Assembly: GCA_014376765.1 (NCBI GenBank) | Contig: JACMQX010000155.1 | Span: 1 to 54,271, forward strand | Direction of reading: 5' to 3' | Source: Ramlibacter sp. | GTDB lineage: Bacteria > Pseudomonadota > Gammaproteobacteria > Burkholderiales > Burkholderiaceae_C | DNA: 54,271 nucleotides | Part shown: piece by piece, positions 1 through 54,271 of the stretch | Position numbering within the stretch: position 1 is the first letter of the stretch | Layout of the letters: every line of letters begins with the position of its first letter | The notes under the pieces: model-generated | Database searches by the model: none | Seen by the model: only the letters and a program-made list of their open reading frames with translations | What the model was told of the DNA's origin: nothing | Position numbers and translations under genes: made by a program

Positions 1-905
1 GTCCACTGCTCGACCGGGTCGCGGTCCACCATCGGGTATTCCAGAATCTCGGAGGCGCCCGAAATCAGCGCGGGCACGTCCAGCCAGTCAAAGCGCCAGT
101 CCTTGAAGATGTCCAGGAAATCGCTGGCGTTGCCCATCCGGTTCCAGTCGTTCATGCTGGCGTTGTCGCGCTGGATCTCTGCCACCCAGTTGATCAGCTG
201 GTTGCCGTTGCCGTCCACGTTGTCCTTGATGGGGTAGATCACCATCTTGCCGGTGTCGATCGAGCCGATGCGCATGTAGCTCTTGCCGGTCAGGATGGGT
301 TTGTGCACCGTCACGCCGCGCCAGGTGTTGATGCCGGCGAAGGCCACCTTCTCATCGGGGTAGAACTGCCGGCGCACTGAGGAATTGACGCCGTCGCAAG
401 CCACCACCACGTCAGCCAGTACGGACGCCAGCGCCGTGCCGTTGGAGCTGCGGGTGAAGTGCACCGTCGCCCCCGCCTCGCCTTGGTCCACGCGCACGCA
501 GCGGTGGTTCACATGGATGCGGTCCGCACCCAGCCGTTCAACAGCCGCGTCATACAGGATGCGATGCAACCGGCCGCGGTTGATGCCGATCTCGGGCAGC
601 GCGTGGCCGGCGTGTCGGCCACGCGGCTCGCTATAGATGTACTGGCCCCAGCGATTGAAAAACACGCTCTCCAGGTTCTCGATGCCTGCGGCCTCCAGCG
701 GCGCCTGCACGCCCAGGGCAGCCAGCTCGCGCATGGCGTGTGGCAGCAGCGTGATACCCACGCCCAGTTCCTTGACCTCGGGCACGGTCTCGTACACGTC
801 GCAGGTCATGCCCAGCTTGTGCAGTGCCAGCGCCAGGCTCAGGCCGCCAATGCCGCCGCCGATGATGGCAATGCGCTTGCCCGTTTGGGTGGTTGACGTG
901 GCCAT
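1..905 (-). CDS. FAD-dependent aromatic monooxygenase, PhzS/salicylate-hydroxylase type (C-terminus off the window)
   Basis: About 301 N-terminal residues are present; the 3' end lies beyond the left edge. Seen: a dinucleotide-binding GGGIGG at residues 16-21, a SEPRG segment, INRGRL, the second FAD motif around ACDGVNSSVR, TWRGV, and YPMVDRDP near the cut. This order is known from group A flavoprotein hydroxylases (PhzS, salicylate and 3-hydroxybenzoate hydroxylases), which use NAD(P)H and oxygen to hydroxylate an aromatic acid in the cytoplasm. The start overlaps the stop of the upstream tctC-like gene (ATGATG over TGA; a second ATG at 908), so the two are translationally coupled. The substrate cannot be read from the sequence; a small aromatic acid is inferred from the family and the divergent MarR gene. 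Confidence 0.88.
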   Translation of the reverse strand, partial: MATSTTQTGKRIAIIGGGIGGLSLALALHKLGMTCDVYETVPEVKELGVGITLLPHAMRELAALGVQAPLEAAGIENLESVFFNRWGQYIYSEPRGRHAGHALPEIGINRGRLHRILYDAAVERLGADRIHVNHRCVRVDQGEAGATVHFTRSSNGTALASVLADVVVACDGVNSSVRRQFYPDEKVAFAGINTWRGVTVHKPILTGKSYMRIGSIDTGKMVIYPIKDNVDGNGNQLINWVAEIQRDNASMNDWNRMGNASDFLDIFKDWRFDWLDVPALISGASEILEYPMVDRDPVEQW

Positions 906-1891
906 CATTCCGCCGTGATGTTCTGGGACTTCACCAGCGTCGCCCAGCGCACCGCGTCACGGGCGACCAGGCTCTGGAATTCTTCCGGCGTACTCGTGGC
1001 CGGGTGCATGCCCTGGGTCTGGAAGGCGCGCTTGACGTCGTCGCTGGCCAGAATTTCCTTGAGCTCGCGGTTCAGGCGCGCCACATCGGCAGCTTGCGTG
1101 CCGGGCGGCGCAAAAACGCCGTACCACATGTCCACATTCACTTTGCCGGCTTTGGCTTCGGCCAGCGTGGGAACGTCAGGCAGCAGGGGATGGCGCTTTT
1201 CGCTGCCAATGCCCAAGGCGACGAGCCTGCCGCCCTTGATCTGCTGCAGGGCTACATGAATCGGCAAAAACGCAGCGTCAACCTGGCCGCCCAGCAGGTC
1301 GCTTACCGCGGGCGCGGTGCCGCGGTACGGAATGTGGGTCAGGAACACACCGTTGGTGGACTTGAACAGCTCCATCGCCAGATGGTGAGGCGTGCCGACG
1401 CCGGGCGATGCGTAGTTGATTCGGCCCGGGTTCTTTTTGCCAGAAGCGATCAGATCGGCCGCTGACTTGATGCCGCTTTGCGTGCTGGCCACCAAAATGA
1501 GCTGGCCCCAACTCGTGAGCGATACCGGCACCAGGTCCTTGACCGGGTCAAACGGCAGCTTGGGGTAGAGGCTCGCGTTCATGACCAGCGTGTTGACGCT
1601 CACCAGCAGCGTCGTGCCGTTGGGCGCAGCCCGCACCACAGCCTCGGTACCGATGTTGCCGGACGCGCCGGGCCGGTTGTCCACCACCACCGGGCGGCCC
1701 AGCCGCTCGGCAAGCCTGGGGCCCACGGTACGGGCGATCAGGTCAATGCCCGTGCCAGGCGTGAACGGCACGATCAGGCGCAGCGGCGCCTGGGCAGAGG
1801 GCGTTTGCGCCAAGGCGCAGGAGGCTGTCCAGGCGAAAGCCAGCAGGCTGACTGCCGAGGCTGCGCGCCGGAGGATGCGGGAAGCGTTCAT
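905..1891 (-). CDS. Tripartite tricarboxylate transporter substrate-binding protein (Bug/TctC family)
   Basis: Encodes 328 residues. The start at 1891 has a GGAGA ribosome site and opens with a signal peptide: basic start, hydrophobic core, and an ALA-Q cleavage site near residue 29. The mature part begins PLRLIVPFTPGTGIDLIAR and contains GRPVVVDNRPGASGNIG and HIPYRGTAPAVSDLLGGQVD, all typical of Bug-family periplasmic binding proteins. The reading frame stays open to 2104, but that extension runs through the promoter and operator and lacks a secretion signal at its start. No TctA/TctB membrane partners are in view, as is common for orphan Bug proteins. Coupling to the monooxygenase suggests it captures the acid that enzyme degrades (inference). 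Confidence 0.92.
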   Translation of the reverse strand: MNASRILRRAASAVSLLAFAWTASCALAQTPSAQAPLRLIVPFTPGTGIDLIARTVGPRLAERLGRPVVVDNRPGASGNIGTEAVVRAAPNGTTLLVSVNTLVMNASLYPKLPFDPVKDLVPVSLTSWGQLILVASTQSGIKSAADLIASGKKNPGRINYASPGVGTPHHLAMELFKSTNGVFLTHIPYRGTAPAVSDLLGGQVDAAFLPIHVALQQIKGGRLVALGIGSEKRHPLLPDVPTLAEAKAGKVNVDMWYGVFAPPGTQAADVARLNRELKEILASDDVKRAFQTQGMHPATSTPEEFQSLVARDAVRWATLVKSQNITAE

Positions 1892-1910
1892 AAGGGGTCT
1901 CCGCCAAAAG

Positions 1911-1934
1911 ATAGTTTGCATGCCAACTATTATG
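1911..1934 (-). promoter_or_regulatory. Operator palindrome on the start site of the tctC-monooxygenase operon, with -10 box
   Basis: Bases 1911-1930 read ATAGTTTGCATGCCAACTAT, an inverted repeat with one mismatched pair around GCATGC. On the minus strand a -10-like CATAAT lies at 1934-1929, so the palindrome covers the expected transcription start near 1922. AT-rich 18-20 bp palindromes of this kind are the usual targets of MarR dimers, and a MarR gene starts 60 bp away in the other direction. No good -35 box is visible. Confidence 0.6.
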
Positions 1935-1989
1935 ACCCTATGCTTCAGCGGCACAGTTCCGAATTCCCCTAGTTTGAAAGTTTGCCCAC

Positions 1990-2475
1990 GTGCCAATCCA
2001 GAGTCTTGCCAGGCTGTATACCCGGCCCGGTTTCCTGCTACGCCGCGCGCACCAGATTTCAGCCGCCGTGTTTGAAGACGAATGCCGCATCGTGGGGCTG
2101 ACACCGGCCCAGTTTGGCGTGCTCACCGTTTTGCGGGCCAACCCTGGCGTAGACCAATCCAGCCTGGCGCGTGCGCTGGGCTTTGACAAGGTCACGGTGT
2201 TGCGCGTGCTGCGCGGGCTGGAGGGGCGCGGCCTGGTGGAGCGCTCGCCCTCGCCATTCAGCCGGCGCAACCTGTCGATTGCGCTGTCACCCGCCGGGGT
2301 CGATCTGCTGGAGCTGGCGCAGAAACCTGCCGAGACTGCCTACCGGCGGCTGATGGGGCCGCTCACAGCCGAGCAGCAAACACAGCTGCTGGACTTGCTG
2401 CAGATTCTGGCAACCGGGCTGGAAGGCAGCGCGCGGGCGGCTTTTGTTCCGCCTGAGGTGCCCCATCCGGCTTGA
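1990..2475 (+). CDS. MarR-family transcriptional regulator
   Basis: 161 residues from a GTG start. Seen: an N-terminal helical dimerisation segment (GFLLRRAHQISAAVFEDE), then the winged helix with LTPAQFGVLTVLRANPG, the recognition-helix region LARALGFDKVTVLRVLRGLE, and the wing RSPSPFSRRNLSIALSPAG. Length and order fit MarR/HpaR-type regulators, which usually repress an adjacent operon until an aromatic ligand binds. It is divergent from the tctC-monooxygenase operon with a palindrome between them, so it probably controls that operon and itself (inference). It ends 5 bp from the convergent moaE stop, with no terminator hairpin visible. Confidence 0.9.
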   Translation: MPIQSLARLYTRPGFLLRRAHQISAAVFEDECRIVGLTPAQFGVLTVLRANPGVDQSSLARALGFDKVTVLRVLRGLEGRGLVERSPSPFSRRNLSIALSPAGVDLLELAQKPAETAYRRLMGPLTAEQQTQLLDLLQILATGLEGSARAAFVPPEVPHPA

Positions 2476-2480
2476 GGATT

Positions 2481-2954
2481 TCAACCGTTTCGCGCGGTGA
2501 TGCCCCACTTGGCCAGTGCCGCATCGTCGCTGACTCGCGCATCAACCCAGCGCGCGCCTTCTGGCGTTTCTTCTTTCTTCCAGAACGGCGCCTGGGTCTT
2601 GAGGTAGTCCATCAGGAACTCGCAGGCGCGAAAGCTCTCACCGCGGTGCGCTGAGGTCACCGCCACCAAAACGATCTGATCCAGCGGTTTGAGCAGACCC
2701 ACCCGGTGAATGACGCGCGCTGCATGAATGGCAAAGCGCTGATGGGCTTCATCGATCATGGCTTCGATGGCCTTCTCGGTCATGCCCGGGTAATGCTCCA
2801 GTTCCATGGCACTGACCTCACTTCCGTCGTTGCGGTCACGCACGGTGCCAATGAAGCTGCAGACTGCGCCGACCCGGCTGTCGCCGGCGCGCAATGCGTC
2901 CACCTCGGCGGCGAGATTGAAGTCTTCCGTCTGGATGGAGACGCGCGCGCTCAA
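2481..2954 (-). CDS. moaE: Molybdopterin synthase catalytic subunit MoaE
   Basis: 157 residues when started at TTG 2954, four bases after the moaD stop and behind a GGGGG ribosome site inside the end of moaD. The frame is open further upstream, but that part overlaps moaD and matches no family sequence; 157 residues agrees with the usual ~150. Seen: VSIQTEDFNLAAEV at the start, GAVCSFIGTVRD, HYPGMTEKAIEAM, RVIHRVGLL, VAVTSAHRGESFRACEFLMD, and KTQAPFWKKE with the catalytic lysines. With MoaD it converts cyclic pyranopterin monophosphate to molybdopterin. It is the last gene of the alaA-to-moaE run. Confidence 0.93.
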   Translation of the reverse strand: MSARVSIQTEDFNLAAEVDALRAGDSRVGAVCSFIGTVRDRNDGSEVSAMELEHYPGMTEKAIEAMIDEAHQRFAIHAARVIHRVGLLKPLDQIVLVAVTSAHRGESFRACEFLMDYLKTQAPFWKKEETPEGARWVDARVSDDAALAKWGITARNG

Positions 2955-2958
2955 GGTA

Positions 2959-3210
2959 TCAGCCCCCCGTGACTGGTGGAAAGAAAGCAACTTCAGCGTC
3001 GTCGGACAGCAGGGACGACTCATCGCTCATCACCTGCTGCAACGCGACCCGCACCGCCTTGCCGGGCGCGAGCGCCTCGGCGTAAGCGCCACCACGCGCG
3101 ATCAGTTCGCGGCGCAATGTCGCAAGATCGGGCGAATCAGTTTGAACCGTCTCGCCCGGCTGGCCGATGGCTTCACGGATCGACGCGAAATACTTGATGC
3201 GGACTTTCAT
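2959..3210 (-). CDS. moaD: Molybdopterin synthase sulfur-carrier subunit MoaD
   Basis: 83 residues. Seen: MKVRIKYFASIREAIG at the start, FFPPVTGG at the end, and the C-terminal GG that is adenylated and thiocarboxylated to carry sulfur to MoaE. The beta-grasp fold and size fit the ubiquitin-like MoaD family. The ATG overlaps the moeA stop by 4 bp (ATGA type), indicating translational coupling. The short gap to moaE fits one transcript and roughly equal synthesis of the two subunits. Confidence 0.95.
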   Translation of the reverse strand: MKVRIKYFASIREAIGQPGETVQTDSPDLATLRRELIARGGAYAEALAPGKAVRVALQQVMSDESSLLSDDAEVAFFPPVTGG

Positions 3211-4457
3211 GCGAGCAAGCCCGCGAAGGAAATGAATTGCACGGTATCACCTGGCGCAACGGTCTGGCCCGCGGGGTTGTCGACAATGCCGTCGCCCCAC
3301 ACCGCAGAAGTCAGTACGCCAGAGCTCTGGTTGGGAAAAAGATCGAGCCCGCCTTGCGCGTTGCGGCGCACCCGCAGGAACTCGCGGCGCTTGTCCGCGC
3401 GCGGCCAGGAAAAGTGGGCTGTCATGGGCACGGGCGCCTCCTGCCACTGCGTCGCCCCTTGCAGCCTGAGCAGGAAGGGGCGCACGAGAACCAGGAAGGT
3501 GATGAAGCTGGAGACCGGGTTGCCAGGCAGCCCGATGAAGTGGCAGATACCGTGCGCCGTGCCGGGGATGCTGCCGTAGGCAAACGGCTTGCCAGGCTTG
3601 ATGGCGATCTGCCAGAGGCTCAGCTCGCCCAGCGACTGGACAGCAGGCTTCACATGGTCTTCTTCGCCCACCGAGACGCCGCCGCTGGTGAGGATCAGGT
3701 CGTGGCTGACAGCGGCATTGCGCAGCGCCTGCACAGTCGCCTCACGCTGGTCAGGCACGATGCCCATGTCGGTGACCTCGCAGCCCAGGCGCTGCAGCAG
3801 GGCCCGCAGGAAGAAGCGGTTGGAGTTGTAGATGGCACCGGCCGGCATGTCGGCTGGTGCGACCTGTCCGGGCATGACCAGCTCGTCGCCGGTGGAGAAG
3901 AGGGCGACTCGCGGCCTGGCTGCAACCTTCAGTTCGTGCAGGCCGATGCTTGCTGCCAGACCCAAAGACGCTGGCGTCAGGCGCGCCCCGCTCTGCAGGA
4001 CGACGGCGCCGCGCGTCACGTCTTCGCCCGATCGGCGAATCCATTGGCCGGGCTGGGGCACGATGTTGACGCGCACCGCGCCAGCAGGCTGTTGCAGGGC
4101 TTCGCAGTCTTCCTGCATGACGATGGCGTCGGCCCCCGGCGGAACCGGCGCGCCGGTGAAGATGCGCGCTGCAGTGCCCGCCCCTACCGCTGCGCCCGAT
4201 GTTCCGGCTGGAATCCGCTGCGTGACTTGAAGCACGGCGCCCGCTTCTGCGACATCAGCGCTGCGCACGGCGTAGCCGTCCATCGAGCTGTTGTCCTGCG
4301 GAGGCACTTGCAGGGCAGAAACCAGATCCTGAGCCAGCACGCGCCCATCTGCATCAAAGGTCGAGAGGGTTTCTGTCTGCGGCAAAGGCGCGGCATGCGA
4401 GAGCAGCTCGGCCAGGGCGTCATCCAGCGACTTCAAGGGCTGGCGGGGTGCGTTCAT
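3207..4457 (-). CDS. moeA: Molybdopterin molybdenumtransferase MoeA
   Basis: 416 residues. Seen: LQVPPQDNSSMDGYAVRSAD (the substrate-contacting N-terminal domain), RIFTGAPVPPGADAIVMQED, the MPT-binding core with GDELV and GGVSVGEEDHVKPAV, FAYGSIPG and GLPGNPVSSFITFLV, and a C-terminal beta domain. MoeA inserts molybdate into adenylated molybdopterin in the cytoplasm. It overlaps mobB at its start and moaD at its stop, each by 4 bp. The order mobB-moeA-moaD-moaE covers the late cofactor steps; moaA, moaC, mogA and mobA are not in the window. Confidence 0.95.
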   Translation of the reverse strand: MNAPRQPLKSLDDALAELLSHAAPLPQTETLSTFDADGRVLAQDLVSALQVPPQDNSSMDGYAVRSADVAEAGAVLQVTQRIPAGTSGAAVGAGTAARIFTGAPVPPGADAIVMQEDCEALQQPAGAVRVNIVPQPGQWIRRSGEDVTRGAVVLQSGARLTPASLGLAASIGLHELKVAARPRVALFSTGDELVMPGQVAPADMPAGAIYNSNRFFLRALLQRLGCEVTDMGIVPDQREATVQALRNAAVSHDLILTSGGVSVGEEDHVKPAVQSLGELSLWQIAIKPGKPFAYGSIPGTAHGICHFIGLPGNPVSSFITFLVLVRPFLLRLQGATQWQEAPVPMTAHFSWPRADKRREFLRVRRNAQGGLDLFPNQSSGVLTSAVWGDGIVDNPAGQTVAPGDTVQFISFAGLLA

Positions 4458-4990
4458 TGGTACAACTCGGCCCGGTATTCAAAACGTTCGTGATTGTCAG
4501 CCAACCAGGCCGCCAGTGCGCCTGCATCATTGAGGTCCAGCACCGGGCGCAGGGTGGCGTGCGGCAGCTCGGCGGGAGAGTCGGTGGCGATGGCGACGAT
4601 GAAGTCGTCGTCCATGTAGCGCACCGGCTGGCCAGAGGCCGCGCGCCATACTTCCATCTTCAGCAGGTCGCTGTTTTTGAAGCCCTCGACCAGCACCCAG
4701 TCGACGCCGTCATACAGCTCGGCAATCAACTGGTGCACAGAGGGTTCGTGCGCCTGTTCGTACTCGCGCATCAGCGCCAGCCGTTTGTTTGAAGCCACCA
4801 CCACCTCAAAGGCACCCGCCTCGCGGTGCCGGAAGGTGTCCTTGCCCGCGTGGTCTATGTTGAAGCTGTGGTGCGCATGCTTGATCACCGACACGCGCTG
4901 GCCACGGGCCTTGAGTGCCGGGATCAGGCGCTCCACCAAAGTTGTCTTGCCCGAGCCGGAGTAGCCTGCAAAGCCGATGACCTTCATCAT
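4454..4990 (-). CDS. mobB: Molybdopterin-guanine dinucleotide adaptor MobB
   Basis: 178 residues. The N-terminus has a P-loop GYSGSGKTTL at residues 9-18, followed by VSVIKHAHHSFNIDHAGKDT and the switch region HREAGAFEVVVAS, then DWVLVEGFKNSDLLKMEVWR. These are hallmarks of MobB, a GTP-binding dimer that helps MobA attach GMP to the molybdenum cofactor. The gene overlaps thrC and moeA by 4 bp each, so a Moco gene is coupled directly to an amino-acid gene. MobA itself is not nearby. Confidence 0.93.
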   Translation of the reverse strand: MMKVIGFAGYSGSGKTTLVERLIPALKARGQRVSVIKHAHHSFNIDHAGKDTFRHREAGAFEVVVASNKRLALMREYEQAHEPSVHQLIAELYDGVDWVLVEGFKNSDLLKMEVWRAASGQPVRYMDDDFIVAIATDSPAELPHATLRPVLDLNDAGALAAWLADNHERFEYRAELYQ

Positions 4991-6393
4991 GCGCAGTTCC
5001 CGGCAATGAACGCCTTGACGACGGACGCGTCAGCTGCAATAAGTTTGACGCGGCGCGGCAGGGCTTCCATGCCGGCAAATTTGGCGGGCCGCTCGGGCTC
5101 GCGACCCAGCGCTTCAACAATCGTGGCGGCAAACTTGATCGGTAAGGCCGTCTCCAGCACGATCATGGGCACACCGGGCTGCAGGTACTCACGCGCGACC
5201 TTAAGGCCGTCGGCAGTGTGCGTGTCCACCATCAGGCCAAAGCGTGACCAGGTGTCGCGGATGGTGGCGAGGCGGTCTGCGTGGCTGCTCTTGCCGCTGA
5301 CGAAACCGTACTTCGTTCTGGCAGCTTGGAAAGCAGCGTCGCCGCTCAGGTCAAAGCGCGCTGTGGCCTTGAGCTGGTCGTCAAACAGCGACTTGACGCG
5401 CTCTCCATCACGGCCCAGCAGGTCAAACACAAAGCGCTCGAAGTTGGAGGCCTTGGAGATGTCCATCGACGGACTGGAGGTCTCGTGCGTGTCGGCGCTC
5501 GCGCGCACGCGGTACACGCCGGTGCGGAAAAACTCGTCGAGCACGTCGTTCTCGTTGGTGGCCAGCACCAGTTGCTCGATGGGCAAGCCCATCATCCGCG
5601 CGACATGGCCGGCGCAGATGTTGCCGAAGTTGCCCGAAGGGACGGCGAAACTGACCTTTTCAGCGCCAGACTGGAAATACCCGGCAAAGTAATAAACCAC
5701 CTGGGCCAGCAGCCGCGCCCAGTTGATCGAGTTGACCGTACCAATGCGGTACTGGCGCTTGAACGCCAGGTCGTTTGAGACGGCCTTGACGATGTCCTGG
5801 CAGTCGTCGAACACGCCGTCGACCACCAGATTGTGGATGTTCTCGTCCATCAGGCTGAACATCTGGGCCTGCTGGAACGGGCTCATGCGGCCGTTGGGGC
5901 TGAGCATGAAGACGCGCATGCCGTGCTTGCCCTTCATCGCGTATTCAGCAGCGCTGCCGGTGTCGCCGGAGGTGGCGCCCAGGATGTTCAGTTCTTCACC
6001 CCGCCGGCCCAGTTCATACTCGAACAGGTTGCCCAGCAGTTGCATTGCCATGTCCTTGAAGGCCAGCGTCGGACCGTTGGACAAAGCTTCAAGGTGCATC
6101 CCGGCCTCAAGGGTTTTCAGGGGCACGATGGCTTCGGTGCCGAACACGTCCCGGGTGTAGGTCTTGCGGCACAGGGCCTTGAGGTCGGCCGGTGGAATGT
6201 CGTCGATGTACAGCGAGAGGATTTCAAACGCGAGATCGGCATACGGCAGGCCGCGCCATGTGGCGAGCGTGGCGGCGTCAACCTGCGGGTAGTGTTCGGG
6301 CAGATAGAGGCCGCCGTCGGGCGCCAGGCCTTCAAGCAGGATTTCGCAGAATTGCTTGCGGTCCGTGTGGCCGCGCGTGCTGATGTATTTCAT
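4987..6393 (-). CDS. thrC: Threonine synthase
   Basis: 468 residues, the size of the longer proteobacterial/fungal class. Seen: MKYISTRGHTDRKQFCEILL at the start, the PLP-lysine segment LAFKDMA (Lys113), GATSGDTGSAAEYAM (phosphate-binding loop), VPSGNFGNICAGH, and PSMDISKASNFERFVFD. It converts O-phosphohomoserine to threonine using pyridoxal phosphate. The start is 16 bp after the hom stop and its end overlaps mobB, so hom-thrC form the threonine branch. Homoserine kinase (thrB) is not in the window. Confidence 0.96.
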   Translation of the reverse strand: MKYISTRGHTDRKQFCEILLEGLAPDGGLYLPEHYPQVDAATLATWRGLPYADLAFEILSLYIDDIPPADLKALCRKTYTRDVFGTEAIVPLKTLEAGMHLEALSNGPTLAFKDMAMQLLGNLFEYELGRRGEELNILGATSGDTGSAAEYAMKGKHGMRVFMLSPNGRMSPFQQAQMFSLMDENIHNLVVDGVFDDCQDIVKAVSNDLAFKRQYRIGTVNSINWARLLAQVVYYFAGYFQSGAEKVSFAVPSGNFGNICAGHVARMMGLPIEQLVLATNENDVLDEFFRTGVYRVRASADTHETSSPSMDISKASNFERFVFDLLGRDGERVKSLFDDQLKATARFDLSGDAAFQAARTKYGFVSGKSSHADRLATIRDTWSRFGLMVDTHTADGLKVAREYLQPGVPMIVLETALPIKFAATIVEALGREPERPAKFAGMEALPRRVKLIAADASVVKAFIAGNCA

Positions 6394-6409
6394 GGCGGGG
6401 AGCTGCGTG

Positions 6410-7732
6410 TCACGCCAGCTCTTCCTTGCGGATGCGGGTGATGGGCGCGACCACCGTGGGCAGCGCCTGCATCTGCGCCAGGGCCGAGTTCATGGTGCCT
6501 TCACGCGTGTCGTGGGTGAGGATGATGAGGTCGGTCTGATGGGTCTCTGCGCCGCCGACATCATCCGCCTCGCGCTGAAGCACGGCGTCGATGCTGATGC
6601 CGCTGCTGGCCAGAATGCCCGTCACCTTGGCCAGCACGCCGGCTTCGTCGGCCACGCGCATGCGCAGGTAGTAGGAGGTCACGACCTCGTCCATCGGCAG
6701 GATGGGCGCATCGCTCATTGAATCAGGCTGGAAAGCGAGGTGCGGCACGCGCTGCGCCGCATCGGCCGTGTGCAGGCGGGTGATGTCGACCAGATCGGCA
6801 ATCACCGCGCTGGCCGTGGGCTCGCTGCCTGCGCCCTTGCCGTAGTAGAGCGTCGTGCCCACGGCGTCGCCCTGCACCATGACAGCGTTCATCGCGCCCT
6901 CGACATTGGCGATCAGGCGCTTGGCCGGCACCAGGCTGGGGTGCACGCGCAACTCGACGCCCTTCGCGGTTTTCTTGGTGATGCCCAGCAGCTTTATACG
7001 GTAGCCCAGCTGCTCGGCATAGCGGATGTCCTGCGCACCCAGTTTGGTGATGCCTTCAATATAGGCCTTGTCAAACTGAACCGGAATGCCAAAGGCAATC
7101 GCCGACATGATGGTCGCCTTGTGCGCCGCGTCCACACCTTCGATGTCAAAGGTCGGGTCGGCTTCGGCATAGCCAAGGCGCTGCGCATCTTTCAGCGCCA
7201 CGGCAAAATCCAGGCCCTTGTCGCGCATCTCGGACAGGATGAAGTTGGTCGTGCCGTTGATGATGCCGGCGATCCACTGAATGCGGTTGGCCGTAAGGCC
7301 CTCGCGCAGCGCCTTGATGATGGGGATGCCACCGGCCACTGCTGCCTCAAACGCCACCATCACGCCCTTGCGGTGGGCGGCCTCGAATATCTCGGTGCCG
7401 TGGACCGCAAGCAAGGCCTTGTTGGCGGTGACCACATGCTTGCCGGCGGCAATGGCCTCCATGACGAGCGCCTTGGCAATGCCGTAGCCGCCTATCAGTT
7501 CAATGACGATATCGATGTCCGGGTTGGCGATAACGGCGCGAGCATCGTTCACCACCTTCACGCCCGGGCCGACGATGCCTTGCGCGCGGGCGGTGTCCAG
7601 GTCAGCCACCATGGTGACTTCGATGTCGCGCCCGGCGCGGCGCGTGATTTCTTCGCGGTTGCGCTGCAATACATTGAACACGCCGCTGCCGACGGTGCCT
7701 ATGCCCAGAAGGCCTACTTGGATGGATTTCAT
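6410..7732 (-). CDS. hom: Homoserine dehydrogenase
   Basis: 440 residues, the monofunctional form. Seen: NAD(P)-binding GLLGIGTVGSGV at residues 8-19, VTANKALLAVHG, EAAVAGGIPIIKALREGL, INGTTNFIL, the catalytic stretch EADPTFDIEGVDAAHK, and a C-terminal ACT domain (roughly residues 350-430, YYLRMRVADEAGVLAKVTGI) expected to bind threonine for feedback inhibition. It reduces aspartate semialdehyde to homoserine. It lies 61 bp downstream of alaA and 16 bp upstream of thrC on the same strand. Confidence 0.96.
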   Translation of the reverse strand: MKSIQVGLLGIGTVGSGVFNVLQRNREEITRRAGRDIEVTMVADLDTARAQGIVGPGVKVVNDARAVIANPDIDIVIELIGGYGIAKALVMEAIAAGKHVVTANKALLAVHGTEIFEAAHRKGVMVAFEAAVAGGIPIIKALREGLTANRIQWIAGIINGTTNFILSEMRDKGLDFAVALKDAQRLGYAEADPTFDIEGVDAAHKATIMSAIAFGIPVQFDKAYIEGITKLGAQDIRYAEQLGYRIKLLGITKKTAKGVELRVHPSLVPAKRLIANVEGAMNAVMVQGDAVGTTLYYGKGAGSEPTASAVIADLVDITRLHTADAAQRVPHLAFQPDSMSDAPILPMDEVVTSYYLRMRVADEAGVLAKVTGILASSGISIDAVLQREADDVGGAETHQTDLIILTHDTREGTMNSALAQMQALPTVVAPITRIRKEELA

Positions 7733-7793
7733 GACTGCTTGTTTTGTGATGTCTTGATTTGCTGTTCACCGCGCGCCCGGGCGCGGCGACATG

Positions 7794-9023
7794 TCAGTTG
7801 GTACCGTGGCGCCTGCGGTACTGCTCGAGGAATTTGGCGATGCGGTTGATGGCCTCGCGCAGGTCGTCTTCATGCGGCAGGAACACGATGCGGAAATGGT
7901 CCGGCGCGGCCCAGTTAAAGCCCGTGCCCTGGACGAGCATGACGCGCGTCTCCTGAAGCACCTCCAGGAAGAATTGGCGGTCGTCCTTGATCGGGTACAC
8001 CACCGGGTCCAGCCGGGGGAACATATAGAGTGCCGCAGATGGCTTGTCACAACTCACGCCCGGAATGGCGGTGATAAGTTCATAAGCGAGGTCCCGCTGG
8101 CGGCGCAGGCGCCCGCCCGGGGCGATCAGCTCATTGATGCTCTGGTAGCCGCCCAGCGCCGTCTGGATCGCCCATTGCCCCGGCACGTTGGCGCACAGAC
8201 GCATGTTGGTGAGCATGTTCAGGCCTTCGATGTAGTCGGCCGCAGGTTTTTTGTCGCCCGACACGATCATCCAGCCTGCGCGATAGCCGCAGGAACGATA
8301 GCTCTTGGACAGCGAGTTGAAGGTGAGCGTGAGCACGTCTTGCGAAAGGCTGCCTATGGCGGTGTGCTTGACGCCGTCATATAAAACCTTGTCATAGACC
8401 TCGTCCGCAAGGATCACAAGACCATGCTCACGCGCGATCTCGACAATCTCACCAAGCAAGGCGTCTGAGTACAGAGCGCCGGTCGGGTTGTTCGGGTTGA
8501 TGACGACGATCCCCTTGGTGCGTGGCGTGATCTTGGAGCGAAGGTCCTCCAGATCAGGCATCCAGCCGTTGGCCTCATCGCACAAGTAATGTACGGGCGT
8601 CCCCCCCGAGAGGCTCGCAGCGGCCGTCCAGAGCGGGTAGTCGGGCGCGGGCATGAGCAGTTCATCGCCATCGTCACACAAGGCGTTGGTCGCCATGACG
8701 ATGAGCTCGCTCGCCCCATTGCCAAGGTAGATGTCGTCCAGGGTCACACCCTTGATGCCCTGCTGCTGCGAGTAATGCATCACCGCCTTGCGAGCAGCGA
8801 AGATGCCTTTGCTGTCCGAGTAACCGGCCGACGTGGGCAGGTTGCGGATCATGTCCTGCTGGATCTCCTCGGGCGCATCAAAACCGAACGGCGCCATGTT
8901 GCCAATGTTCAGACGGATGATCTTGTGGCCGTCTTCCTCCATCTGGCGGGCGGCGTCCATGATTGGTCCGCGAATGTCGTAGCAGACGTTGGCAAGCTTG
9001 GCGGATTTGGATATGGATTTCAA
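7794..9023 (-). CDS. alaA: Alanine-synthesising PLP aminotransferase (AlaA type)
   Basis: 409 residues from a TTG start at 9023, behind GGAGGG. This gives an N-terminus KSISKSAKLANVCYDIRGP that lines up with E. coli AlaA (405 residues); the longer open frame to 9149 has no family match. Seen: LNIGNMAPFGFDAPEEI, GYSDSKGIFAARKAV, INPNNPTGALYSD, the PLP lysine in FNSLSKSYRSCGYRAGW, and RLCANVPGQWAIQTALGGYQ. It should transaminate pyruvate with glutamate to give alanine. A TTG start may keep expression low. First gene of the alaA-hom-thrC-moa/moe run. Confidence 0.93.
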   Translation of the reverse strand: MKSISKSAKLANVCYDIRGPIMDAARQMEEDGHKIIRLNIGNMAPFGFDAPEEIQQDMIRNLPTSAGYSDSKGIFAARKAVMHYSQQQGIKGVTLDDIYLGNGASELIVMATNALCDDGDELLMPAPDYPLWTAAASLSGGTPVHYLCDEANGWMPDLEDLRSKITPRTKGIVVINPNNPTGALYSDALLGEIVEIAREHGLVILADEVYDKVLYDGVKHTAIGSLSQDVLTLTFNSLSKSYRSCGYRAGWMIVSGDKKPAADYIEGLNMLTNMRLCANVPGQWAIQTALGGYQSINELIAPGGRLRRQRDLAYELITAIPGVSCDKPSAALYMFPRLDPVVYPIKDDRQFFLEVLQETRVMLVQGTGFNWAAPDHFRIVFLPHEDDLREAINRIAKFLEQYRRRHGTN

Positions 9024-9077
9024 TGTCCCTCCGGGGGCGGTTTTGAGAGAGGCGAAGCCTATAATTTGACCACACTT

Positions 9078-9096
9078 CCGCACTGCTTTAGTGCGG
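9078..9096. repeat. Perfect 7-bp inverted repeat between alaA and the DUF498 gene
   Basis: CCGCACT at 9078-9084 and AGTGCGG at 9090-9096 pair perfectly around GCTTT. It sits in the divergent region between alaA (start 9023) and the DUF498 gene (start 9130), 13 bp from a TATAAT at 9059-9064. No T-tract follows, so it is not a good terminator. An operator is possible, as is chance. Confidence 0.45.
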
Positions 9097-9129
9097 TGCA
9101 GCAACGGTCGTCCAAGGGAGTCGGGCATC

Positions 9130-9507
9130 ATGAAACTACAACCAGACAAATCGGACGTTCAAACCATCAACGGCCACGGGCCAGGCTGGGTGGCTGTCAA
9201 TGGCGAAAAAATCACCTCCAGCGTGATCATTGGCTCCAGGGGAGAGCGGATTAACTGGCCCTGCAAGCGCTTTGAGGACCTGACGCCCGCTCACTTCGAG
9301 CAACTGGCCACGCTGGGGGCCGAACTGGTGATCTTTGGTAGCGGCTCGAGAATCCGCTTTCCGCACCCCAGCTGGCTGCAACACCTGATGGCCCGCCGCA
9401 CAGGGCTTGAAACCATGGACACACCGGCCGCCTGCCGCACCTACAACATTCTGGCGGGCGAAGGCCGCCACGTGATTGCAGCACTCCTTCTTGAGCAAGC
9501 TGGCTGA
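9130..9507 (+). CDS. Mth938-like (DUF498/Xcc1710-like) protein
   Basis: 125 residues from ATG 9130, behind AAGGGAG. Seen: an N-terminal INGHGPGWVAVNGEKITSSV, then IIGSRGERINWPC, FGSGSRIRFPHPSWLQHLM, the TGLETMDTPAACRTYNIL segment, and LAGEGRHVIAALL near the end. This compact alpha/beta fold is shared by Mth938, bacterial Xcc1710 and the human complex I assembly factor NDUFAF3. The biochemical role in bacteria is unknown. It is divergent from alaA and about 95 bp upstream of bcp, on the same strand. Confidence 0.85.
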   Translation: MKLQPDKSDVQTINGHGPGWVAVNGEKITSSVIIGSRGERINWPCKRFEDLTPAHFEQLATLGAELVIFGSGSRIRFPHPSWLQHLMARRTGLETMDTPAACRTYNILAGEGRHVIAALLLEQAG

Positions 9508-9602
9508 GAGCCGCTTATTTCAGGTTAAAATCTCGCGTTGTAGCGGGAAGCTTCGTCCCGGAGTAGCAACCAGCAAAACCTGTCACACGAGATACAAATT
9601 CC

Positions 9603-10079
9603 ATGGCGATCGTTGTCAACAAACCCATCCCCGAATTTGAAGCAAACGCCACTGGCGGCATCAAAGTTTCCAATACAACCCACCTCGGCAAGGTCGTTGT
9701 GCTGTACTTCTACCCGAAGGACAACACCCCGGGTTGCACCACGGAGGCCATGCAGTTTCGCGACAAGTACAAGGATTTTGTGAAGGCCGGTGCGACCGTT
9801 TTCGGCGTGTCGCGCGACAACATGAAGTCGCATGATGAGTTCAAAACCAAGCTCGAGCTGCCCTTTGAACTGATCGCCGACACGGAAGAAAAGATGTGCC
9901 ACATGTTTGGCGTGGTCAAGAACAAAATCATGTACGGCAAGAAGGTCAAGGGCATCGAGCGCAGTACTTTCCTGATCGGCGCTGACGGCGTGCTCAAGAA
10001 CGAATGGCGCGGCCTGAAAGTGCTCGGTCACGTTGACGACGTGCTCAAGGCCGTGAAGACGTTGAAGAAGGCGGCCTGA
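9603..10079 (+). CDS. bcp: Thioredoxin-dependent peroxiredoxin Bcp
   Basis: 158 residues. Seen: a thioredoxin-like fold with LYFYPKDNTPGCTTEAMQFR, where Cys45 is the peroxidatic residue, GVSRDNMKSHDEF, and GIERSTFLIGADGVL. It should reduce hydrogen and organic peroxides with electrons from thioredoxin. Position 50, the resolving cysteine in E. coli Bcp, is Met here; the only other cysteine is Cys99 (EEKMCHMFGV), which would have to resolve if the enzyme is 2-Cys. The start is ATG 9603; the leader has no strong Shine-Dalgarno. Confidence 0.94.
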   Translation: MAIVVNKPIPEFEANATGGIKVSNTTHLGKVVVLYFYPKDNTPGCTTEAMQFRDKYKDFVKAGATVFGVSRDNMKSHDEFKTKLELPFELIADTEEKMCHMFGVVKNKIMYGKKVKGIERSTFLIGADGVLKNEWRGLKVLGHVDDVLKAVKTLKKAA

Positions 10080-10200
10080 GCTTCACGGCCCGGGCTCTGC
10101 AGCAAGAGCTGTAACACCTCGAAATAATTCAGGCTGATTCCCCTGATGTTCAGTCTCCACAAAGGGCTTGAAACTCATCCGGCTCATGCATAATGAATTC

Positions 10201-10268
10201 ATGCCGTTGGAACATGCAACCGCGCCCCCCACGAAAGCCGCCCTGGCCTCCAGGCGGCTTTTTCGCTT
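10201..10268 (+). ncRNA. Candidate small RNA (promoter-like boxes, C-rich single strand, terminator)
   Basis: In the 245-bp gap between bcp and phoH, TTGAAA (10168-10173) and CATAAT (10189-10194) stand 15 bp apart. About 7 bp later a short stretch with CGCGCCCCCC runs straight into an intrinsic terminator ending near 10268. That layout would give a transcript of about 65-70 nt. The spacer is shorter than ideal, so the promoter is uncertain; the same DNA could simply be the bcp trailer. Confidence 0.25.
10234..10268 (+). terminator. Rho-independent terminator between bcp and phoH
   Basis: AAAGCCGCC (10234-10242) pairs with GGCGGCTTT (10253-10261), and a T-rich tract TTTTTCGCTTTTT follows. It stops transcription coming from bcp, or from the small RNA candidate, before phoH. 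Confidence 0.75.
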
Positions 10269-10324
10269 TTTAAACCTGTTTTCTCAAGCTGTCCTTCCCT
10301 CAACTTCCAAGAGCCCCACACCAC

Positions 10325-12070
10325 ATGCCACTGCCTCCCGCCCCCTCCAAGCGCGCCGCCCTGCTCTCGCCGCAAGCTTACGAAGCTCCGGCCCGCACAC
10401 CTTCACGGGCATCGCGAAAATCCGAGGCTCAGGCAAGCGACAGGAGTCCCCTGCCCGAAAGGCCGCAGGCCGACGACCTGTTTGATCCGCGCGCGGGGGG
10501 CAGCAGCAACACTCAAGCCCTTGCAGAAGAAGCCGCGCCGGTGGCTTTTGCGCCTCGGGAAACCGAGGCGACGCGCCCTGAATCGACACGCGCAGGTGGT
10601 GCGTCCAGCAATGCCTCTGGTGGCCGCAGGCGTGCCGAAGCGCCATCACCTGCACCACGGCCGAAGAAAGCCAAGTCCACAGGCCCCGCCAAGCTGTTCG
10701 TGCTGGACACCAATGTGCTGTTGCACGACCCGATGTGTCTGTTCCGCTTTGAAGAACACGACATCTTCCTGCCGATGATCGTCCTGGAAGAGCTGGACGG
10801 CCACAAGAAAGGCATGACCGAAGTAGCCCGTAACGGCCGCCAAACCAGCCGCACGCTGGACGCATTGGCCGGGGCCGCAGGCGCAGACATCGCGCTGGGT
10901 CTCAAGCTGGACACCACGGGACACCGGGAAGCGAAAGGCAGTCTGTTCTTTCAGACCCAGCAACTGGACTACGCCCTGCCCTCCAGCCTGCCGCAGGGCA
11001 AGGCCGACAACCAGATCCTGGGCGTCGTCGAGGCGCTGCGCGTGCAGCATGCGCCGCGCGAAGTGGTGTTGGTGTCCAAGGACATCAACATGCGGGTCAA
11101 GGCCCGGGCACTGGGCCTGGCCACCGACGACTACCAAAACGACAAGACACTGGAAGACGGCGACCTGCTGTACTCCGGTTCTCTGGCCCTGCCGCCGGAC
11201 TTCTGGGCCAAGCATGGCAAAACGGTAGAGAGCTGGCAGAGTGGCAGCAACACTTTCTACCGTATCAGCGGCCCGGTGGTGCCCAGCCTGATGATCAACC
11301 AGTTTGTTTACTTTGAAGCGCCGGGCGAGCCATCGCTTTACGCGCGGGTCACTGAAATTCGCGCCAAGACGGCGGTGCTCAAGACGCTCAAGGACTACGG
11401 CCACCTGAAAAATTCTGTGTGGGGCGTGACCACGCGCAACCGGGAGCAGAATTTCGCGATGAACCTGCTTATGGATCCGGACGTGGACTTCGTGACACTC
11501 GCTGGCACTGCGGGCACCGGCAAGACCCTGATGGCGCTGGCGTCCGGCCTCACGCAGGTGCTGGACGATCGCCGCTATACCGAGATCATCATGACCCGCG
11601 CGACTGTCAGCGTGGGCGAAGACATCGGCTTCCTGCCTGGCACAGAAGAGGAAAAGATGGGCCCGTGGATGGGCGCGCTTGACGACAACCTGGAGGTTCT
11701 TGCCAAGACCGAAACCAGCGCTGGCGAATGGGGCCGGGCCGCCACCAATGAATTGATCCGTTCGCGCATCAAGATCAAGAGCATGAACTTCATGCGCGGC
11801 CGCACCTTCTTGAACAAGTACGTGATTGTGGATGAGGCCCAGAACCTGACGCCCAAGCAAATGAAAACGCTGATTACGCGCGCGGGGCCCGGCACCAAGA
11901 TCATCTGCATGGGAAATCTGGCGCAGATCGACACGCCCTACCTCACAGAAGGCTCATCTGGTCTGACCTACGCAGTCGACAAGTTCAAAGGTTGGCCGCA
12001 TGGCGGACATATCACGCTGGCGCGTGGCGAGCGCTCCAGGCTCGCAGACTTCGCCAGCGAAGTACTGTAG
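10325..12070 (+). CDS. PIN domain-PhoH family ATPase
   Basis: 581 residues. The first ~118 residues are low-complexity, rich in Ala, Pro, Ser and Arg, and probably disordered. A PIN nuclease domain follows (residues ~122-250: KLFVLDTNVLLHDP, EELDGHKKG, VVLVSKDINMRVKA). The C-terminal PhoH ATPase has Walker A GTAGTGKT at residues 394-401, RATVSVGEDIGFLPGT, a Walker B YVIVDEAQNLTP, and GNLAQIDTPYL. PIN-PhoH proteins are predicted or shown to be ATP-driven ribonucleases/helicases. The gene is convergent with dnaB, with a REPIN-like element between. Confidence 0.92.
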   Translation: MPLPPAPSKRAALLSPQAYEAPARTPSRASRKSEAQASDRSPLPERPQADDLFDPRAGGSSNTQALAEEAAPVAFAPRETEATRPESTRAGGASSNASGGRRRAEAPSPAPRPKKAKSTGPAKLFVLDTNVLLHDPMCLFRFEEHDIFLPMIVLEELDGHKKGMTEVARNGRQTSRTLDALAGAAGADIALGLKLDTTGHREAKGSLFFQTQQLDYALPSSLPQGKADNQILGVVEALRVQHAPREVVLVSKDINMRVKARALGLATDDYQNDKTLEDGDLLYSGSLALPPDFWAKHGKTVESWQSGSNTFYRISGPVVPSLMINQFVYFEAPGEPSLYARVTEIRAKTAVLKTLKDYGHLKNSVWGVTTRNREQNFAMNLLMDPDVDFVTLAGTAGTGKTLMALASGLTQVLDDRRYTEIIMTRATVSVGEDIGFLPGTEEEKMGPWMGALDDNLEVLAKTETSAGEWGRAATNELIRSRIKIKSMNFMRGRTFLNKYVIVDEAQNLTPKQMKTLITRAGPGTKIICMGNLAQIDTPYLTEGSSGLTYAVDKFKGWPHGGHITLARGERSRLADFASEVL

Positions 12071-12087
12071 GCGAATCTCACGCCACG

Positions 12088-12169
12088 ATGGATCCCGGAT
12101 CGAGTCCGGGATGACATGATTTTGTTATGGCGAGCAGTTCTGTCATTGCGGGCTAGATCCGCAATCCAT
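12088..12169. repeat. REPIN-like inverted pair of palindromic (REP) units
   Basis: Two hairpins face each other. The first is ATCCCGGA/TCCGGGAT (12092-12099, 12105-12112, loop 5). The second is ATTGCGG/CCGCAAT (12145-12151, 12159-12165, loop 7). Flanks are also inverted: ATGGAT 12088-12093 against ATCCAT 12164-12169, and ATGACA 12111-12116 against TGTCAT 12141-12146, leaving 24 bp in the middle. This is the architecture of a REP doublet (REPIN) between the convergent ends of phoH and dnaB. A further GTAGCC-C-GGCTAC palindrome lies at 12182-12194. Confidence 0.65.
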
Positions 12170-12214
12170 GCAGGCGTTCAAGTAGCCCGGCTACAGAGAC
12201 TTGCGTGCGGGCGC

Positions 12215-13624
12215 TTAAAAATTTCCTCCGCCGCCGCCGCCAGCCAGGCTCTCGAACTTGGTTAGCGGCTTGAGGAAGGCCAGTTTGCAGGTGCCTGTCG
12301 GGCCGTTACGCTGCTTGCTGATGATGATTTCCGCGACGCCGGGCTCCTTGGAGTCCTTGTTGTAGTAGTCGTCGCGGTAGATGAACATGATCACGTCAGC
12401 GTCCTGCTCAATGGCGCCGGACTCACGCAGGTCGCTCATCATGGGCCGTTTGTCAGTGCGGGACTCCACGCCGCGCGACAACTGGGACAGCGCAATCACC
12501 GGACACTGCAATTCCTTGGCCAGCATCTTCAGGCCACGTGAAATCTCGCCCACGGCAGTCGCACGGTTCTCGTCATTCATGCTGCTGGACACACTCATCA
12601 GCTGCAGATAGTCGACCACGATCAGCCCCAGCTTGCCGCACTGGCGAGCCAGCCGCCGCGCATTGGCGCGTAGTTCGCTGACGGTGAGGCCGGGCGTCTC
12701 GTCAATATGCAGCGAGATGTTGCGCAGCTTCTCGATGGCTTCAGTCAGGCGAGGCCATTCGTCGTCTGTCAACTTGCCGGTACGCAAGTGGGTCTGGTCG
12801 ATACGGCCAATCGAGCCGACGATACGCACAGCCAGTTGTGACGCACCCATTTCCATTGAGAACACTGCAACAGGCAAGCCTTCATTCAGCGCCACGTGCT
12901 CGGCAATGTTGATTGCCAGCGCGGTTTTACCCATGGAAGGGCGGGCGGCCAGCACGATCATGTCGCCTGCCTGAAAACCGGAGGTCATACGGTCCAGGTC
13001 GTAGAACCCGGTGGGCACACCCGTTACGTCGTTCGGGTTGTCGGCCATCTCCTGCACACGGTCCAGCAACTGCACGACCAATGAGTCCATGCCCTGGAAG
13101 CCCTGCTTCATCCGCGAGCCCTCTTCGCCGATATTGAAGATCTTCTGCTCCGCTTCATCAAGAATCTTGGCGACGGGCCTGCCCTGTGTGTTGAAGGCGT
13201 TGGTGGCGATCTCGTCACTCGCGCTGACCAGCTTGCGCAGGATGGAGCGCTCACGCACGATCTCGGCATAGCGGCGGATGTTGCTAGCGCTCGGAACATA
13301 TTGCGCGAGGGAGTTGAGGTAAGCGAGGCCGCCCACCTCCTCGGCCTTGCCCAGGTTCTGCAGCTGCTCATACACGGTGATGACGTCGGCTGGCTTGGTG
13401 GCGTTGATCAGCGTGCCGACCACGCCATAAATCAGGCGGTGTTCGTAGCGGTAAAAATCGCTGTCTACCAGCAGGTCACCCACCCGGTCCCAAGCGCCGT
13501 TGTCCAGCAGCAGGCCGCCCAACACGCTGGATTCCGCCTCGATCGAATGCGGCGGGATGCGCAGCTGGGAGATCTGTTGATCGGTCGTGTAGGCGTCGTC
13601 TAGGGTGCTGAATACTGCTGCCAT
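12215..13624 (-). CDS. dnaB: Replicative DNA helicase DnaB
   Basis: 469 residues. An N-terminal domain (LRIPPHSIEAESSVLGGLLL) is followed by a RecA-like core with Walker A ARPSMGKT (227-234), VAVFSMEMGASQLAVR, Walker B GLIVVDYLQLM, LSQLSRGVESR, and SDLRESGAIEQDADVIMF. The C-terminus ends in a glycine run. DnaB is the hexameric 5'-3' helicase loaded at the origin that drives the replication fork. It lies directly downstream of rplI but has its own intergenic region with DnaA boxes, and a terminator separates it from the ribosomal genes. Confidence 0.97.
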   Translation of the reverse strand: MAAVFSTLDDAYTTDQQISQLRIPPHSIEAESSVLGGLLLDNGAWDRVGDLLVDSDFYRYEHRLIYGVVGTLINATKPADVITVYEQLQNLGKAEEVGGLAYLNSLAQYVPSASNIRRYAEIVRERSILRKLVSASDEIATNAFNTQGRPVAKILDEAEQKIFNIGEEGSRMKQGFQGMDSLVVQLLDRVQEMADNPNDVTGVPTGFYDLDRMTSGFQAGDMIVLAARPSMGKTALAINIAEHVALNEGLPVAVFSMEMGASQLAVRIVGSIGRIDQTHLRTGKLTDDEWPRLTEAIEKLRNISLHIDETPGLTVSELRANARRLARQCGKLGLIVVDYLQLMSVSSSMNDENRATAVGEISRGLKMLAKELQCPVIALSQLSRGVESRTDKRPMMSDLRESGAIEQDADVIMFIYRDDYYNKDSKEPGVAEIIISKQRNGPTGTCKLAFLKPLTKFESLAGGGGGGNF

Positions 13625-13687
13625 GAATGCTTCCTGGGAATGCGTTTGATGCTACGACGCCGGCCTTGCAGCGTCGAGGGAAAAGAC

Positions 13688-13739
13688 TGTGTACAAGGCT
13701 GCAGAATGGCTGTGGATTTAAGCCGCAGCTTGTGGATAA
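13688..13739 (-). promoter_or_regulatory. Cluster of three DnaA-box-like 9-mers upstream of dnaB
   Basis: A perfect DnaA box on the minus strand (TTATCCACA, bases 13739-13731) is joined by two 7-of-9 matches at 13719-13711 (AAATCCACA) and 13696-13688 (TTGTACACA). All three have the same orientation, 64-107 bp upstream of the dnaB start. DnaA acts at such clusters both in initiation and as a transcription factor. Confidence 0.6.
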
Positions 13740-13756
13740 CACCGCGCAGAAAAACA

Positions 13757-13786
13757 AAAGCCGCCGGGCGCGAACCCGGCGGCTTT
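13757..13786 (-). terminator. Terminator of the rpsF-priB-rpsR-rplI operon
   Basis: A perfect 12-bp stem (AAAGCCGCCGGG with CCCGGCGGCTTT, loop 6 bases) is followed on the minus strand by TTGTTTTT. It sits 17 bp after the rplI stop and isolates dnaB. Confidence 0.92.
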
Positions 13787-13803
13787 GAATGACCGAATGC
13801 GTG

Positions 13804-14256
13804 TTAAGCGGTTTCGCCGTAAACCGTCACCGTGATATCGGCAACCACATCGGTGTGAAGCGCAACGCTGACCGAGCTGTCACCGGTCACCTTGATCGGG
13901 CCGTTGGGCATGCGGATCTGCGACTTGACAACCTTGTAGCCCAACTTGTTCAGCTCTTCAGCAATGTCACCGTTGGTGACGGAGCCAAACAGGCGCCCGT
14001 CAACGCCGGCCTTCTGGGTCAGCTTGACGGTCGTGCCGCCGAGCTTTTCGCCTTGGGCCTGGGACTCGGCCAGCTTGGCAGCAGCGGCTTTTTCCAGCTC
14101 TGCGCGCTTGGCGGCAAACTCGGCCTTGTTGGCCTCAGTTGCGCGGCGAGCCAGCTTCTTGGGGATCAGGAAGTTACGGGCGAAGCCGTCCTTGACCTTG
14201 ACGATATCGCCGAGCGCGCCGACGTTGATGATTTTTTCGAGCAGGATGATTTGCAT
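13804..14256 (-). CDS. rplI: 50S ribosomal protein L9
   Basis: 150 residues from ATG 14256, with GGAG 9 bases upstream. Seen: [19 protein letters not shown] and [15 protein letters not shown], the conserved N-terminal 23S-binding lobe, a long Ala/Lys helix ([16 protein letters not shown]), and the C-terminal lobe with [16 protein letters not shown]. The frame is open upstream, but that stretch lies in rpsR and is not L9-like. Last gene of the S6-PriB-S18-L9 operon. Confidence 0.97.
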
Positions 14257-14269
14257 GATCGAAAGCTCC

Positions 14270-14551
14270 TTAGATGCGGTGCTGGTCGCTGTACGGGACC
14301 AGTGCCAGGAAGCGGGCGCGCTTGATGGCGGTGTTGAGCTGGCGCTGGTAGATCGCACGGGTGCCGGTGAGGCGGGCCGGGATGATCTTGCCGTTTTCAG
14401 CGATGAAGTCGCGCAGGGTGTCTACGTCTTTGTAGTCAATCTCTTCAACGTGAGCGACTGTAAAGCGGCAAAAGCGCTTGCGCTTGAACAGCAGTGACTG
14501 GGTATTGCGCTTGGGGCGCTTGTCTTTATTGAAACGTTTCGGTCCGGGCAT
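14270..14551 (-). CDS. rpsR: 30S ribosomal protein S18
   Basis: 93 residues. Seen: [20 protein letters not shown], then [19 protein letters not shown] and [20 protein letters not shown], the highly conserved S18 body that pairs with S6 on the platform of the small subunit. It lies 13 bp before rplI and 62 bp after priB in the usual order. Confidence 0.97.
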
Positions 14552-14613
14552 GATGGACTCCTTAAATGTGTCTGGGGGCCAGGCCTGCCGCCTGCGCCCT
14601 GTTACGGGGTTAC

Positions 14614-14901
14614 TTAACTCTGAACAAACTCTTGAATGTGGAAGACGACGTGCTTGCCGTTGCGCGGGTTGGCCAGAAAACCTGTGAACCTGAAGGTGCT
14701 GCCCAGGGGGTGTATCCGGATCGCTTCTGCGCCCGCCCCGAAAGCCACTGCCTTGATTGCCGCCTTGACTTGCCTTGCCTGCCCTGCCTCCTCAACATCC
14801 GACTCGTGTTCGAGCCGCAGATCCAGGGCGGGTAGTCCGGCGGGCGTGTAGCGCATCGAGCCCAGCTCGACGATACAGGCGGTCAGGACAACGTGGTTCA
14901 C
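14614..14901 (-). CDS. priB: Primosomal replication protein N (PriB)
   Basis: 95 residues with a single OB fold: [40 protein letters not shown], and [18 protein letters not shown]. PriB is an SSB-like dimer that helps PriA reload DnaB at stalled forks. Its position between rpsF and rpsR is the classical one in gamma- and betaproteobacteria. The gene starts 22 bp after the rpsF stop. Confidence 0.94.
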
Positions 14902-14923
14902 TGTCTGCTGGTTACCTCAAGCT

Positions 14924-15289
14924 TCAGGAAGCGTATTCGGCTTGCTGGGCCTTGCGGGCCTCTTCGCGTTCCACCGTCTTCATCATCGACGACGGGCCGG
15001 TGTCGGCCTTTTTCTTGACCACGGTGAGGTGGCGCAGGACGGCGTCGTTGAATTTGAAGGCGTGTTCGAGTTCAGCCATCACAGCCTGATCGGCTTCGAT
15101 GTTGACGCACAGGTAGTGCGCCTTGCCAAGCTTGTTGATCTGGTAGGCCAACTGGCGGCGGCCCCAGTCTTCAACGCGATGCACCTTGCCGTTGCCGGTG
15201 GTGATCATGCTCTTGTAACGCTCCAGCATGGCGGGGACCTGCTCGCTTTGATCCGGATGGATCAGCAGGATGATTTCGTAATGACGCAT
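14924..15289 (-). CDS. rpsF: 30S ribosomal protein S6
   Basis: 121 residues, behind AAGGAG. Seen: [39 protein letters not shown] and [12 protein letters not shown], then [20 protein letters not shown] and an acidic/basic tail. The tail shows no long Glu run of the kind modified by RimK in E. coli. First gene of the operon. Confidence 0.97.
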
Positions 15290-15368
15290 AGACTCTCCTT
15301 GAGGTTAAAGCCACCCACTGCGTCAGGTGCGGATGCACAAGTTGTGGTGTGGCAAGGCGAAGCGCATG

Positions 15369-15374
15369 ATTATA
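15369..15374 (-). promoter_or_regulatory. -10 box of the rpsF operon promoter
   Basis: Minus strand TATAAT, preceded by GGGC, about 80 bp upstream of the rpsF ATG. A good -35 is not evident (CTCTTG at the 17-bp position). A perfect -10 at this place before a ribosomal operon makes a sigma-70 start near 15362 likely. Confidence 0.55.
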
Positions 15375-15398
15375 GCCCGCAACGCGCCACCCAAGAGC

Positions 15399-15848
15399 CT
15401 AGCTATTGAGCGCCTCTTCCAGCACCGCAAACTTCTGCGGCCCGATGGCGTCACGGATTTTCGGTGCCAGATCGCGCAACTGCTCGTAACTTCCGGCGCT
15501 TTCAACTGCCAGGTTAAGCCTGAAACCGCGCAAGCCCAGGTTGGCGGTGAGGCGTGTTGCGATGAGGTAGGCGTCCTGATAGCGCTGTTGCGGTGATCTT
15601 TCGTGTGAAACCTTGACGCGCAGCATTTCGGCTTCTGCCGCAGCGTCACGTACGGGTTCCAGCAGGCTGAGCTGGACCATTTGCTCAATGTCATCCGCCG
15701 TAATTCCCATGGCGGCCAGGGACGTCAATAACTGCTGCGCGGAATGCTTTCCGTCGCAAAGTATGAATGCAGAACGTTGGCGCGGACTCAACGCAACGGA
15801 CCGGTCCTTAAGTACCTGCTGTCCTCTTTCCGTTTTGACGTAGTTCAT
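15399..15848 (-). CDS. Uncharacterised 149-residue protein
   Basis: Starts MNYVKTERGQQVLKDRSVAL. The first half (LSPRQRSAFILCDGKHSAQQ, LLTSLAAMGITADDIEQMVQ) looks like a small winged-helix or recognition-type domain. The second half (RYQDAYLIATRLTANLGLRG, then FRLNLAVESAGSYEQL) is helical and ends DAIGPQKFAVLEEALNS. No signal peptide or membrane segment is present. I do not recognise a named family. It lies upstream of rpsF on the same strand, 109 bp away, but the rpsF promoter separates them. Confidence 0.75.
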   Translation of the reverse strand: MNYVKTERGQQVLKDRSVALSPRQRSAFILCDGKHSAQQLLTSLAAMGITADDIEQMVQLSLLEPVRDAAAEAEMLRVKVSHERSPQQRYQDAYLIATRLTANLGLRGFRLNLAVESAGSYEQLRDLAPKIRDAIGPQKFAVLEEALNS

Positions 15849-16000
15849 GGTGTTTTCGTCGATCTCACCGTAGGCCGGTTGTTGCGCCCGTAAAGGCTTA
15901 TATCTGTCTTGTCACAACACCATGATATCGAGCTGGGGCTGGCCTACACACAGCAAATCCCTTAAGCAACGGTGTAAAAATTCGGCGCTTTCTGAAGTAA

Positions 16001-16025
16001 AAAGGCCCTCGCATGGAGGGCCTTT
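16001..16025 (-). terminator. Terminator of the MHS-family symporter gene
   Basis: AAAGGCCCTC (16001-16010) and GAGGGCCTTT (16016-16025) form a perfect 10-bp stem with loop GCATG, followed on the minus strand by TTA. It lies 36 bp after the symporter stop. Confidence 0.85.
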
Positions 16026-16061
16026 CGTATCAAGTCGGGCTCGTGCCCGGCACAGCGCGCA

Positions 16062-17717
16062 TCAGTCGCCTGCGTAGATATCGACGTCCTTGGTTTCCTT
16101 GATGAACAGCGTGCCGATCACAAAGGTCGCGCCGGCAATGATGATGGGATACCACAGGCCGTTGTACATGTTGCCCGTCTGCGCAACGATCGCGAATGCC
16201 GTGGTGGGCAACAGCCCGCCGAACCAGCCGTTACCAATGTGGTAGGGCAGGCTCATTGACGTGTAGCGGATGCGCGTGGGGAACATCTCGACCAGCATCG
16301 CCGCGATAGGACCGTAGACCATCGTCACCAGAATGACCAGGTAGGTCAGGATGGCGATGACCATCAGCGTGTTGGTCTTGGCCGGGTCAGCTTTGCTCGG
16401 ATAGCCGGCTGTCTTCAGGTCGTCTGCAATGAGCTTCCTGAACTCGGCATCACGCTTTTTCAGGTCGTCCGGTGCCATGCCCTTGCTGCTGTAGCTGGGG
16501 ATGGCAGTCTGGCCAATCTTGATGGTGGCAGGCGTTCCGGCTGGGGCAGCCACGTTCTCGTAGCTCACCGACGCGCCGGCCAACACCTGTTTGGCAATGT
16601 CGCAAGAGCTGGTGAACTTGACCGTGCCGGTGGGGTTGAACTGGAACGAGCACTCATTCGGGTCAGCGGTGACGATCACCTTATTTTTCGCCTGCGCAGC
16701 GTAGAGGTCGGGATTGGCCGCCTTGGTCAGCGCTTCAAACACGGGGAAGTACGTAAGGACCGCAATCAGGCAACCGGCCATGATGATGGGCTTGCGGCCG
16801 ATCTTGTCCGACAGGGTACCGAAGATCAAAAAGAACGGCGTGCCAAGGATCAGTGAAGCCGCAACATAGAGGTTGGCCGACGCGCCATCCACCTTGAGTG
16901 CCTGCGTCATGAAGAACAATGCATAGAACTGGCCGGTGTACCAGACCACGGCCTGGCCGGCGGTCAGGCCGATCAGTGCCAGGATCACGATCTTCAGGTT
17001 CTTCCATTGGCCGAAGGATTCAGTCAGAGGCGCCTTGGAGGTCTTGCCCTCAGCCTTCATTTTCTGAAATGCGGGCGACTCGCTGAGACTCAGACGGATC
17101 CAGACGGAAATAGCCAGCAGCAGGATCGAGACCAGGAAAGGAATGCGCCAGCCCCAGTCGGCAAAGGCGGCTTCACCCAGCGCCGTGCGGGTTCCCAGGA
17201 TGACCAGCAGGCTGAGGAACAGGCCCAGCGTGGCTGTGGTCTGAATCCATGAGGTGTAGGCGCCGCGCCTTCCGTGCGGTGCATGCTCGGCAACATAAGT
17301 GGCCGCACCACCATACTCACCGCCGAGTGCCAGGCCCTGCAGCAGACGCAGCACGATGAGGATGATCGGCGCCGCAACGCCAATCGTTGCGTAGTTGGGC
17401 AAGATACCCACGATGAACGTGGACAGGCCCATGAGCAGAATGGTGACCAGGAAGGTGTATTTGCGGCCGATCATGTCGCCGATGCGGCCGAAGAAAATCG
17501 CGCCAAAAGGACGCACGATGAAACCCGCCGCGAAGGCCAGCAAGGCAAAGATGAAGGCCGAGCCTGAATCCAGGCCGCTGAAGAATTGCTTGGCGATGAT
17601 GGCCGCCAGCGATCCGTACAGGTAGAAGTCATACCACTCGAATACGGTTCCTAGTGACGAAGCAAAGATGACTTTGCGCTCCTCCGGTGTCATGGGGCGT
17701 GCAGCTGCTGTGGCCAT
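16062..17717 (-). CDS. MFS transporter, metabolite:H+ symporter (MHS) family, with a periplasmic insert
   Basis: 551 residues. Seen: MTPEERKVIFASSLGTVFEW and YDFYLYGSLAAIIAKQFF at the start, FGAIFFGRIGDMIGRKYTF (loop 2-3 motif), GLALGGEYGGAATYVAEHAP and FGTLSDKIGRKPIIM, all typical of MHS symporters (proline/betaine, alpha-ketoglutarate, shikimate). Between helix 9 and helix 10, residues ~329-448 form a ~120-residue extramembrane segment with Cys356 and Cys372 that ordinary members (~430 residues) lack. By topology it faces the periplasm. Substrate unknown. It stands alone, with its own terminator. Confidence 0.9.
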   Translation of the reverse strand: MATAAARPMTPEERKVIFASSLGTVFEWYDFYLYGSLAAIIAKQFFSGLDSGSAFIFALLAFAAGFIVRPFGAIFFGRIGDMIGRKYTFLVTILLMGLSTFIVGILPNYATIGVAAPIILIVLRLLQGLALGGEYGGAATYVAEHAPHGRRGAYTSWIQTTATLGLFLSLLVILGTRTALGEAAFADWGWRIPFLVSILLLAISVWIRLSLSESPAFQKMKAEGKTSKAPLTESFGQWKNLKIVILALIGLTAGQAVVWYTGQFYALFFMTQALKVDGASANLYVAASLILGTPFFLIFGTLSDKIGRKPIIMAGCLIAVLTYFPVFEALTKAANPDLYAAQAKNKVIVTADPNECSFQFNPTGTVKFTSSCDIAKQVLAGASVSYENVAAPAGTPATIKIGQTAIPSYSSKGMAPDDLKKRDAEFRKLIADDLKTAGYPSKADPAKTNTLMVIAILTYLVILVTMVYGPIAAMLVEMFPTRIRYTSMSLPYHIGNGWFGGLLPTTAFAIVAQTGNMYNGLWYPIIIAGATFVIGTLFIKETKDVDIYAGD

Positions 17718-17869
17718 GAAAGTCTCCTGTTAGTTGTTTAGATCGCGATGTAGCGGGTAGAGTGTTGAAATCGCATCTGACGCAGCGCTGACAGAAGCGG
17801 CACTTGCACTGCAGTCCCCTGCATATCAGCGTTCAAGCAAGGGAAATCCCCAATAGGGCATTCCCCCGT

Positions 17870-19939
17870 TCAAGTGGGTTTGCGCGGCCTGTCGCCGATG
17901 CTGATCGCCCAGGCAACCAACAATCCCAGCGGCACGCCAAACACACCTGCGGAAACCGGATGGATGCCAAACCACAAGTCACCGCCCGATGGCAGGCCTG
18001 AATAGGATCGCAGCGGTCCGGCATTAAGCAGCATGTAAGCCAGGGTGACGCCCAGCCCCGACAGCATGCCGGCCACCGCACCACGCCGGGTCGTGCCCTT
18101 CCAGAAAATGCCAAGGACCATGACGGGCACAAAAGCCGAGGCAGCCAGCGAAAAAGAGGCCGAGACGAGCGGCAGGATTTCAGCGGGCTTGAGTGCCGCG
18201 ACAAAGGCGGCCACCATGGCAACCGCAAGCAGCGCGAACTTGGAGAGGATCACGCGATGCTGCGGCCTCACCGGGCGGGTCGTCTCAGCAAAGTACATGT
18301 CGCGCACCAATGCATTGCTGATCGTGAGCAACAGGCCGTCGGCTGTGGACAAGGCTGCAGCCAGCCCCCCGGCTGCAACCAGGCCGGACAACACATACGG
18401 CAGGCCGCCCAGTTCAGGCGTTGCCAGCATGATGAGGTCTGCGCCCAGGCGGATTTCTCCCCATTGCAAAATTCCGTCACCGTTGACGTCGCTCACCGAG
18501 ATCAAGGACGCGTCCACCTTGGCCCACTGCGCGATCCAGGCCGGCAAGGCTTCGAAGCTGCTGCCCACCAGCCCCTGCATGACCTCGAACTTCACCAGTA
18601 CCGCCAGCGCCGGCGCGCTCGCGTACAGCAGGGCAATAAAAAAGAGCGACCAGGCCACAGACGTTCTGGCTTCGCGTACCGTGGGCGTTGTGTAGTAACG
18701 CGTGAGCAAATGCGGCAGCCCCGCTGTACCCACCATGAGGCAGAACATCAGCGCCAGAAAATTCAGCCGCGAGTTGCTGAACTTTTCACGCTCAAGGGGC
18801 GTGCCGTTCGGGTCCCCGCTAAACGCCTGGCTGTGCAGCGGCGATCCGCCCAGCGGCTTGGCGCGCTCGTAGCTTTCGCGCATGGCCCGGGTCCACAGTT
18901 CGCGGGCGCTCGCCGCGTCATGCGGCAAAGCCGCAAGCTCCCGGCTGGCAGCCACGATGACGGCCAGGTCGGCGCCCTTGGCCTTGAGGGCACGGATGCG
19001 ATCCTGGCCCGCCAGCTTCTCGCGCAGCAAGGCGGCGTCAATGTCCTGCAGCCGTGCTTCATAGTCGTGCGCACGGCGGAGAAATTCAGCGCTCACCTGC
19101 TTTTCTGCGGGCGAGTCGATCAACTGCTTTTCCAGCTCGGCAATTTTCTGCAGCTGCGTGCCGTACACAAGAGGGGCCAGCGGGTTGCCAAGCTGCTTGT
19201 ACGCCAGCCATGAAACAGGGATGAGAAACGCCATCAGGAGCACCACGTACTGCGCCACCTGCGTCCAGGTGATGGCCCGCATGCCGCCGAGGAATGAGCA
19301 CAGCAACACCCCTCCCAGGCCCAGCAGGATGCCAATCTCGAACTGCACGCCCGTCAGGCGCGACGCAATCAGCCCAATGCCATAAATCTGCGCCACCACA
19401 TAGGTGAATGAACACAGCACCGCAGCCCCCGCTGCCAGGCGGCGTGGCCACCGCCCGCCAAAACGCAGCTGGAAATAATCCGGCACGGTGTACAGGCCCA
19501 GGCGGCGAAGGTGCGGCGCCACCAGCAGGCCGACCAGACAGAAGCCGCCCGTCCAGCCCAGGATGTAGGCCAGGCCCCCAGGTTGCCCGTCCGAGCCCGA
19601 AAAGCCTTGCAAATAAAGACCTCCTGCGAGGCTGATGAATGATGCAGCGCTCATCCAGTCGGCGGCTGCTGCCATGCCGTTGTACATGGCCGGGATGCGC
19701 CGGCCGGCCACGTAATACTCCTCCGCATCGCTGGTGCGGCCGTAGATGCCGATGCCGGCATAAACCATCACGGTGAAAAACAGGAAGATGGGGCCGATCC
19801 ACTGGCGGGAGAGACCTTGCTCCTCTGCCCACGCCATGAGGGAAAGAAACGCAACAAGTCCCAATGTGAACGTCGCCAGTGTCCGGTGAAGGCGCCGCTT
19901 GTAGGCCGCGTATTGCGCAGGCGGCCAGGCGTCAGGCAT
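17870..19939 (-). CDS. Sodium:solute symporter, VC_2705/ActP-like, with coiled-coil insert and EF-hand loop
   Basis: 689 residues from ATG 19939, behind CAGGAG; it overlaps the DUF4212 stop by 8 bp. The SSS core is clear: YYVAGRRIPAMYNGMAAAAD, WMSAASFISLAGGLYLQGFS, GYTVPDY-like YTVPDYFQLRFGGRWPRR, GGMRAITWTQVAQY, and ALSTADGLLLTISNALVRD. Residues ~258-386 form a charged, helical insert (IAELEKQLIDSPAEKQ, RLQDIDAALLREKLA). Residues 484-495, DVNGDGILQWGE, fit a 12-residue EF-hand calcium loop. Relatives with DUF4212 partners carry acetate or other monocarboxylates; the substrate here is inferred. Confidence 0.9.
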   Translation of the reverse strand: MPDAWPPAQYAAYKRRLHRTLATFTLGLVAFLSLMAWAEEQGLSRQWIGPIFLFFTVMVYAGIGIYGRTSDAEEYYVAGRRIPAMYNGMAAAADWMSAASFISLAGGLYLQGFSGSDGQPGGLAYILGWTGGFCLVGLLVAPHLRRLGLYTVPDYFQLRFGGRWPRRLAAGAAVLCSFTYVVAQIYGIGLIASRLTGVQFEIGILLGLGGVLLCSFLGGMRAITWTQVAQYVVLLMAFLIPVSWLAYKQLGNPLAPLVYGTQLQKIAELEKQLIDSPAEKQVSAEFLRRAHDYEARLQDIDAALLREKLAGQDRIRALKAKGADLAVIVAASRELAALPHDAASARELWTRAMRESYERAKPLGGSPLHSQAFSGDPNGTPLEREKFSNSRLNFLALMFCLMVGTAGLPHLLTRYYTTPTVREARTSVAWSLFFIALLYASAPALAVLVKFEVMQGLVGSSFEALPAWIAQWAKVDASLISVSDVNGDGILQWGEIRLGADLIMLATPELGGLPYVLSGLVAAGGLAAALSTADGLLLTISNALVRDMYFAETTRPVRPQHRVILSKFALLAVAMVAAFVAALKPAEILPLVSASFSLAASAFVPVMVLGIFWKGTTRRGAVAGMLSGLGVTLAYMLLNAGPLRSYSGLPSGGDLWFGIHPVSAGVFGVPLGLLVAWAISIGDRPRKPT

Positions 19940-20198
19940 CGGGCAGGTCTCCTGCCGCCTGCTGTGCATCGTCAATCCGGTTCATCGCCCAGGCATAAAA
20001 GGCGAGGATGGCAATGAAGACCAGCACGGCGCCCTGCGCGGCCATCCAGTAATTGAAGGGCCAGCCGGCCACCATGAAGTCGAACTCTCGCGCGAAAAAG
20101 CAGAAGCCGAATGACACAGCGGCCCATAGCGCCAGCAGCGACGCCTTCAGGACCAGCACCTGGGTGCTGAGTTGTTCGGTTGCCGAGGCAGCTTGCAT
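19932..20198 (-). CDS. DUF4212 small subunit of a sodium:solute symporter
   Basis: 88 residues with two membrane helices (LLALWAAVSFGFCFF and MAAQGAVLVFIAILAFYAWA) around FAREFDFMVAGWPFNYWM, a hallmark of DUF4212/YjcH-like proteins. These small proteins are encoded just before VC_2705-type symporters and are thought to act with them. The 8-bp overlap with the symporter start shows translational coupling. Confidence 0.9.
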   Translation of the reverse strand: MQAASATEQLSTQVLVLKASLLALWAAVSFGFCFFAREFDFMVAGWPFNYWMAAQGAVLVFIAILAFYAWAMNRIDDAQQAAGDLPDA

Positions 20199-20262
20199 GC
20201 GCGAATCATCGCATCAGCGCCGGGCGCAGCGACTAGGTATTTGCTAGCGCCCTGCCCTCATG

Positions 20263-22662
20263 TCATGCCTGCCTGGTCGCCAGCTGTTTCCAGGTTTCAA
20301 TCACGCTGTCCGGGTTCAGCGAGATGGACTCGATGCCTTCATCCGCCAGCCACTGGGCAAAGTCCGGATGGTCGCTGGGGCCCTGGCCACAGATGCCCAC
20401 ATATTTGCCTTGCGCCTTGCAGGCCTTGATCGCCCGGCTCAGCAGCGCCTTGACGGCGGGGTCGCGCTCGTCGAAGTCAGCTGCGAGCAACTCGAGCCCG
20501 GAGTCGCGGTCCAGTCCCAGGGTCAGCTGCGTGAGGTCGTTGGAGCCGATCGAGAACCCGTCGAAGTACTGGAGGAACTCATCAGCCAGGATGGCGTTGC
20601 TTGGCACCTCGCACATCATGATGATCTTGAGGTCCAGCTCACCGCGCCTGAGCCCGTGCAGCGCCAGCAGCGAGGTCACCTTTTCAGCCTGGCCCAGCGT
20701 GCGCACAAAGGGCACCATGACTTGCACATTGCCAAGGCCCATGTCGTTGCGCACCCGCTTGATCGCCTCGCATTCCATCGCGAATGCCACACCGAAGTCG
20801 GCGCTGATGTAGCGGGCAGCACCGCGGAAACCAAGCATCGGGTTCTCTTCCTCCGGCTCGTAACGGGAGCCGCCAATAAGCTTGCGGTATTCATTGGACT
20901 TGAAGTCGCTCATGCGCACGATCACGGGCTTGGGCCAGAACGCAGCTGCAATCGTGGCCACGCCTTCAGCCACCTTGTCGACATAAAAAGCACGCGGCGA
21001 GGCATGGCCCCGCGCCACTGACTCGACCGCCTTCTTCAGGTCGGCGTCCACATTGGGATAGTCCAGGATGGCCTTGGGATGCACCCCGATGTTGTTATTG
21101 ATGATGAATTCCAGCCGGGCCAGGCCCACGCCCTCATTGGGCAGCTGGCAGAAGTCAAACGCCAGCTGGGGGTTGCCCACATTCATCATGATCTTGGTTT
21201 TGATGTCGGGCATGGTGCCGCGCTCCACCTCGGACACTTCGGTCTCGATCAGGCCGTCGTAGATGAAGCCGGTGTCTCCCTCGGCGCAGCTCACGGTGAC
21301 CAGCGTGCGGTCCTTGAGCATGCTGGTCGCATCACCGCAGCCCACCACGGCGGGTATGCCTAATTCGCGCGCAATGATGGCGGCGTGGCAGGTACGCCCG
21401 CCCCGGTTGGTCACGATCGCGCTGGCGCGCTTCATGACGGGCTCCCAGTTCGGGTCGGTCATGTCAGTGACCAGCACGTCGCCGGCCTGGACCTTGTCCA
21501 TTTCGCTGATGTGGCTCACCAGCCGGACAGGCCCGGTGCCGATTTTCTGGCCAATAGCCCGGCCCTCGGCCAGCACGGTGCCCTTGCCCTTGAGCTTGTA
21601 GCGCAACTCGGCCTTGCCTTCCTGCTGGCTTTTGACCGTCTCGGGCCGGGCCTGCAGGATGTACAGCTGCCCGTCGGTGCCGTCCTTGCCCCATTCGATG
21701 TCCATCGCACGTCCGTAGTGCTCTTCAATCACAAGGGCGTAGCGGGCAAGTTGCTCCACATCGGCATCGGTCAACGAATAACGGTTGCGCTGCTCGGCAG
21801 GCACGTCTGTGGTCTTGACCAGCTTGCCGGTACCAGCTTTTTCTTCGGCGCTGGAAAACACCATCTGGATCAGCTTGGAGCCCAGGTTGCGCCGGATCAC
21901 GGCCCGCTTGCCGGCCCGCAGCATCGGCTTGTGGACGTAGAACTCATCCGGGTTCACGGCGCCCTGCACCACCGTCTCGCCCAAGCCGTAGCTGGAGGTG
22001 ATGAAGACCACCTGGTCAAAGCCGGACTCGGTGTCGATGGTGAACATCACACCCGCCGCACCCAGGTCAGAACGTACCATGCGTTGCACGCCGGCGCTCA
22101 AGGCGACATCCGTATGGGCAAAGCCCTTGTGGACCCGATAGCTGATGGCGCGGTCGTTGTAGAGCGAGGCAAATACTTCCTTCATCTTGTGCAACACATC
22201 TTCAATGCCAACAACATTGAGGAATGTTTCCTGCTGACCCGCGAAGGACGCATCGGGCAGGTCCTCGGCTGTTGCAGAGGAACGCACTGCAAAGCTGGCC
22301 TGCGTGTTTTGCGCGCTGAGGGTGGCGAAGGCTTCACCAATGGATTTTTGCAGGTCGGCTGGAAAGGGCTGGCCTTCCACCATGGCGCGAATCTCGGCGC
22401 CGACTAGCGCCAGGGCGCGGACGTCTTCAGTGTCCAGTGCAGCCAGGCGGGCGTTGATGCGCTCGTGCAAGCCGTCATGCTTGAGGAATTCACGGAACGC
22501 GTGGGCCGTTGTGGCAAAACCGGTGGGCACGCGCACGCCTTGCGGCAGCTGGGAAATCATCTCGCCGAGGCTGGCGTTCTTGCCGCCGACCGACTCGACG
22601 TCGGTCATCCTCAGGTTTTCAAACGGTACGACCAGGGCGGTCGGGCTGAATAATGCAGACAT
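20263..22662 (-). CDS. ppsA: Phosphoenolpyruvate synthase
   Basis: 799 residues from ATG 22662, behind GGAG. Seen: [54 protein letters not shown] and ETFLNV (ATP-grasp domain), the swivelling phosphohistidine domain [20 protein letters not shown], and the C-terminal PEP/pyruvate barrel with [27 protein letters not shown] and [15 protein letters not shown]. It makes PEP from pyruvate and ATP for gluconeogenesis. The divergent ppsR encodes its regulator. The frame open to 22743 is ignored because the family starts here. Confidence 0.97.
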
Positions 22663-22691
22663 GGGGAAACTCCAGAAGTTGAAACCGGGTC

Positions 22692-22727
22692 TGCGAACAG
22701 GGCGGCGCCCAAGGCGCCTGCTTCGCA
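22692..22727 (-). promoter_or_regulatory. Bulged hairpin in the ppsA leader
   Basis: TGCGAA (22692-22697) pairs with TTCGCA (22722-22727), CAG with CTG, and GGCGCC (22704-22709) with GGCGCC (22713-22718) around CAA. It lies about 30 bases upstream of the ppsA start. No T-run follows, so it is not a plain terminator; a translation- or stability-related structure is possible. Confidence 0.4.
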
Positions 22728-22875
22728 CAGGCTGGCGCTGCAACTTTGTATTTGTTGGAATGGGTCAGCGCAAGCCATGAAAAATGAGCGGTATCGCAGT
22801 AAGTTTGGATAATGAACCGATTGTAGGTGGCGCATAAATCATCACACGCCTGCGCAACCGAAAGAACATTTGAAC

Positions 22876-23700
22876 ATGCTGCCTTCCCGCACAGTCTTTT
22901 TCATCTCCGACGGTACGGGCATTACGGCCGAAACATTTGGCAATGCCATCATGGCCCAGTTCGAGCTCAAGGCCCGCCATGTGCGGCTGCCCTTCATCGA
23001 CAGCGCCGACAAGGCTCACCAGGCTGTACGCCAGATCAATCACACCGCCGTGCTGGAAGGCAAGAAGCCGATCGTTTTCACGACATTGGTGAACATGGAA
23101 GTGCTGGGTGTCATCAAGGCGGGCTGCCAGGGCATGCTGCTGGACATGTTTGGCACCTTTGTGCGGCCGCTTGAAACCGAGCTGGGCTTGACCTCCAACC
23201 ACCGCATCGGCCGCTTCAGCGATGTGAGCAAGAGCAAGGAATACAACGACCGCATAGAGGCTATCAACTTCAGCCTGTCACATGACGACGGGCAGTCAAA
23301 TCGTGACCTGGAAAGTGCGGATGTGATCCTGGTGGGCGTGAGCCGCAGCGGCAAGACGCCGACCTCGCTTTATCTGGCGATGCAGTATGGCCTCAAGGCC
23401 GCGAACTATCCCCTGATCCCTGAGGATTTTGAGCGCCGGCAACTGCCGCCTGCGCTGGTGCCGCATCGCCAGAAAATATTTGGTCTGACGATCCTGCCCG
23501 ACCGCCTGAGCGAGATCCGTAATGAACGCCGGCCAAACTCCAGATACGCCTCGATCGAGAATTGCCGTGCGGAAGTCAGCAATGCCGAAGCGATGATGCG
23601 CCGCGCGGGGATACGCTGGCTGTCGACGACGACCAAGTCGATCGAGGAGATCGCGACGACGATCCTCCAGGAAATCATGCCGGACCGGCTGACTTACTGA
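22876..23700 (+). CDS. ppsR: PEP synthase regulatory protein (DUF299 bifunctional kinase/pyrophosphorylase)
   Basis: 274 residues from ATG 22876 (a TTG at 22870 would add two). Seen: RTVFFISDGTGITAETFGNA, the P-loop-like VGVSRSGKTPTSLYLAMQYG, then KAANYPLIPEDFE, GLTILPDRLSEIRNERRPNS and STTKSIEEIATTIL. Members phosphorylate (ADP-dependent) and dephosphorylate a threonine of PEP synthase. The gene faces ppsA across 213 bp, so enzyme and regulator probably share regulatory DNA. Confidence 0.95.
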   Translation: MLPSRTVFFISDGTGITAETFGNAIMAQFELKARHVRLPFIDSADKAHQAVRQINHTAVLEGKKPIVFTTLVNMEVLGVIKAGCQGMLLDMFGTFVRPLETELGLTSNHRIGRFSDVSKSKEYNDRIEAINFSLSHDDGQSNRDLESADVILVGVSRSGKTPTSLYLAMQYGLKAANYPLIPEDFERRQLPPALVPHRQKIFGLTILPDRLSEIRNERRPNSRYASIENCRAEVSNAEAMMRRAGIRWLSTTTKSIEEIATTILQEIMPDRLTY

Positions 23701-23767
23701 CCTTCAAACCTGCGGCGTATTGCGCAGACAATCACAGCCACTTCCACACGGCAACCAGGACCCCATC

Positions 23768-24244
23768 ATGCAAGGCGACCCCCAAGTCATTCAACAGCTT
23801 CAAGCCCAACTCAAGAACGAGCTCACGGCCATCAACCAGTATTTCCTGCACTACCGCATGTTCAAGCACTGGGGCGTGGACAAGCTGGCCAAGAAGGAAT
23901 ACGAGGAGTCCATTGGCGAAATGAAGCACGCCGACAAGCTGATGGACCGCATCTTCATGCTGGACGGCCTGCCCAATCTGCAGGACCTGGGCAAGCTCAT
24001 GATTGGCGAAAACGTACCCGAAGCGCTGCAATGCGACTTGCGCAGCGAGCAGGTCGCGCAGGCCACCATCAAGGACGGCATTGCGGCGTGTGAAATAGCC
24101 CGTGACTATGTGTCCCGCGAGCTGCTGCGAGGCATCCTGGACGACACCGAAGAGCACATCGACTTCCTGGAAACCCAGCTCGACCTGATTGGCAAGGTGG
24201 GCCTGCAAAACTACCTGCAGTCGCAGATGGGCGAGATCAGCTGA
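23768..24244 (+). CDS. bfr: Bacterioferritin
   Basis: 158 residues from ATG 23768, behind AGGA. Ferroxidase ligands sit at canonical places: Glu18, Glu51 and His54, and the EEHIDFLE segment with Glu127/His130; Met52 is the haem ligand. It forms a 24-mer that stores iron and detoxifies ferrous iron. It is 67 bp after ppsR and about 200 bp before bfd, its reductant partner, which is consistent with an iron-handling cluster. Confidence 0.96.
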   Translation: MQGDPQVIQQLQAQLKNELTAINQYFLHYRMFKHWGVDKLAKKEYEESIGEMKHADKLMDRIFMLDGLPNLQDLGKLMIGENVPEALQCDLRSEQVAQATIKDGIAACEIARDYVSRELLRGILDDTEEHIDFLETQLDLIGKVGLQNYLQSQMGEIS

Positions 24245-24284
24245 GCCGCTGATTGCATGGCGCTCTTGCACAGCGCAGTTACAC

Positions 24285-24349
24285 CGCGCCATTGAATCGC
24301 GCCATTGAATCGCGCCATTGCACCGTGCAATTGCATCGCGCAATAAGGG
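24285..24349. repeat. Five tandem copies of a 13-bp unit
   Basis: The unit CGCGCCATTGAAT occurs twice exactly (24285-24297, 24298-24310), then as CGCGCCATTGCAC, CGTGCAATTGCAT and CGCGCAATAAGGG, decaying rightwards. It lies between bfr and the bfd promoter. The copy number could vary between strains. Confidence 0.85.
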
Positions 24350-24376
24350 TCTATTCCCCGGCTGTTCAGCAGGCCA

Positions 24377-24406
24377 TTGCAAATGCGACACATTCGCATC
24401 TATACT
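24377..24406 (+). promoter_or_regulatory. Promoter of the bfd-tonB-exbBD operon with a Fur-like operator
   Basis: A -35-like TTGCAA (24377-24382) and a -10 TATACT (24401-24406) stand 18 bp apart. A perfect inverted repeat ATGCGA-CACAT-TCGCAT (24383-24399) fills the spacer, where a repressor would block polymerase. Its form and the iron genes downstream suggest Fur, although the match to the classical 19-bp Fur box is only partial. Confidence 0.55.
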
Positions 24407-24443
24407 GGTTTATCTTCAACAGCCAGCCCACACTGCCTGCACC

Positions 24444-24749
24444 ATGATCGTCTGTGTTTGCCACCGCATCTCTGACCGCGACATTGCCCGCCACGCTCGC
24501 GCGGGCATGGGCTTTGAGGAAATCCAGTTTGAACTTGGCGTAGCGACCCAATGCGGGCAATGTGAAGGTTGTGCCAGAGACGTGGTGGCGCAGTGCAGCG
24601 CCACGAATCCTGTCGCGGCTTTGCACTGCGAGTCGCAACCGGGCGCGGTGCAGTCCGCAGCCATAGCCGGCGTGCAGGCCGTGATACAGCTTGCCTCCTC
24701 CATCACGGAAAGCAGGGCGTGGAACTCCTCACAACACTTGGCAGCCTGA
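24444..24749 (+). CDS. bfd: Bacterioferritin-associated ferredoxin-like [2Fe-2S] protein
   Basis: 101 residues. Cysteines at 4, 6, 37 and 40 give the Bfd/NirB-type 2Fe-2S pattern (CVC, then CGQC); Cys43 is extra. Segments MIVCVCHRISDRDIARHARA and GMGFEEIQFELGVATQCGQC are typical. Bfd delivers electrons to bacterioferritin to release iron. The C-terminal half (~55-101) is not part of the basic ~64-residue Bfd fold and is poorly conserved in appearance. First gene after the operator-containing promoter. Confidence 0.9.
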   Translation: MIVCVCHRISDRDIARHARAGMGFEEIQFELGVATQCGQCEGCARDVVAQCSATNPVAALHCESQPGAVQSAAIAGVQAVIQLASSITESRAWNSSQHLAA

Positions 24750-24790
24750 TCCTCGTCCTGGCTTGCACCTGGCTGGTATTTCGCGCATAA
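24719..24790 (+). CDS. Candidate 23-residue single-span membrane peptide
   Basis: A GTG start at 24719, behind AAGCAGGG, overlaps the end of bfd in another frame. It encodes a short acidic start (VELLTT) followed by a strongly hydrophobic run LGSLILVLACTWLVF ending RA. A membrane span with a positive cytoplasmic tail, sitting between bfd and tonB on the same transcript, is suggestive. Its small size leaves room for coincidence, and I know no named family. Confidence 0.35.
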   Translation: MELLTTLGSLILVLACTWLVFRA

Positions 24791-24827
24791 CCCACGCGAA
24801 TGCCGCAGCCAGCAACGTGGCGATTGG

Positions 24828-25550
24828 ATGCAGGGCAGTATCTATTCCCCTATGACCTCACTTGAGCTGCCCGCCTCATCTGCTCCCCGCATCAGCCGCA
24901 ATGCCGCGATCGCTGGCAGCGTCGTGCTGCTGCACGTGGTTGTGATCTGGGCGCTTCAGACAGGTTTGTTGCGCCGCGCGATCGAGGTGATCGTTCCTGC
25001 AGAAATCCTGAGCGAAATCATCACGCCGCCGGCGCCGAAAATTGAAGTACCGCCCGAGCCGCCGCCAGCCGTCAAGCAGCCGGTTGTCAAAAAAGTAGCG
25101 TCTTTGCCGCCGCCCCCGATGCCGATGGCCATCGCCGACCCGACGCCCGCGCCCAACGCACCCATCGGCGTGACGACGCCCCAGCCCCCGGCGCCGCCGA
25201 TTGCTGCGCCGGTTGCCGCAGCCGCCACTGCCGCTGTACCGGCAGCGCCACCCGGCCCGCCGAAAGTCGAGCTGCCCTCCAGCGATGCAAGCTATTTGAG
25301 CAACCCCAGCCCCACTTACCCCCCCATGAGCAAGCGCCTCGGCGAGCAGGGCAAGGCCATGTTGCGGGTTCTCATCGGGCCGGACGGGCTGCCCCAAAAG
25401 GCAGAAATCACACGCTCCAGCGGCTTTGACCGGCTGGACCGCGCCGCCATCGACTACGTCATGAAGTGCCGCTACGTACCGGGCAAGGTGGGCGGCGTGC
25501 CGCAAGCCATGTGGTACCCCGCCCCGGTCAACTTCGTTCTCGAACAATAA
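24828..25550 (+). CDS. tonB: TonB energy-transducing protein
   Basis: 240 residues (an in-frame ATG at 24852 would remove eight). An N-terminal membrane anchor (IAGSVVLLHVVVIWALQTG, residues ~28-46) is followed by a Pro-rich periplasmic spacer (residues ~65-150, PPEPPPAVKQPVVKK) and the C-terminal TonB domain (YPPMSKRLGEQGKAMLRVLI, SSGFDRLDRAAID, PVNFVL). It transmits proton-motive energy to outer-membrane siderophore and haem receptors. exbB follows 18 bp later. Confidence 0.94.
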   Translation: MQGSIYSPMTSLELPASSAPRISRNAAIAGSVVLLHVVVIWALQTGLLRRAIEVIVPAEILSEIITPPAPKIEVPPEPPPAVKQPVVKKVASLPPPPMPMAIADPTPAPNAPIGVTTPQPPAPPIAAPVAAAATAAVPAAPPGPPKVELPSSDASYLSNPSPTYPPMSKRLGEQGKAMLRVLIGPDGLPQKAEITRSSGFDRLDRAAIDYVMKCRYVPGKVGGVPQAMWYPAPVNFVLEQ

Positions 25551-25568
25551 CAGTGGAGCTAGAAGCTT

Positions 25569-26303
25569 ATGGATTCGCAATTTGGCCTGATCAACATGTG
25601 GACGCAGGGCGACATCGTCACCCGGGCGGTGGCGCTGCTGCTGCTCGGCATGTCGTTCGCCTCGTGGATGGTGATCATCATCAAGGCCCTGGACCTGCGG
25701 CGTGCCATGTCGCAAAGCAGGGCCACCGAATCGTTCTGGCACAGTGCTGATTTTGCAGACGGGCTGGCCAAGCTGGGCGCCGACCCTTCCAATCCGTTCC
25801 GCCAACTGGCCACCGAGGGCCGCGAGGCTGCTGCCCACGTGCTGCATCTGGACGGCGCGGCCAAGCCTCAGCTGCACGACTCGCTGGACCTCAGCGACTG
25901 GGTGACGCGCAGCCTGCGCAACTCGATTGACGATTCCACCGGCAAGCTGCAGTCGGGCCTGGCGATTCTGGCCTCCGTAGGGTCAACAGCCCCTTTTGTG
26001 GGCCTGTTCGGCACCGTCTGGGGCATCTACCACGCTTTGCTCGCCATCGGCGCAGCCGGGCAAGCCACCATCGACAAGGTTGCAGGGCCGATTGGCGAGA
26101 CGCTCATCATGACGGCGCTAGGCCTCGCCGTCGCCATCCCGGCTGTCCTGGGCTACAACGCATTGGTGCGAGGCAACAAGAGCGTGCTGACGCGGCTGAA
26201 CCGCTTTGCCCACGACTTGCACGCCTACTATGTGACCGGTGCGCGGGTACCGACAGCGGCCAACGCCAACCGCAATGTGGTGCCAATGAAAAAGGGAGGT
26301 TGA
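25569..26303 (+). CDS. exbB: Biopolymer transport protein ExbB
   Basis: 244 residues. Seen: a first span VALLLLGMSFASWMVIIIKA, the cytoplasmic region with LQSGLAILASVGSTAPFVGL, FGTVWGIYHALLAI, and IGETLIMTALGLAVAIPAVL. These are conserved MotA/TolQ/ExbB proton-channel segments. The ExbB pentamer with ExbD energises TonB in the inner membrane. The exbD start lies two bases after its stop. Confidence 0.96.
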   Translation: MDSQFGLINMWTQGDIVTRAVALLLLGMSFASWMVIIIKALDLRRAMSQSRATESFWHSADFADGLAKLGADPSNPFRQLATEGREAAAHVLHLDGAAKPQLHDSLDLSDWVTRSLRNSIDDSTGKLQSGLAILASVGSTAPFVGLFGTVWGIYHALLAIGAAGQATIDKVAGPIGETLIMTALGLAVAIPAVLGYNALVRGNKSVLTRLNRFAHDLHAYYVTGARVPTAANANRNVVPMKKGG

Positions 26304-26305
26304 GC

Positions 26306-26716
<411 letters not shown>

Positions 26717-26726
26717 TCTGCAGGAC

Positions 26727-27134
26727 TTAAAGGCCGATTGCGGCAATCCCGGCTTTGGCAATCTGCGCATCTTCGGTCGACTTCACACCGCTCACGCCGA
26801 CGGCGCCCAGACACTGGCCGTCTTTCATGATGGGAACGCCGCCTTCGAGCAGGCCTTTGAGTTCAGGCACGCTCAGGAACGACACGCGACCGCCGTTGAT
26901 CATTTCTTCATAGATGCGGCTCTCGCGGCAGCCAAGCGCAGCGGTGTTGGCCTTTGCCGCTGCAATGTGGGCGGAGATCGGGGCGGCGCCATCCAGGCGC
27001 TGCAGCGACAGCATGTGCCCGCCGTCGTCAACGATGGCAATGGTGACTGCCCACTTGTTCTTCAGTGCTTCAGCTTGCGCCGCGGCGGCAATGGCGGCAA
27101 CGTCCGAAAATTCGAGCGAGGGTTTGGTTTTCAT
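26727..27134 (-). CDS. GlcG/HbpS family haem-binding protein
   Basis: 135 residues from ATG 27134, where family members begin (a frame open to 27221 was not used). Seen: EFSDVAAIAAAAQAEALKN, WAVTIAIVDDGGHMLSLQR, DGAAPISAHIAAAKANTAA, and GGVPIMKDGQCLGAVGVSG. HbpS-type proteins form octamers and bind haem or iron; others with this fold are called GlcG or DUF336. No signal peptide is seen, so it is probably cytoplasmic. Lying next to the TonB system suggests haem handling (inference). Confidence 0.85.
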   Translation of the reverse strand: MKTKPSLEFSDVAAIAAAAQAEALKNKWAVTIAIVDDGGHMLSLQRLDGAAPISAHIAAAKANTAALGCRESRIYEEMINGGRVSFLSVPELKGLLEGGVPIMKDGQCLGAVGVSGVKSTEDAQIAKAGIAAIGL

Positions 27135-27273
27135 GAGGGTGGGGCCGGCAAGGCCGCAATGGTTGAAAGGTGATTGAGCATAACGGGAGCCGAGGGTTGG
27201 CAATGGGGCACTTGCCAGCAAAAGAACCCTTACAAAATGTAGGTACCGGCTGTTTAATAAATCCGGGCCACCG

Positions 27274-27300
27274 CTTGAAAAGTTCTAGAATTTCCCCAGT
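27274..27300 (+). promoter_or_regulatory. Sigma-32 (heat-shock) type promoter of the BI-1 gene
   Basis: CTTGAAA at 27274-27280 and CCCCAGT at 27294-27300 are 13 bp apart. This closely matches the RpoH consensus CTTGAAA-N11-16-CCCCATnT, with a start expected near 27306, about 30 bp before the ATG. The spacer contains the 8-bp palindrome TTCTAGAA (27283-27290). Confidence 0.6.
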
Positions 27301-27334
27301 TGTGCCTTTGCACTTCCTTTTAGGAGCCTGACAC

Positions 27335-28036
27335 ATGAACGACAACATCCAAACCATCGACCCCTCTGGCGGTTTAGGCTACGGCACTGCTCTGCAGCAG
27401 CGCAACAAGGTTTTGCGCAACACCTACTGGCTGCTGGCGATCAGCATGCTTCCCACGGTGCTGGGGGCGTGGATCGGCGTTGCCACTGGCATCACTGCCG
27501 CATTGACGGGCGGCATTGGCCTCGTCGTGTTCCTGGCAGGCGCCTTTGGTTTCATGTACGCCATCGAAAAGACGAAGAACTCGGCGGCCGGCGTGCCGGT
27601 TCTGCTGGCTTTCACTTTCTTTATGGGCCTGATGCTCTCGCGCCTTATTGGCGCGGTGCTGGGTTTCAAGAACGGCCCTGACCTCGTCATGACGGCGTTC
27701 GGCGGCACGGCTGGTGTGTTCTTTGTCATGGCGAGCCTCGCCAGCGTGATCAAGCGCGACCTTTCAGGCATGGGCAAATGGTTGTTTGTTGGCGCGATCG
27801 CGCTGATGATCGGCGGCATCATCAACGTGTTTGTCGGCTCGTCCGCCGGCATGATGGCGATTTCGGTGGCGGCCATCGTCATCTTCAGCGCCTACATGCT
27901 CTATGACCTCAAGCAGATCATGGACGGTGGTGAGACCAACTACATCAGCGCCACGCTGGCGCTGTACCTCGACATCTTCAACGTGTTCCAGAGCCTGCTG
28001 GCCCTGCTCGGCATCGCTGGTGGTGAGCGCGATTGA
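27335..28036 (+). CDS. Bax inhibitor-1 family inner-membrane protein (YccA/YbhL type)
   Basis: 233 residues behind TAGGAG. Seven hydrophobic spans are visible, including YWLLAISMLPTVLGAWIGVA, IGLVVFLAGAFGFMYAIEKT and FGGTAGVFFVMASLASVI, with the family end YDLKQIMDGGETNYISATLA and LYLDIFNVFQSLLALLGI. Bacterial members include YccA, which modulates the FtsH membrane protease, and calcium-leak BI-1 homologues. The heat-shock-like promoter upstream fits a membrane quality-control role. A strong terminator follows. Confidence 0.94.
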   Translation: MNDNIQTIDPSGGLGYGTALQQRNKVLRNTYWLLAISMLPTVLGAWIGVATGITAALTGGIGLVVFLAGAFGFMYAIEKTKNSAAGVPVLLAFTFFMGLMLSRLIGAVLGFKNGPDLVMTAFGGTAGVFFVMASLASVIKRDLSGMGKWLFVGAIALMIGGIINVFVGSSAGMMAISVAAIVIFSAYMLYDLKQIMDGGETNYISATLALYLDIFNVFQSLLALLGIAGGERD

Positions 28037-28056
28037 CCGTATGCACTCGGACAAAC

Positions 28057-28083
28057 AAAAGGGGCCCTTGCGGGCCCCTTTTT
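28057..28083 (+). terminator. Terminator of the BI-1 gene
   Basis: AAAAGGGGCCC (28057-28067) pairs with GGGCCCCTTTT (28072-28082) around TTGC, then Ts. The T-tail contains the last bases of the convergent rlmD stop codon (TGA at 28085-28083). The stem also reads as a hairpin followed by TTTTG on the other strand, so it may serve both genes. Confidence 0.9.
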
Positions 28084-29507
28084 CATTCCAGGTCAAATAC
28101 CGCCATGCTCTCCACATGCGAGGTGTGAGGGAACATGTTCACTACCCCTGCGGCCGAGCATTTGTACCCCGCATGACTCACCAGCAAGCCGGCATCGCGG
28201 GCCAGGGTTGCCGGGTTGCAACTCACGTAGACGATTCGCCGGGGCGGCATCCAGCTTGAAGGCGCCAGGCCAGCTTCGGTGCGTTCGACTGCCTGCGCAT
28301 GCAAGTCCACCAGCGCCTTGACCAATGCGAACGCGCCTTCGCGCGGCGGATCGACCAGCCATTTGTCTGCCACGCCATCGGCGACCAGCAACTCTGGCGT
28401 CATGTCAAAGAGGTTGCGCGCTACAAACTGCGTTGCCGCCAACTGCTCCGCACGGCCGGCCAGGTCCCGGTTGCTTTGGTAGTTCGCAATGGCGCGCTTG
28501 ATCAGCACTTCACTGCCTTCAACACCGATCACCTCGCCGGCCTGAGTGGCCAGAGGCAGCGTGAAATTGCCAAGGCCGCAAAACCAGTCGATGACACGCT
28601 CGGTCCGGCGCGCACCCAGCAGCCTCAAGGCGCGCGAGACCAGCACCTGGTTGATTTTCGGATTGACCTGGGTAAAGTCGGTCGGCCTGAACGGCATGTT
28701 GATCTGGAAGTCCGGCAGCGCATAAGCCAGTTGCCGGCCTCCGGGCTCCAGCAGATGAATAGTGTCCGGCCCCTTGGGCTGCAGCCACCACTGCACTTCA
28801 GGGTGAGTTTGAGAGAACTGGCTCAGCCTGGCGATGTCGCCCGCGCTGAGCGGCTCAAGATGCCGCAGGACCAGCGCCGTCACGTCGTCGCCGCATGCCA
28901 GTTCGATCTGAGGGCAAGTCTCGCGGGCATCCATACTGCCAATCAACTCGCGCAGCGGTAACAGCAAGGCGCTCACATGCGCGGGCAATACCGGGCAGAC
29001 CTGCATGTCCGCCACGTAACGGCTCTTGCGTTCATGAAAACCTACCAGTACCGTGCCCTTCTTGGCCACCCAGCGCACCGAGAGCCTGGCCCGGTAGCGG
29101 TAGCCCCAGGCCGGCCCTTCAATGGGACGCAGGATGGTTTGCGCCTTGACCTTGCCCAAGTGCCACAGGTTGTCTTCCAGCACGCGCTGCTTGATGGCCA
29201 CTTGCGCCGCGACGTGCAGGTGTTGCATCTTGCAGCCGCCGCAAGCGCCCGCATGCAGGCCGAAGTGCGGGCAACCGGGCCGCACCCGCTGCGACGACTC
29301 ATGGTGGATGGCAGTCACCGTCCCCTGCTCCCAGCTGTCCTTCTTGCGGTGGGTATTGGCGCTGACGGTTTCGAAGGGCAATGCGCCCTCGATGAATACC
29401 ACCTTGCCGTCCGGCCGGTGGGCAACGCCTTGCGCGTCAATGTCCAGGGATTCGACCTGCAGCCATCCCTCAGGTAATGTTTTTTGTGTGTTGCTCTGGT
29501 CTGTCAT
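28083..29507 (-). CDS. rlmD: 23S rRNA (uracil-1939-C5)-methyltransferase RlmD
   Basis: 474 residues. An N-terminal TRAM-like domain ([20 protein letters not shown]) is followed by the iron-sulfur cysteines [19 protein letters not shown] and DMQVCPVL, the SAM-binding [13 protein letters not shown], and the catalytic [13 protein letters not shown]. It uses SAM to make m5U1939 and carries a 4Fe-4S cluster. It follows the exonuclease gene after 29 bp and ends inside the BI-1 terminator. Confidence 0.95.
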
Positions 29508-29536
29508 GGCCTGATTGTCTCAGGCCGTCAGGGGAC

Positions 29537-30334
29537 TTAAACCCAGGCTTTGAGGTATTCGTCCCAGTGTGACTCAGTGGGTGCGAGATTGCCCAGCGTC
29601 TCTTTGACCAGCGCAATTTCCTGCTCGTACTCATTCTCGAGCAAGCCGCCCCGCATTTTCTGGAAGCGGCAGTACATGAGGTAGGTGTTCATCACATCGG
29701 TCTCGCAATAGCGGCGAATGTCTTCCAGCTTTCCGTCCAGGTAAGCGCGGTACACCATGGAGCCGTCCATGCCCAGCTTGCCGGGAAAGCCGCAGAGCTT
29801 GGCCATCGAGTCCAGCGGCGCATTGTTCTTGGGCTGGTACATGGCCAGCAAATCCATCAGGTCCAGATGGCGCATGTGGTAACGGCTGATGTAGTTGTTC
29901 CACTTGAACTCGCGGTCATCGGCGCTACCGCCCTCCCCCATGCTCCAGTAGGTGTCCGCCACCACGCCATGCTTGAGGCCGCGGTAGTGGAGCACCGGCA
30001 AATCAAACCCGCCGCCGTTCCAGCTCACAAGCTGGGGCACATGCTTTTCAACGGTATTGAAAAAGGTCTGGATCACCTTGCCTTCGCTGGCGCCGTCCCT
30101 GTCAACAAATGAATGGATGCGCAGGCCGTCTGCATTGCGGAACACGCAGCTGATGACCAGCACGCGCTGCAGATACAGCGGCATGAAGTCGCTCTGCCCG
30201 CGCTCCTTGCGTTCGGCCGCCCAGGCGCCGTAGACCTCGGCGTCGGTGCTTTCGGCAGGCGCATCACGCAGGGCGCGAAGGCCCGCGACGTCGGGGATGG
30301 ATTCGATATCGAAGACAAGTACGGGCCAGCTCAT
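29537..30334 (-). CDS. Predicted 3'-5' exonuclease, PolB-exonuclease-like
   Basis: 265 residues from ATG 30334. Acidic exonuclease motifs are visible: Exo I WPVLVFDIESIPDVAG, Exo II LVSWNGGGFDLPVLHYRGLK, and Exo III RRYCETDVMNTYLMYCRF. These fit the DnaQ-like superfamily group related to the proofreading domain of DNA polymerase B (DNA_pol_B_exo2). It would degrade DNA 3'-5' with metal ions; the biological role is not established. It lies 86 bp downstream of rpoS, the gap holding a purine-pyrimidine alternation. Confidence 0.88.
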   Translation of the reverse strand: MSWPVLVFDIESIPDVAGLRALRDAPAESTDAEVYGAWAAERKERGQSDFMPLYLQRVLVISCVFRNADGLRIHSFVDRDGASEGKVIQTFFNTVEKHVPQLVSWNGGGFDLPVLHYRGLKHGVVADTYWSMGEGGSADDREFKWNNYISRYHMRHLDLMDLLAMYQPKNNAPLDSMAKLCGFPGKLGMDGSMVYRAYLDGKLEDIRRYCETDVMNTYLMYCRFQKMRGGLLENEYEQEIALVKETLGNLAPTESHWDEYLKAWV

Positions 30335-30366
30335 GGCTTGAATGTAGCAGGGCCCCTGCTCCCCCC

Positions 30367-30395
30367 TGCGCGCGCGCACGCACGCACGCGCGCAC
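30367..30395. repeat. 29-bp uninterrupted purine-pyrimidine alternation (Z-DNA prone)
   Basis: From 30367 to 30395 every step alternates pyrimidine and purine (TGCGCGCGCGCACGCACGCA and onward). Such GC/AC runs convert readily to left-handed DNA under negative supercoiling. It occupies the rpoS-exonuclease gap. Confidence 0.8.
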
Positions 30396-30420
30396 TCAAG
30401 CCCTCAACGTTGAAAGCCGA

Positions 30421-31410
30421 TCAGAACAAGGCGTCGCGCGAGATGCCGTTGCGAGCCAGGTTACGCCTGAGCTTGACCAGTGCCTCGTTCTGGATCTGCC
30501 GGACGCGCTCCCGCGTCAGGCCCAGCCGCTCGCTCAGGATCTCCAGCGTCTCCGGCTCCCGGTCATGCAGCCCGAAGCGGCCCTCCAGCACTTCCTTTTC
30601 GCGGACCGTCAGCGCGTCAATCCAGCTCTCCAGCAGACGCTCCACCTCATGCGACTGGGTGATGCCTGGCGGGTCCACCGTCAGCTCGTCAGCCATGCTG
30701 TCCCCCAGCGTGTATTCGTCGTCCGACTTGTCAAGACCAGCGTCCAGCGACCGGGGTGTCTCCGCCATGGCCAGCAGCTGCGCCACCTCCTGGGCATCAC
30801 GGCCGAGCAAGGCGGCAATGTCGTCGACCTTGACGCCGTCCGGCCGGCTGGTGGCAAACAGGGGGTCATTCTCCAAAGTGCGCCGCGCCCGCAAGACCTG
30901 CTGCAGCTCGCGCACCACATGAACCGGCAAGCGGATGACGCGCCCCTGGTTCATGACCGCGCGCTCCACCGACTGGCGAATCCACCAGGTCGCATAAGTC
31001 GAAAAGCGAAAGCCCCGCTCGGGCTCGAACTTCTCGATCGCATGCATCAGCCCGAGGTTGCCCTCTTCGATCAGGTCGTCCATCGGCACGCCGCGGTTGA
31101 GATAAAACTTGGCAATGCTGACCACCAGGCGCAGGTTGTGCTCGATCATCGACTGGCGCGCAGCAAAGTCGCCGGCGCGGGCGCGCGTGGCAACTTCAAA
31201 TTCTTCGTCGGGGGTAAAGAGCTGGGTGCGCCGCACTTCGCGCAGGTACAGCGACAGGGTGTCGCTTGCCTCACCGCCCTCCCTGGCCTCGCTGGCTGCA
31301 CTGGCCTGCCTCGGGAGTGACGCGTTGGTGGGCGCAGCGCCAATGTCCACAACCTCAGCCTCATGCGCATCCGGCAAAGCCTTGGGGCTGTGTCCGATGC
31401 GCTTTTTCAT
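30421..31410 (-). CDS. rpoS: RNA polymerase sigma factor RpoS
   Basis: 329 residues from ATG 31410, directly after nlpD. Region 1.2 ([20 protein letters not shown]), region 2 ([60 protein letters not shown]), region 3 and region 4.2 ([20 protein letters not shown]) are all present. Region 2.4 and the [15 protein letters not shown] part match RpoS rather than RpoD. It directs stationary-phase and stress genes. The frame is open further upstream but that lies inside nlpD. An internal rpoS promoter in nlpD is expected from other species, not seen here. Confidence 0.96.
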
Positions 31411-31414
31411 GACG

Positions 31415-32275
31415 CTACCTGGCGGGCAGGTACTGCGCCGGATCGACCGGCTTGCCCTGCTTGCGGATTTCAAAATGCAGCTTGACGCGGTCCGCGTCGC
31501 TGCTGCCCATCTCGGCAATTTTCTGGCCCTTGCGTACCGTCTGGTCTTCCTTGACCAGCAGCGTCTGGTTGTGTGCGTAAGCGGTGAGGAAGGTGTTGTT
31601 GTGCTTGAGGATGATGAGGTTGCCATAGCCGCGCAAGCCCGCGCCTGCATACACAACGCGGCCATCGCTGGCGGCCACAATCGACTCGCCCACCTTGCCG
31701 CCAATATCCAGCCCCTTGTTCTTGACCTCATCAAAGCCGGCAATCAGGTTGCCGCCGTTAACGGGCCAGATCCAGGCCACATCGTCCTCCCCATTGGCCC
31801 CACCTGAAGTTCCACTTGCTGCCGCCGCTGGCCTTGCAGAGCTGGCAGCAGGGTATGGCGTTGCAGAACCTGGCGGCGACACAGCCGACTGCGGCACCGG
31901 CCGCACCAACGCCACGCTCTCCTGCGGAACACCGGGTGGCGCCACGCGCAGCACCTGCCCCACTTCGATCAGGTTGGGGTTCTCGATGTTGTTCCAGCGG
32001 ACGATGTCACGCCAGTTCTGGCCGGCATCCAGGCCAATGCGTATCAGCGTGTCGCCGGGCTTGACCGTGTAGTAACCGGGCTTGCCCGCGTTCTCGACAC
32101 TTGGTGGGGGCTTGAGGGGCGCATCGTTTGCGATCACTACGGCCGGGCGTCCCACACTCGCGCCGCGGTCTTCAACCGGCGCCCGGTTGACACCCCGGCT
32201 GGCACAGCCCGCAAGCACGCCAAGCGTGACGATGATCACCGCAAGTTTCCAACCCTGACTTCGCAAACCGAGCAT
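31415..32275 (-). CDS. nlpD: NlpD-like lipoprotein, LysM plus degenerate LytM domain
   Basis: 286 residues from ATG 32275, behind GAAGGAA. A lipobox LAGC is at the end of a hydrophobic signal ([14 protein letters not shown], Cys ~24). A LysM domain follows ([20 protein letters not shown]), then a Pro/Ala/Ser linker and a C-terminal M23 domain. Its zinc ligands are missing: the family HxxxD site reads NKGLD and the HxH site reads KLH. Such dead LytM proteins activate cell-division amidases. It lies between pcm and rpoS, the classic order. Confidence 0.93.
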
Positions 32276-32286
32276 TTGTGTTTCCT

Positions 32287-33063
32287 TCACGCAGTACCCG
32301 ATTTTAGGGGGACAAAATGCACTGCCTCAAGCACACTTTGTTTCAAACCCTGCGGTGTTTTGTCAATGACAACCAGCGCCTGTTTACCGGCCGTGGTGAC
32401 CATCGGGGCCACAATCCGCCCACCCGGGGCAAGCTGGTCGATCCAGGCCTGCGGGATAGCCTCACCACCCGCTGCCGCAATGATGGCCGCATACGGAGCG
32501 CCTTTGGCGTAGCCCACCATACCGTCGCCAAAAAGCAGGTGCAGGTTGGCAACACGCAAGGTGCGAAGGTTTTCCCGCGCCTTGTCATGCAGGCCGCGCA
32601 GGCGCTCGATGCTGTAGACCTCACGCGCCACCTCACTCAGCAAGGCCGCCTGGTAGCCGCAGCCGGTACCGATCTCCAGTACCCGGCCCAGCTTGCCCTG
32701 TGCATCCTTTTGCGCGCCGAGCATCAACTCCATCATGCGCGCCACGACGTTGGGCTTGGAGATGGTCTGGCCCAGGCCAATCGGCAGGCTGGTGTCTTCA
32801 TAGGCCTGGTTCATCAATGCCGAATCAACGAAGCGGTGCCGCTCTATGGACCGCATGGCCCCCAGCACCTGCGCATCGCTGATGCCCTGCTCCGCCAGCT
32901 TTTGCACCATGCGGGCGCGAATGGCTGTCGTGTCCTGGCCTGACAGCTGGACGTGTGCCTTCGGCAATACGGTGCCATGCACGGTGGCGGCGGGCCTGCC
33001 CTGCACACCCGGCTTTGCCGCGCCTGTCACCATGCGCGCGGGAAAGCTGGGCCGCTGGCTCAT
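32287..33063 (-). CDS. pcm: Protein-L-isoaspartate O-methyltransferase
   Basis: 258 residues from ATG 33063, overlapping the surE stop (ATGA). An N-terminal extension of ~50 residues precedes the usual fold: RMVQKLAEQGISDAQVLGAM, RHRFVDSALMNQAYEDTSLP, IGLGQTISKPNVVARMMELM, SAM motif VLEIGTGCGYQAALL, and GGRIVAPM. It methylates isoaspartyl residues to start repair of aged proteins. Gene order surE-pcm-nlpD-rpoS is conserved in many proteobacteria. Confidence 0.95.
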   Translation of the reverse strand: MSQRPSFPARMVTGAAKPGVQGRPAATVHGTVLPKAHVQLSGQDTTAIRARMVQKLAEQGISDAQVLGAMRSIERHRFVDSALMNQAYEDTSLPIGLGQTISKPNVVARMMELMLGAQKDAQGKLGRVLEIGTGCGYQAALLSEVAREVYSIERLRGLHDKARENLRTLRVANLHLLFGDGMVGYAKGAPYAAIIAAAGGEAIPQAWIDQLAPGGRIVAPMVTTAGKQALVVIDKTPQGLKQSVLEAVHFVPLKSGTA

Positions 33064-33854
33064 GCCGCGCGCTCCAGCGGCGGCGCATTCACGGCTTCGC
33101 CCGCCAGCCGGGCCGCAGTCTGCGCCCAATAGCCAAGGTGGTCACGGTCGGTCAGGTCCACCTTCAGCGGCGTCATCGCCATATGGCCTTGCGCCGTGGC
33201 GTGAAAATCCGTGCCCTCTGCATCGTCCTTGGCGGCGCCGGCGCTGCCGATCCAGTACATGGTGTCGCCACGCGGATTGGGCTGGGTAATGACCTTTTCT
33301 GCTGCGTGGCGGCGCCCGAGCCTGCACACCTTCATCGCCTTGATCTGCTCCAGCGGAAGGTTGGGAATATTGACGTTGAGCAGCCACGGGTTGCCGCCCA
33401 ACAACTGCTCGCGCTCAAGCTGCAGCACCAGCTCTCGCACCTTCTGCGCCGCCGCGTTCACATGCGCCCAGCCCTTTTCCACCTGCGAGACCGCAATGGC
33501 GGGCACGCCAAAAAGATAGCCCTCCATCGCAGCGCCCACCGTGCCCGAATAAATCGTGTCGTCGCCCATGTTGGCGCCGTTGTTGATGCCGGACACCACG
33601 AGGTCGGGCCGGTAGCCCAGCAGACCCGTCAACGCAATGTGCACGCAATCGGCAGGCGTGCCATTCACATAACGAAAGCCGTTGGCGCCGTCATGCACAT
33701 AGAGCGGGGAATGAAGGGACAGCGCGTTGGACTTGGCGCTGTTGTTGTGTTCGGGTGCGACGACTTCGCAGGCCGCCACGTCCTTGAGCGCCTCGTACAG
33801 CGCCACGATGCCGGGAGCCCGGTGGCCATCGTCGTTGCAGATCAGGATTTTCAT
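33060..33854 (-). CDS. surE: 5'/3'-nucleotidase SurE
   Basis: 264 residues. Seen: MKILICNDDGHRAPGIVALY with the metal-binding Asp pair, VVAPEHNNSAKSNALSLH, GTPADCVHIALTG, and SGINNGANMGDDTIYSGTVG. SurE is a metal-dependent nucleoside monophosphatase linked to stationary-phase survival. It is the first gene of the surE-pcm-nlpD-rpoS run and divergent from the oxidoreductase gene at 33966. Confidence 0.96.
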   Translation of the reverse strand: MKILICNDDGHRAPGIVALYEALKDVAACEVVAPEHNNSAKSNALSLHSPLYVHDGANGFRYVNGTPADCVHIALTGLLGYRPDLVVSGINNGANMGDDTIYSGTVGAAMEGYLFGVPAIAVSQVEKGWAHVNAAAQKVRELVLQLEREQLLGGNPWLLNVNIPNLPLEQIKAMKVCRLGRRHAAEKVITQPNPRGDTMYWIGSAGAAKDDAEGTDFHATAQGHMAMTPLKVDLTDRDHLGYWAQTAARLAGEAVNAPPLERAA

Positions 33855-33965
33855 GTTGCAGGGGGGGTATAAGCCATGATTGTAGGTGCGCGCCCGGCGT
33901 CACGGCAGGGACATTTCCACCTGCCCGCACGCCCTATGATGGGCCTAACTTCACTGGAGAACTGC

Positions 33966-34940
33966 ATGCATGCATGGCTTTGCGAAAACCCTGTTGGCGT
34001 TGATGCGCTAACCTGGAAAGAACTGCCCACCCCCACGCCCGGCAAGGGCGAGGTGCTGATCGCCATCAAGGCGGCGAGCCTGAACTTTCCCGACCTGCTG
34101 ATCGTGCAGAACAAATACCAGATGAAGCCGCCGCTGCCCTTCGTCCCGGGCTCGGAATACGCGGGCATCGTCGAAGCGGTGGGTGAAGGCGTGTCGCACT
34201 TGAAGGTCGGCCAGAGCGTCGCCTGCCTGTCGGGCACCGGCGGCTTTGGCAGCCACACTCTGGCGCCGGCTGCACTGTGCATGCCCTTGCCGCCGGGTTT
34301 CCCGCATGTGGATGCAGCAGCCTTCATCATGATCTACGCCACTTCGCACCATGCCCTGGTGGACCGCGCACAGTTGAAGGCCGGCGAGACGGTGCTGGTG
34401 CTGGGCGCAGCCGGTGGCGTGGGCACTTCAGCGATCCAGATTGCCAAGCTCATGGGCGCCAAGGTCATTGCCGCTGCGTCTACAGACGAAAAATGCGCGC
34501 TGTGCAAATCCATAGGCGCTGACATCACCATCAACTACAGCACCGAAAACCTTCGCGACGCGATCAAGGCCGCCACCGATGGCAAGGGCCCCGATGTGAT
34601 CTATGACCCGGTTGGCGGTGACTTTGCCGAGCCCGCTTTCCGTTCCATTGCCTGGCGTGGGCGCTACCTCGTGGTGGGCTTTGCCTCTGGACCCATCCCC
34701 TCGCTGCCGCTTAATTTGATGCTGCTCAAGGGCGCCTCCATCGTCGGTGTGTTCTGGGGCGGCTTTGCCAAACAGGAACCCAAGGCCAGCGCCGCGGCCA
34801 TGGCCGAACTGGCCCGGTGGTACCTGGAAGGCAAGATCAAGCCCGTCATTGACCGCACCATGCCGATGGCTGAACTCAAGGCCGCCTATGCCCACATGGG
34901 CTCACGCGGCGTCATGGGCAAACTGGTGATGGTCAACTGA
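33966..34940 (+). CDS. NADPH:quinone oxidoreductase-like MDR protein
   Basis: 324 residues from ATG 33966, behind GGAG. Seen: ASLNFPDLLIVQNKYQMKPP, FVPGSEYAGIVEAVGEGVSH, the NADPH-binding VLVLGAAGGVGTSAIQIAK, and YDPVGGDFAEPAFRSI. It lacks the zinc-ligand cysteines of true alcohol dehydrogenases, which places it with QOR/enoyl-reductase members. Substrate unknown. It starts 111 bp from the divergent surE and ends 40 bp before tRNA-His. Confidence 0.9.
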   Translation: MHAWLCENPVGVDALTWKELPTPTPGKGEVLIAIKAASLNFPDLLIVQNKYQMKPPLPFVPGSEYAGIVEAVGEGVSHLKVGQSVACLSGTGGFGSHTLAPAALCMPLPPGFPHVDAAAFIMIYATSHHALVDRAQLKAGETVLVLGAAGGVGTSAIQIAKLMGAKVIAAASTDEKCALCKSIGADITINYSTENLRDAIKAATDGKGPDVIYDPVGGDFAEPAFRSIAWRGRYLVVGFASGPIPSLPLNLMLLKGASIVGVFWGGFAKQEPKASAAAMAELARWYLEGKIKPVIDRTMPMAELKAAYAHMGSRGVMGKLVMVN

Positions 34941-34962
34941 TGATCGGCGTGCCGGGCTCGGC

Positions 34963-34968
34963 TATAAT
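34963..34968 (+). promoter_or_regulatory. -10 box of the tRNA-His gene
   Basis: A perfect TATAAT lies 12 bp upstream of the tRNA, preceded by a GC-rich stretch and without a clear -35. The distance fits a start near 34975 with a very short 5' leader. Confidence 0.6.
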
Positions 34969-34980
34969 CACGGCCTTACG

Positions 34981-35056
34981 GTGGCTGTAGCTCAGTTGGT
35001 AGAGTCCCAGATTGTGATTCTGGTTGTCGTGGGTTCGAGCCCCATCAGTCACCCCA
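34981..35056 (+). tRNA. tRNA-His (GTG)
   Basis: 76 bases with encoded CCA. The acceptor GTGGCTG pairs with CAGTCAC; the D arm has GCTCAGTTGGTAGAG; the anticodon loop TTGTGAT carries GTG; the T arm has GGTTCGAGCCC. Base 34980 is G, so the extra G-1 needed by histidyl-tRNA synthetase can come from the transcript and pair with C73. Confidence 0.95.
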
Positions 35057-35060
35057 AATA

Positions 35061-35093
35061 AAAAAGCCCTCCTGCAAAACAGGAGGGCTTTTT
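35061..35093. terminator. Bidirectional terminator between tRNA-His and ppiD
   Basis: AAAAAGCCCTCCTG (35061-35074) and CAGGAGGGCTTTTT (35080-35093) form a perfect 14-bp stem with loop CAAAA. T-runs occur on either strand, so it can end both the tRNA transcript and ppiD. Confidence 0.93.
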
Positions 35094-35109
35094 CGTTGGT
35101 CGATTTATT

Positions 35110-37050
35110 TTATTGGGTCATAGTCGGCTGCATCATTTCCTCAGCAGTGCGAATGGCCGGCTTGGCCACCTTCATCTGCACCTTGAAGCGGTCCTTGAGC
35201 AGCGCGTAGTAGGCCAGGTTCTCCGCCGAGGTCCACCACTGCGCATACTGGCTGCGGTCCTGCTTGGCAGATGCTTCAGTGGCCGGCTCGCGCGGCACGA
35301 TGCGGTTGACCTTGACGACTGCATACCCCTGATTGCCGAGATCAATGCCGGCAAAAGCCGGCAAGGCAGACGCATCGGCCCGCATGGCGGCTTCCACCAC
35401 CGTAGCGGGAAGCTTCTGGGTCTGCTCACGCGAGACGACCACCGCTTCAGGCAGTGTTGCAGCCGCCGGGCTGGCCTTCCACTTGGCCAGGCTGCCTGCG
35501 CCCTCTTTCCTTGCCAGCTCTGCACCCTGCACGGCCAGCACACGCTCACGCACGCGGTCTTTGACTTCTGCCAGTGGCAAGGTGCGTGCCGGCGTGTATT
35601 TGCTGACGTGAGCCGCAACGATCTGGTTGGACGCAATTTCAATGGCCGGCGTGTTGTGCTTTTTTTCCACAGAGTCGGGCGAGAAAACAGCCGACAGGAA
35701 CTTCGCATTCGCCAACGCACCAATCACATTGGCAGCCGGCTTGCGGGTAACCCCCTGGGCGGTTTTGACTTCCAGCTTGAGCCGCTCACCAATCTGCTTC
35801 ATGGTGTCGTCCTGCTCGACGCTGTTGGTGAAGGCATCGGCAGTTTCAGCAAACTTGCGCTGCGCCTGCTGCTTTTTCAGGTCGGCTTCGTGTTCGGGCT
35901 TCATCTCCTCAAAGCTACGCGCCTTGGGCGCGCGGACGTCGGTCAGCTTGATGATGTGAAAGCCGAAGTCGGACTCCACCACATCACTCACATCACCCTT
36001 CTTCATCGTGAACGCAGCATCCTCAAAGGGCTTGACCATGGCGCCGCGGGCAAAGAAGTCCAGGTCGCCGCCGTTCACCGCAGAGCCGGGGTCCTGCGAA
36101 TTCTTCCTGGCAACATCCGCAAAGCTGTCGGGTGACTTGCGCACCGTGGCGAGCAGCTCATCGGCCTTGGCTTTTGCCTTCTGCCGCTCGGCAGCCGCTG
36201 CGCTTTTGGGCGAGGCGATGAGGATGTGGCTGGCGCGGCGCTCTTCCTGTCCACTGAGCTTGGCCGAGTTCTGCTCGAAGTAGGTCTTCAAGTCCGCTTC
36301 ATTGATGGTGATGTTCCGCTTGACCGCGTCCAGGTCAAGCACCACAAAGTCAATGTCTGCCTGCTCGGGCGCCTGGAACAGCGCGGGGTTGTTCTTGTAG
36401 TAGGTTTCAAGTTCAGCGTCGCTCGGGCTGATCTTGCTCGCGTAGTCAGATGTATTGAAGCGCGCAACCTGGATCTCGCGCCTTTCAAAAAACGCATTGA
36501 GCGACACATCAGCCTGCGCGCCAGAGGCAAAGCCGGTGCCCGCCACGCCCTGGATCACCTGCCGGGTGGAAAGGTCGGCCCGCACGCGCGCTTCAAACAT
36601 CTCAGGCGTCATGCCCTGGCTGCCCACAAGCTGGCGATAGCGGTCCATGTCAAGCGTGCCATCGGGCCGGCGCAGGGACGCAATGGACTGGTTGTCCTGC
36701 AGGTCGCGAGCAAGCCGCACGTCGCTGGTCACAAGGTGCGATTTTTGAGCCGCTGCTGCCAGCACCTTGTCGCGCACCAGCCGTTCGAGGGTGGCGTACT
36801 TGGCTTCGGGCGAATCAAGCAGCTTGGGGTCCAGCGACGGCATGGACGCGCGCAGGCGGTCCACTTCACTCTTGTGCGCTGCGTCCCATTCTGATTGCTT
36901 GATGTCCCGACCATCCACCTTGGCGACGGCCGCGCCCTGCTCGCCCGAGTTGCGATAGCCATCAAGGCCAAACAGCACAAACGAAGGCACGATGAGCAGG
37001 AACAGCATGACCTGCATGACCTTGTTGTGCTTGCGGACGAATTCAAACAT
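35110..37050 (-). CDS. ppiD: Periplasmic folding chaperone PpiD (parvulin-type isomerase)
   Basis: 646 residues from ATG 37050. One N-terminal anchor helix (VMQVMLFLLIVPSFVLFGLD) is followed by a SurA-like N domain (residues ~40-200) and a parvulin domain (RRASHILIASPKSAAAAERQ, DFADVARKNSQDPGSAVNGG and DLDFFARGAMVKPFEDAAF; FGFHIIKLTDVR ends it). The C-terminal part is helical. PpiD sits at the SecYEG exit and helps newly exported proteins. The frame stays open upstream through the tRNA-Val region, which is not part of the protein. Confidence 0.95.
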   Translation of the reverse strand: MFEFVRKHNKVMQVMLFLLIVPSFVLFGLDGYRNSGEQGAAVAKVDGRDIKQSEWDAAHKSEVDRLRASMPSLDPKLLDSPEAKYATLERLVRDKVLAAAAQKSHLVTSDVRLARDLQDNQSIASLRRPDGTLDMDRYRQLVGSQGMTPEMFEARVRADLSTRQVIQGVAGTGFASGAQADVSLNAFFERREIQVARFNTSDYASKISPSDAELETYYKNNPALFQAPEQADIDFVVLDLDAVKRNITINEADLKTYFEQNSAKLSGQEERRASHILIASPKSAAAAERQKAKAKADELLATVRKSPDSFADVARKNSQDPGSAVNGGDLDFFARGAMVKPFEDAAFTMKKGDVSDVVESDFGFHIIKLTDVRAPKARSFEEMKPEHEADLKKQQAQRKFAETADAFTNSVEQDDTMKQIGERLKLEVKTAQGVTRKPAANVIGALANAKFLSAVFSPDSVEKKHNTPAIEIASNQIVAAHVSKYTPARTLPLAEVKDRVRERVLAVQGAELARKEGAGSLAKWKASPAAATLPEAVVVSREQTQKLPATVVEAAMRADASALPAFAGIDLGNQGYAVVKVNRIVPREPATEASAKQDRSQYAQWWTSAENLAYYALLKDRFKVQMKVAKPAIRTAEEMMQPTMTQ

Positions 37051-37087
37051 GCTCGGACTCTCTTGCGAATGACGCGTTAAAAAAACA

Positions 37088-37112
37088 AAAGGCGAACAAC
37101 CTGTTCGCCTTT
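37088..37112 (-). terminator. Terminator of the hupB-tRNA-Val transcript
   Basis: On the minus strand, AAAGGCGAAC and GTTCGCCTTT form a 10-bp stem with loop AGGTT, followed by TGTTTTTTT. It lies 8 bp after the tRNA and 37 bp before ppiD. Confidence 0.9.
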
Positions 37113-37120
37113 GCATCGGG

Positions 37121-37196
37121 TGGTGGGTGCTGACGGGTTCGAACCGCCGACCTACGCCTTGTAAGGGCGCCGCTCTACCAGCTGAGCTAAGCACCC
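37121..37196 (-). tRNA. tRNA-Val (TAC)
   Basis: 76 bases with encoded CCA. The acceptor GGGTGCT pairs with AGCACCC; the D arm has GCTCAGCTGGTAGAGC; the anticodon loop CTTACAA gives TAC; the T arm has GGTTCGAACCC. It begins 15 bp after the hupB stop with no terminator between, so it is probably cut from the hupB message. Confidence 0.95.
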
Positions 37197-37211
37197 CACC
37201 TGATCATTGTG

Positions 37212-37484
37212 TCAGTTCAGGGCGTCTTTCAACGCCTTGCCCGGACGAAACTTGGGGACCTTGGCAGCCTTTATTTTAATCGCAGCGCCGGTACGGGGGT
37301 TGCGGCCTGCCCGCGCAGCACGTTTGCCCACAGCAAACGTTCCAAAACCCACCAGCGACACGGAGCCGCCTTTCTTCAGCGTCGTCTTCACTGCGCCGAT
37401 GGTTGATTCAAGGGCGCGCGTAGCGGCCGCCTTGGAGATGTCTGCGTGCTTTGCAATGTGCTCGATGAGTTCGGTTTTGTTCAC
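37212..37484 (-). CDS. hupB: DNA-binding protein HU (HupB type)
   Basis: 90 residues from GTG 37484, with GAGGG 6 bases upstream; this start gives the standard HU N-terminus [20 protein letters not shown]. The body [20 protein letters not shown] and the beta-arm [20 protein letters not shown] are complete, ending [13 protein letters not shown]. The frame open to 37613 is ruled out because the promoter -10 lies at 37603-37608. HU bends and compacts the nucleoid. Confidence 0.96.
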
Positions 37485-37602
37485 AAGGGCCCCTCGTACA
37501 GATATGAGTTGATTGGTTGTCTCGTCAAAGAATTCAGTCTTCCCGCCCTTTGACAAGGGCTTTGAGAAGACGTCGGTGGCAGCGGTTGACTGCTTGAGAC
37601 CC

Positions 37603-37631
37603 ATTAAAGCCACGGAGTTTCACCGTGTCAA
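37603..37631 (-). promoter_or_regulatory. Sigma-70 promoter of hupB
   Basis: Minus strand TTGACA (37631-37626), spacer of 17, and TTTAAT (37608-37603) give a near-consensus promoter with a start near 37596 and a ~110-base leader. An inverted CACGG/CCGTG (37611-37615, 37623-37627) occupies the spacer and could bind a repressor. Confidence 0.75.
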
Positions 37632-37668
37632 TAAGGCAAGCAGGTTTACAACAGCGCGGCCGCGGATT

Positions 37669-38766
37669 CTACAGCGCAGCAGCGATCGCCTTGCCCAAAT
37701 CCGTGGTGCCTGCAGTGCCGCCAATGTCAGGTGTACGAGGCGCACCGCTTTGGGGATCAAGCACCTTTTCAATGGCCGCCAGGACGGCATCGTGCGCGTC
37801 CTTGTGACCAAGGAACTCCAGCATCATCGCGCCGCACCACACCTGGCCAATCGGGTTGGCAATGTTCTTGCCGGCAATGTCAGGCGCAGAACCATGCACC
37901 GGCTCGAACAGCGAGGGCATGCTGCGTGTCGGGTTGAGGTTGGCGCTGGGCGCAATGCCGATGGTGCCTGTACAGGCCGGGCCCAGGTCGCTCAGGATGT
38001 CGCCAAACAGATTGCTGGCCACCACCACATCAAAGAAGTCAGGCCGCTGCACAAAATGCGCGGTGAGGATGTCGATGTGGAACTTGTCCTGCTTCACGCC
38101 GGGATAGGCCTTGGCCATTTCTGCCACGCGCTCGTCCCAGTACGGCATGGTGATGGCAATGCCGTTGGACTTGGTTGCACTGGTCAGATGTTTCTTTGGG
38201 CGCGACTGCGCCAGCTCGAACGCGAACTTCAGCACGCGGTCCACACCAATGCGGGACATCACTGTCTCCTGCATGACAATCTCGCGCTCCGTGCCGGGAT
38301 ACATGCGCCCGCCGATACTGGAATACTCGCCCTCGGTGTTCTCGCGCACGATGTACATGTCGATCTCGCCAGGCGCACGCGCGCTGCCGTCACGCCGCAC
38401 CACCGGCGCGATGATGCCGGGCATCAGGCGCGCAGGCCGCAGGTTGACGTACTGGTCAAACTCGCGGCGAAACAGCAGCAGCGAGCCCCAAAGCGACACA
38501 TGGTCCGCAATTTTTTCGGGCCAGCCGACGGCGCCAAAGTAGATGGCATCGTGTCCGCCGATCTGGTCCTTCCAGTTGTCCGGCAGCATCTTGCCGTGCT
38601 TCTCGAAATAGTCCCAGCTGGAAAAATCGAAGTGGTCGAATTGCAGGTCGATGTTGAACTTGCTGGCCGCCGCTTCCATGACGCGGATGCCCTCGACCAT
38701 GACTTCCTTGCCGATGCCGTCACCGGCGATGACGGCGATTCTTTTTTTGCTGATATTGGTGTTCAT
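37669..38766 (-). CDS. Tartrate dehydrogenase/isopropylmalate dehydrogenase-like beta-decarboxylating dehydrogenase
   Basis: 365 residues from ATG 38766, with an excellent AGAGGAGA site. Seen: RIAVIAGDGIGKEVMVEGIR, FDFSSWDYFEKHGKMLPDNW, DQYVNLRPARLMPGI, IVRENTEGEYSSIGGRMYPG, HIDILTAHFVQRPDFFDVVV, and FEPVHGSAPDIAGKNIANPI. The family shares a metal/NAD site; the FSSWDYFEKHG and DMYIVRENTEGEYS parts match tartrate dehydrogenase/D-malate dehydrogenase rather than LeuB. It starts 10 bp after the dehalogenase stop, last of the uvrC operon. Likely acts on tartrate or malate (inference). Confidence 0.9.
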   Translation of the reverse strand: MNTNISKKRIAVIAGDGIGKEVMVEGIRVMEAAASKFNIDLQFDHFDFSSWDYFEKHGKMLPDNWKDQIGGHDAIYFGAVGWPEKIADHVSLWGSLLLFRREFDQYVNLRPARLMPGIIAPVVRRDGSARAPGEIDMYIVRENTEGEYSSIGGRMYPGTEREIVMQETVMSRIGVDRVLKFAFELAQSRPKKHLTSATKSNGIAITMPYWDERVAEMAKAYPGVKQDKFHIDILTAHFVQRPDFFDVVVASNLFGDILSDLGPACTGTIGIAPSANLNPTRSMPSLFEPVHGSAPDIAGKNIANPIGQVWCGAMMLEFLGHKDAHDAVLAAIEKVLDPQSGAPRTPDIGGTAGTTDLGKAIAAAL

Positions 38767-38776
38767 GTTGTCTCCT

Positions 38777-39655
38777 CTAGAGATGAAAAAATTGACGGGC
38801 CTCATCCAGCAGGATGTCGGGCGCTTCCTCGGCGATGTAGTGGCCGCAGGGCACTGCGCGGCCGGTCATTGCGGTTGCGCGCTCATGCCACAGGGCCGTT
38901 ACATCAAAGCACTGCCCCACCACGCCATGCTCGCCCCACAGCAGGCGCAGGGGTTGCGCCAGCTTGAGGCCCTGCGCCACGTCGGCGCGGTCATGGTCCA
39001 GGTCGATGCTGGCCGAGGCGCGGTAGTCCTCGCAGATGGAATGTGAGGTGCCGGGGATTAGCGCGCAGCGCTCGTACTCGGCCAGCGCCTGCGGCGCAAA
39101 CGCGGCAAGGCCGGCATGGCGCTTGCCCATCACGCTGCGTACATACGTGGTGGGGCCTGCGTCGATCAGCATCTCGGGCAGCGGCTGCGGCTGGATCAAG
39201 AAGAACCAGTGCCAGTAGGCGCGCGCAAAGGCTTCACCGGTGCGCTCGTACATGGCCAGCGTGGGCGCAATGTCCAGCAGCATCAGGCGCTCAACGGCTT
39301 GCGGATGGTCGGCAGCCAGGCGGTGCGCCACGCGGGCTCCCCTGTCATGCGCCAGGACCTGAAAGCGCGTGAAGCCGTGGTGTGCCATGACGGCCAGGGC
39401 GTCCAGCGCCATCTCGCGTTTGCAATAAGGCAGGTGCGCGGTATCTGACGCAGGCCGGCCGGAATCGCCATAACCGCGCAGGTCCATCAGCACCACGGTG
39501 AATTTTGTTGCGAGAGCCGGCGCCACACGGTGCCACATGGCGTGCGTCTGAGGGTGGCCGTGGATCAGCAGCAGCCCGGGACCCTGGCCCGCCACGCGCG
39601 TATGCAGCGCAACGCCGGCGCGCTCAATGCGTGTGGTGGCGAATGCGTCAAGCAT
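38777..39655 (-). CDS. Haloacetate (fluoroacetate-type) dehalogenase, alpha/beta hydrolase
   Basis: 292 residues from ATG 39655. Seen: LLIHGHPQTHAMWHRVAPAL, MDLRGYGDSGRP, LAHDRGARVAHRLA and GHYIAEEAPD. Compared with what is known of fluoroacetate dehalogenase, the set is complete: nucleophile Asp104, carboxylate-binding Arg105 and Arg108, acid Asp128, halide-holding His149, Trp150 and Tyr211, and general base His272. It would hydrolyse a haloacetate to glycolate. Activity on fluoride compounds cannot be proven from sequence. It is followed by the tartrate-dehydrogenase-like gene and preceded by the EamA exporter. Confidence 0.86.
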   Translation of the reverse strand: MLDAFATTRIERAGVALHTRVAGQGPGLLLIHGHPQTHAMWHRVAPALATKFTVVLMDLRGYGDSGRPASDTAHLPYCKREMALDALAVMAHHGFTRFQVLAHDRGARVAHRLAADHPQAVERLMLLDIAPTLAMYERTGEAFARAYWHWFFLIQPQPLPEMLIDAGPTTYVRSVMGKRHAGLAAFAPQALAEYERCALIPGTSHSICEDYRASASIDLDHDRADVAQGLKLAQPLRLLWGEHGVVGQCFDVTALWHERATAMTGRAVPCGHYIAEEAPDILLDEARQFFHL

Positions 39656-39710
39656 CGCGGCGGCTTGGGAAGTGGTGGGGCACGGGGTAAGTCCAGTCTG
39701 CCATCCAAGT

Positions 39711-40598
39711 CTAGCCGCGCGGTTGAGCAGAGCGCACCACGAGGCCCACGCCAAACGCCGTGAGCCCCATGCCGGCAATCGTCCAGGCCGTGATGGGCTC
39801 GTTGAACAGCAGCCAGGCCAATGTTGCGGTAGCGGGCGGCACGAGATACATCAGGCTGGTCACGGACGTAGCGGCGCCGCGCTGGATGAGGATGTACAGC
39901 AGCGAGCTTCCGCCCAGCGTCAGCACCAGCACCGACCAGGCCATGGCACCGGCCATCTCGACCGTCCACTGGATGGACTCTGACTCGAGCAGGGCCAGAG
40001 GCAAGGTGAGCAAAAAGGCCGCCCCAATCTGCACCATGTTGGCCGTGCGCACATCGCATGGCTTGACGAAGCGCTTTTGATACAACGTGCCGGTGGTGAT
40101 GCTGAGGAGCGCGAGAATGGCGAGCAGAAAGTTCGTGTTGCTCACTTCCCCGTACCCGAGCTTTTGCCACACCACCATGGCCAGGCCCGCGAAACCCAGC
40201 GCGAGCCCGCCCCATTGGCGGCCCGAAACCTTGCCGCCCTGTGACGACACCCAGATGGCTGTCAGCACAGGCTGCAAGCCGACAAGCAAGGCCACCAGCC
40301 CCGCGCCCATGCCGAGTTTGACCGCAGACCAGACACCGCCCAGGTACCCTGCGTTGATGAGCAGCCCCGTGACAGCCAGGTGCCCCCACTGAGCCCGCCC
40401 CACAGGCAGGGCCACGCGTGCTGCAAACGCCCAGATGACCAGGCAGATTAAAGACAGGATGTAGCGCATCGCGAGGAACTTCATCGGCGGCGAATGCGGC
40501 ATCCCAAAGCGCGCCACGATAAAGCCGGTGCTCCAGATCAGCACGAAGACGGCGGGCATCGCCCTGATCAAGGCGCCCTCTTTCTCCTGCAGGCTCAT
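39711..40598 (-). CDS. EamA/DMT-family transporter
   Basis: 295 residues with ten predicted spans in two EamA repeats: AMPAVFVLIWSTGFIVARFG and FLAMRYILSLICLVIWAFAA in the first half, SVLVLTLGGSSLLYILIQRG and YLVPPATATLAWLLFNEP in the second. Members export amino acids or other small metabolites; the substrate is unknown. The ATG overlaps the pgsA stop by 4 bp and the dehalogenase starts 55 bp later. Confidence 0.9.
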   Translation of the reverse strand: MSLQEKEGALIRAMPAVFVLIWSTGFIVARFGMPHSPPMKFLAMRYILSLICLVIWAFAARVALPVGRAQWGHLAVTGLLINAGYLGGVWSAVKLGMGAGLVALLVGLQPVLTAIWVSSQGGKVSGRQWGGLALGFAGLAMVVWQKLGYGEVSNTNFLLAILALLSITTGTLYQKRFVKPCDVRTANMVQIGAAFLLTLPLALLESESIQWTVEMAGAMAWSVLVLTLGGSSLLYILIQRGAATSVTSLMYLVPPATATLAWLLFNEPITAWTIAGMGLTAFGVGLVVRSAQPRG

Positions 40599-41161
40599 TT
40601 GGCCCGGGCCCGGATTTCAGGCAGCGCTTTTTGCAGGTAATACACCATGGACCAGACCGTCAGCACCGCTGATATCCAGATCAGCCAGGTGCCCCACACG
40701 CCGGTGTCGATCAGGTCAAACAACCTGCCGTCAAACAGCAAAAAGGGGATCGCCACCATCTGCACAACAGTCTTGACCTTGCCCACCATGTGCACGGCCA
40801 CGCTTTTGGAAGCACCGATCTGCGCCATCCATTCGCGCAGCGCAGAAATCGCAATCTCGCGGCCGATGATGATGAGGGCCACGAACACATCCGCGCGTTT
40901 GAGGTGCACGAGCACCAACAGCGAAGCGCACACCAGGAACTTGTCTGCCACCGGGTCAAGAAAGGCGCCAAACGATGAGGTCAGATTGAGCTTGCGCGCA
41001 AGGAAACCGTCCAGCCAGTCCGTCAGCGCAAACACGACAAACATGATGGTCGCCGTCAGGTTCTGCGTTGTCTCCATTACGGGGAGCGAGAACACCCCGA
41101 CGATCAGGGGGATCGCAATGATGCGCGTCCAGGTGAACAGCGTGGGGATGTTGAAGAACAT
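40595..41161 (-). CDS. pgsA: CDP-diacylglycerol-glycerol-3-phosphate 3-phosphatidyltransferase
   Basis: 188 residues from ATG 41161 (MFFNIPTLFTWTRIIAIPLI, matching the usual PgsA start; an ATG at 41176 would add five). The CDP-alcohol signature D-G-x2-A-R-x8-G-x3-D-x3-D is clear in TDWLDGFLARKL and FGAFLDPVADKFL. Four to five membrane spans. It makes phosphatidylglycerol phosphate, the committed step to PG and cardiolipin. uvrC is 90 bp upstream, a common pairing. Confidence 0.95.
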   Translation of the reverse strand: MFFNIPTLFTWTRIIAIPLIVGVFSLPVMETTQNLTATIMFVVFALTDWLDGFLARKLNLTSSFGAFLDPVADKFLVCASLLVLVHLKRADVFVALIIIGREIAISALREWMAQIGASKSVAVHMVGKVKTVVQMVAIPFLLFDGRLFDLIDTGVWGTWLIWISAVLTVWSMVYYLQKALPEIRARAK

Positions 41162-41251
41162 GCCCGATTCTGGCACGGCGCCTGCAGGGGCGAAACGATA
41201 AGCCCTTTCAACGCGGGCGGCCCGGGCATCTGGTGTGCCCCGTGCCCGCCC

Positions 41252-43264
41252 TCAATGCAGCGCGCGATAGATTTCTTCTGCAAGGTCGCGCGCTATACCC
41301 TCGACCGTGGCGATGTCCTCAATGCTCGCTGACGCCACGCCCCGAATGCCACCAAAGCGCTGCAGCAGGCTGGCGCGCCGCTTGGGGCCGATGCCCGGAA
41401 TGTCTTCCAGCTTGCTGCCGCCCACCCGCACCTTGGCGCGCTTGGCGCGCATGCCGGTGATGGCAAAGCGGTGCGCTTCATCGCGAATTTGCGCGACCAG
41501 CATCAGCGCGGCGGAGTCCTTGCCCAAGTAGACTTTTTCGCGGCCATTGGCAAACACCAGTTCCTCCAGCCCCACCTTGCGGCCCTCGCCTTTTTCAACA
41601 CCCACAATCACCGCCAGGTCCAGGCCCAGCTCGGAAAACACATCGCGCGCCATGCTGACCTGGCCTTTGCCGCCGTCCACCAGCACGAGGTCAGGCAGGC
41701 GCAGCGTGTTGGACTCTTTGGCTGCGGGCGGCTTCGGGTTTTCAAGCGCCGGGGCTTGAGGCGTCGCGCTTTCCGGCGGCGTGGCGTCGGGGGAGTCCCG
41801 GCCGGCTTCGGCCAGCTTGCTGTAGCGGCGCATCAACACCTGGCGCATGGCGGCGTAGTCGTCGCCCGGCGTGATGTCGTTGATGTTGAAGCGCCGGTAT
41901 TCGCTGTTTTGCATCTTGTGGTGGTGGAACACCACGCACGATGCCTGCGTTGCTTCGCCGGCCGTGTGCGAGATGTCAAAACACTCGATGCGAAAGGTGT
42001 CCAGATTGTCCGGGGCCACGTCCAGAGCGTCGACCAGCGCGCGCGTGCGGGCCTGCTGCGAGCCTTCCTCGGCCAGCAGCCGCGCCAGCTGGATGGCCGC
42101 ATTCTTCACGGCCATCTCCAGCCAGATGCGGCGCTGCTCACGCGGGTTGTGAACCGCGGCGGTCTTGACGCCGCTCTGCTCCGACAGCGCCTCCATCAGC
42201 TGCTTGCTCACGGGCTCGCTGGTAATGAGGGCCGGCGGCAGAGGCACATCAATGTAATGCTGGGCGATGAAGGCTTCCAGCACCTGCACTTCAACGCGCT
42301 GGTTTATCGCATGCTCTTTCCCCTTGCCATTCCCCTCTTCTTCGTCCTGCATGAAGATGGCATGGGCATCATCCACATGCACCGGGAAATACGCCCTGTC
42401 CCCCAGATGCCGCCCGCCACGCACCATCGCCAGATTCACGCAGGCCTTGCCGCCCAGCACCTTGACGGCGAGGATGTCCACGTCCTTGTCAGTACCCGTC
42501 TCCATCGACTGCTGGTGCAGCACCTTGGAAAGCGCCGACATCTGGTTGCGCAGCTCGGCCGCCTGCTCGAACTCCAGCCGCTCGGCATGAACCACCATGC
42601 GCTGCTCCAGCGCGTCCAGCACGGCCTGTGTGTCGCCCTGCAGAAACGCCTGGGCATTGAGCACGTCGCTGGCATAGTCAGCCGGCTCTATCAGGTTGAC
42701 GCAGGGGCCGCTGCAACGCTTGATCTGGTAGAGCAGACAGGGGCGCGTACGGTTGTTGAACACCGTGTCTTCACAGGTGCGCAGGCGGAACACCTTCTGC
42801 AGCATCAGGATCGACTCCTTCACCGCCCACGCGCTGGGGTAGGGACCGAAATACTGGTGCTTGCGGTCCACCGCGCCGCGGTAGTAAGCCATGCGGGGGA
42901 ACACCAGCGGGCGGGGCCCGCCATCGACCGCGGCCGTGATCTTGAGGTAGGGGTAGCTCTTGTCGTCCCGGAACAGGATGTTGTACTTGGGATTGAGCCG
43001 CTTGATGAGGTTGTTTTCCAGCAGCAGCGCCTCGGCCTCGGAGCGCACCACGGTGGTCTCCATCCGCGCGATCTTGCTGATCATGTGGCCGATGCGCGTG
43101 CCGCCGTGGTTCTTCTGGAAGTAGTTGGCCACGCGCTTTTTGAGGTTGCGCGCCTTGCCCACATAGAGCACCTGGCCCTCGGCATCGAAATAGCGGTACA
43201 CACCCGGCATGGCGGGCAGCGCGGCCACTTCACTCAGCAGTTGTTCAGAATGCACGTCAGACAT
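41252..43264 (-). CDS. uvrC: Excinuclease ABC subunit C (UvrC)
   Basis: 670 residues from ATG 43264, longer than the usual ~610. Seen: a GIY-YIG nuclease domain ([20 protein letters not shown]), the Cys-containing segment [19 protein letters not shown], a UVR motif, an RNase H-like C-nuclease domain ([20 protein letters not shown]), and tandem HhH ([20 protein letters not shown]). Low-complexity inserts occur around residues ~305-320 (Glu/Gly/Lys) and ~488-518 (Pro/Ala), the latter just before the VDGGKGQ strand. It makes both incisions in nucleotide excision repair. Confidence 0.96.
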
Positions 43265-43322
43265 AAAACCCGTTTCACAAGATCCGTATTGTGGACAATC
43301 CGGCGTGGACAAGCGCAAACCC

Positions 43323-44426
43323 ATGCTCTGGGACATCTACTGCAAGGTCATTGACAACTTCGGCGACATCGGCGTTTGCTGGCGGCTGGCTCGCGACCTC
43401 GCCTCCCGCGGCGAGCGGGTGCGTTTGTGGGTGAACGAGCCGGTGGCGCTGGGCTGGCTGGCGCCGCAGGGGCATACGGGTGTCCAGGTGCTTGCATGGC
43501 CTGAAGCTGACGCCTTTCCAACATCTGCAGCCTCCCTCACGCCCCTGTCCCCGGTGACGCCCCTGCCCTCCGCCAAGCCTGGCGATGTCGTCATTGAAGC
43601 CTTCGGCTGCGAGCTGCCCCGCCTGGTGCAGGCCGCTATTGCGCGCAGCGCTGCTGATGGCGCCCCTGTGAGCTGGATCAACCTGGAATATCTGACGGCC
43701 GAGCCTTTTGCCGAACGCACCCACGGCCTGCCCTCTCCGGTGATGAGCGGGCTGGCAACCGGCCTGGTGAAGCACTTTTTCTACCCCGGCTTCACCGCGC
43801 GCACAGGCGGGCTCATCCTTGAGCCGGACCTGACGACCCGGCAGGCCGCGTTCAATCGTGCGGACTGGCTTGCAGGGCAAGGCATCGCATGGCGCGGTCA
43901 ACGCCTCATCTCGCTGTTTTGCTACGAGCCTGCGGCACTGCCCCTGCTGCTGGACCAGCTGGCGAATGGCGCTGAACCTGCGCTGCTGCTGGTCACGCCG
44001 GGCCGCGCCGCGCAGGCAGTCAAGGCACTGGGCCGCGAACCGTCGCAGGGCGCCCTGTCATTGCTGGAACTACCCGCCTTGCCGCAATCCGCCTTCGACG
44101 AACTCCTGTGGGCTTGCGACCTTAATTTTGTGCGGGGCGAGGACTCTTTGGTCCGCGCCCTGTGGTCGGGGAAACCGCTGGTCTGGCAGGCCTACCCTCA
44201 AAGCGATGGGGCGCATCACGCCAAGCTGGAGGCCTTTCTCAGCGCCGTGGCTGCGCCGGAATCGCTCCGGGAAATGCATCGCGCCTGGAACGCAGCAGTG
44301 CCCGCTCGGTTGCCGCCACTGGACCTGCCCGCCTGGGGGCTTGCGATGCAACAAGCGCGGGCGTCACTCTGGCTGCAAGACGACCTCACGAGCCAGCTCA
44401 TCAGATTCGTTTTGAAAAAACGTTAA
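43323..44426 (+). CDS. earP: Elongation factor P arginine rhamnosyltransferase EarP
   Basis: 367 residues from ATG 43323 (a GTG at 43305 would add six; neither has a good ribosome site). Seen: [20 protein letters not shown] with the conserved Asp pair, [62 protein letters not shown], and [20 protein letters not shown], which binds the nucleotide sugar. EarP transfers rhamnose from dTDP-rhamnose to Arg32 of EF-P. efp follows 120 bp later. Divergent from uvrC. Confidence 0.95.
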
Positions 44427-44546
44427 AATTCAAGGCTTTGCGAAACACAGCTCACCGGCCACCGCCTTACAGCCTTGTTCGCACCCCGTCGCAAGACGTG
44501 CATCGCCACCTGATGCATTGAGCGGCCAAACACCCTTCGAAACGCT

Positions 44547-45101
44547 ATGAAAATCGCTCAAGAAATCCGCGCCGGCAATGTGATCATGCACGGCAAGGAC
44601 CCGATGGTCGTCCTCAAGACCGAATACAGCCGCGGCGGCCGCAACTCTGCCACCGTGCGCATGAAGCTCAAGAGCCTGATTGCCAACTTCAACACCGAAG
44701 TGGTGTTCAAGGCGGACGACAAGATGGACCAGATCATCCTGGATAAAAAGGAGTGCACCTACTCCTACTTCGCCGACCCGATGTATGTCTGCATGGACAC
44801 CGAGTTCAACCAGTACGAAGTTGAGGCCGAGAACATGGGCGACGCGCTCAACTACCTTGAAGACGGCATGACGGTTGAAGTGGTGTTCTACGACGGCAAG
44901 GCCATCTCGGTGGAACTGCCCACCAGCGTGGAACGTGAGATCACCTGGACGGAACCTGCCGTCAAGGGCGACACATCCGGCAAGGTGCTCAAGCCGGCAA
45001 AAATAGCTACCGGCTTTGAAATCGGCGTGCCGATTTTTGTGGCCCAGGGCGACAAGGTGGAAATCGACACCCGCACGGGCGAGTACCGCAAGCGCGTCTG
45101 A
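44547..45101 (+). CDS. efp: Elongation factor P
   Basis: 184 residues. Seen: [57 protein letters not shown], and the C-terminal [20 protein letters not shown]. The tip residue is Arg32, the EarP-modified type, rather than the Lys of EpmA-modified EF-P. EF-P relieves ribosome stalling at polyproline; this window has such proteins (TonB). A terminator lies 36 bp after the stop. Confidence 0.97.
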
Positions 45102-45137
45102 TGCGCCGCGGCGAATCTTTACCTGATTGACTACACG

Positions 45138-45163
45138 AGGCTCCGAAAGGAGCCTTTTGTTTT
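45138..45163 (+). terminator. Terminator of efp
   Basis: AGGCTCC-GAAA-GGAGCCT (45138-45155) followed by TTTGTTTT. A compact GNRA-loop hairpin with a T-rich tail. Confidence 0.9.
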
Positions 45164-45186
45164 GGTCCCCCAAGTTAACCGTTGCC

Positions 45187-45993
45187 ATGGACTTCGACTT
45201 CAAGCACATCGCCGTCCCCTTTCGCATGCAGCCCGGTTTGCGGCGCATGGCGCAGGGCGAGTCGCATCTGACGCGGCTGGAGCCGGCGTCCCCGCTTGCC
45301 GTTGAAAAGCGCGCGGTGGTACAGGCGGGCCAGTGCTTTCATTCGTTGCCGGGCTTTGATCCACAACCCGCCTACCGCGCAATTTCGCAGAACGCGCAGC
45401 AACAGGGACTGGCCCCGCATCTCCAGCACACCAGCGACCTCCCCCTGGCGTTTGAAGAAGACCTGGTTGTGCTGGACGGCGACACCGGCCAGCTGACCTG
45501 GCTGTGCGTTTGCGCGCCCTCGCACTGGGCACCTGAAGAAAAGCTGGGCCTTGGCCTGGGCGCGGTTCACGCCAGCGTCGCTGACAACGCGCAGCTGATG
45601 GCAGCCACGCCGCATCTGGTCCAGCTGGCTACAGGCGGCGGGCACTGGGAGCGCTTTGTCTGGACCATCACACCCTCGGCCCGGTACGACCAGCATCCGG
45701 CCCGCCAGCCGCGCACCCCATGGCCGCAAACAGACACGCCCGCAGCCTTCGCCGCCGCCTGCTACCTGCGCGCCGAGCGGCAGACGTTTCTGCCAGTAGG
45801 CCACGGCACGAAGCAGGCAGTCTTCACCATACGCGTCATGTTGCAGCCCCTGACGCAAGCCATCCAGACACCTGAACAAGGGCGCCAGCTGCACGATTCA
45901 CTGGCGTCGATGTCCCAAGCCGTCCTCGCGTACAAAAACCTCACTGCAGCCCGCGCGCCACTGCTGGCCTGGCTGAGTGGGGACTTGGGCTGA
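45187..45993 (+). CDS. DUF3445 haem-dependent oxidative N-demethylase-like protein
   Basis: 268 residues from ATG 45187. Seen: FKHIAVPFRMQPGLRRMAQG, HTSDLPLAFEEDLVVLDGDT, LVQLATGGGHWERFVWTIT, HPARQPRTPWPQ, and the family block YLRAERQTFLPV with AVFTIRVMLQPL. DUF3445 corresponds to the haem-binding catalytic subunit of HODM-type N-demethylases such as dimethylamine monooxygenase, which work with a ferredoxin/reductase. No such partner is adjacent. Its stop overlaps the start of the AEC permease. True substrate unknown. Confidence 0.8.
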   Translation: MDFDFKHIAVPFRMQPGLRRMAQGESHLTRLEPASPLAVEKRAVVQAGQCFHSLPGFDPQPAYRAISQNAQQQGLAPHLQHTSDLPLAFEEDLVVLDGDTGQLTWLCVCAPSHWAPEEKLGLGLGAVHASVADNAQLMAATPHLVQLATGGGHWERFVWTITPSARYDQHPARQPRTPWPQTDTPAAFAAACYLRAERQTFLPVGHGTKQAVFTIRVMLQPLTQAIQTPEQGRQLHDSLASMSQAVLAYKNLTAARAPLLAWLSGDLG

Positions 45994-46871
45994 TGGAACT
46001 CCTGCAGCGCATTGCGCAGATCATCATCCCGGTGTTCTTCATCGTGGCACTCGGCTTTGTGTATGGCCGCCGCAAGGCGCCCGACCTGACCTCCTTCAAC
46101 CGCATCGTGCTGGACGTGCTTGCGCCGGTGTTGGTCTATTCAGCCCTGGCCTCCCGCGACTTTCACCTGCAGGACCATTTGCCGCTGCTGCTGGGCGGCT
46201 CACTGCTGATTGCGGGGTGCGGCCTGATCGGCTGGCTGCTCTCACGGGCTACGGGTGCACACCCGCGCACGCTGGTGCCTGTGGTCATGTTCAACAACTG
46301 CGGCAACATGGGCCTGCCGCTGGCGCTGCTGGCCTTCGGGCCTGAACATTTTGGCGCCGCAGTGGCGCTGTTTTCCGTCAGCAACCTGATTCACTTTTCG
46401 ATTGGGGCACGCATCACCAGCGCACAGGCCAGCACGCGCGAGCTGCTGCTCAGCCCCCTCATGATCGCAACAGCGCTGGGCTTTGCCAGTGCCTGGAGTG
46501 GCCTGCGGCCGCCAGCAGAGATCATGTCGGGCATGAAGCTGCTGGGCGAGGCCATGCTGCCAATGATGCTGTTTGCCTTGGGCGTGAGGCTGACAGCGCT
46601 CAGGCGCAGCTCTATTCCGCTGGGCTTGCTGGGTGCCTTTGCGCGGCCAGTGGCCGGCTTGCTGGTGGCCATTCCCCTGGCCTGGGCGCTACACCTGGAC
46701 GCAGGCGCAAGGGGCCAGTTGCTGCTGTTTGCCGCGCTGCCGCCGGCAGTTTTGCAGTTCATGCTGGCCGAACGCTACGGCCAGGAGCCCGAGAAAGTGG
46801 CCGCGATGATTTTGCTCGGCAATGCGCTGGCCGTGCTGTTCATTCCACTGGCCCTGGCGCTTGCGCTTTGA
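45993..46871 (+). CDS. AEC-family permease (auxin efflux carrier type)
   Basis: 292 residues. The ATG shares one base with the preceding TGA (TGATG), so it is coupled to the DUF3445 gene. About ten spans in two halves: IIIPVFFIVALGFVYGRRKA and LVPVVMFNNCGNMGLPLALL (the AEC N-C-G signature), then MILLGNALAVLFIPLALALA near the end. AEC proteins carry organic acids such as malate or malonate, or auxin-like acids. The pairing hints that the permease moves a substrate or product of the N-demethylase (inference). Confidence 0.88.
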   Translation: MELLQRIAQIIIPVFFIVALGFVYGRRKAPDLTSFNRIVLDVLAPVLVYSALASRDFHLQDHLPLLLGGSLLIAGCGLIGWLLSRATGAHPRTLVPVVMFNNCGNMGLPLALLAFGPEHFGAAVALFSVSNLIHFSIGARITSAQASTRELLLSPLMIATALGFASAWSGLRPPAEIMSGMKLLGEAMLPMMLFALGVRLTALRRSSIPLGLLGAFARPVAGLLVAIPLAWALHLDAGARGQLLLFAALPPAVLQFMLAERYGQEPEKVAAMILLGNALAVLFIPLALALAL

Positions 46872-46894
46872 GGCGCGCGGGGCACTGGGCCCGC

Positions 46895-47605
46895 TCAAAA
46901 CACCCGGCGGCGGAACAACAGCGTCAGCACCACCACCACGATAACCAGCAATACGGCAATCAGGCCGCCCCAGGTGATGAGCGCACGGGTTGCGGGCATG
47001 TTGACCGCTTGAGACTGCGCCGCATCGGGCCCGGGCACAGAGGGCAGCAACGCGAGCAACTCGCGGGCGGACTCCAGGCTGAACATATCCAGCGAGACGC
47101 GCTGCAGCGGCGTGTCCGGCGTGACCACCACCGCCATGGAGGGACGCAACCACAGGTCCACCCGCGAGCCCTGGGCCTGCGCTTGCCTGATCAGCCCAAG
47201 TGGAATCTTGACGCGGGTTTCCCTTGCGTCCATCAACCGGCGGACGCGGCCGGCCAGACGCAGCACATCGGAATGCACACGCACTTCCATCTCACCGTGA
47301 AAATCCGGGATCGCCAGGCCCCGGCCTGACACGCCAATCAGGCTGGCTGAGTAGGTGGCCTGCGCCAGCGAGAAGGTACCGCTGTGCGACGGATTGAATC
47401 CTGCCGGCGGGTTGAAACCCGTGGACTCGCTGCGTTTGCCCAGCAGGTCGGCCACGGAAAGTTCGGTGCCGTCGCTAGCAACCAGCACGTCCGAGCTGCT
47501 CAGCGTCTGCTTGATCCGCATGCCAACAATGGTGCGGCGATCGTACGGCCCAACGCGCTGCCCTTCGAGCACGACGTGGTATCTCGAGCTGGTGTTTACA
47601 TCCAT
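46895..47605 (-). CDS. Tail-anchored GYF-like domain protein (unknown function)
   Basis: 236 residues. Residues ~8-50 (RYHVVLEGQRVGPYDRRTIV, then IKQTLSSSDVLVASDGTE) resemble a GYF_2 domain, which binds proline-rich peptides. The middle (~75-190) is a beta-rich region with RLAGRVRRLMDARETRVKIP and VDLWLRPSMAVVVTPDTP. One C-terminal helix (ALITWGGLIAVLLVIVVVVL) is followed by LLFRRRVF, so the body should face the cytoplasm. I recognise no named family. Convergent with the AEC gene (23 bp) and divergent from the LOG gene (65 bp). Confidence 0.75.
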   Translation of the reverse strand: MDVNTSSRYHVVLEGQRVGPYDRRTIVGMRIKQTLSSSDVLVASDGTELSVADLLGKRSESTGFNPPAGFNPSHSGTFSLAQATYSASLIGVSGRGLAIPDFHGEMEVRVHSDVLRLAGRVRRLMDARETRVKIPLGLIRQAQAQGSRVDLWLRPSMAVVVTPDTPLQRVSLDMFSLESARELLALLPSVPGPDAAQSQAVNMPATRALITWGGLIAVLLVIVVVVLTLLFRRRVF

Positions 47606-47670
47606 TTTTTATCTCTCTCCAGCAGCAAGGATACCGGAGAAAGCCAGCAAATTAAGCTCAAAATACCCGC

Positions 47671-48534
47671 ATGGATTCAACACCTGACCTTCACGATCAA
47701 CGCTTGGGCGATGCCTGGGCTGCCCTAAAATCCGATTCCGGTGGAACCGTTCCGCTTGAACCCGATCCGAGGCGCCTTGCCTTTGCCGATCCGGAGTTTT
47801 TGCTGCGGCGCGAGACGCGCGGCATCCGCTTCCAGCTGGAGCTGCTCAAGCCCGATCTGGAGCAGCAGGCGCACGGTATTGAAAACACGGTGGTGGTGTT
47901 TGGCAGCGCGCGCTACCGCAGCGAAAAAGCCAGCGCCGCGCTGGTGGCGCAGGCCCAGGCCAGCGGCGATGAAAGCGAGATCACCCGCAGCCGCGCCATT
48001 GCCCGCAACGCCCACTTCTACGAACAGGCCCGTGCCTTTGGCGGCCTGGTGGCCGGTTACAGCAAAGACAAAGAGCCGGCCGACAAGCTCTTCATCTGCA
48101 CCGGCGGGGGGCCCGGCATCATGGAAGCGGCCAACCGGGGCGCGCATGAGGCTGGGGGCATCAGCGTGGGTCTGTCCATCGTGCTGCCGAAAGAGGAGGA
48201 GCCCAATCCCTACGTCACGCCGGCGCTGTGCTTCAAGTTCCATTACTTTGCGCTGCGCAAGATGCATTTCATGATGCGCGCCAAGGCACTGGTGGCGTTT
48301 CCCGGCGGCTTTGGCACGCTGGACGAACTGTTTGAAACCCTCACTCTGGTGCAGTGCCGAAAGGCCAGGCCGCTCCCGATCGTGCTGTTTGGCTCCGCTC
48401 ACTGGAAGCGCCTGATCAACCTGGACGTGCTGGTGGAAGAAGGCGCGATCTCGGCCGAGGACCTCAAGCTCTTTACCTATGCGGACGAGCCCGCAGAAGC
48501 GTGGGACTTCATCAAGGCGTTCTACAAGCTGTGA
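47671..48534 (+). CDS. LOG-family protein (TIGR00730 Rossmann fold)
   Basis: 287 residues. Seen: VVVFGSARYRSEKASAALV, LFICTGGGPGIMEAANRGAH, ALVAFPGGFGTLDELFETLT, and LPIVLFGSAHWKRLINLDVL. GGGPGIMEAA and PGGFGTLDE are the phosphate-binding and catalytic motifs of LOG cytokinin-type phosphoribohydrolases, formerly mis-called lysine decarboxylases. This long form (N-terminal ~75 residues extra) is common in bacteria; it probably cleaves nucleotide monophosphates. No Shine-Dalgarno is seen. Confidence 0.92.
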   Translation: MDSTPDLHDQRLGDAWAALKSDSGGTVPLEPDPRRLAFADPEFLLRRETRGIRFQLELLKPDLEQQAHGIENTVVVFGSARYRSEKASAALVAQAQASGDESEITRSRAIARNAHFYEQARAFGGLVAGYSKDKEPADKLFICTGGGPGIMEAANRGAHEAGGISVGLSIVLPKEEEPNPYVTPALCFKFHYFALRKMHFMMRAKALVAFPGGFGTLDELFETLTLVQCRKARPLPIVLFGSAHWKRLINLDVLVEEGAISAEDLKLFTYADEPAEAWDFIKAFYKL

Positions 48535-48550
48535 AGCTCAGCCGTGAATC

Positions 48551-49723
48551 TCAATCATGAACTGCGGCCTTGAGCTTCCACGCGACGCGGCTTCCCATCC
48601 CCACCACCGCGCCCACCACCCAGAACACGCCCCCCACCCCAACCAGCGTGCCTGCAGTGCCAAACAGCACTGGCATGGCCACGCTTGAGGCGTTGATGAA
48701 CATCAGCCGCAAGCCCAACGCCTCACCATGCCGATGCTCAGGCGTGATCTGGTGCAGCGTGCTCATGATCATGGGCTGAACCGAACCCAGCGCAAAACCC
48801 AGCAGCACCGAGCACAGGCCCATGGCCAGTGCCGCATACATGAGCGGGTACAGCGCAAACACCCCGGCCGTGACGGCCATTGCCGCGGTCAGCACCACCG
48901 GCTCGCGCAGGCGGTCAGCCACCATCGGCATGACCACCCGGATGGCTGCGGCCGCTATGGCAAACGAGCCAAGAATGCTGCCAATGACGGAAGCGCTGAG
49001 CCCGCGCTCATGGCCCAGCACCGGCACCACAAAAGTATGCACGTCCCAGCACGAAGACACCATCCAGTTCACCAGCATCAAGCGGCGGAACATGGGCTCG
49101 GCCAGCAGGTCCCAGGCTTTGGCGCGCCGGGTTGCGTCCCTGACTTCTACCGGGGGCAATTCTCGGGTATGGCGGATCCAGAACCAGCTGGCCAGTGGCA
49201 GCAGGGCCATCAGCAGGAACGCGGCGCGGTAGCCCGTCAGATCGCCCGATGTTGAACCCGCATAGTCAATCAGCAAGCCGGCACAAAACGGCCCGAGAAA
49301 GTTGGAGACCGCCGGGCCAATCGCCAGAAAGCTGAAGACCTGTTTGAGCTGCGTCGTGTTTTCCGCCGACCGGCCCACATGCCGTTGCAGCGCGATTGAA
49401 GCAGCCCCGGTGGCCCCACCCGTCAGCAAGGCGGCCAGGCACAACACCGGGAAGACGGGAAAGGCTACGGCAAGGCCCGCACCCGCCACGGCGGCCACCA
49501 CGCCGAGGGTCACCGGCAGGCGCAGCCCCTTGCGGTCGGCAAAGCGTCCGGCTGGCAGCGCCAGAAACACCTGCGTCAACGCAAACAGCGCAAGCAATAC
49601 GCCCACCGCTGCCGGGCTGTACCCCTGCTTCAGCGCCAGCAAAGGCGCGGCCATGCGGGTACCGGCCATGCAGGCGTGCAGGCAAATCTGCGCTGCAATC
49701 AGGCGGAGCAGTTCCCTGTTCAA
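48551..49723 (-). CDS. MFS transporter
   Basis: 390 residues with twelve predicted spans. Seen: AVGVLLALFALTQVFLALPA with GRFADRKGLRLPVTLGVVAA, FCAGLLIDYAGSTSGDLTGY, and AVTAGVFALYPLMYAALAMG. It resembles sugar- or drug-type exporters of the major facilitator superfamily; the substrate is unknown. The start overlaps the rmuC stop by 4 bp, so it is the last gene of the nhaD-like/ghr/rmuC run. Convergent with LOG, 16 bp apart. Confidence 0.9.
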   Translation of the reverse strand: MNRELLRLIAAQICLHACMAGTRMAAPLLALKQGYSPAAVGVLLALFALTQVFLALPAGRFADRKGLRLPVTLGVVAAVAGAGLAVAFPVFPVLCLAALLTGGATGAASIALQRHVGRSAENTTQLKQVFSFLAIGPAVSNFLGPFCAGLLIDYAGSTSGDLTGYRAAFLLMALLPLASWFWIRHTRELPPVEVRDATRRAKAWDLLAEPMFRRLMLVNWMVSSCWDVHTFVVPVLGHERGLSASVIGSILGSFAIAAAAIRVVMPMVADRLREPVVLTAAMAVTAGVFALYPLMYAALAMGLCSVLLGFALGSVQPMIMSTLHQITPEHRHGEALGLRLMFINASSVAMPVLFGTAGTLVGVGGVFWVVGAVVGMGSRVAWKLKAAVHD

Positions 49724-51075
49724 ACCTCGTCGGCGTCCTGGCCGGCACCGCCACCCATCTCCCCGCCCGGTAGCAGCCCTGCGGCCTGCTGCTCCGGCAA
49801 AGCCTCCACGGTTTTCAGAGCGCGCGTCATGACGTTGCTGCGCGTCTGCGCCTGGTCCAGCGTGTTGAGCACCGTCTGGGTCTGGGCCTTGACCTTGCTG
49901 AGCACATCGCCAAACTTGCCGAACTCGGTCTTGACGGCGCCCAGCACCTGCCAGACCTCGCTGGAGCGCTTTTCCAGCGCCAGCGTGCGAAAGCCCATCT
50001 GCAGCGAGTTGAGGATGGCCAACAAGGTGGTCGGCCCCGCCAGCGTGATGCGGTGGTCGCGCTGCAGGGCCTCCATCAGCCCGGGGCGGCGCAGCACCTC
50101 GGCATACAGGCCTTCAGTGGGCAGGAACAGGATGGCGAAGTCGGTGGTGTGCGGCGGCTCCACATATTTTTCCGCCATCGACTTGGCTTCCAGGCGGATA
50201 CGCGTCTCCAGCCCCTTGGCGGCCATCTCCACGCCCGGCGCGTCGGCCCGTTGCTGTGCGTCAAGCAGCCGCTCGTAGTCTTCGTTCGGGAATTTGGCGT
50301 CAATTGGCAGCCACAGCGGCGTGCCGGATTCGGAGCGGCCCGGCAGCTTGATGGCAAAGTCCACCATATTGCGCGTGCCTGGCCGCGTCACCACCTGGCT
50401 GGCGTACTGCTCCGCGGCAAACACATGCTCCAGCAGCGCGCCGAGCTGCGCCTCGCCGTAGATGCCGCGGCTTTTCACATTGGTCAGCAGGTGCTTCAGA
50501 TCGCCAACGCCCTGGGCCAGCGTCTGCATTTCGCCGAGGCCCTTGTGAACCTGTTCCAGCCGGTCGGCCACCTGCTTGAAGCTTTCGCCCAGCCGCGCCT
50601 CCAGCGTGGTCTGCAATTTTTCGTCCACCGTCTTGCGCATCTCGTCGAGCTTGGCGGCATTGCTTTGCTGCAGTTGGGTGAGCTGCGCCTCCAGCGTGGC
50701 GCGCACTTCGCTCATCCGCCGGGCATTGGACTCACCCAGGCCCTGCAGCTGCATCGTCAACGTGTCCGACAGCGTCTTTTGCAGCAGCGTGAGCTGCTGC
50801 CCGAAGGCGTCGATCTGCGTGTTCTGCGTGCGGGTGGCCTCCGCGCTCTGCATCACCAGCGTGTGCTGGAAGGTGGCAAAGGCCTGGGTCAACTCCTGCC
50901 GCGCGCCGCGAGAGGACTCGCTGATCTCGCGGCGCAGTTCGCGCTCGGAGCGCTCGCTCGCCGCCAGCAGTTCAGAGCGACCGGAGTCCGGCGGCTTGCG
51001 CGCCAGCAACCAGATCAGCAGCGCGAGGTTGATGAGGGCCAGCGCCAGCGCCAGCAATCCGGTGATATCGGTCAT
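49720..51075 (-). CDS. rmuC: DNA recombination protein RmuC
   Basis: 451 residues. An N-terminal membrane span (LALALALINLALLIWLLARK) and a long coiled-coil (~residues 40-190, many Gln/Leu heptads) precede the nuclease-like RmuC core: SRGIYGEAQLGALLEHVFAA, MVDFAIKLPGRSESGTPLWL, PIDAKFPNEDYERLLDAQQ, FAILFLPTEGLYAEVLRRPG, and LAGPTTLLAILNSLQMGFRT. RmuC limits inversion events at short repeats. It lies 4 bp after the hydroxyacid dehydrogenase. Confidence 0.95.
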   Translation of the reverse strand: MTDITGLLALALALINLALLIWLLARKPPDSGRSELLAASERSERELRREISESSRGARQELTQAFATFQHTLVMQSAEATRTQNTQIDAFGQQLTLLQKTLSDTLTMQLQGLGESNARRMSEVRATLEAQLTQLQQSNAAKLDEMRKTVDEKLQTTLEARLGESFKQVADRLEQVHKGLGEMQTLAQGVGDLKHLLTNVKSRGIYGEAQLGALLEHVFAAEQYASQVVTRPGTRNMVDFAIKLPGRSESGTPLWLPIDAKFPNEDYERLLDAQQRADAPGVEMAAKGLETRIRLEAKSMAEKYVEPPHTTDFAILFLPTEGLYAEVLRRPGLMEALQRDHRITLAGPTTLLAILNSLQMGFRTLALEKRSSEVWQVLGAVKTEFGKFGDVLSKVKAQTQTVLNTLDQAQTRSNVMTRALKTVEALPEQQAAGLLPGGEMGGGAGQDADEV

Positions 51076-51079
51076 GGAT

Positions 51080-52069
51080 TCACGGGCGCGCTGTCAGCAC
51101 GGCGGGGTTGAGTGGCGTCAGGGGCTTGCCCTGGGTGAGAAAGCCGATGAGGTTGTCCGCCGCCAGATTGGCCATGGCCAACCGGGTCGGCAAAGTGGCG
51201 CTCGCGATGTGCGGGGTCAGCACCACATTGGGCAGCGTGAGCAGGTCAGGATGCACCTTCGGCTCGCCTTCAAACACGTCCAGCCCTGCGCCGGCAATGC
51301 GCCTGTCGCGCAGCGCCGCGGCCAGCGCAGCGTCGTCCACAATGCCGCCGCGGGCGATGTTGATGAGGTTGGCGCTGGGCTTCATCTGCGCGATCTCAGC
51401 CGCGCCAATCGCATGGTGCGAAGAAGCCGAATACGGCAGGACCAGTACCAGGTGGTCGGAGGTTTTGAGCAACTCTTCCTTGCTTACATACGCGGCCTTG
51501 CATGCCCCTTCGGTCGCTGCATCCAGCCGCGAGCGGTTGTGATAGATCACCTTCATGCCAAAGCCGTAGGCGCCGCGCCGGGCGATGCCCTGGCCGATGC
51601 GGCCCATACCCAGAATACCCAGTGTCGCGCCATGCACATCTGAACCAGCAAACATGTCGTAGCTCCAGCGCTGCCACTTGCCGGCGCGCAGGTAATGCTC
51701 GCTCTCGGTCATGCGGCGGGCGGTTGCCATGAGGAGGGCAAAGCCGAAATCGGCTGTTGTCTCGGTCAGCACGTCGGGCGCGTTGGTGGCCAGGACGCCC
51801 TGCGCGGTCATGGCGTCCACATCGAAGTTGTTGTAGCCCACGGCCATGTTGGCGCATATCTTCAGCTGCGGGCACTCTGCAAGCAGTTCCTTGTCGATGC
51901 GTTCGGCACCGGTCGTGAACACACCGGTCATGCCCTGCATCTTCCCGATCAACTGAGCCCGCGACCAGGGCTCATCCGCCGGGTTGGAGGTGACATCGAA
52001 ATGCTGTTCCAGCTTCGCGATGACCTCAGGAAATACAGCGCGGGCGACGAGGACTTTCAGTTTGCTCAT
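51080..52069 (-). CDS. D-2-hydroxyacid dehydrogenase (glyoxylate/hydroxypyruvate reductase type)
   Basis: 329 residues from ATG 52069. Seen: NMAVGYNNFDVDAMTAQGVL, the NAD(P)-binding LGILGMGRIGQGIARRGAYG, NRSRLDA (Arg preference suggesting NADPH), INIARGGIVDDAALAAAL with the substrate Arg, LDVFEGEP with the Glu, and LTPHIASAT with the catalytic His. Fits GhrB/GyaR-like reductases that convert glyoxylate to glycolate or hydroxypyruvate to glycerate. nhaD-like lies 7 bp upstream. Confidence 0.92.
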   Translation of the reverse strand: MSKLKVLVARAVFPEVIAKLEQHFDVTSNPADEPWSRAQLIGKMQGMTGVFTTGAERIDKELLAECPQLKICANMAVGYNNFDVDAMTAQGVLATNAPDVLTETTADFGFALLMATARRMTESEHYLRAGKWQRWSYDMFAGSDVHGATLGILGMGRIGQGIARRGAYGFGMKVIYHNRSRLDAATEGACKAAYVSKEELLKTSDHLVLVLPYSASSHHAIGAAEIAQMKPSANLINIARGGIVDDAALAAALRDRRIAGAGLDVFEGEPKVHPDLLTLPNVVLTPHIASATLPTRLAMANLAADNLIGFLTQGKPLTPLNPAVLTARP

Positions 52070-52076
52070 GAGTGAC

Positions 52077-53426
52077 CTAAATAAACCAGATGAATGTGAC
52101 GACGGCAAAAAGCGGCAACAGCACCGCGCAGGACCATGCCATGTAACCAAAAAAGCTGGGCATTTTCACCCCCCGTTCTTCGGCGATGGCTTTGACCATC
52201 AGGTTGGGTGCATTGCCAATATAGCTGTTGGCGCCCATGAACACGGCCCCGGCCGAGATCGCGGCCAGTGTGGGCGCGAGCGTGGTCATCAGCACCTTGG
52301 GGTCGCCTCCGGCCGTATTGAAGAACACCATGTACGTGGGCGCGTTGTCCAGGAGTGAACTCAAAAGGCCGGTTGCCCAGAAATACATGGCCGGACTGGG
52401 CGTGCCGTCTGCTCGCGTCACGGCGGCAATGATGGCCCCGAACGGCCCCTGCGGCCCCGCTTTGAGCATGGCAATGACAGGCAGGATGGTGAGGAAAATG
52501 CCTGCAAACAGCTTGGCCACCTCCAGCATCGGGGCCCAGGAAAACTGGTTGTCCCGGTGCACTTGCGCGGGTGTGGTGCGCAAGGAAATGAAGATGACCA
52601 CCACCAGGCCCAGGTCGCGCAGCAATCCGGGCAGGCCAACCTCCACCCCCATCAGATGGAACACCACGCCAGACTTCCAGACGCCGCTCATGAGTACCAG
52701 CAAGGCGATGGTGCCCAGCAACCAGAAGTTGCGCGCGCCATCAAACCCAAACTGCCGAATGTCAGGCGCCGGGTCCGATGGCAAAGTGCCGTCGCGGGCC
52801 AGGTACCAGGTGTCCACGCCATAGAAAAGCGCCAGCAGGACCGCGAGGCAAAACAGCGTCTCCGGCAAGATGTGGCTCATCGTCCAGAAAAAATCAACGC
52901 CTTTGAGAAAACCGAGGAACAGTGGCGGGTCACCCAGCGGCGTCAATGAGCCGCCGATGTTGGAGACGATGAAGATGAAGAACACGACGATGTGTGCACG
53001 GCGCCGGCGCCTTTCGTTGGCCCGGATCAGGGGCCTGATCAACAGCATGGACGCACCCGTCGTCCCCATGAAGCTGGCCAGCACGGCGCCTGTGGCAAGA
53101 AGCGCCGTATTCAGCCCGGGGCCCCCGCGCAGGTTGCCTCGAATATGGATGCCTCCCGCCACGGTGAACAGCGCCGTGAGCAGCAGGATGAAGGGGATGT
53201 ACTCGGCCAGCAGCGCATGAAGAAAACCCGTTCCTGCGGCTGGCACGCCGAACACCAGGGTGAAGGGCGCCAGAAAGGCCATCGCCCATGCCGCCGTGAC
53301 CTTGCCGAAGTGACGGTGCCAGAGCGGCGCAGCCAGTAACGGCATGAGCGCGATGGACAAAAGCAACCCCGCAAAAGGCACTGCCCACAGGATTGAAAGA
53401 TGAGTTCCGTCAACGTGAGCAACCAT
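52077..53426 (-). CDS. Sodium:proton antiporter-like membrane protein (NhaD/ArsB-CitM superfamily)
   Basis: 449 residues with eleven to twelve spans. Seen: FIFIVSNIGGSLTPLGDPPL (the superfamily signature), PEYIPF-like LLAEYIPFILLLTALFTVAG, GLLSSLLDNAPTYMVFFNTA, and GAVFMGANSYIGNAPNLMVK. These motifs characterise NhaD-type Na+/H+ antiporters in the ion-transporter superfamily. First gene of a run with the hydroxyacid dehydrogenase, rmuC and an MFS gene, and divergent from csbD. Confidence 0.88.
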   Translation of the reverse strand: MVAHVDGTHLSILWAVPFAGLLLSIALMPLLAAPLWHRHFGKVTAAWAMAFLAPFTLVFGVPAAGTGFLHALLAEYIPFILLLTALFTVAGGIHIRGNLRGGPGLNTALLATGAVLASFMGTTGASMLLIRPLIRANERRRRRAHIVVFFIFIVSNIGGSLTPLGDPPLFLGFLKGVDFFWTMSHILPETLFCLAVLLALFYGVDTWYLARDGTLPSDPAPDIRQFGFDGARNFWLLGTIALLVLMSGVWKSGVVFHLMGVEVGLPGLLRDLGLVVVIFISLRTTPAQVHRDNQFSWAPMLEVAKLFAGIFLTILPVIAMLKAGPQGPFGAIIAAVTRADGTPSPAMYFWATGLLSSLLDNAPTYMVFFNTAGGDPKVLMTTLAPTLAAISAGAVFMGANSYIGNAPNLMVKAIAEERGVKMPSFFGYMAWSCAVLLPLFAVVTFIWFI

Positions 53427-53516
53427 GGACTTGAGTGTAGGGGATGCCCCGTTCTGTAGGCACCAGACTACGCCCGTACACCAATACCTCCTACCTTTTT
53501 GGTCGATGGTGCTACC

Positions 53517-53522
53517 TATAGT
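53517..53522 (+). promoter_or_regulatory. Likely -10 box (sigma-S-like) of csbD
   Basis: CCTATAGTTT gives TATAGT with the C at position -13 favoured by RpoS; no -35 similarity is seen. It lies 30 bp before the csbD start with an AGGAG site in between. Confidence 0.4.
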
Positions 53523-53551
53523 TTCTGTATCAACAACGACAGGAGAAACCC

Positions 53552-53773
53552 ATGAACCAGGATCGAATCGAAGGCAACTGGAAACAGTTCAAGGGCATGG
53601 TCAAGGAGCAGTGGGGCAAGCTGACCGATGACGACATGGACGTCATCGCCGGCAAACGCGATCACCTGCTTGGACGCATCCAGGAACGCCACGGCTTGAG
53701 CAAGGACGAAGCCGACGTCCAGGTCAAGGATTGGGAGACCCGCAACCCATCCTTCTTTTTTGAAAAGTCCTGA
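53552..53773 (+). CDS. CsbD-family stress protein
   Basis: 73 residues behind CAGGAG. Seen: MNQDRIEGNWKQFKGMVKEQ, WGKLTDDDMDVIAGKRDHLL, and GRIQERHGLSKDEADVQVKD, a near-complete CsbD four-helix small protein like E. coli YjbJ. It is soluble and abundant in stationary phase; the molecular role is unknown. The sequence suggests RpoS control. The next gene is 55 bp downstream. Confidence 0.92.
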   Translation: MNQDRIEGNWKQFKGMVKEQWGKLTDDDMDVIAGKRDHLLGRIQERHGLSKDEADVQVKDWETRNPSFFFEKS

Positions 53774-53828
53774 GCTTTTTTGCCCGGGGCTACTCCCGCA
53801 ACAACAATCATCACATCAAGGATCCCCC

Positions 53829-54271
53829 ATGAAATACCAACATAAACTCATCGCACTCGCTATTGCCGCCAGCTTCAGTTGCGGGGCCGCATTCGCCATG
53901 ACCAAGGCTGAATACAAGGTTGCCGACGAGCGCATCGAAATGGACTACAAGTCCGCCAAGAAAGCCTGTGGCTCCATGAAGGCAAATGCCAAGGACATCT
54001 GCATGGCAGAAGCCAAAGGCACTGAAAAAGTGGCCAAGGCAGAAAACGAAGCCCAGTACAAGCCTAGCGCCAAACACAGCTACAAGGTCAATGAAGTGAA
54101 GGCTGATGCTGCCTACAAGACTGCCAAGGAAAAGTGCGACGACCTGGCCGGTAATGCCAAGGACGTCTGCGTGAAAGACGCCAAGGCCGTCCATGTCAAA
54201 GCCAAGGCTGACGCCAAGGTCACCAAGGTGAGCAATGAGACCAGCATGGCCAAAAGCGACAAGGTCGCCGA
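53829..54271 (+). CDS. Lysine-rich exported protein with cysteine-pair repeats (C-terminus off the window)
   Basis: About 147 residues are present; the 3' end is cut by the right edge. A signal peptide (HKLIALAIAASFSCGAAFA) is clear. The mature part is rich in Lys and Ala and repeats a unit: a YK-x-AK start, Cys, NAKDICMAEAKGTEKV then Cys, NAKDVCVKDAKAVHV, with Cys pairs 10-11 residues apart in each. It resembles proteins in Comamonadaceae annotated only as hypothetical; cysteines would be oxidised in the periplasm. Downstream of csbD on the same strand. Confidence 0.8.
   Translation, partial: MKYQHKLIALAIAASFSCGAAFAMTKAEYKVADERIEMDYKSAKKACGSMKANAKDICMAEAKGTEKVAKAENEAQYKPSAKHSYKVNEVKADAAYKTAKEKCDDLAGNAKDVCVKDAKAVHVKAKADAKVTKVSNETSMAKSDKVA

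Follow-up and report, generated by a model that had tools for sequence, protein, structure and literature searches.

The closest described relatives of the locus analyzed here are the VC_2705-type symporters, whose large and small subunits are recognized by the profiles TIGR03648 and TIGR03647 (DUF4212), respectively. An excerpt of PMC7858070 terms the VC2704/VC2705 pair a putative cation-acetate symporter, while the excerpted text of PMC6429828 stresses that the substrate of the TIGR03647-linked symporter is unknown and ties a riboswitch candidate to TIGR03647. No literature was found under the name DUF4212. For solute:sodium symporter (SSS) family transporters in general, excerpts of the review PMC7918813 state that closure of the outer pathway is aided by the loop joining core helices 7 and 8, and that in PutP this loop, external loop 4, is the gate, with the acidic residue Glu311 at its tip crucial for closure. 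These excerpts mention no metal at the PutP gate, and the word calcium does not occur in the review. In the human dopamine transporter, a LeuT-fold protein, Zn2+ held partly by loop 4 restrains that loop; according to the excerpted account (PMC11324517), the site consists of His, Asp and Glu, bridges loops 2 and 4, is inhibitory and has no contiguous motif. Dx[DN]xDG calcium loops form a further point of comparison (PMC3123361), and the main text of that paper contains none of the words symporter, transporter, solute or permease. We found no published description of a calcium-type loop in the VC_2705 family, a weak absence given that subscription journals were thinly covered. Raba 2014 and Bracher 2016 are reportedly the sources for the role of loop 4 and Glu311 in PutP.

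To place the present locus among these systems, we analyzed a Ramlibacter sp. stretch of 54,271 nucleotides (the window), which carries a gene pair of the VC_2705 type on its minus strand (Table 1). The large-subunit gene starts at the ATG at 19939 and encodes a 689-residue product that scored 651.7 bits with TIGR03648 (cut-off 320.75) and 174.4 bits with the Pfam SSF model. The original prediction had coupled this gene to DUF4212, and a small-subunit gene was indeed found directly upstream, overlapping the large-subunit gene by 8 nt and matching TIGR03647 at 75.5 bits (cut-off 26.05) and DUF4212 (PF13937) at 71.1 bits. Structure comparison gave Z scores of 37.1 to CHT1 (9bim) and 35.8 to SiaT (5nva); by its predicted fold the large subunit is a member of the SSS family (TC 2.A.21), with putative Na+ coupling. 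The cation/acetate symporter ActP belongs to the same superfamily and perhaps has similar substrates, but the window protein reached only 138.4 bits with the ActP model (TIGR02711) against a cut-off of 1099.25, and in the paralogues that we judge to be ActP-like, loop 4 is short and lacks the motif described below.

Table 1. Features of the symporter locus and its neighbors in the window.
Feature	Coordinates	Strand	Basis
Large subunit, VC_2705-family (TIGR03648) sodium/solute symporter, 689 aa + stop	17870..19939	-	TIGR03648 score, SSS fold
External loop 4 (residues 458-514), joining core helices 7 and 8 and containing the calcium-type loop	18398..18568	-	AF2 helices/strands
Calcium-type loop DVNGDGILQWGE, residues 484-495	18455..18490	-	Read from translation
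Helical insert of 138 residues (252-389), predicted periplasmic	18773..19186	-	Alignment, AF2, K/R count
Small subunit, DUF4212/TIGR03647, 88 aa	19932..20198	-	Profile scores
Phosphoenolpyruvate synthase PpsA, ORF (true start may be internal)	20263..22743	-	NF005057, 1247.3 bits
PpsR regulator of PEP synthase	22870..23700	+	NF049928, 405.5 bits (cut-off 350)

The nearest named loci among the best 80 of 592 confirmed stretches came from Ramlibacter, Caenimonas and Acidovorax (76-79% identity). A DUF4212 profile built from the named loci detected the small subunit in 68 of the 80, located before the large-subunit gene in 60, directly after it in 5 and further on in 3; the remaining 12 had no DUF4212 match within 3 kb or up to the contig end. 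The five loci with the match directly 3' of the large-subunit gene (L150, L161, L162, L164 and L166) are of the Rhodocyclales type. At eight loci (L105, L109, L110, L118, L133, L141, L157 and L172) a PpsA match lay just upstream of the large subunit with no DUF4212 gene in between, which suggests loss or relocation of the small subunit there. For L105, L118 and L133, a DUF4212 match ~1.6-1.7 kb beyond the end of the large-subunit gene points to a second symporter copy, and in genome G133 two large-subunit genes do occur, separated by 2 kb.

The large subunit had been predicted to contain a 12-residue EF-hand loop with D, N, D and E as ligands at residues 484-495, and this stretch, DVNGDGILQWGE, was present in the 689-residue product, with D, N, D, G and E at positions 1, 3, 5, 6 and 12 of a calcium loop. 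When the window was translated in all six frames (108,538 residues), the strict pattern D.[DN].DG.....[DE] matched once, and its chance expectation in one protein of the same composition was 2.6e-5; a chance origin was therefore ruled out. The large subunit was modeled with AF2 from an alignment of the window protein and 77 relatives (pLDDT 91.7, pTM 0.91; block pLDDT of 96 and 95 across residues 481-500). The model places external loop 4 between helices 421-439/441-457 on one side and 515-549 on the other and predicts two short helices within it (467-475 and 503-510), with strands at 480-482 and 496-498 on either side of the calcium-type loop; the model contains no metal. Lys and Arg were concentrated on the inner side, with 23 in 113 inner-loop residues versus 6 in 114 outer-loop residues when the insert was left out and the loop borders were set by hand. 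Together with the helix count, this distribution predicts a periplasmic location for both external loop 4 and the insert. The possibility that the calcium-type loop is buried in a membrane helix was ruled out on the basis of the AF2 model, which locates it in external loop 4.

The EF-hand assignment itself stood only in part: the 12-residue ligand pattern is there, but the helix-loop-helix is not, since strands flank the loop and no Pfam EF-hand domain was detected in the large subunit up to an E value of 5. The predicted site is thus better described as a Dx[DN]xDG loop. No second motif with which an EF-hand pair could be formed was found in the six-frame translation of the window. The window loop resembles the Dx[DN]xDG calcium loops of PMC3123361 in linear motif, spacing and acidic position 12, but differs from them in its setting, the external loop 4 of a membrane transporter. 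It lies in the same loop of the same fold as the PutP gate, where the acidic tip residue Glu311 matters for closure, but the PutP excerpts mention no metal.

Conservation of the loop was assessed with genome-derived proteins, named loci and plasmids. Among 205 unique SSF proteins in the pooled set, 171 had DxNxD, 20 had a Cys-X13-Cys pair and 14 had neither. For the 192 family-type proteins the corresponding numbers in the same external loop were 171, 20 and 1, with none having both, so that the two features were mutually exclusive, while all 13 SSF proteins outside the family had neither. The 171 were selected by D.[DN].D, and Asp at positions 1 and 5 is therefore a product of selection; among them, position 3 was Asn in all 171, position 6 was Gly in 154 and position 12 was Glu in 165, the remaining 6 having Gly (4 proteins) or Asp (2 proteins) there. 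The non-Gly residues at position 6 occurred in 17 proteins, including several nearest relatives, and the variation at positions 6 and 12 suggests that some family members may bind metal weakly. One of the 171 (L101) scored 281 bits, below the TIGR03648 cut-off, and carries the loop in shifted form; L193, just above the cut-off at 327.3 bits with only the first part of the profile matched, had neither the loop nor the Cys pair.

Closer to the window protein, the named loci, which were found with alignment A1 and in which close relatives are over-represented, had D, N and D at positions 1, 3 and 5 in 80/80 cases, Gly at position 6 in 72/80 and Glu at position 12 in 76/80. Within A1 (18 chosen rows, L100 and L101 left out), D484, N486, D488, G489 and E495 were invariant down to 35% identity. 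Six positions were scored in the plasmid-borne members sampled (11 fetched of 20 records found), and all 11 had D, N, D, G, E and D there. A short loop 4 without the motif characterized the 12 SSF paralogues below the family cut-off (L182-L191, L198 and L199), which we judged to be ActP-like, as well as a second SSF protein of the window genome (L197, 489 residues), which we guess to be PutP-like. Thus, among the proteins examined the motif appears to mark the VC_2705 family and not SSS transporters generally. A loop special to this lineage was ruled out by these counts (80/80 named loci, 171/192 family-type and 11/11 plasmid-borne proteins); far from being absent in close orthologues, the loop occurs in most of the relatives examined and thus looks like a built-in part of the gate instead of a peculiarity of the window protein.

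The manner in which the loop is conserved bears on whether it holds a metal at all. Metal binding is predicted from sequence and model, some members differ at positions 6 and 12, and the acidic turn could be kept for non-metal reasons, DxNxDG then serving as a hydrogen-bonded turn that loop 4 needs in order to fold or to make contact with DUF4212. We consider this decidedly improbable in view of the alternation of invariant and variable positions: in 81 sequences, entropy was 0 at positions 1, 3 and 5 but reached 1.47 bits at position 2 and 2.19 bits at position 4, with 0.32 at position 12 and 0 at Asp501, which is the pattern expected of metal ligands. In insert-free members, furthermore, the distance from DxNxDG to a conserved Asn-Glu varies, and the downstream Glu is retained despite tens of residues inserted before it. 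A role in DUF4212 contact is also countered by the 12 of 80 loci lacking a DUF4212 match within the 3-kb flank or up to the contig end, as D, N and D are kept in all 80.

In one clade the DxNxDG loop is replaced by a pair of cysteines. Genomes G490, G211, G397 and G413, which belong to two families outside the class of the window and which we presume to be alphaproteobacteria, encode four proteins scoring 643-664 bits with TIGR03648 in which loop 4 contains two cysteines but lacks DxNxDG. Matches at E <= 1e-150 were obtained in 15/61 and 5/60 genomes of those two families, giving 20 loci, 3 of them already known. The cysteines were 14 positions apart in 19/19 of these loci once L217, which ends inside the loop, was left out, and Cys-X13-Cys replaces the DxNxDG loop in L100, L194-L196, L203-L216 and L218-L222. 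We infer that the loop-4 Cys pair forms a disulfide.

Such a substitution is relevant to whether a bound ion would act as a signal or as a fixture. A calcium sensor, in which occupancy would follow periplasmic Ca2+ and open or close the outer gate so that uptake tracks external calcium, would be well placed in external loop 4, and a loop-4 metal does modulate another LeuT-fold transporter (the dopamine transporter, in the excerpts of PMC11324517). The Cys-X13-Cys clade is nevertheless easier to reconcile with a fixed staple than with a reversible sensor, and the window protein has one isolated site and no paired EF-hand. External Ca2+, moreover, is usually no fast signal for such bacteria. We therefore regard a sensor as unlikely and favor, as the probable role of the loop, a periplasmic metal staple, probably of Ca2+, which would give the outer gate of a two-subunit monocarboxylate importer its shape and for which the Cys pair would be a substitute.

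The second feature to which attention had been drawn, a charged helical insert of ~130 residues (258-386 in the first reading), was confirmed at residues 252-389, between core helices 5 and 6, with 20 K/R and 20 D/E and AF2 helices at 255-274, 277-298, 300-320, 325-336 and 342-360. It is true, as was also claimed, that relatives of ordinary size (~570-620 residues) do without it. The insert is not next to the calcium-type loop, however: the two lie in different external loops, 95 residues apart (389 to 484). At the insert site, 110-168 residues were present in 80/80 of the best named matches versus 39-56 in insert-free members, and none of the 11 plasmid-borne members had the insert. The order to which the window belongs has both kinds, with ~600- and ~700-residue frames above the cut-off, and both occur in genome G463 at a distance of 4.6 kb (L085, which has 40 residues at the site, and L093, which has 140). 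Outside the class of the window, 130, 112 and 91 residues were found at the site in L091, L092 and L094, reflecting either transfer or older descent. On a tree built without the insert columns, more than 85 residues at the site appeared as a single change; this was the only result used from the tree, and it is taken with caution, the tree having been made by a quick method from 73 hand-chosen rows with 19 of 70 branches open and very long end branches for L101 and L193. The insert is a clade trait, mostly but not only betaproteobacterial.

Whether the loop and insert act together as a single lineage-specific module gated by calcium or a partner, as the original prediction proposed, can be judged from how they are distributed. 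Both are predicted to be periplasmic, and in motif-bearing proteins external loop 4 is shorter with the insert (59-63 residues) than without it (57-139), a comparison that is confounded with phylogeny. Yet 34 of the 171 proteins with a DxNxD loop have no insert, so the loop can occur independently of it, and the insert, common to all 80 best named matches, does not make the combination a special variation of the window protein. The insert is also far less conserved, with a mean entropy of 2.02 bits versus 0.76 for residues 72-250 (81 sequences). Modeled alone (141 residues, pLDDT 88.2, pTM 0.69), the insert matched no entry of the PDB library in Foldseek at E <= 0.001, a result that is no proof of a new fold; a known domain at this site thus found no support. 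A joint module is accordingly very hard to credit, and relative to the VC_2705 family, which the window protein matches in family score, gene pair, SSS fold and calcium-type loop, the 138-residue insert is the difference, seen in one clade.

The neighborhood of the pair offers clues to its substrate. In the window the symporter pair comes after ppsA, and a PpsA match lay upstream of the symporter in at least 25 of the 80 named loci (3-kb flanks); acs was near the pair in 3 of 11 plasmid loci, 2 of the 11 being without annotation. On the basis of these neighbors (ppsA, PpsR and acs), our best guess for the substrate is a small monocarboxylate, namely acetate, pyruvate or lactate. The downstream MFS gene was rejected as a conserved partner, occurring in 1/80 named loci. 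Its product (16062-17717, 551 aa) is of the metabolite/H+ symporter type, below the cut-off of the model, and its translation seemingly has an extra ~100 residues with two cysteines after residue 336. As for the riboswitch candidate tied to TIGR03647, Rfam at gathering scores yielded only two tRNAs in the window, though Rfam may omit the candidate, and positions 20150-20500 gave one chance-level match at E <= 5. ARAGORN called a tRNA-Arg at 20803-20896 (minus strand) inside ppsA without Rfam support, which is probably false.

A complete DUF4212 and VC_2705-type pair was also observed on a 4266-nt IMG/VR contig (L201, positions 125-2205; 662 bits with TIGR03648), with the symporter loop DFNGDGILQLNE and adjoining PHROGs matches to a DNA helicase, a peptide deformylase, a UvsY-like mediator and a tail tube; L201 is likely a phage-borne transporter. 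A phage collection queried with its large subunit returned 27 records, all at <60% identity (22-30% among the 20 matches listed). A first viral scan had also given a partial match, L202, and L201 was the sole find of a second viral scan.

Returning to the metal staple, the role we propose would run as follows. The gene pair would encode a two-subunit SSS symporter for a small monocarboxylate, in which external loop 4, helping to close the outer pathway, has the Dx[DN]xDG loop placed between the two short helices of loop 4. One divalent ion, most likely Ca2+ and normally bound at periplasmic levels, would be held by Asp484, Asn486, Asp488 and Glu495 together with a main-chain carbonyl close to position 7. 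By analogy with the PutP loop 4 gate and the Zn2+ site of the dopamine transporter, we infer that Ca2+ would fix the tip of loop 4; so stapled, the gate could fold and seal. In one clade the Cys-X13-Cys disulfide would do the same job, and the 138-residue insert would be a clade-specific helical cap, dispensable for the calcium-type loop. A broader scenario, in which Ca2+ occupancy sets the outer gate throughout this widespread bacterial family of monocarboxylate symporters and makes carbon uptake dependent on external calcium, a dependence that the disulfide-locked clade would have lost, is speculative and improbable.

What is left as a general finding, as judged from alignments and models, is a putative metal-type loop that a symporter family conserves in its outer gate and for which a Cys-Cys pair is the natural replacement. 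The loop 4 motif may serve as a feature for recognizing the VC_2705 family, and it would add the gate of a membrane transporter to the known settings of Dx[DN]xDG loops. As loop 4 closes SSS transporters toward the outside, a conserved metal-type site at this position, together with its Cys-Cys replacement, would provide a direct test of what gate stiffening does to transport.
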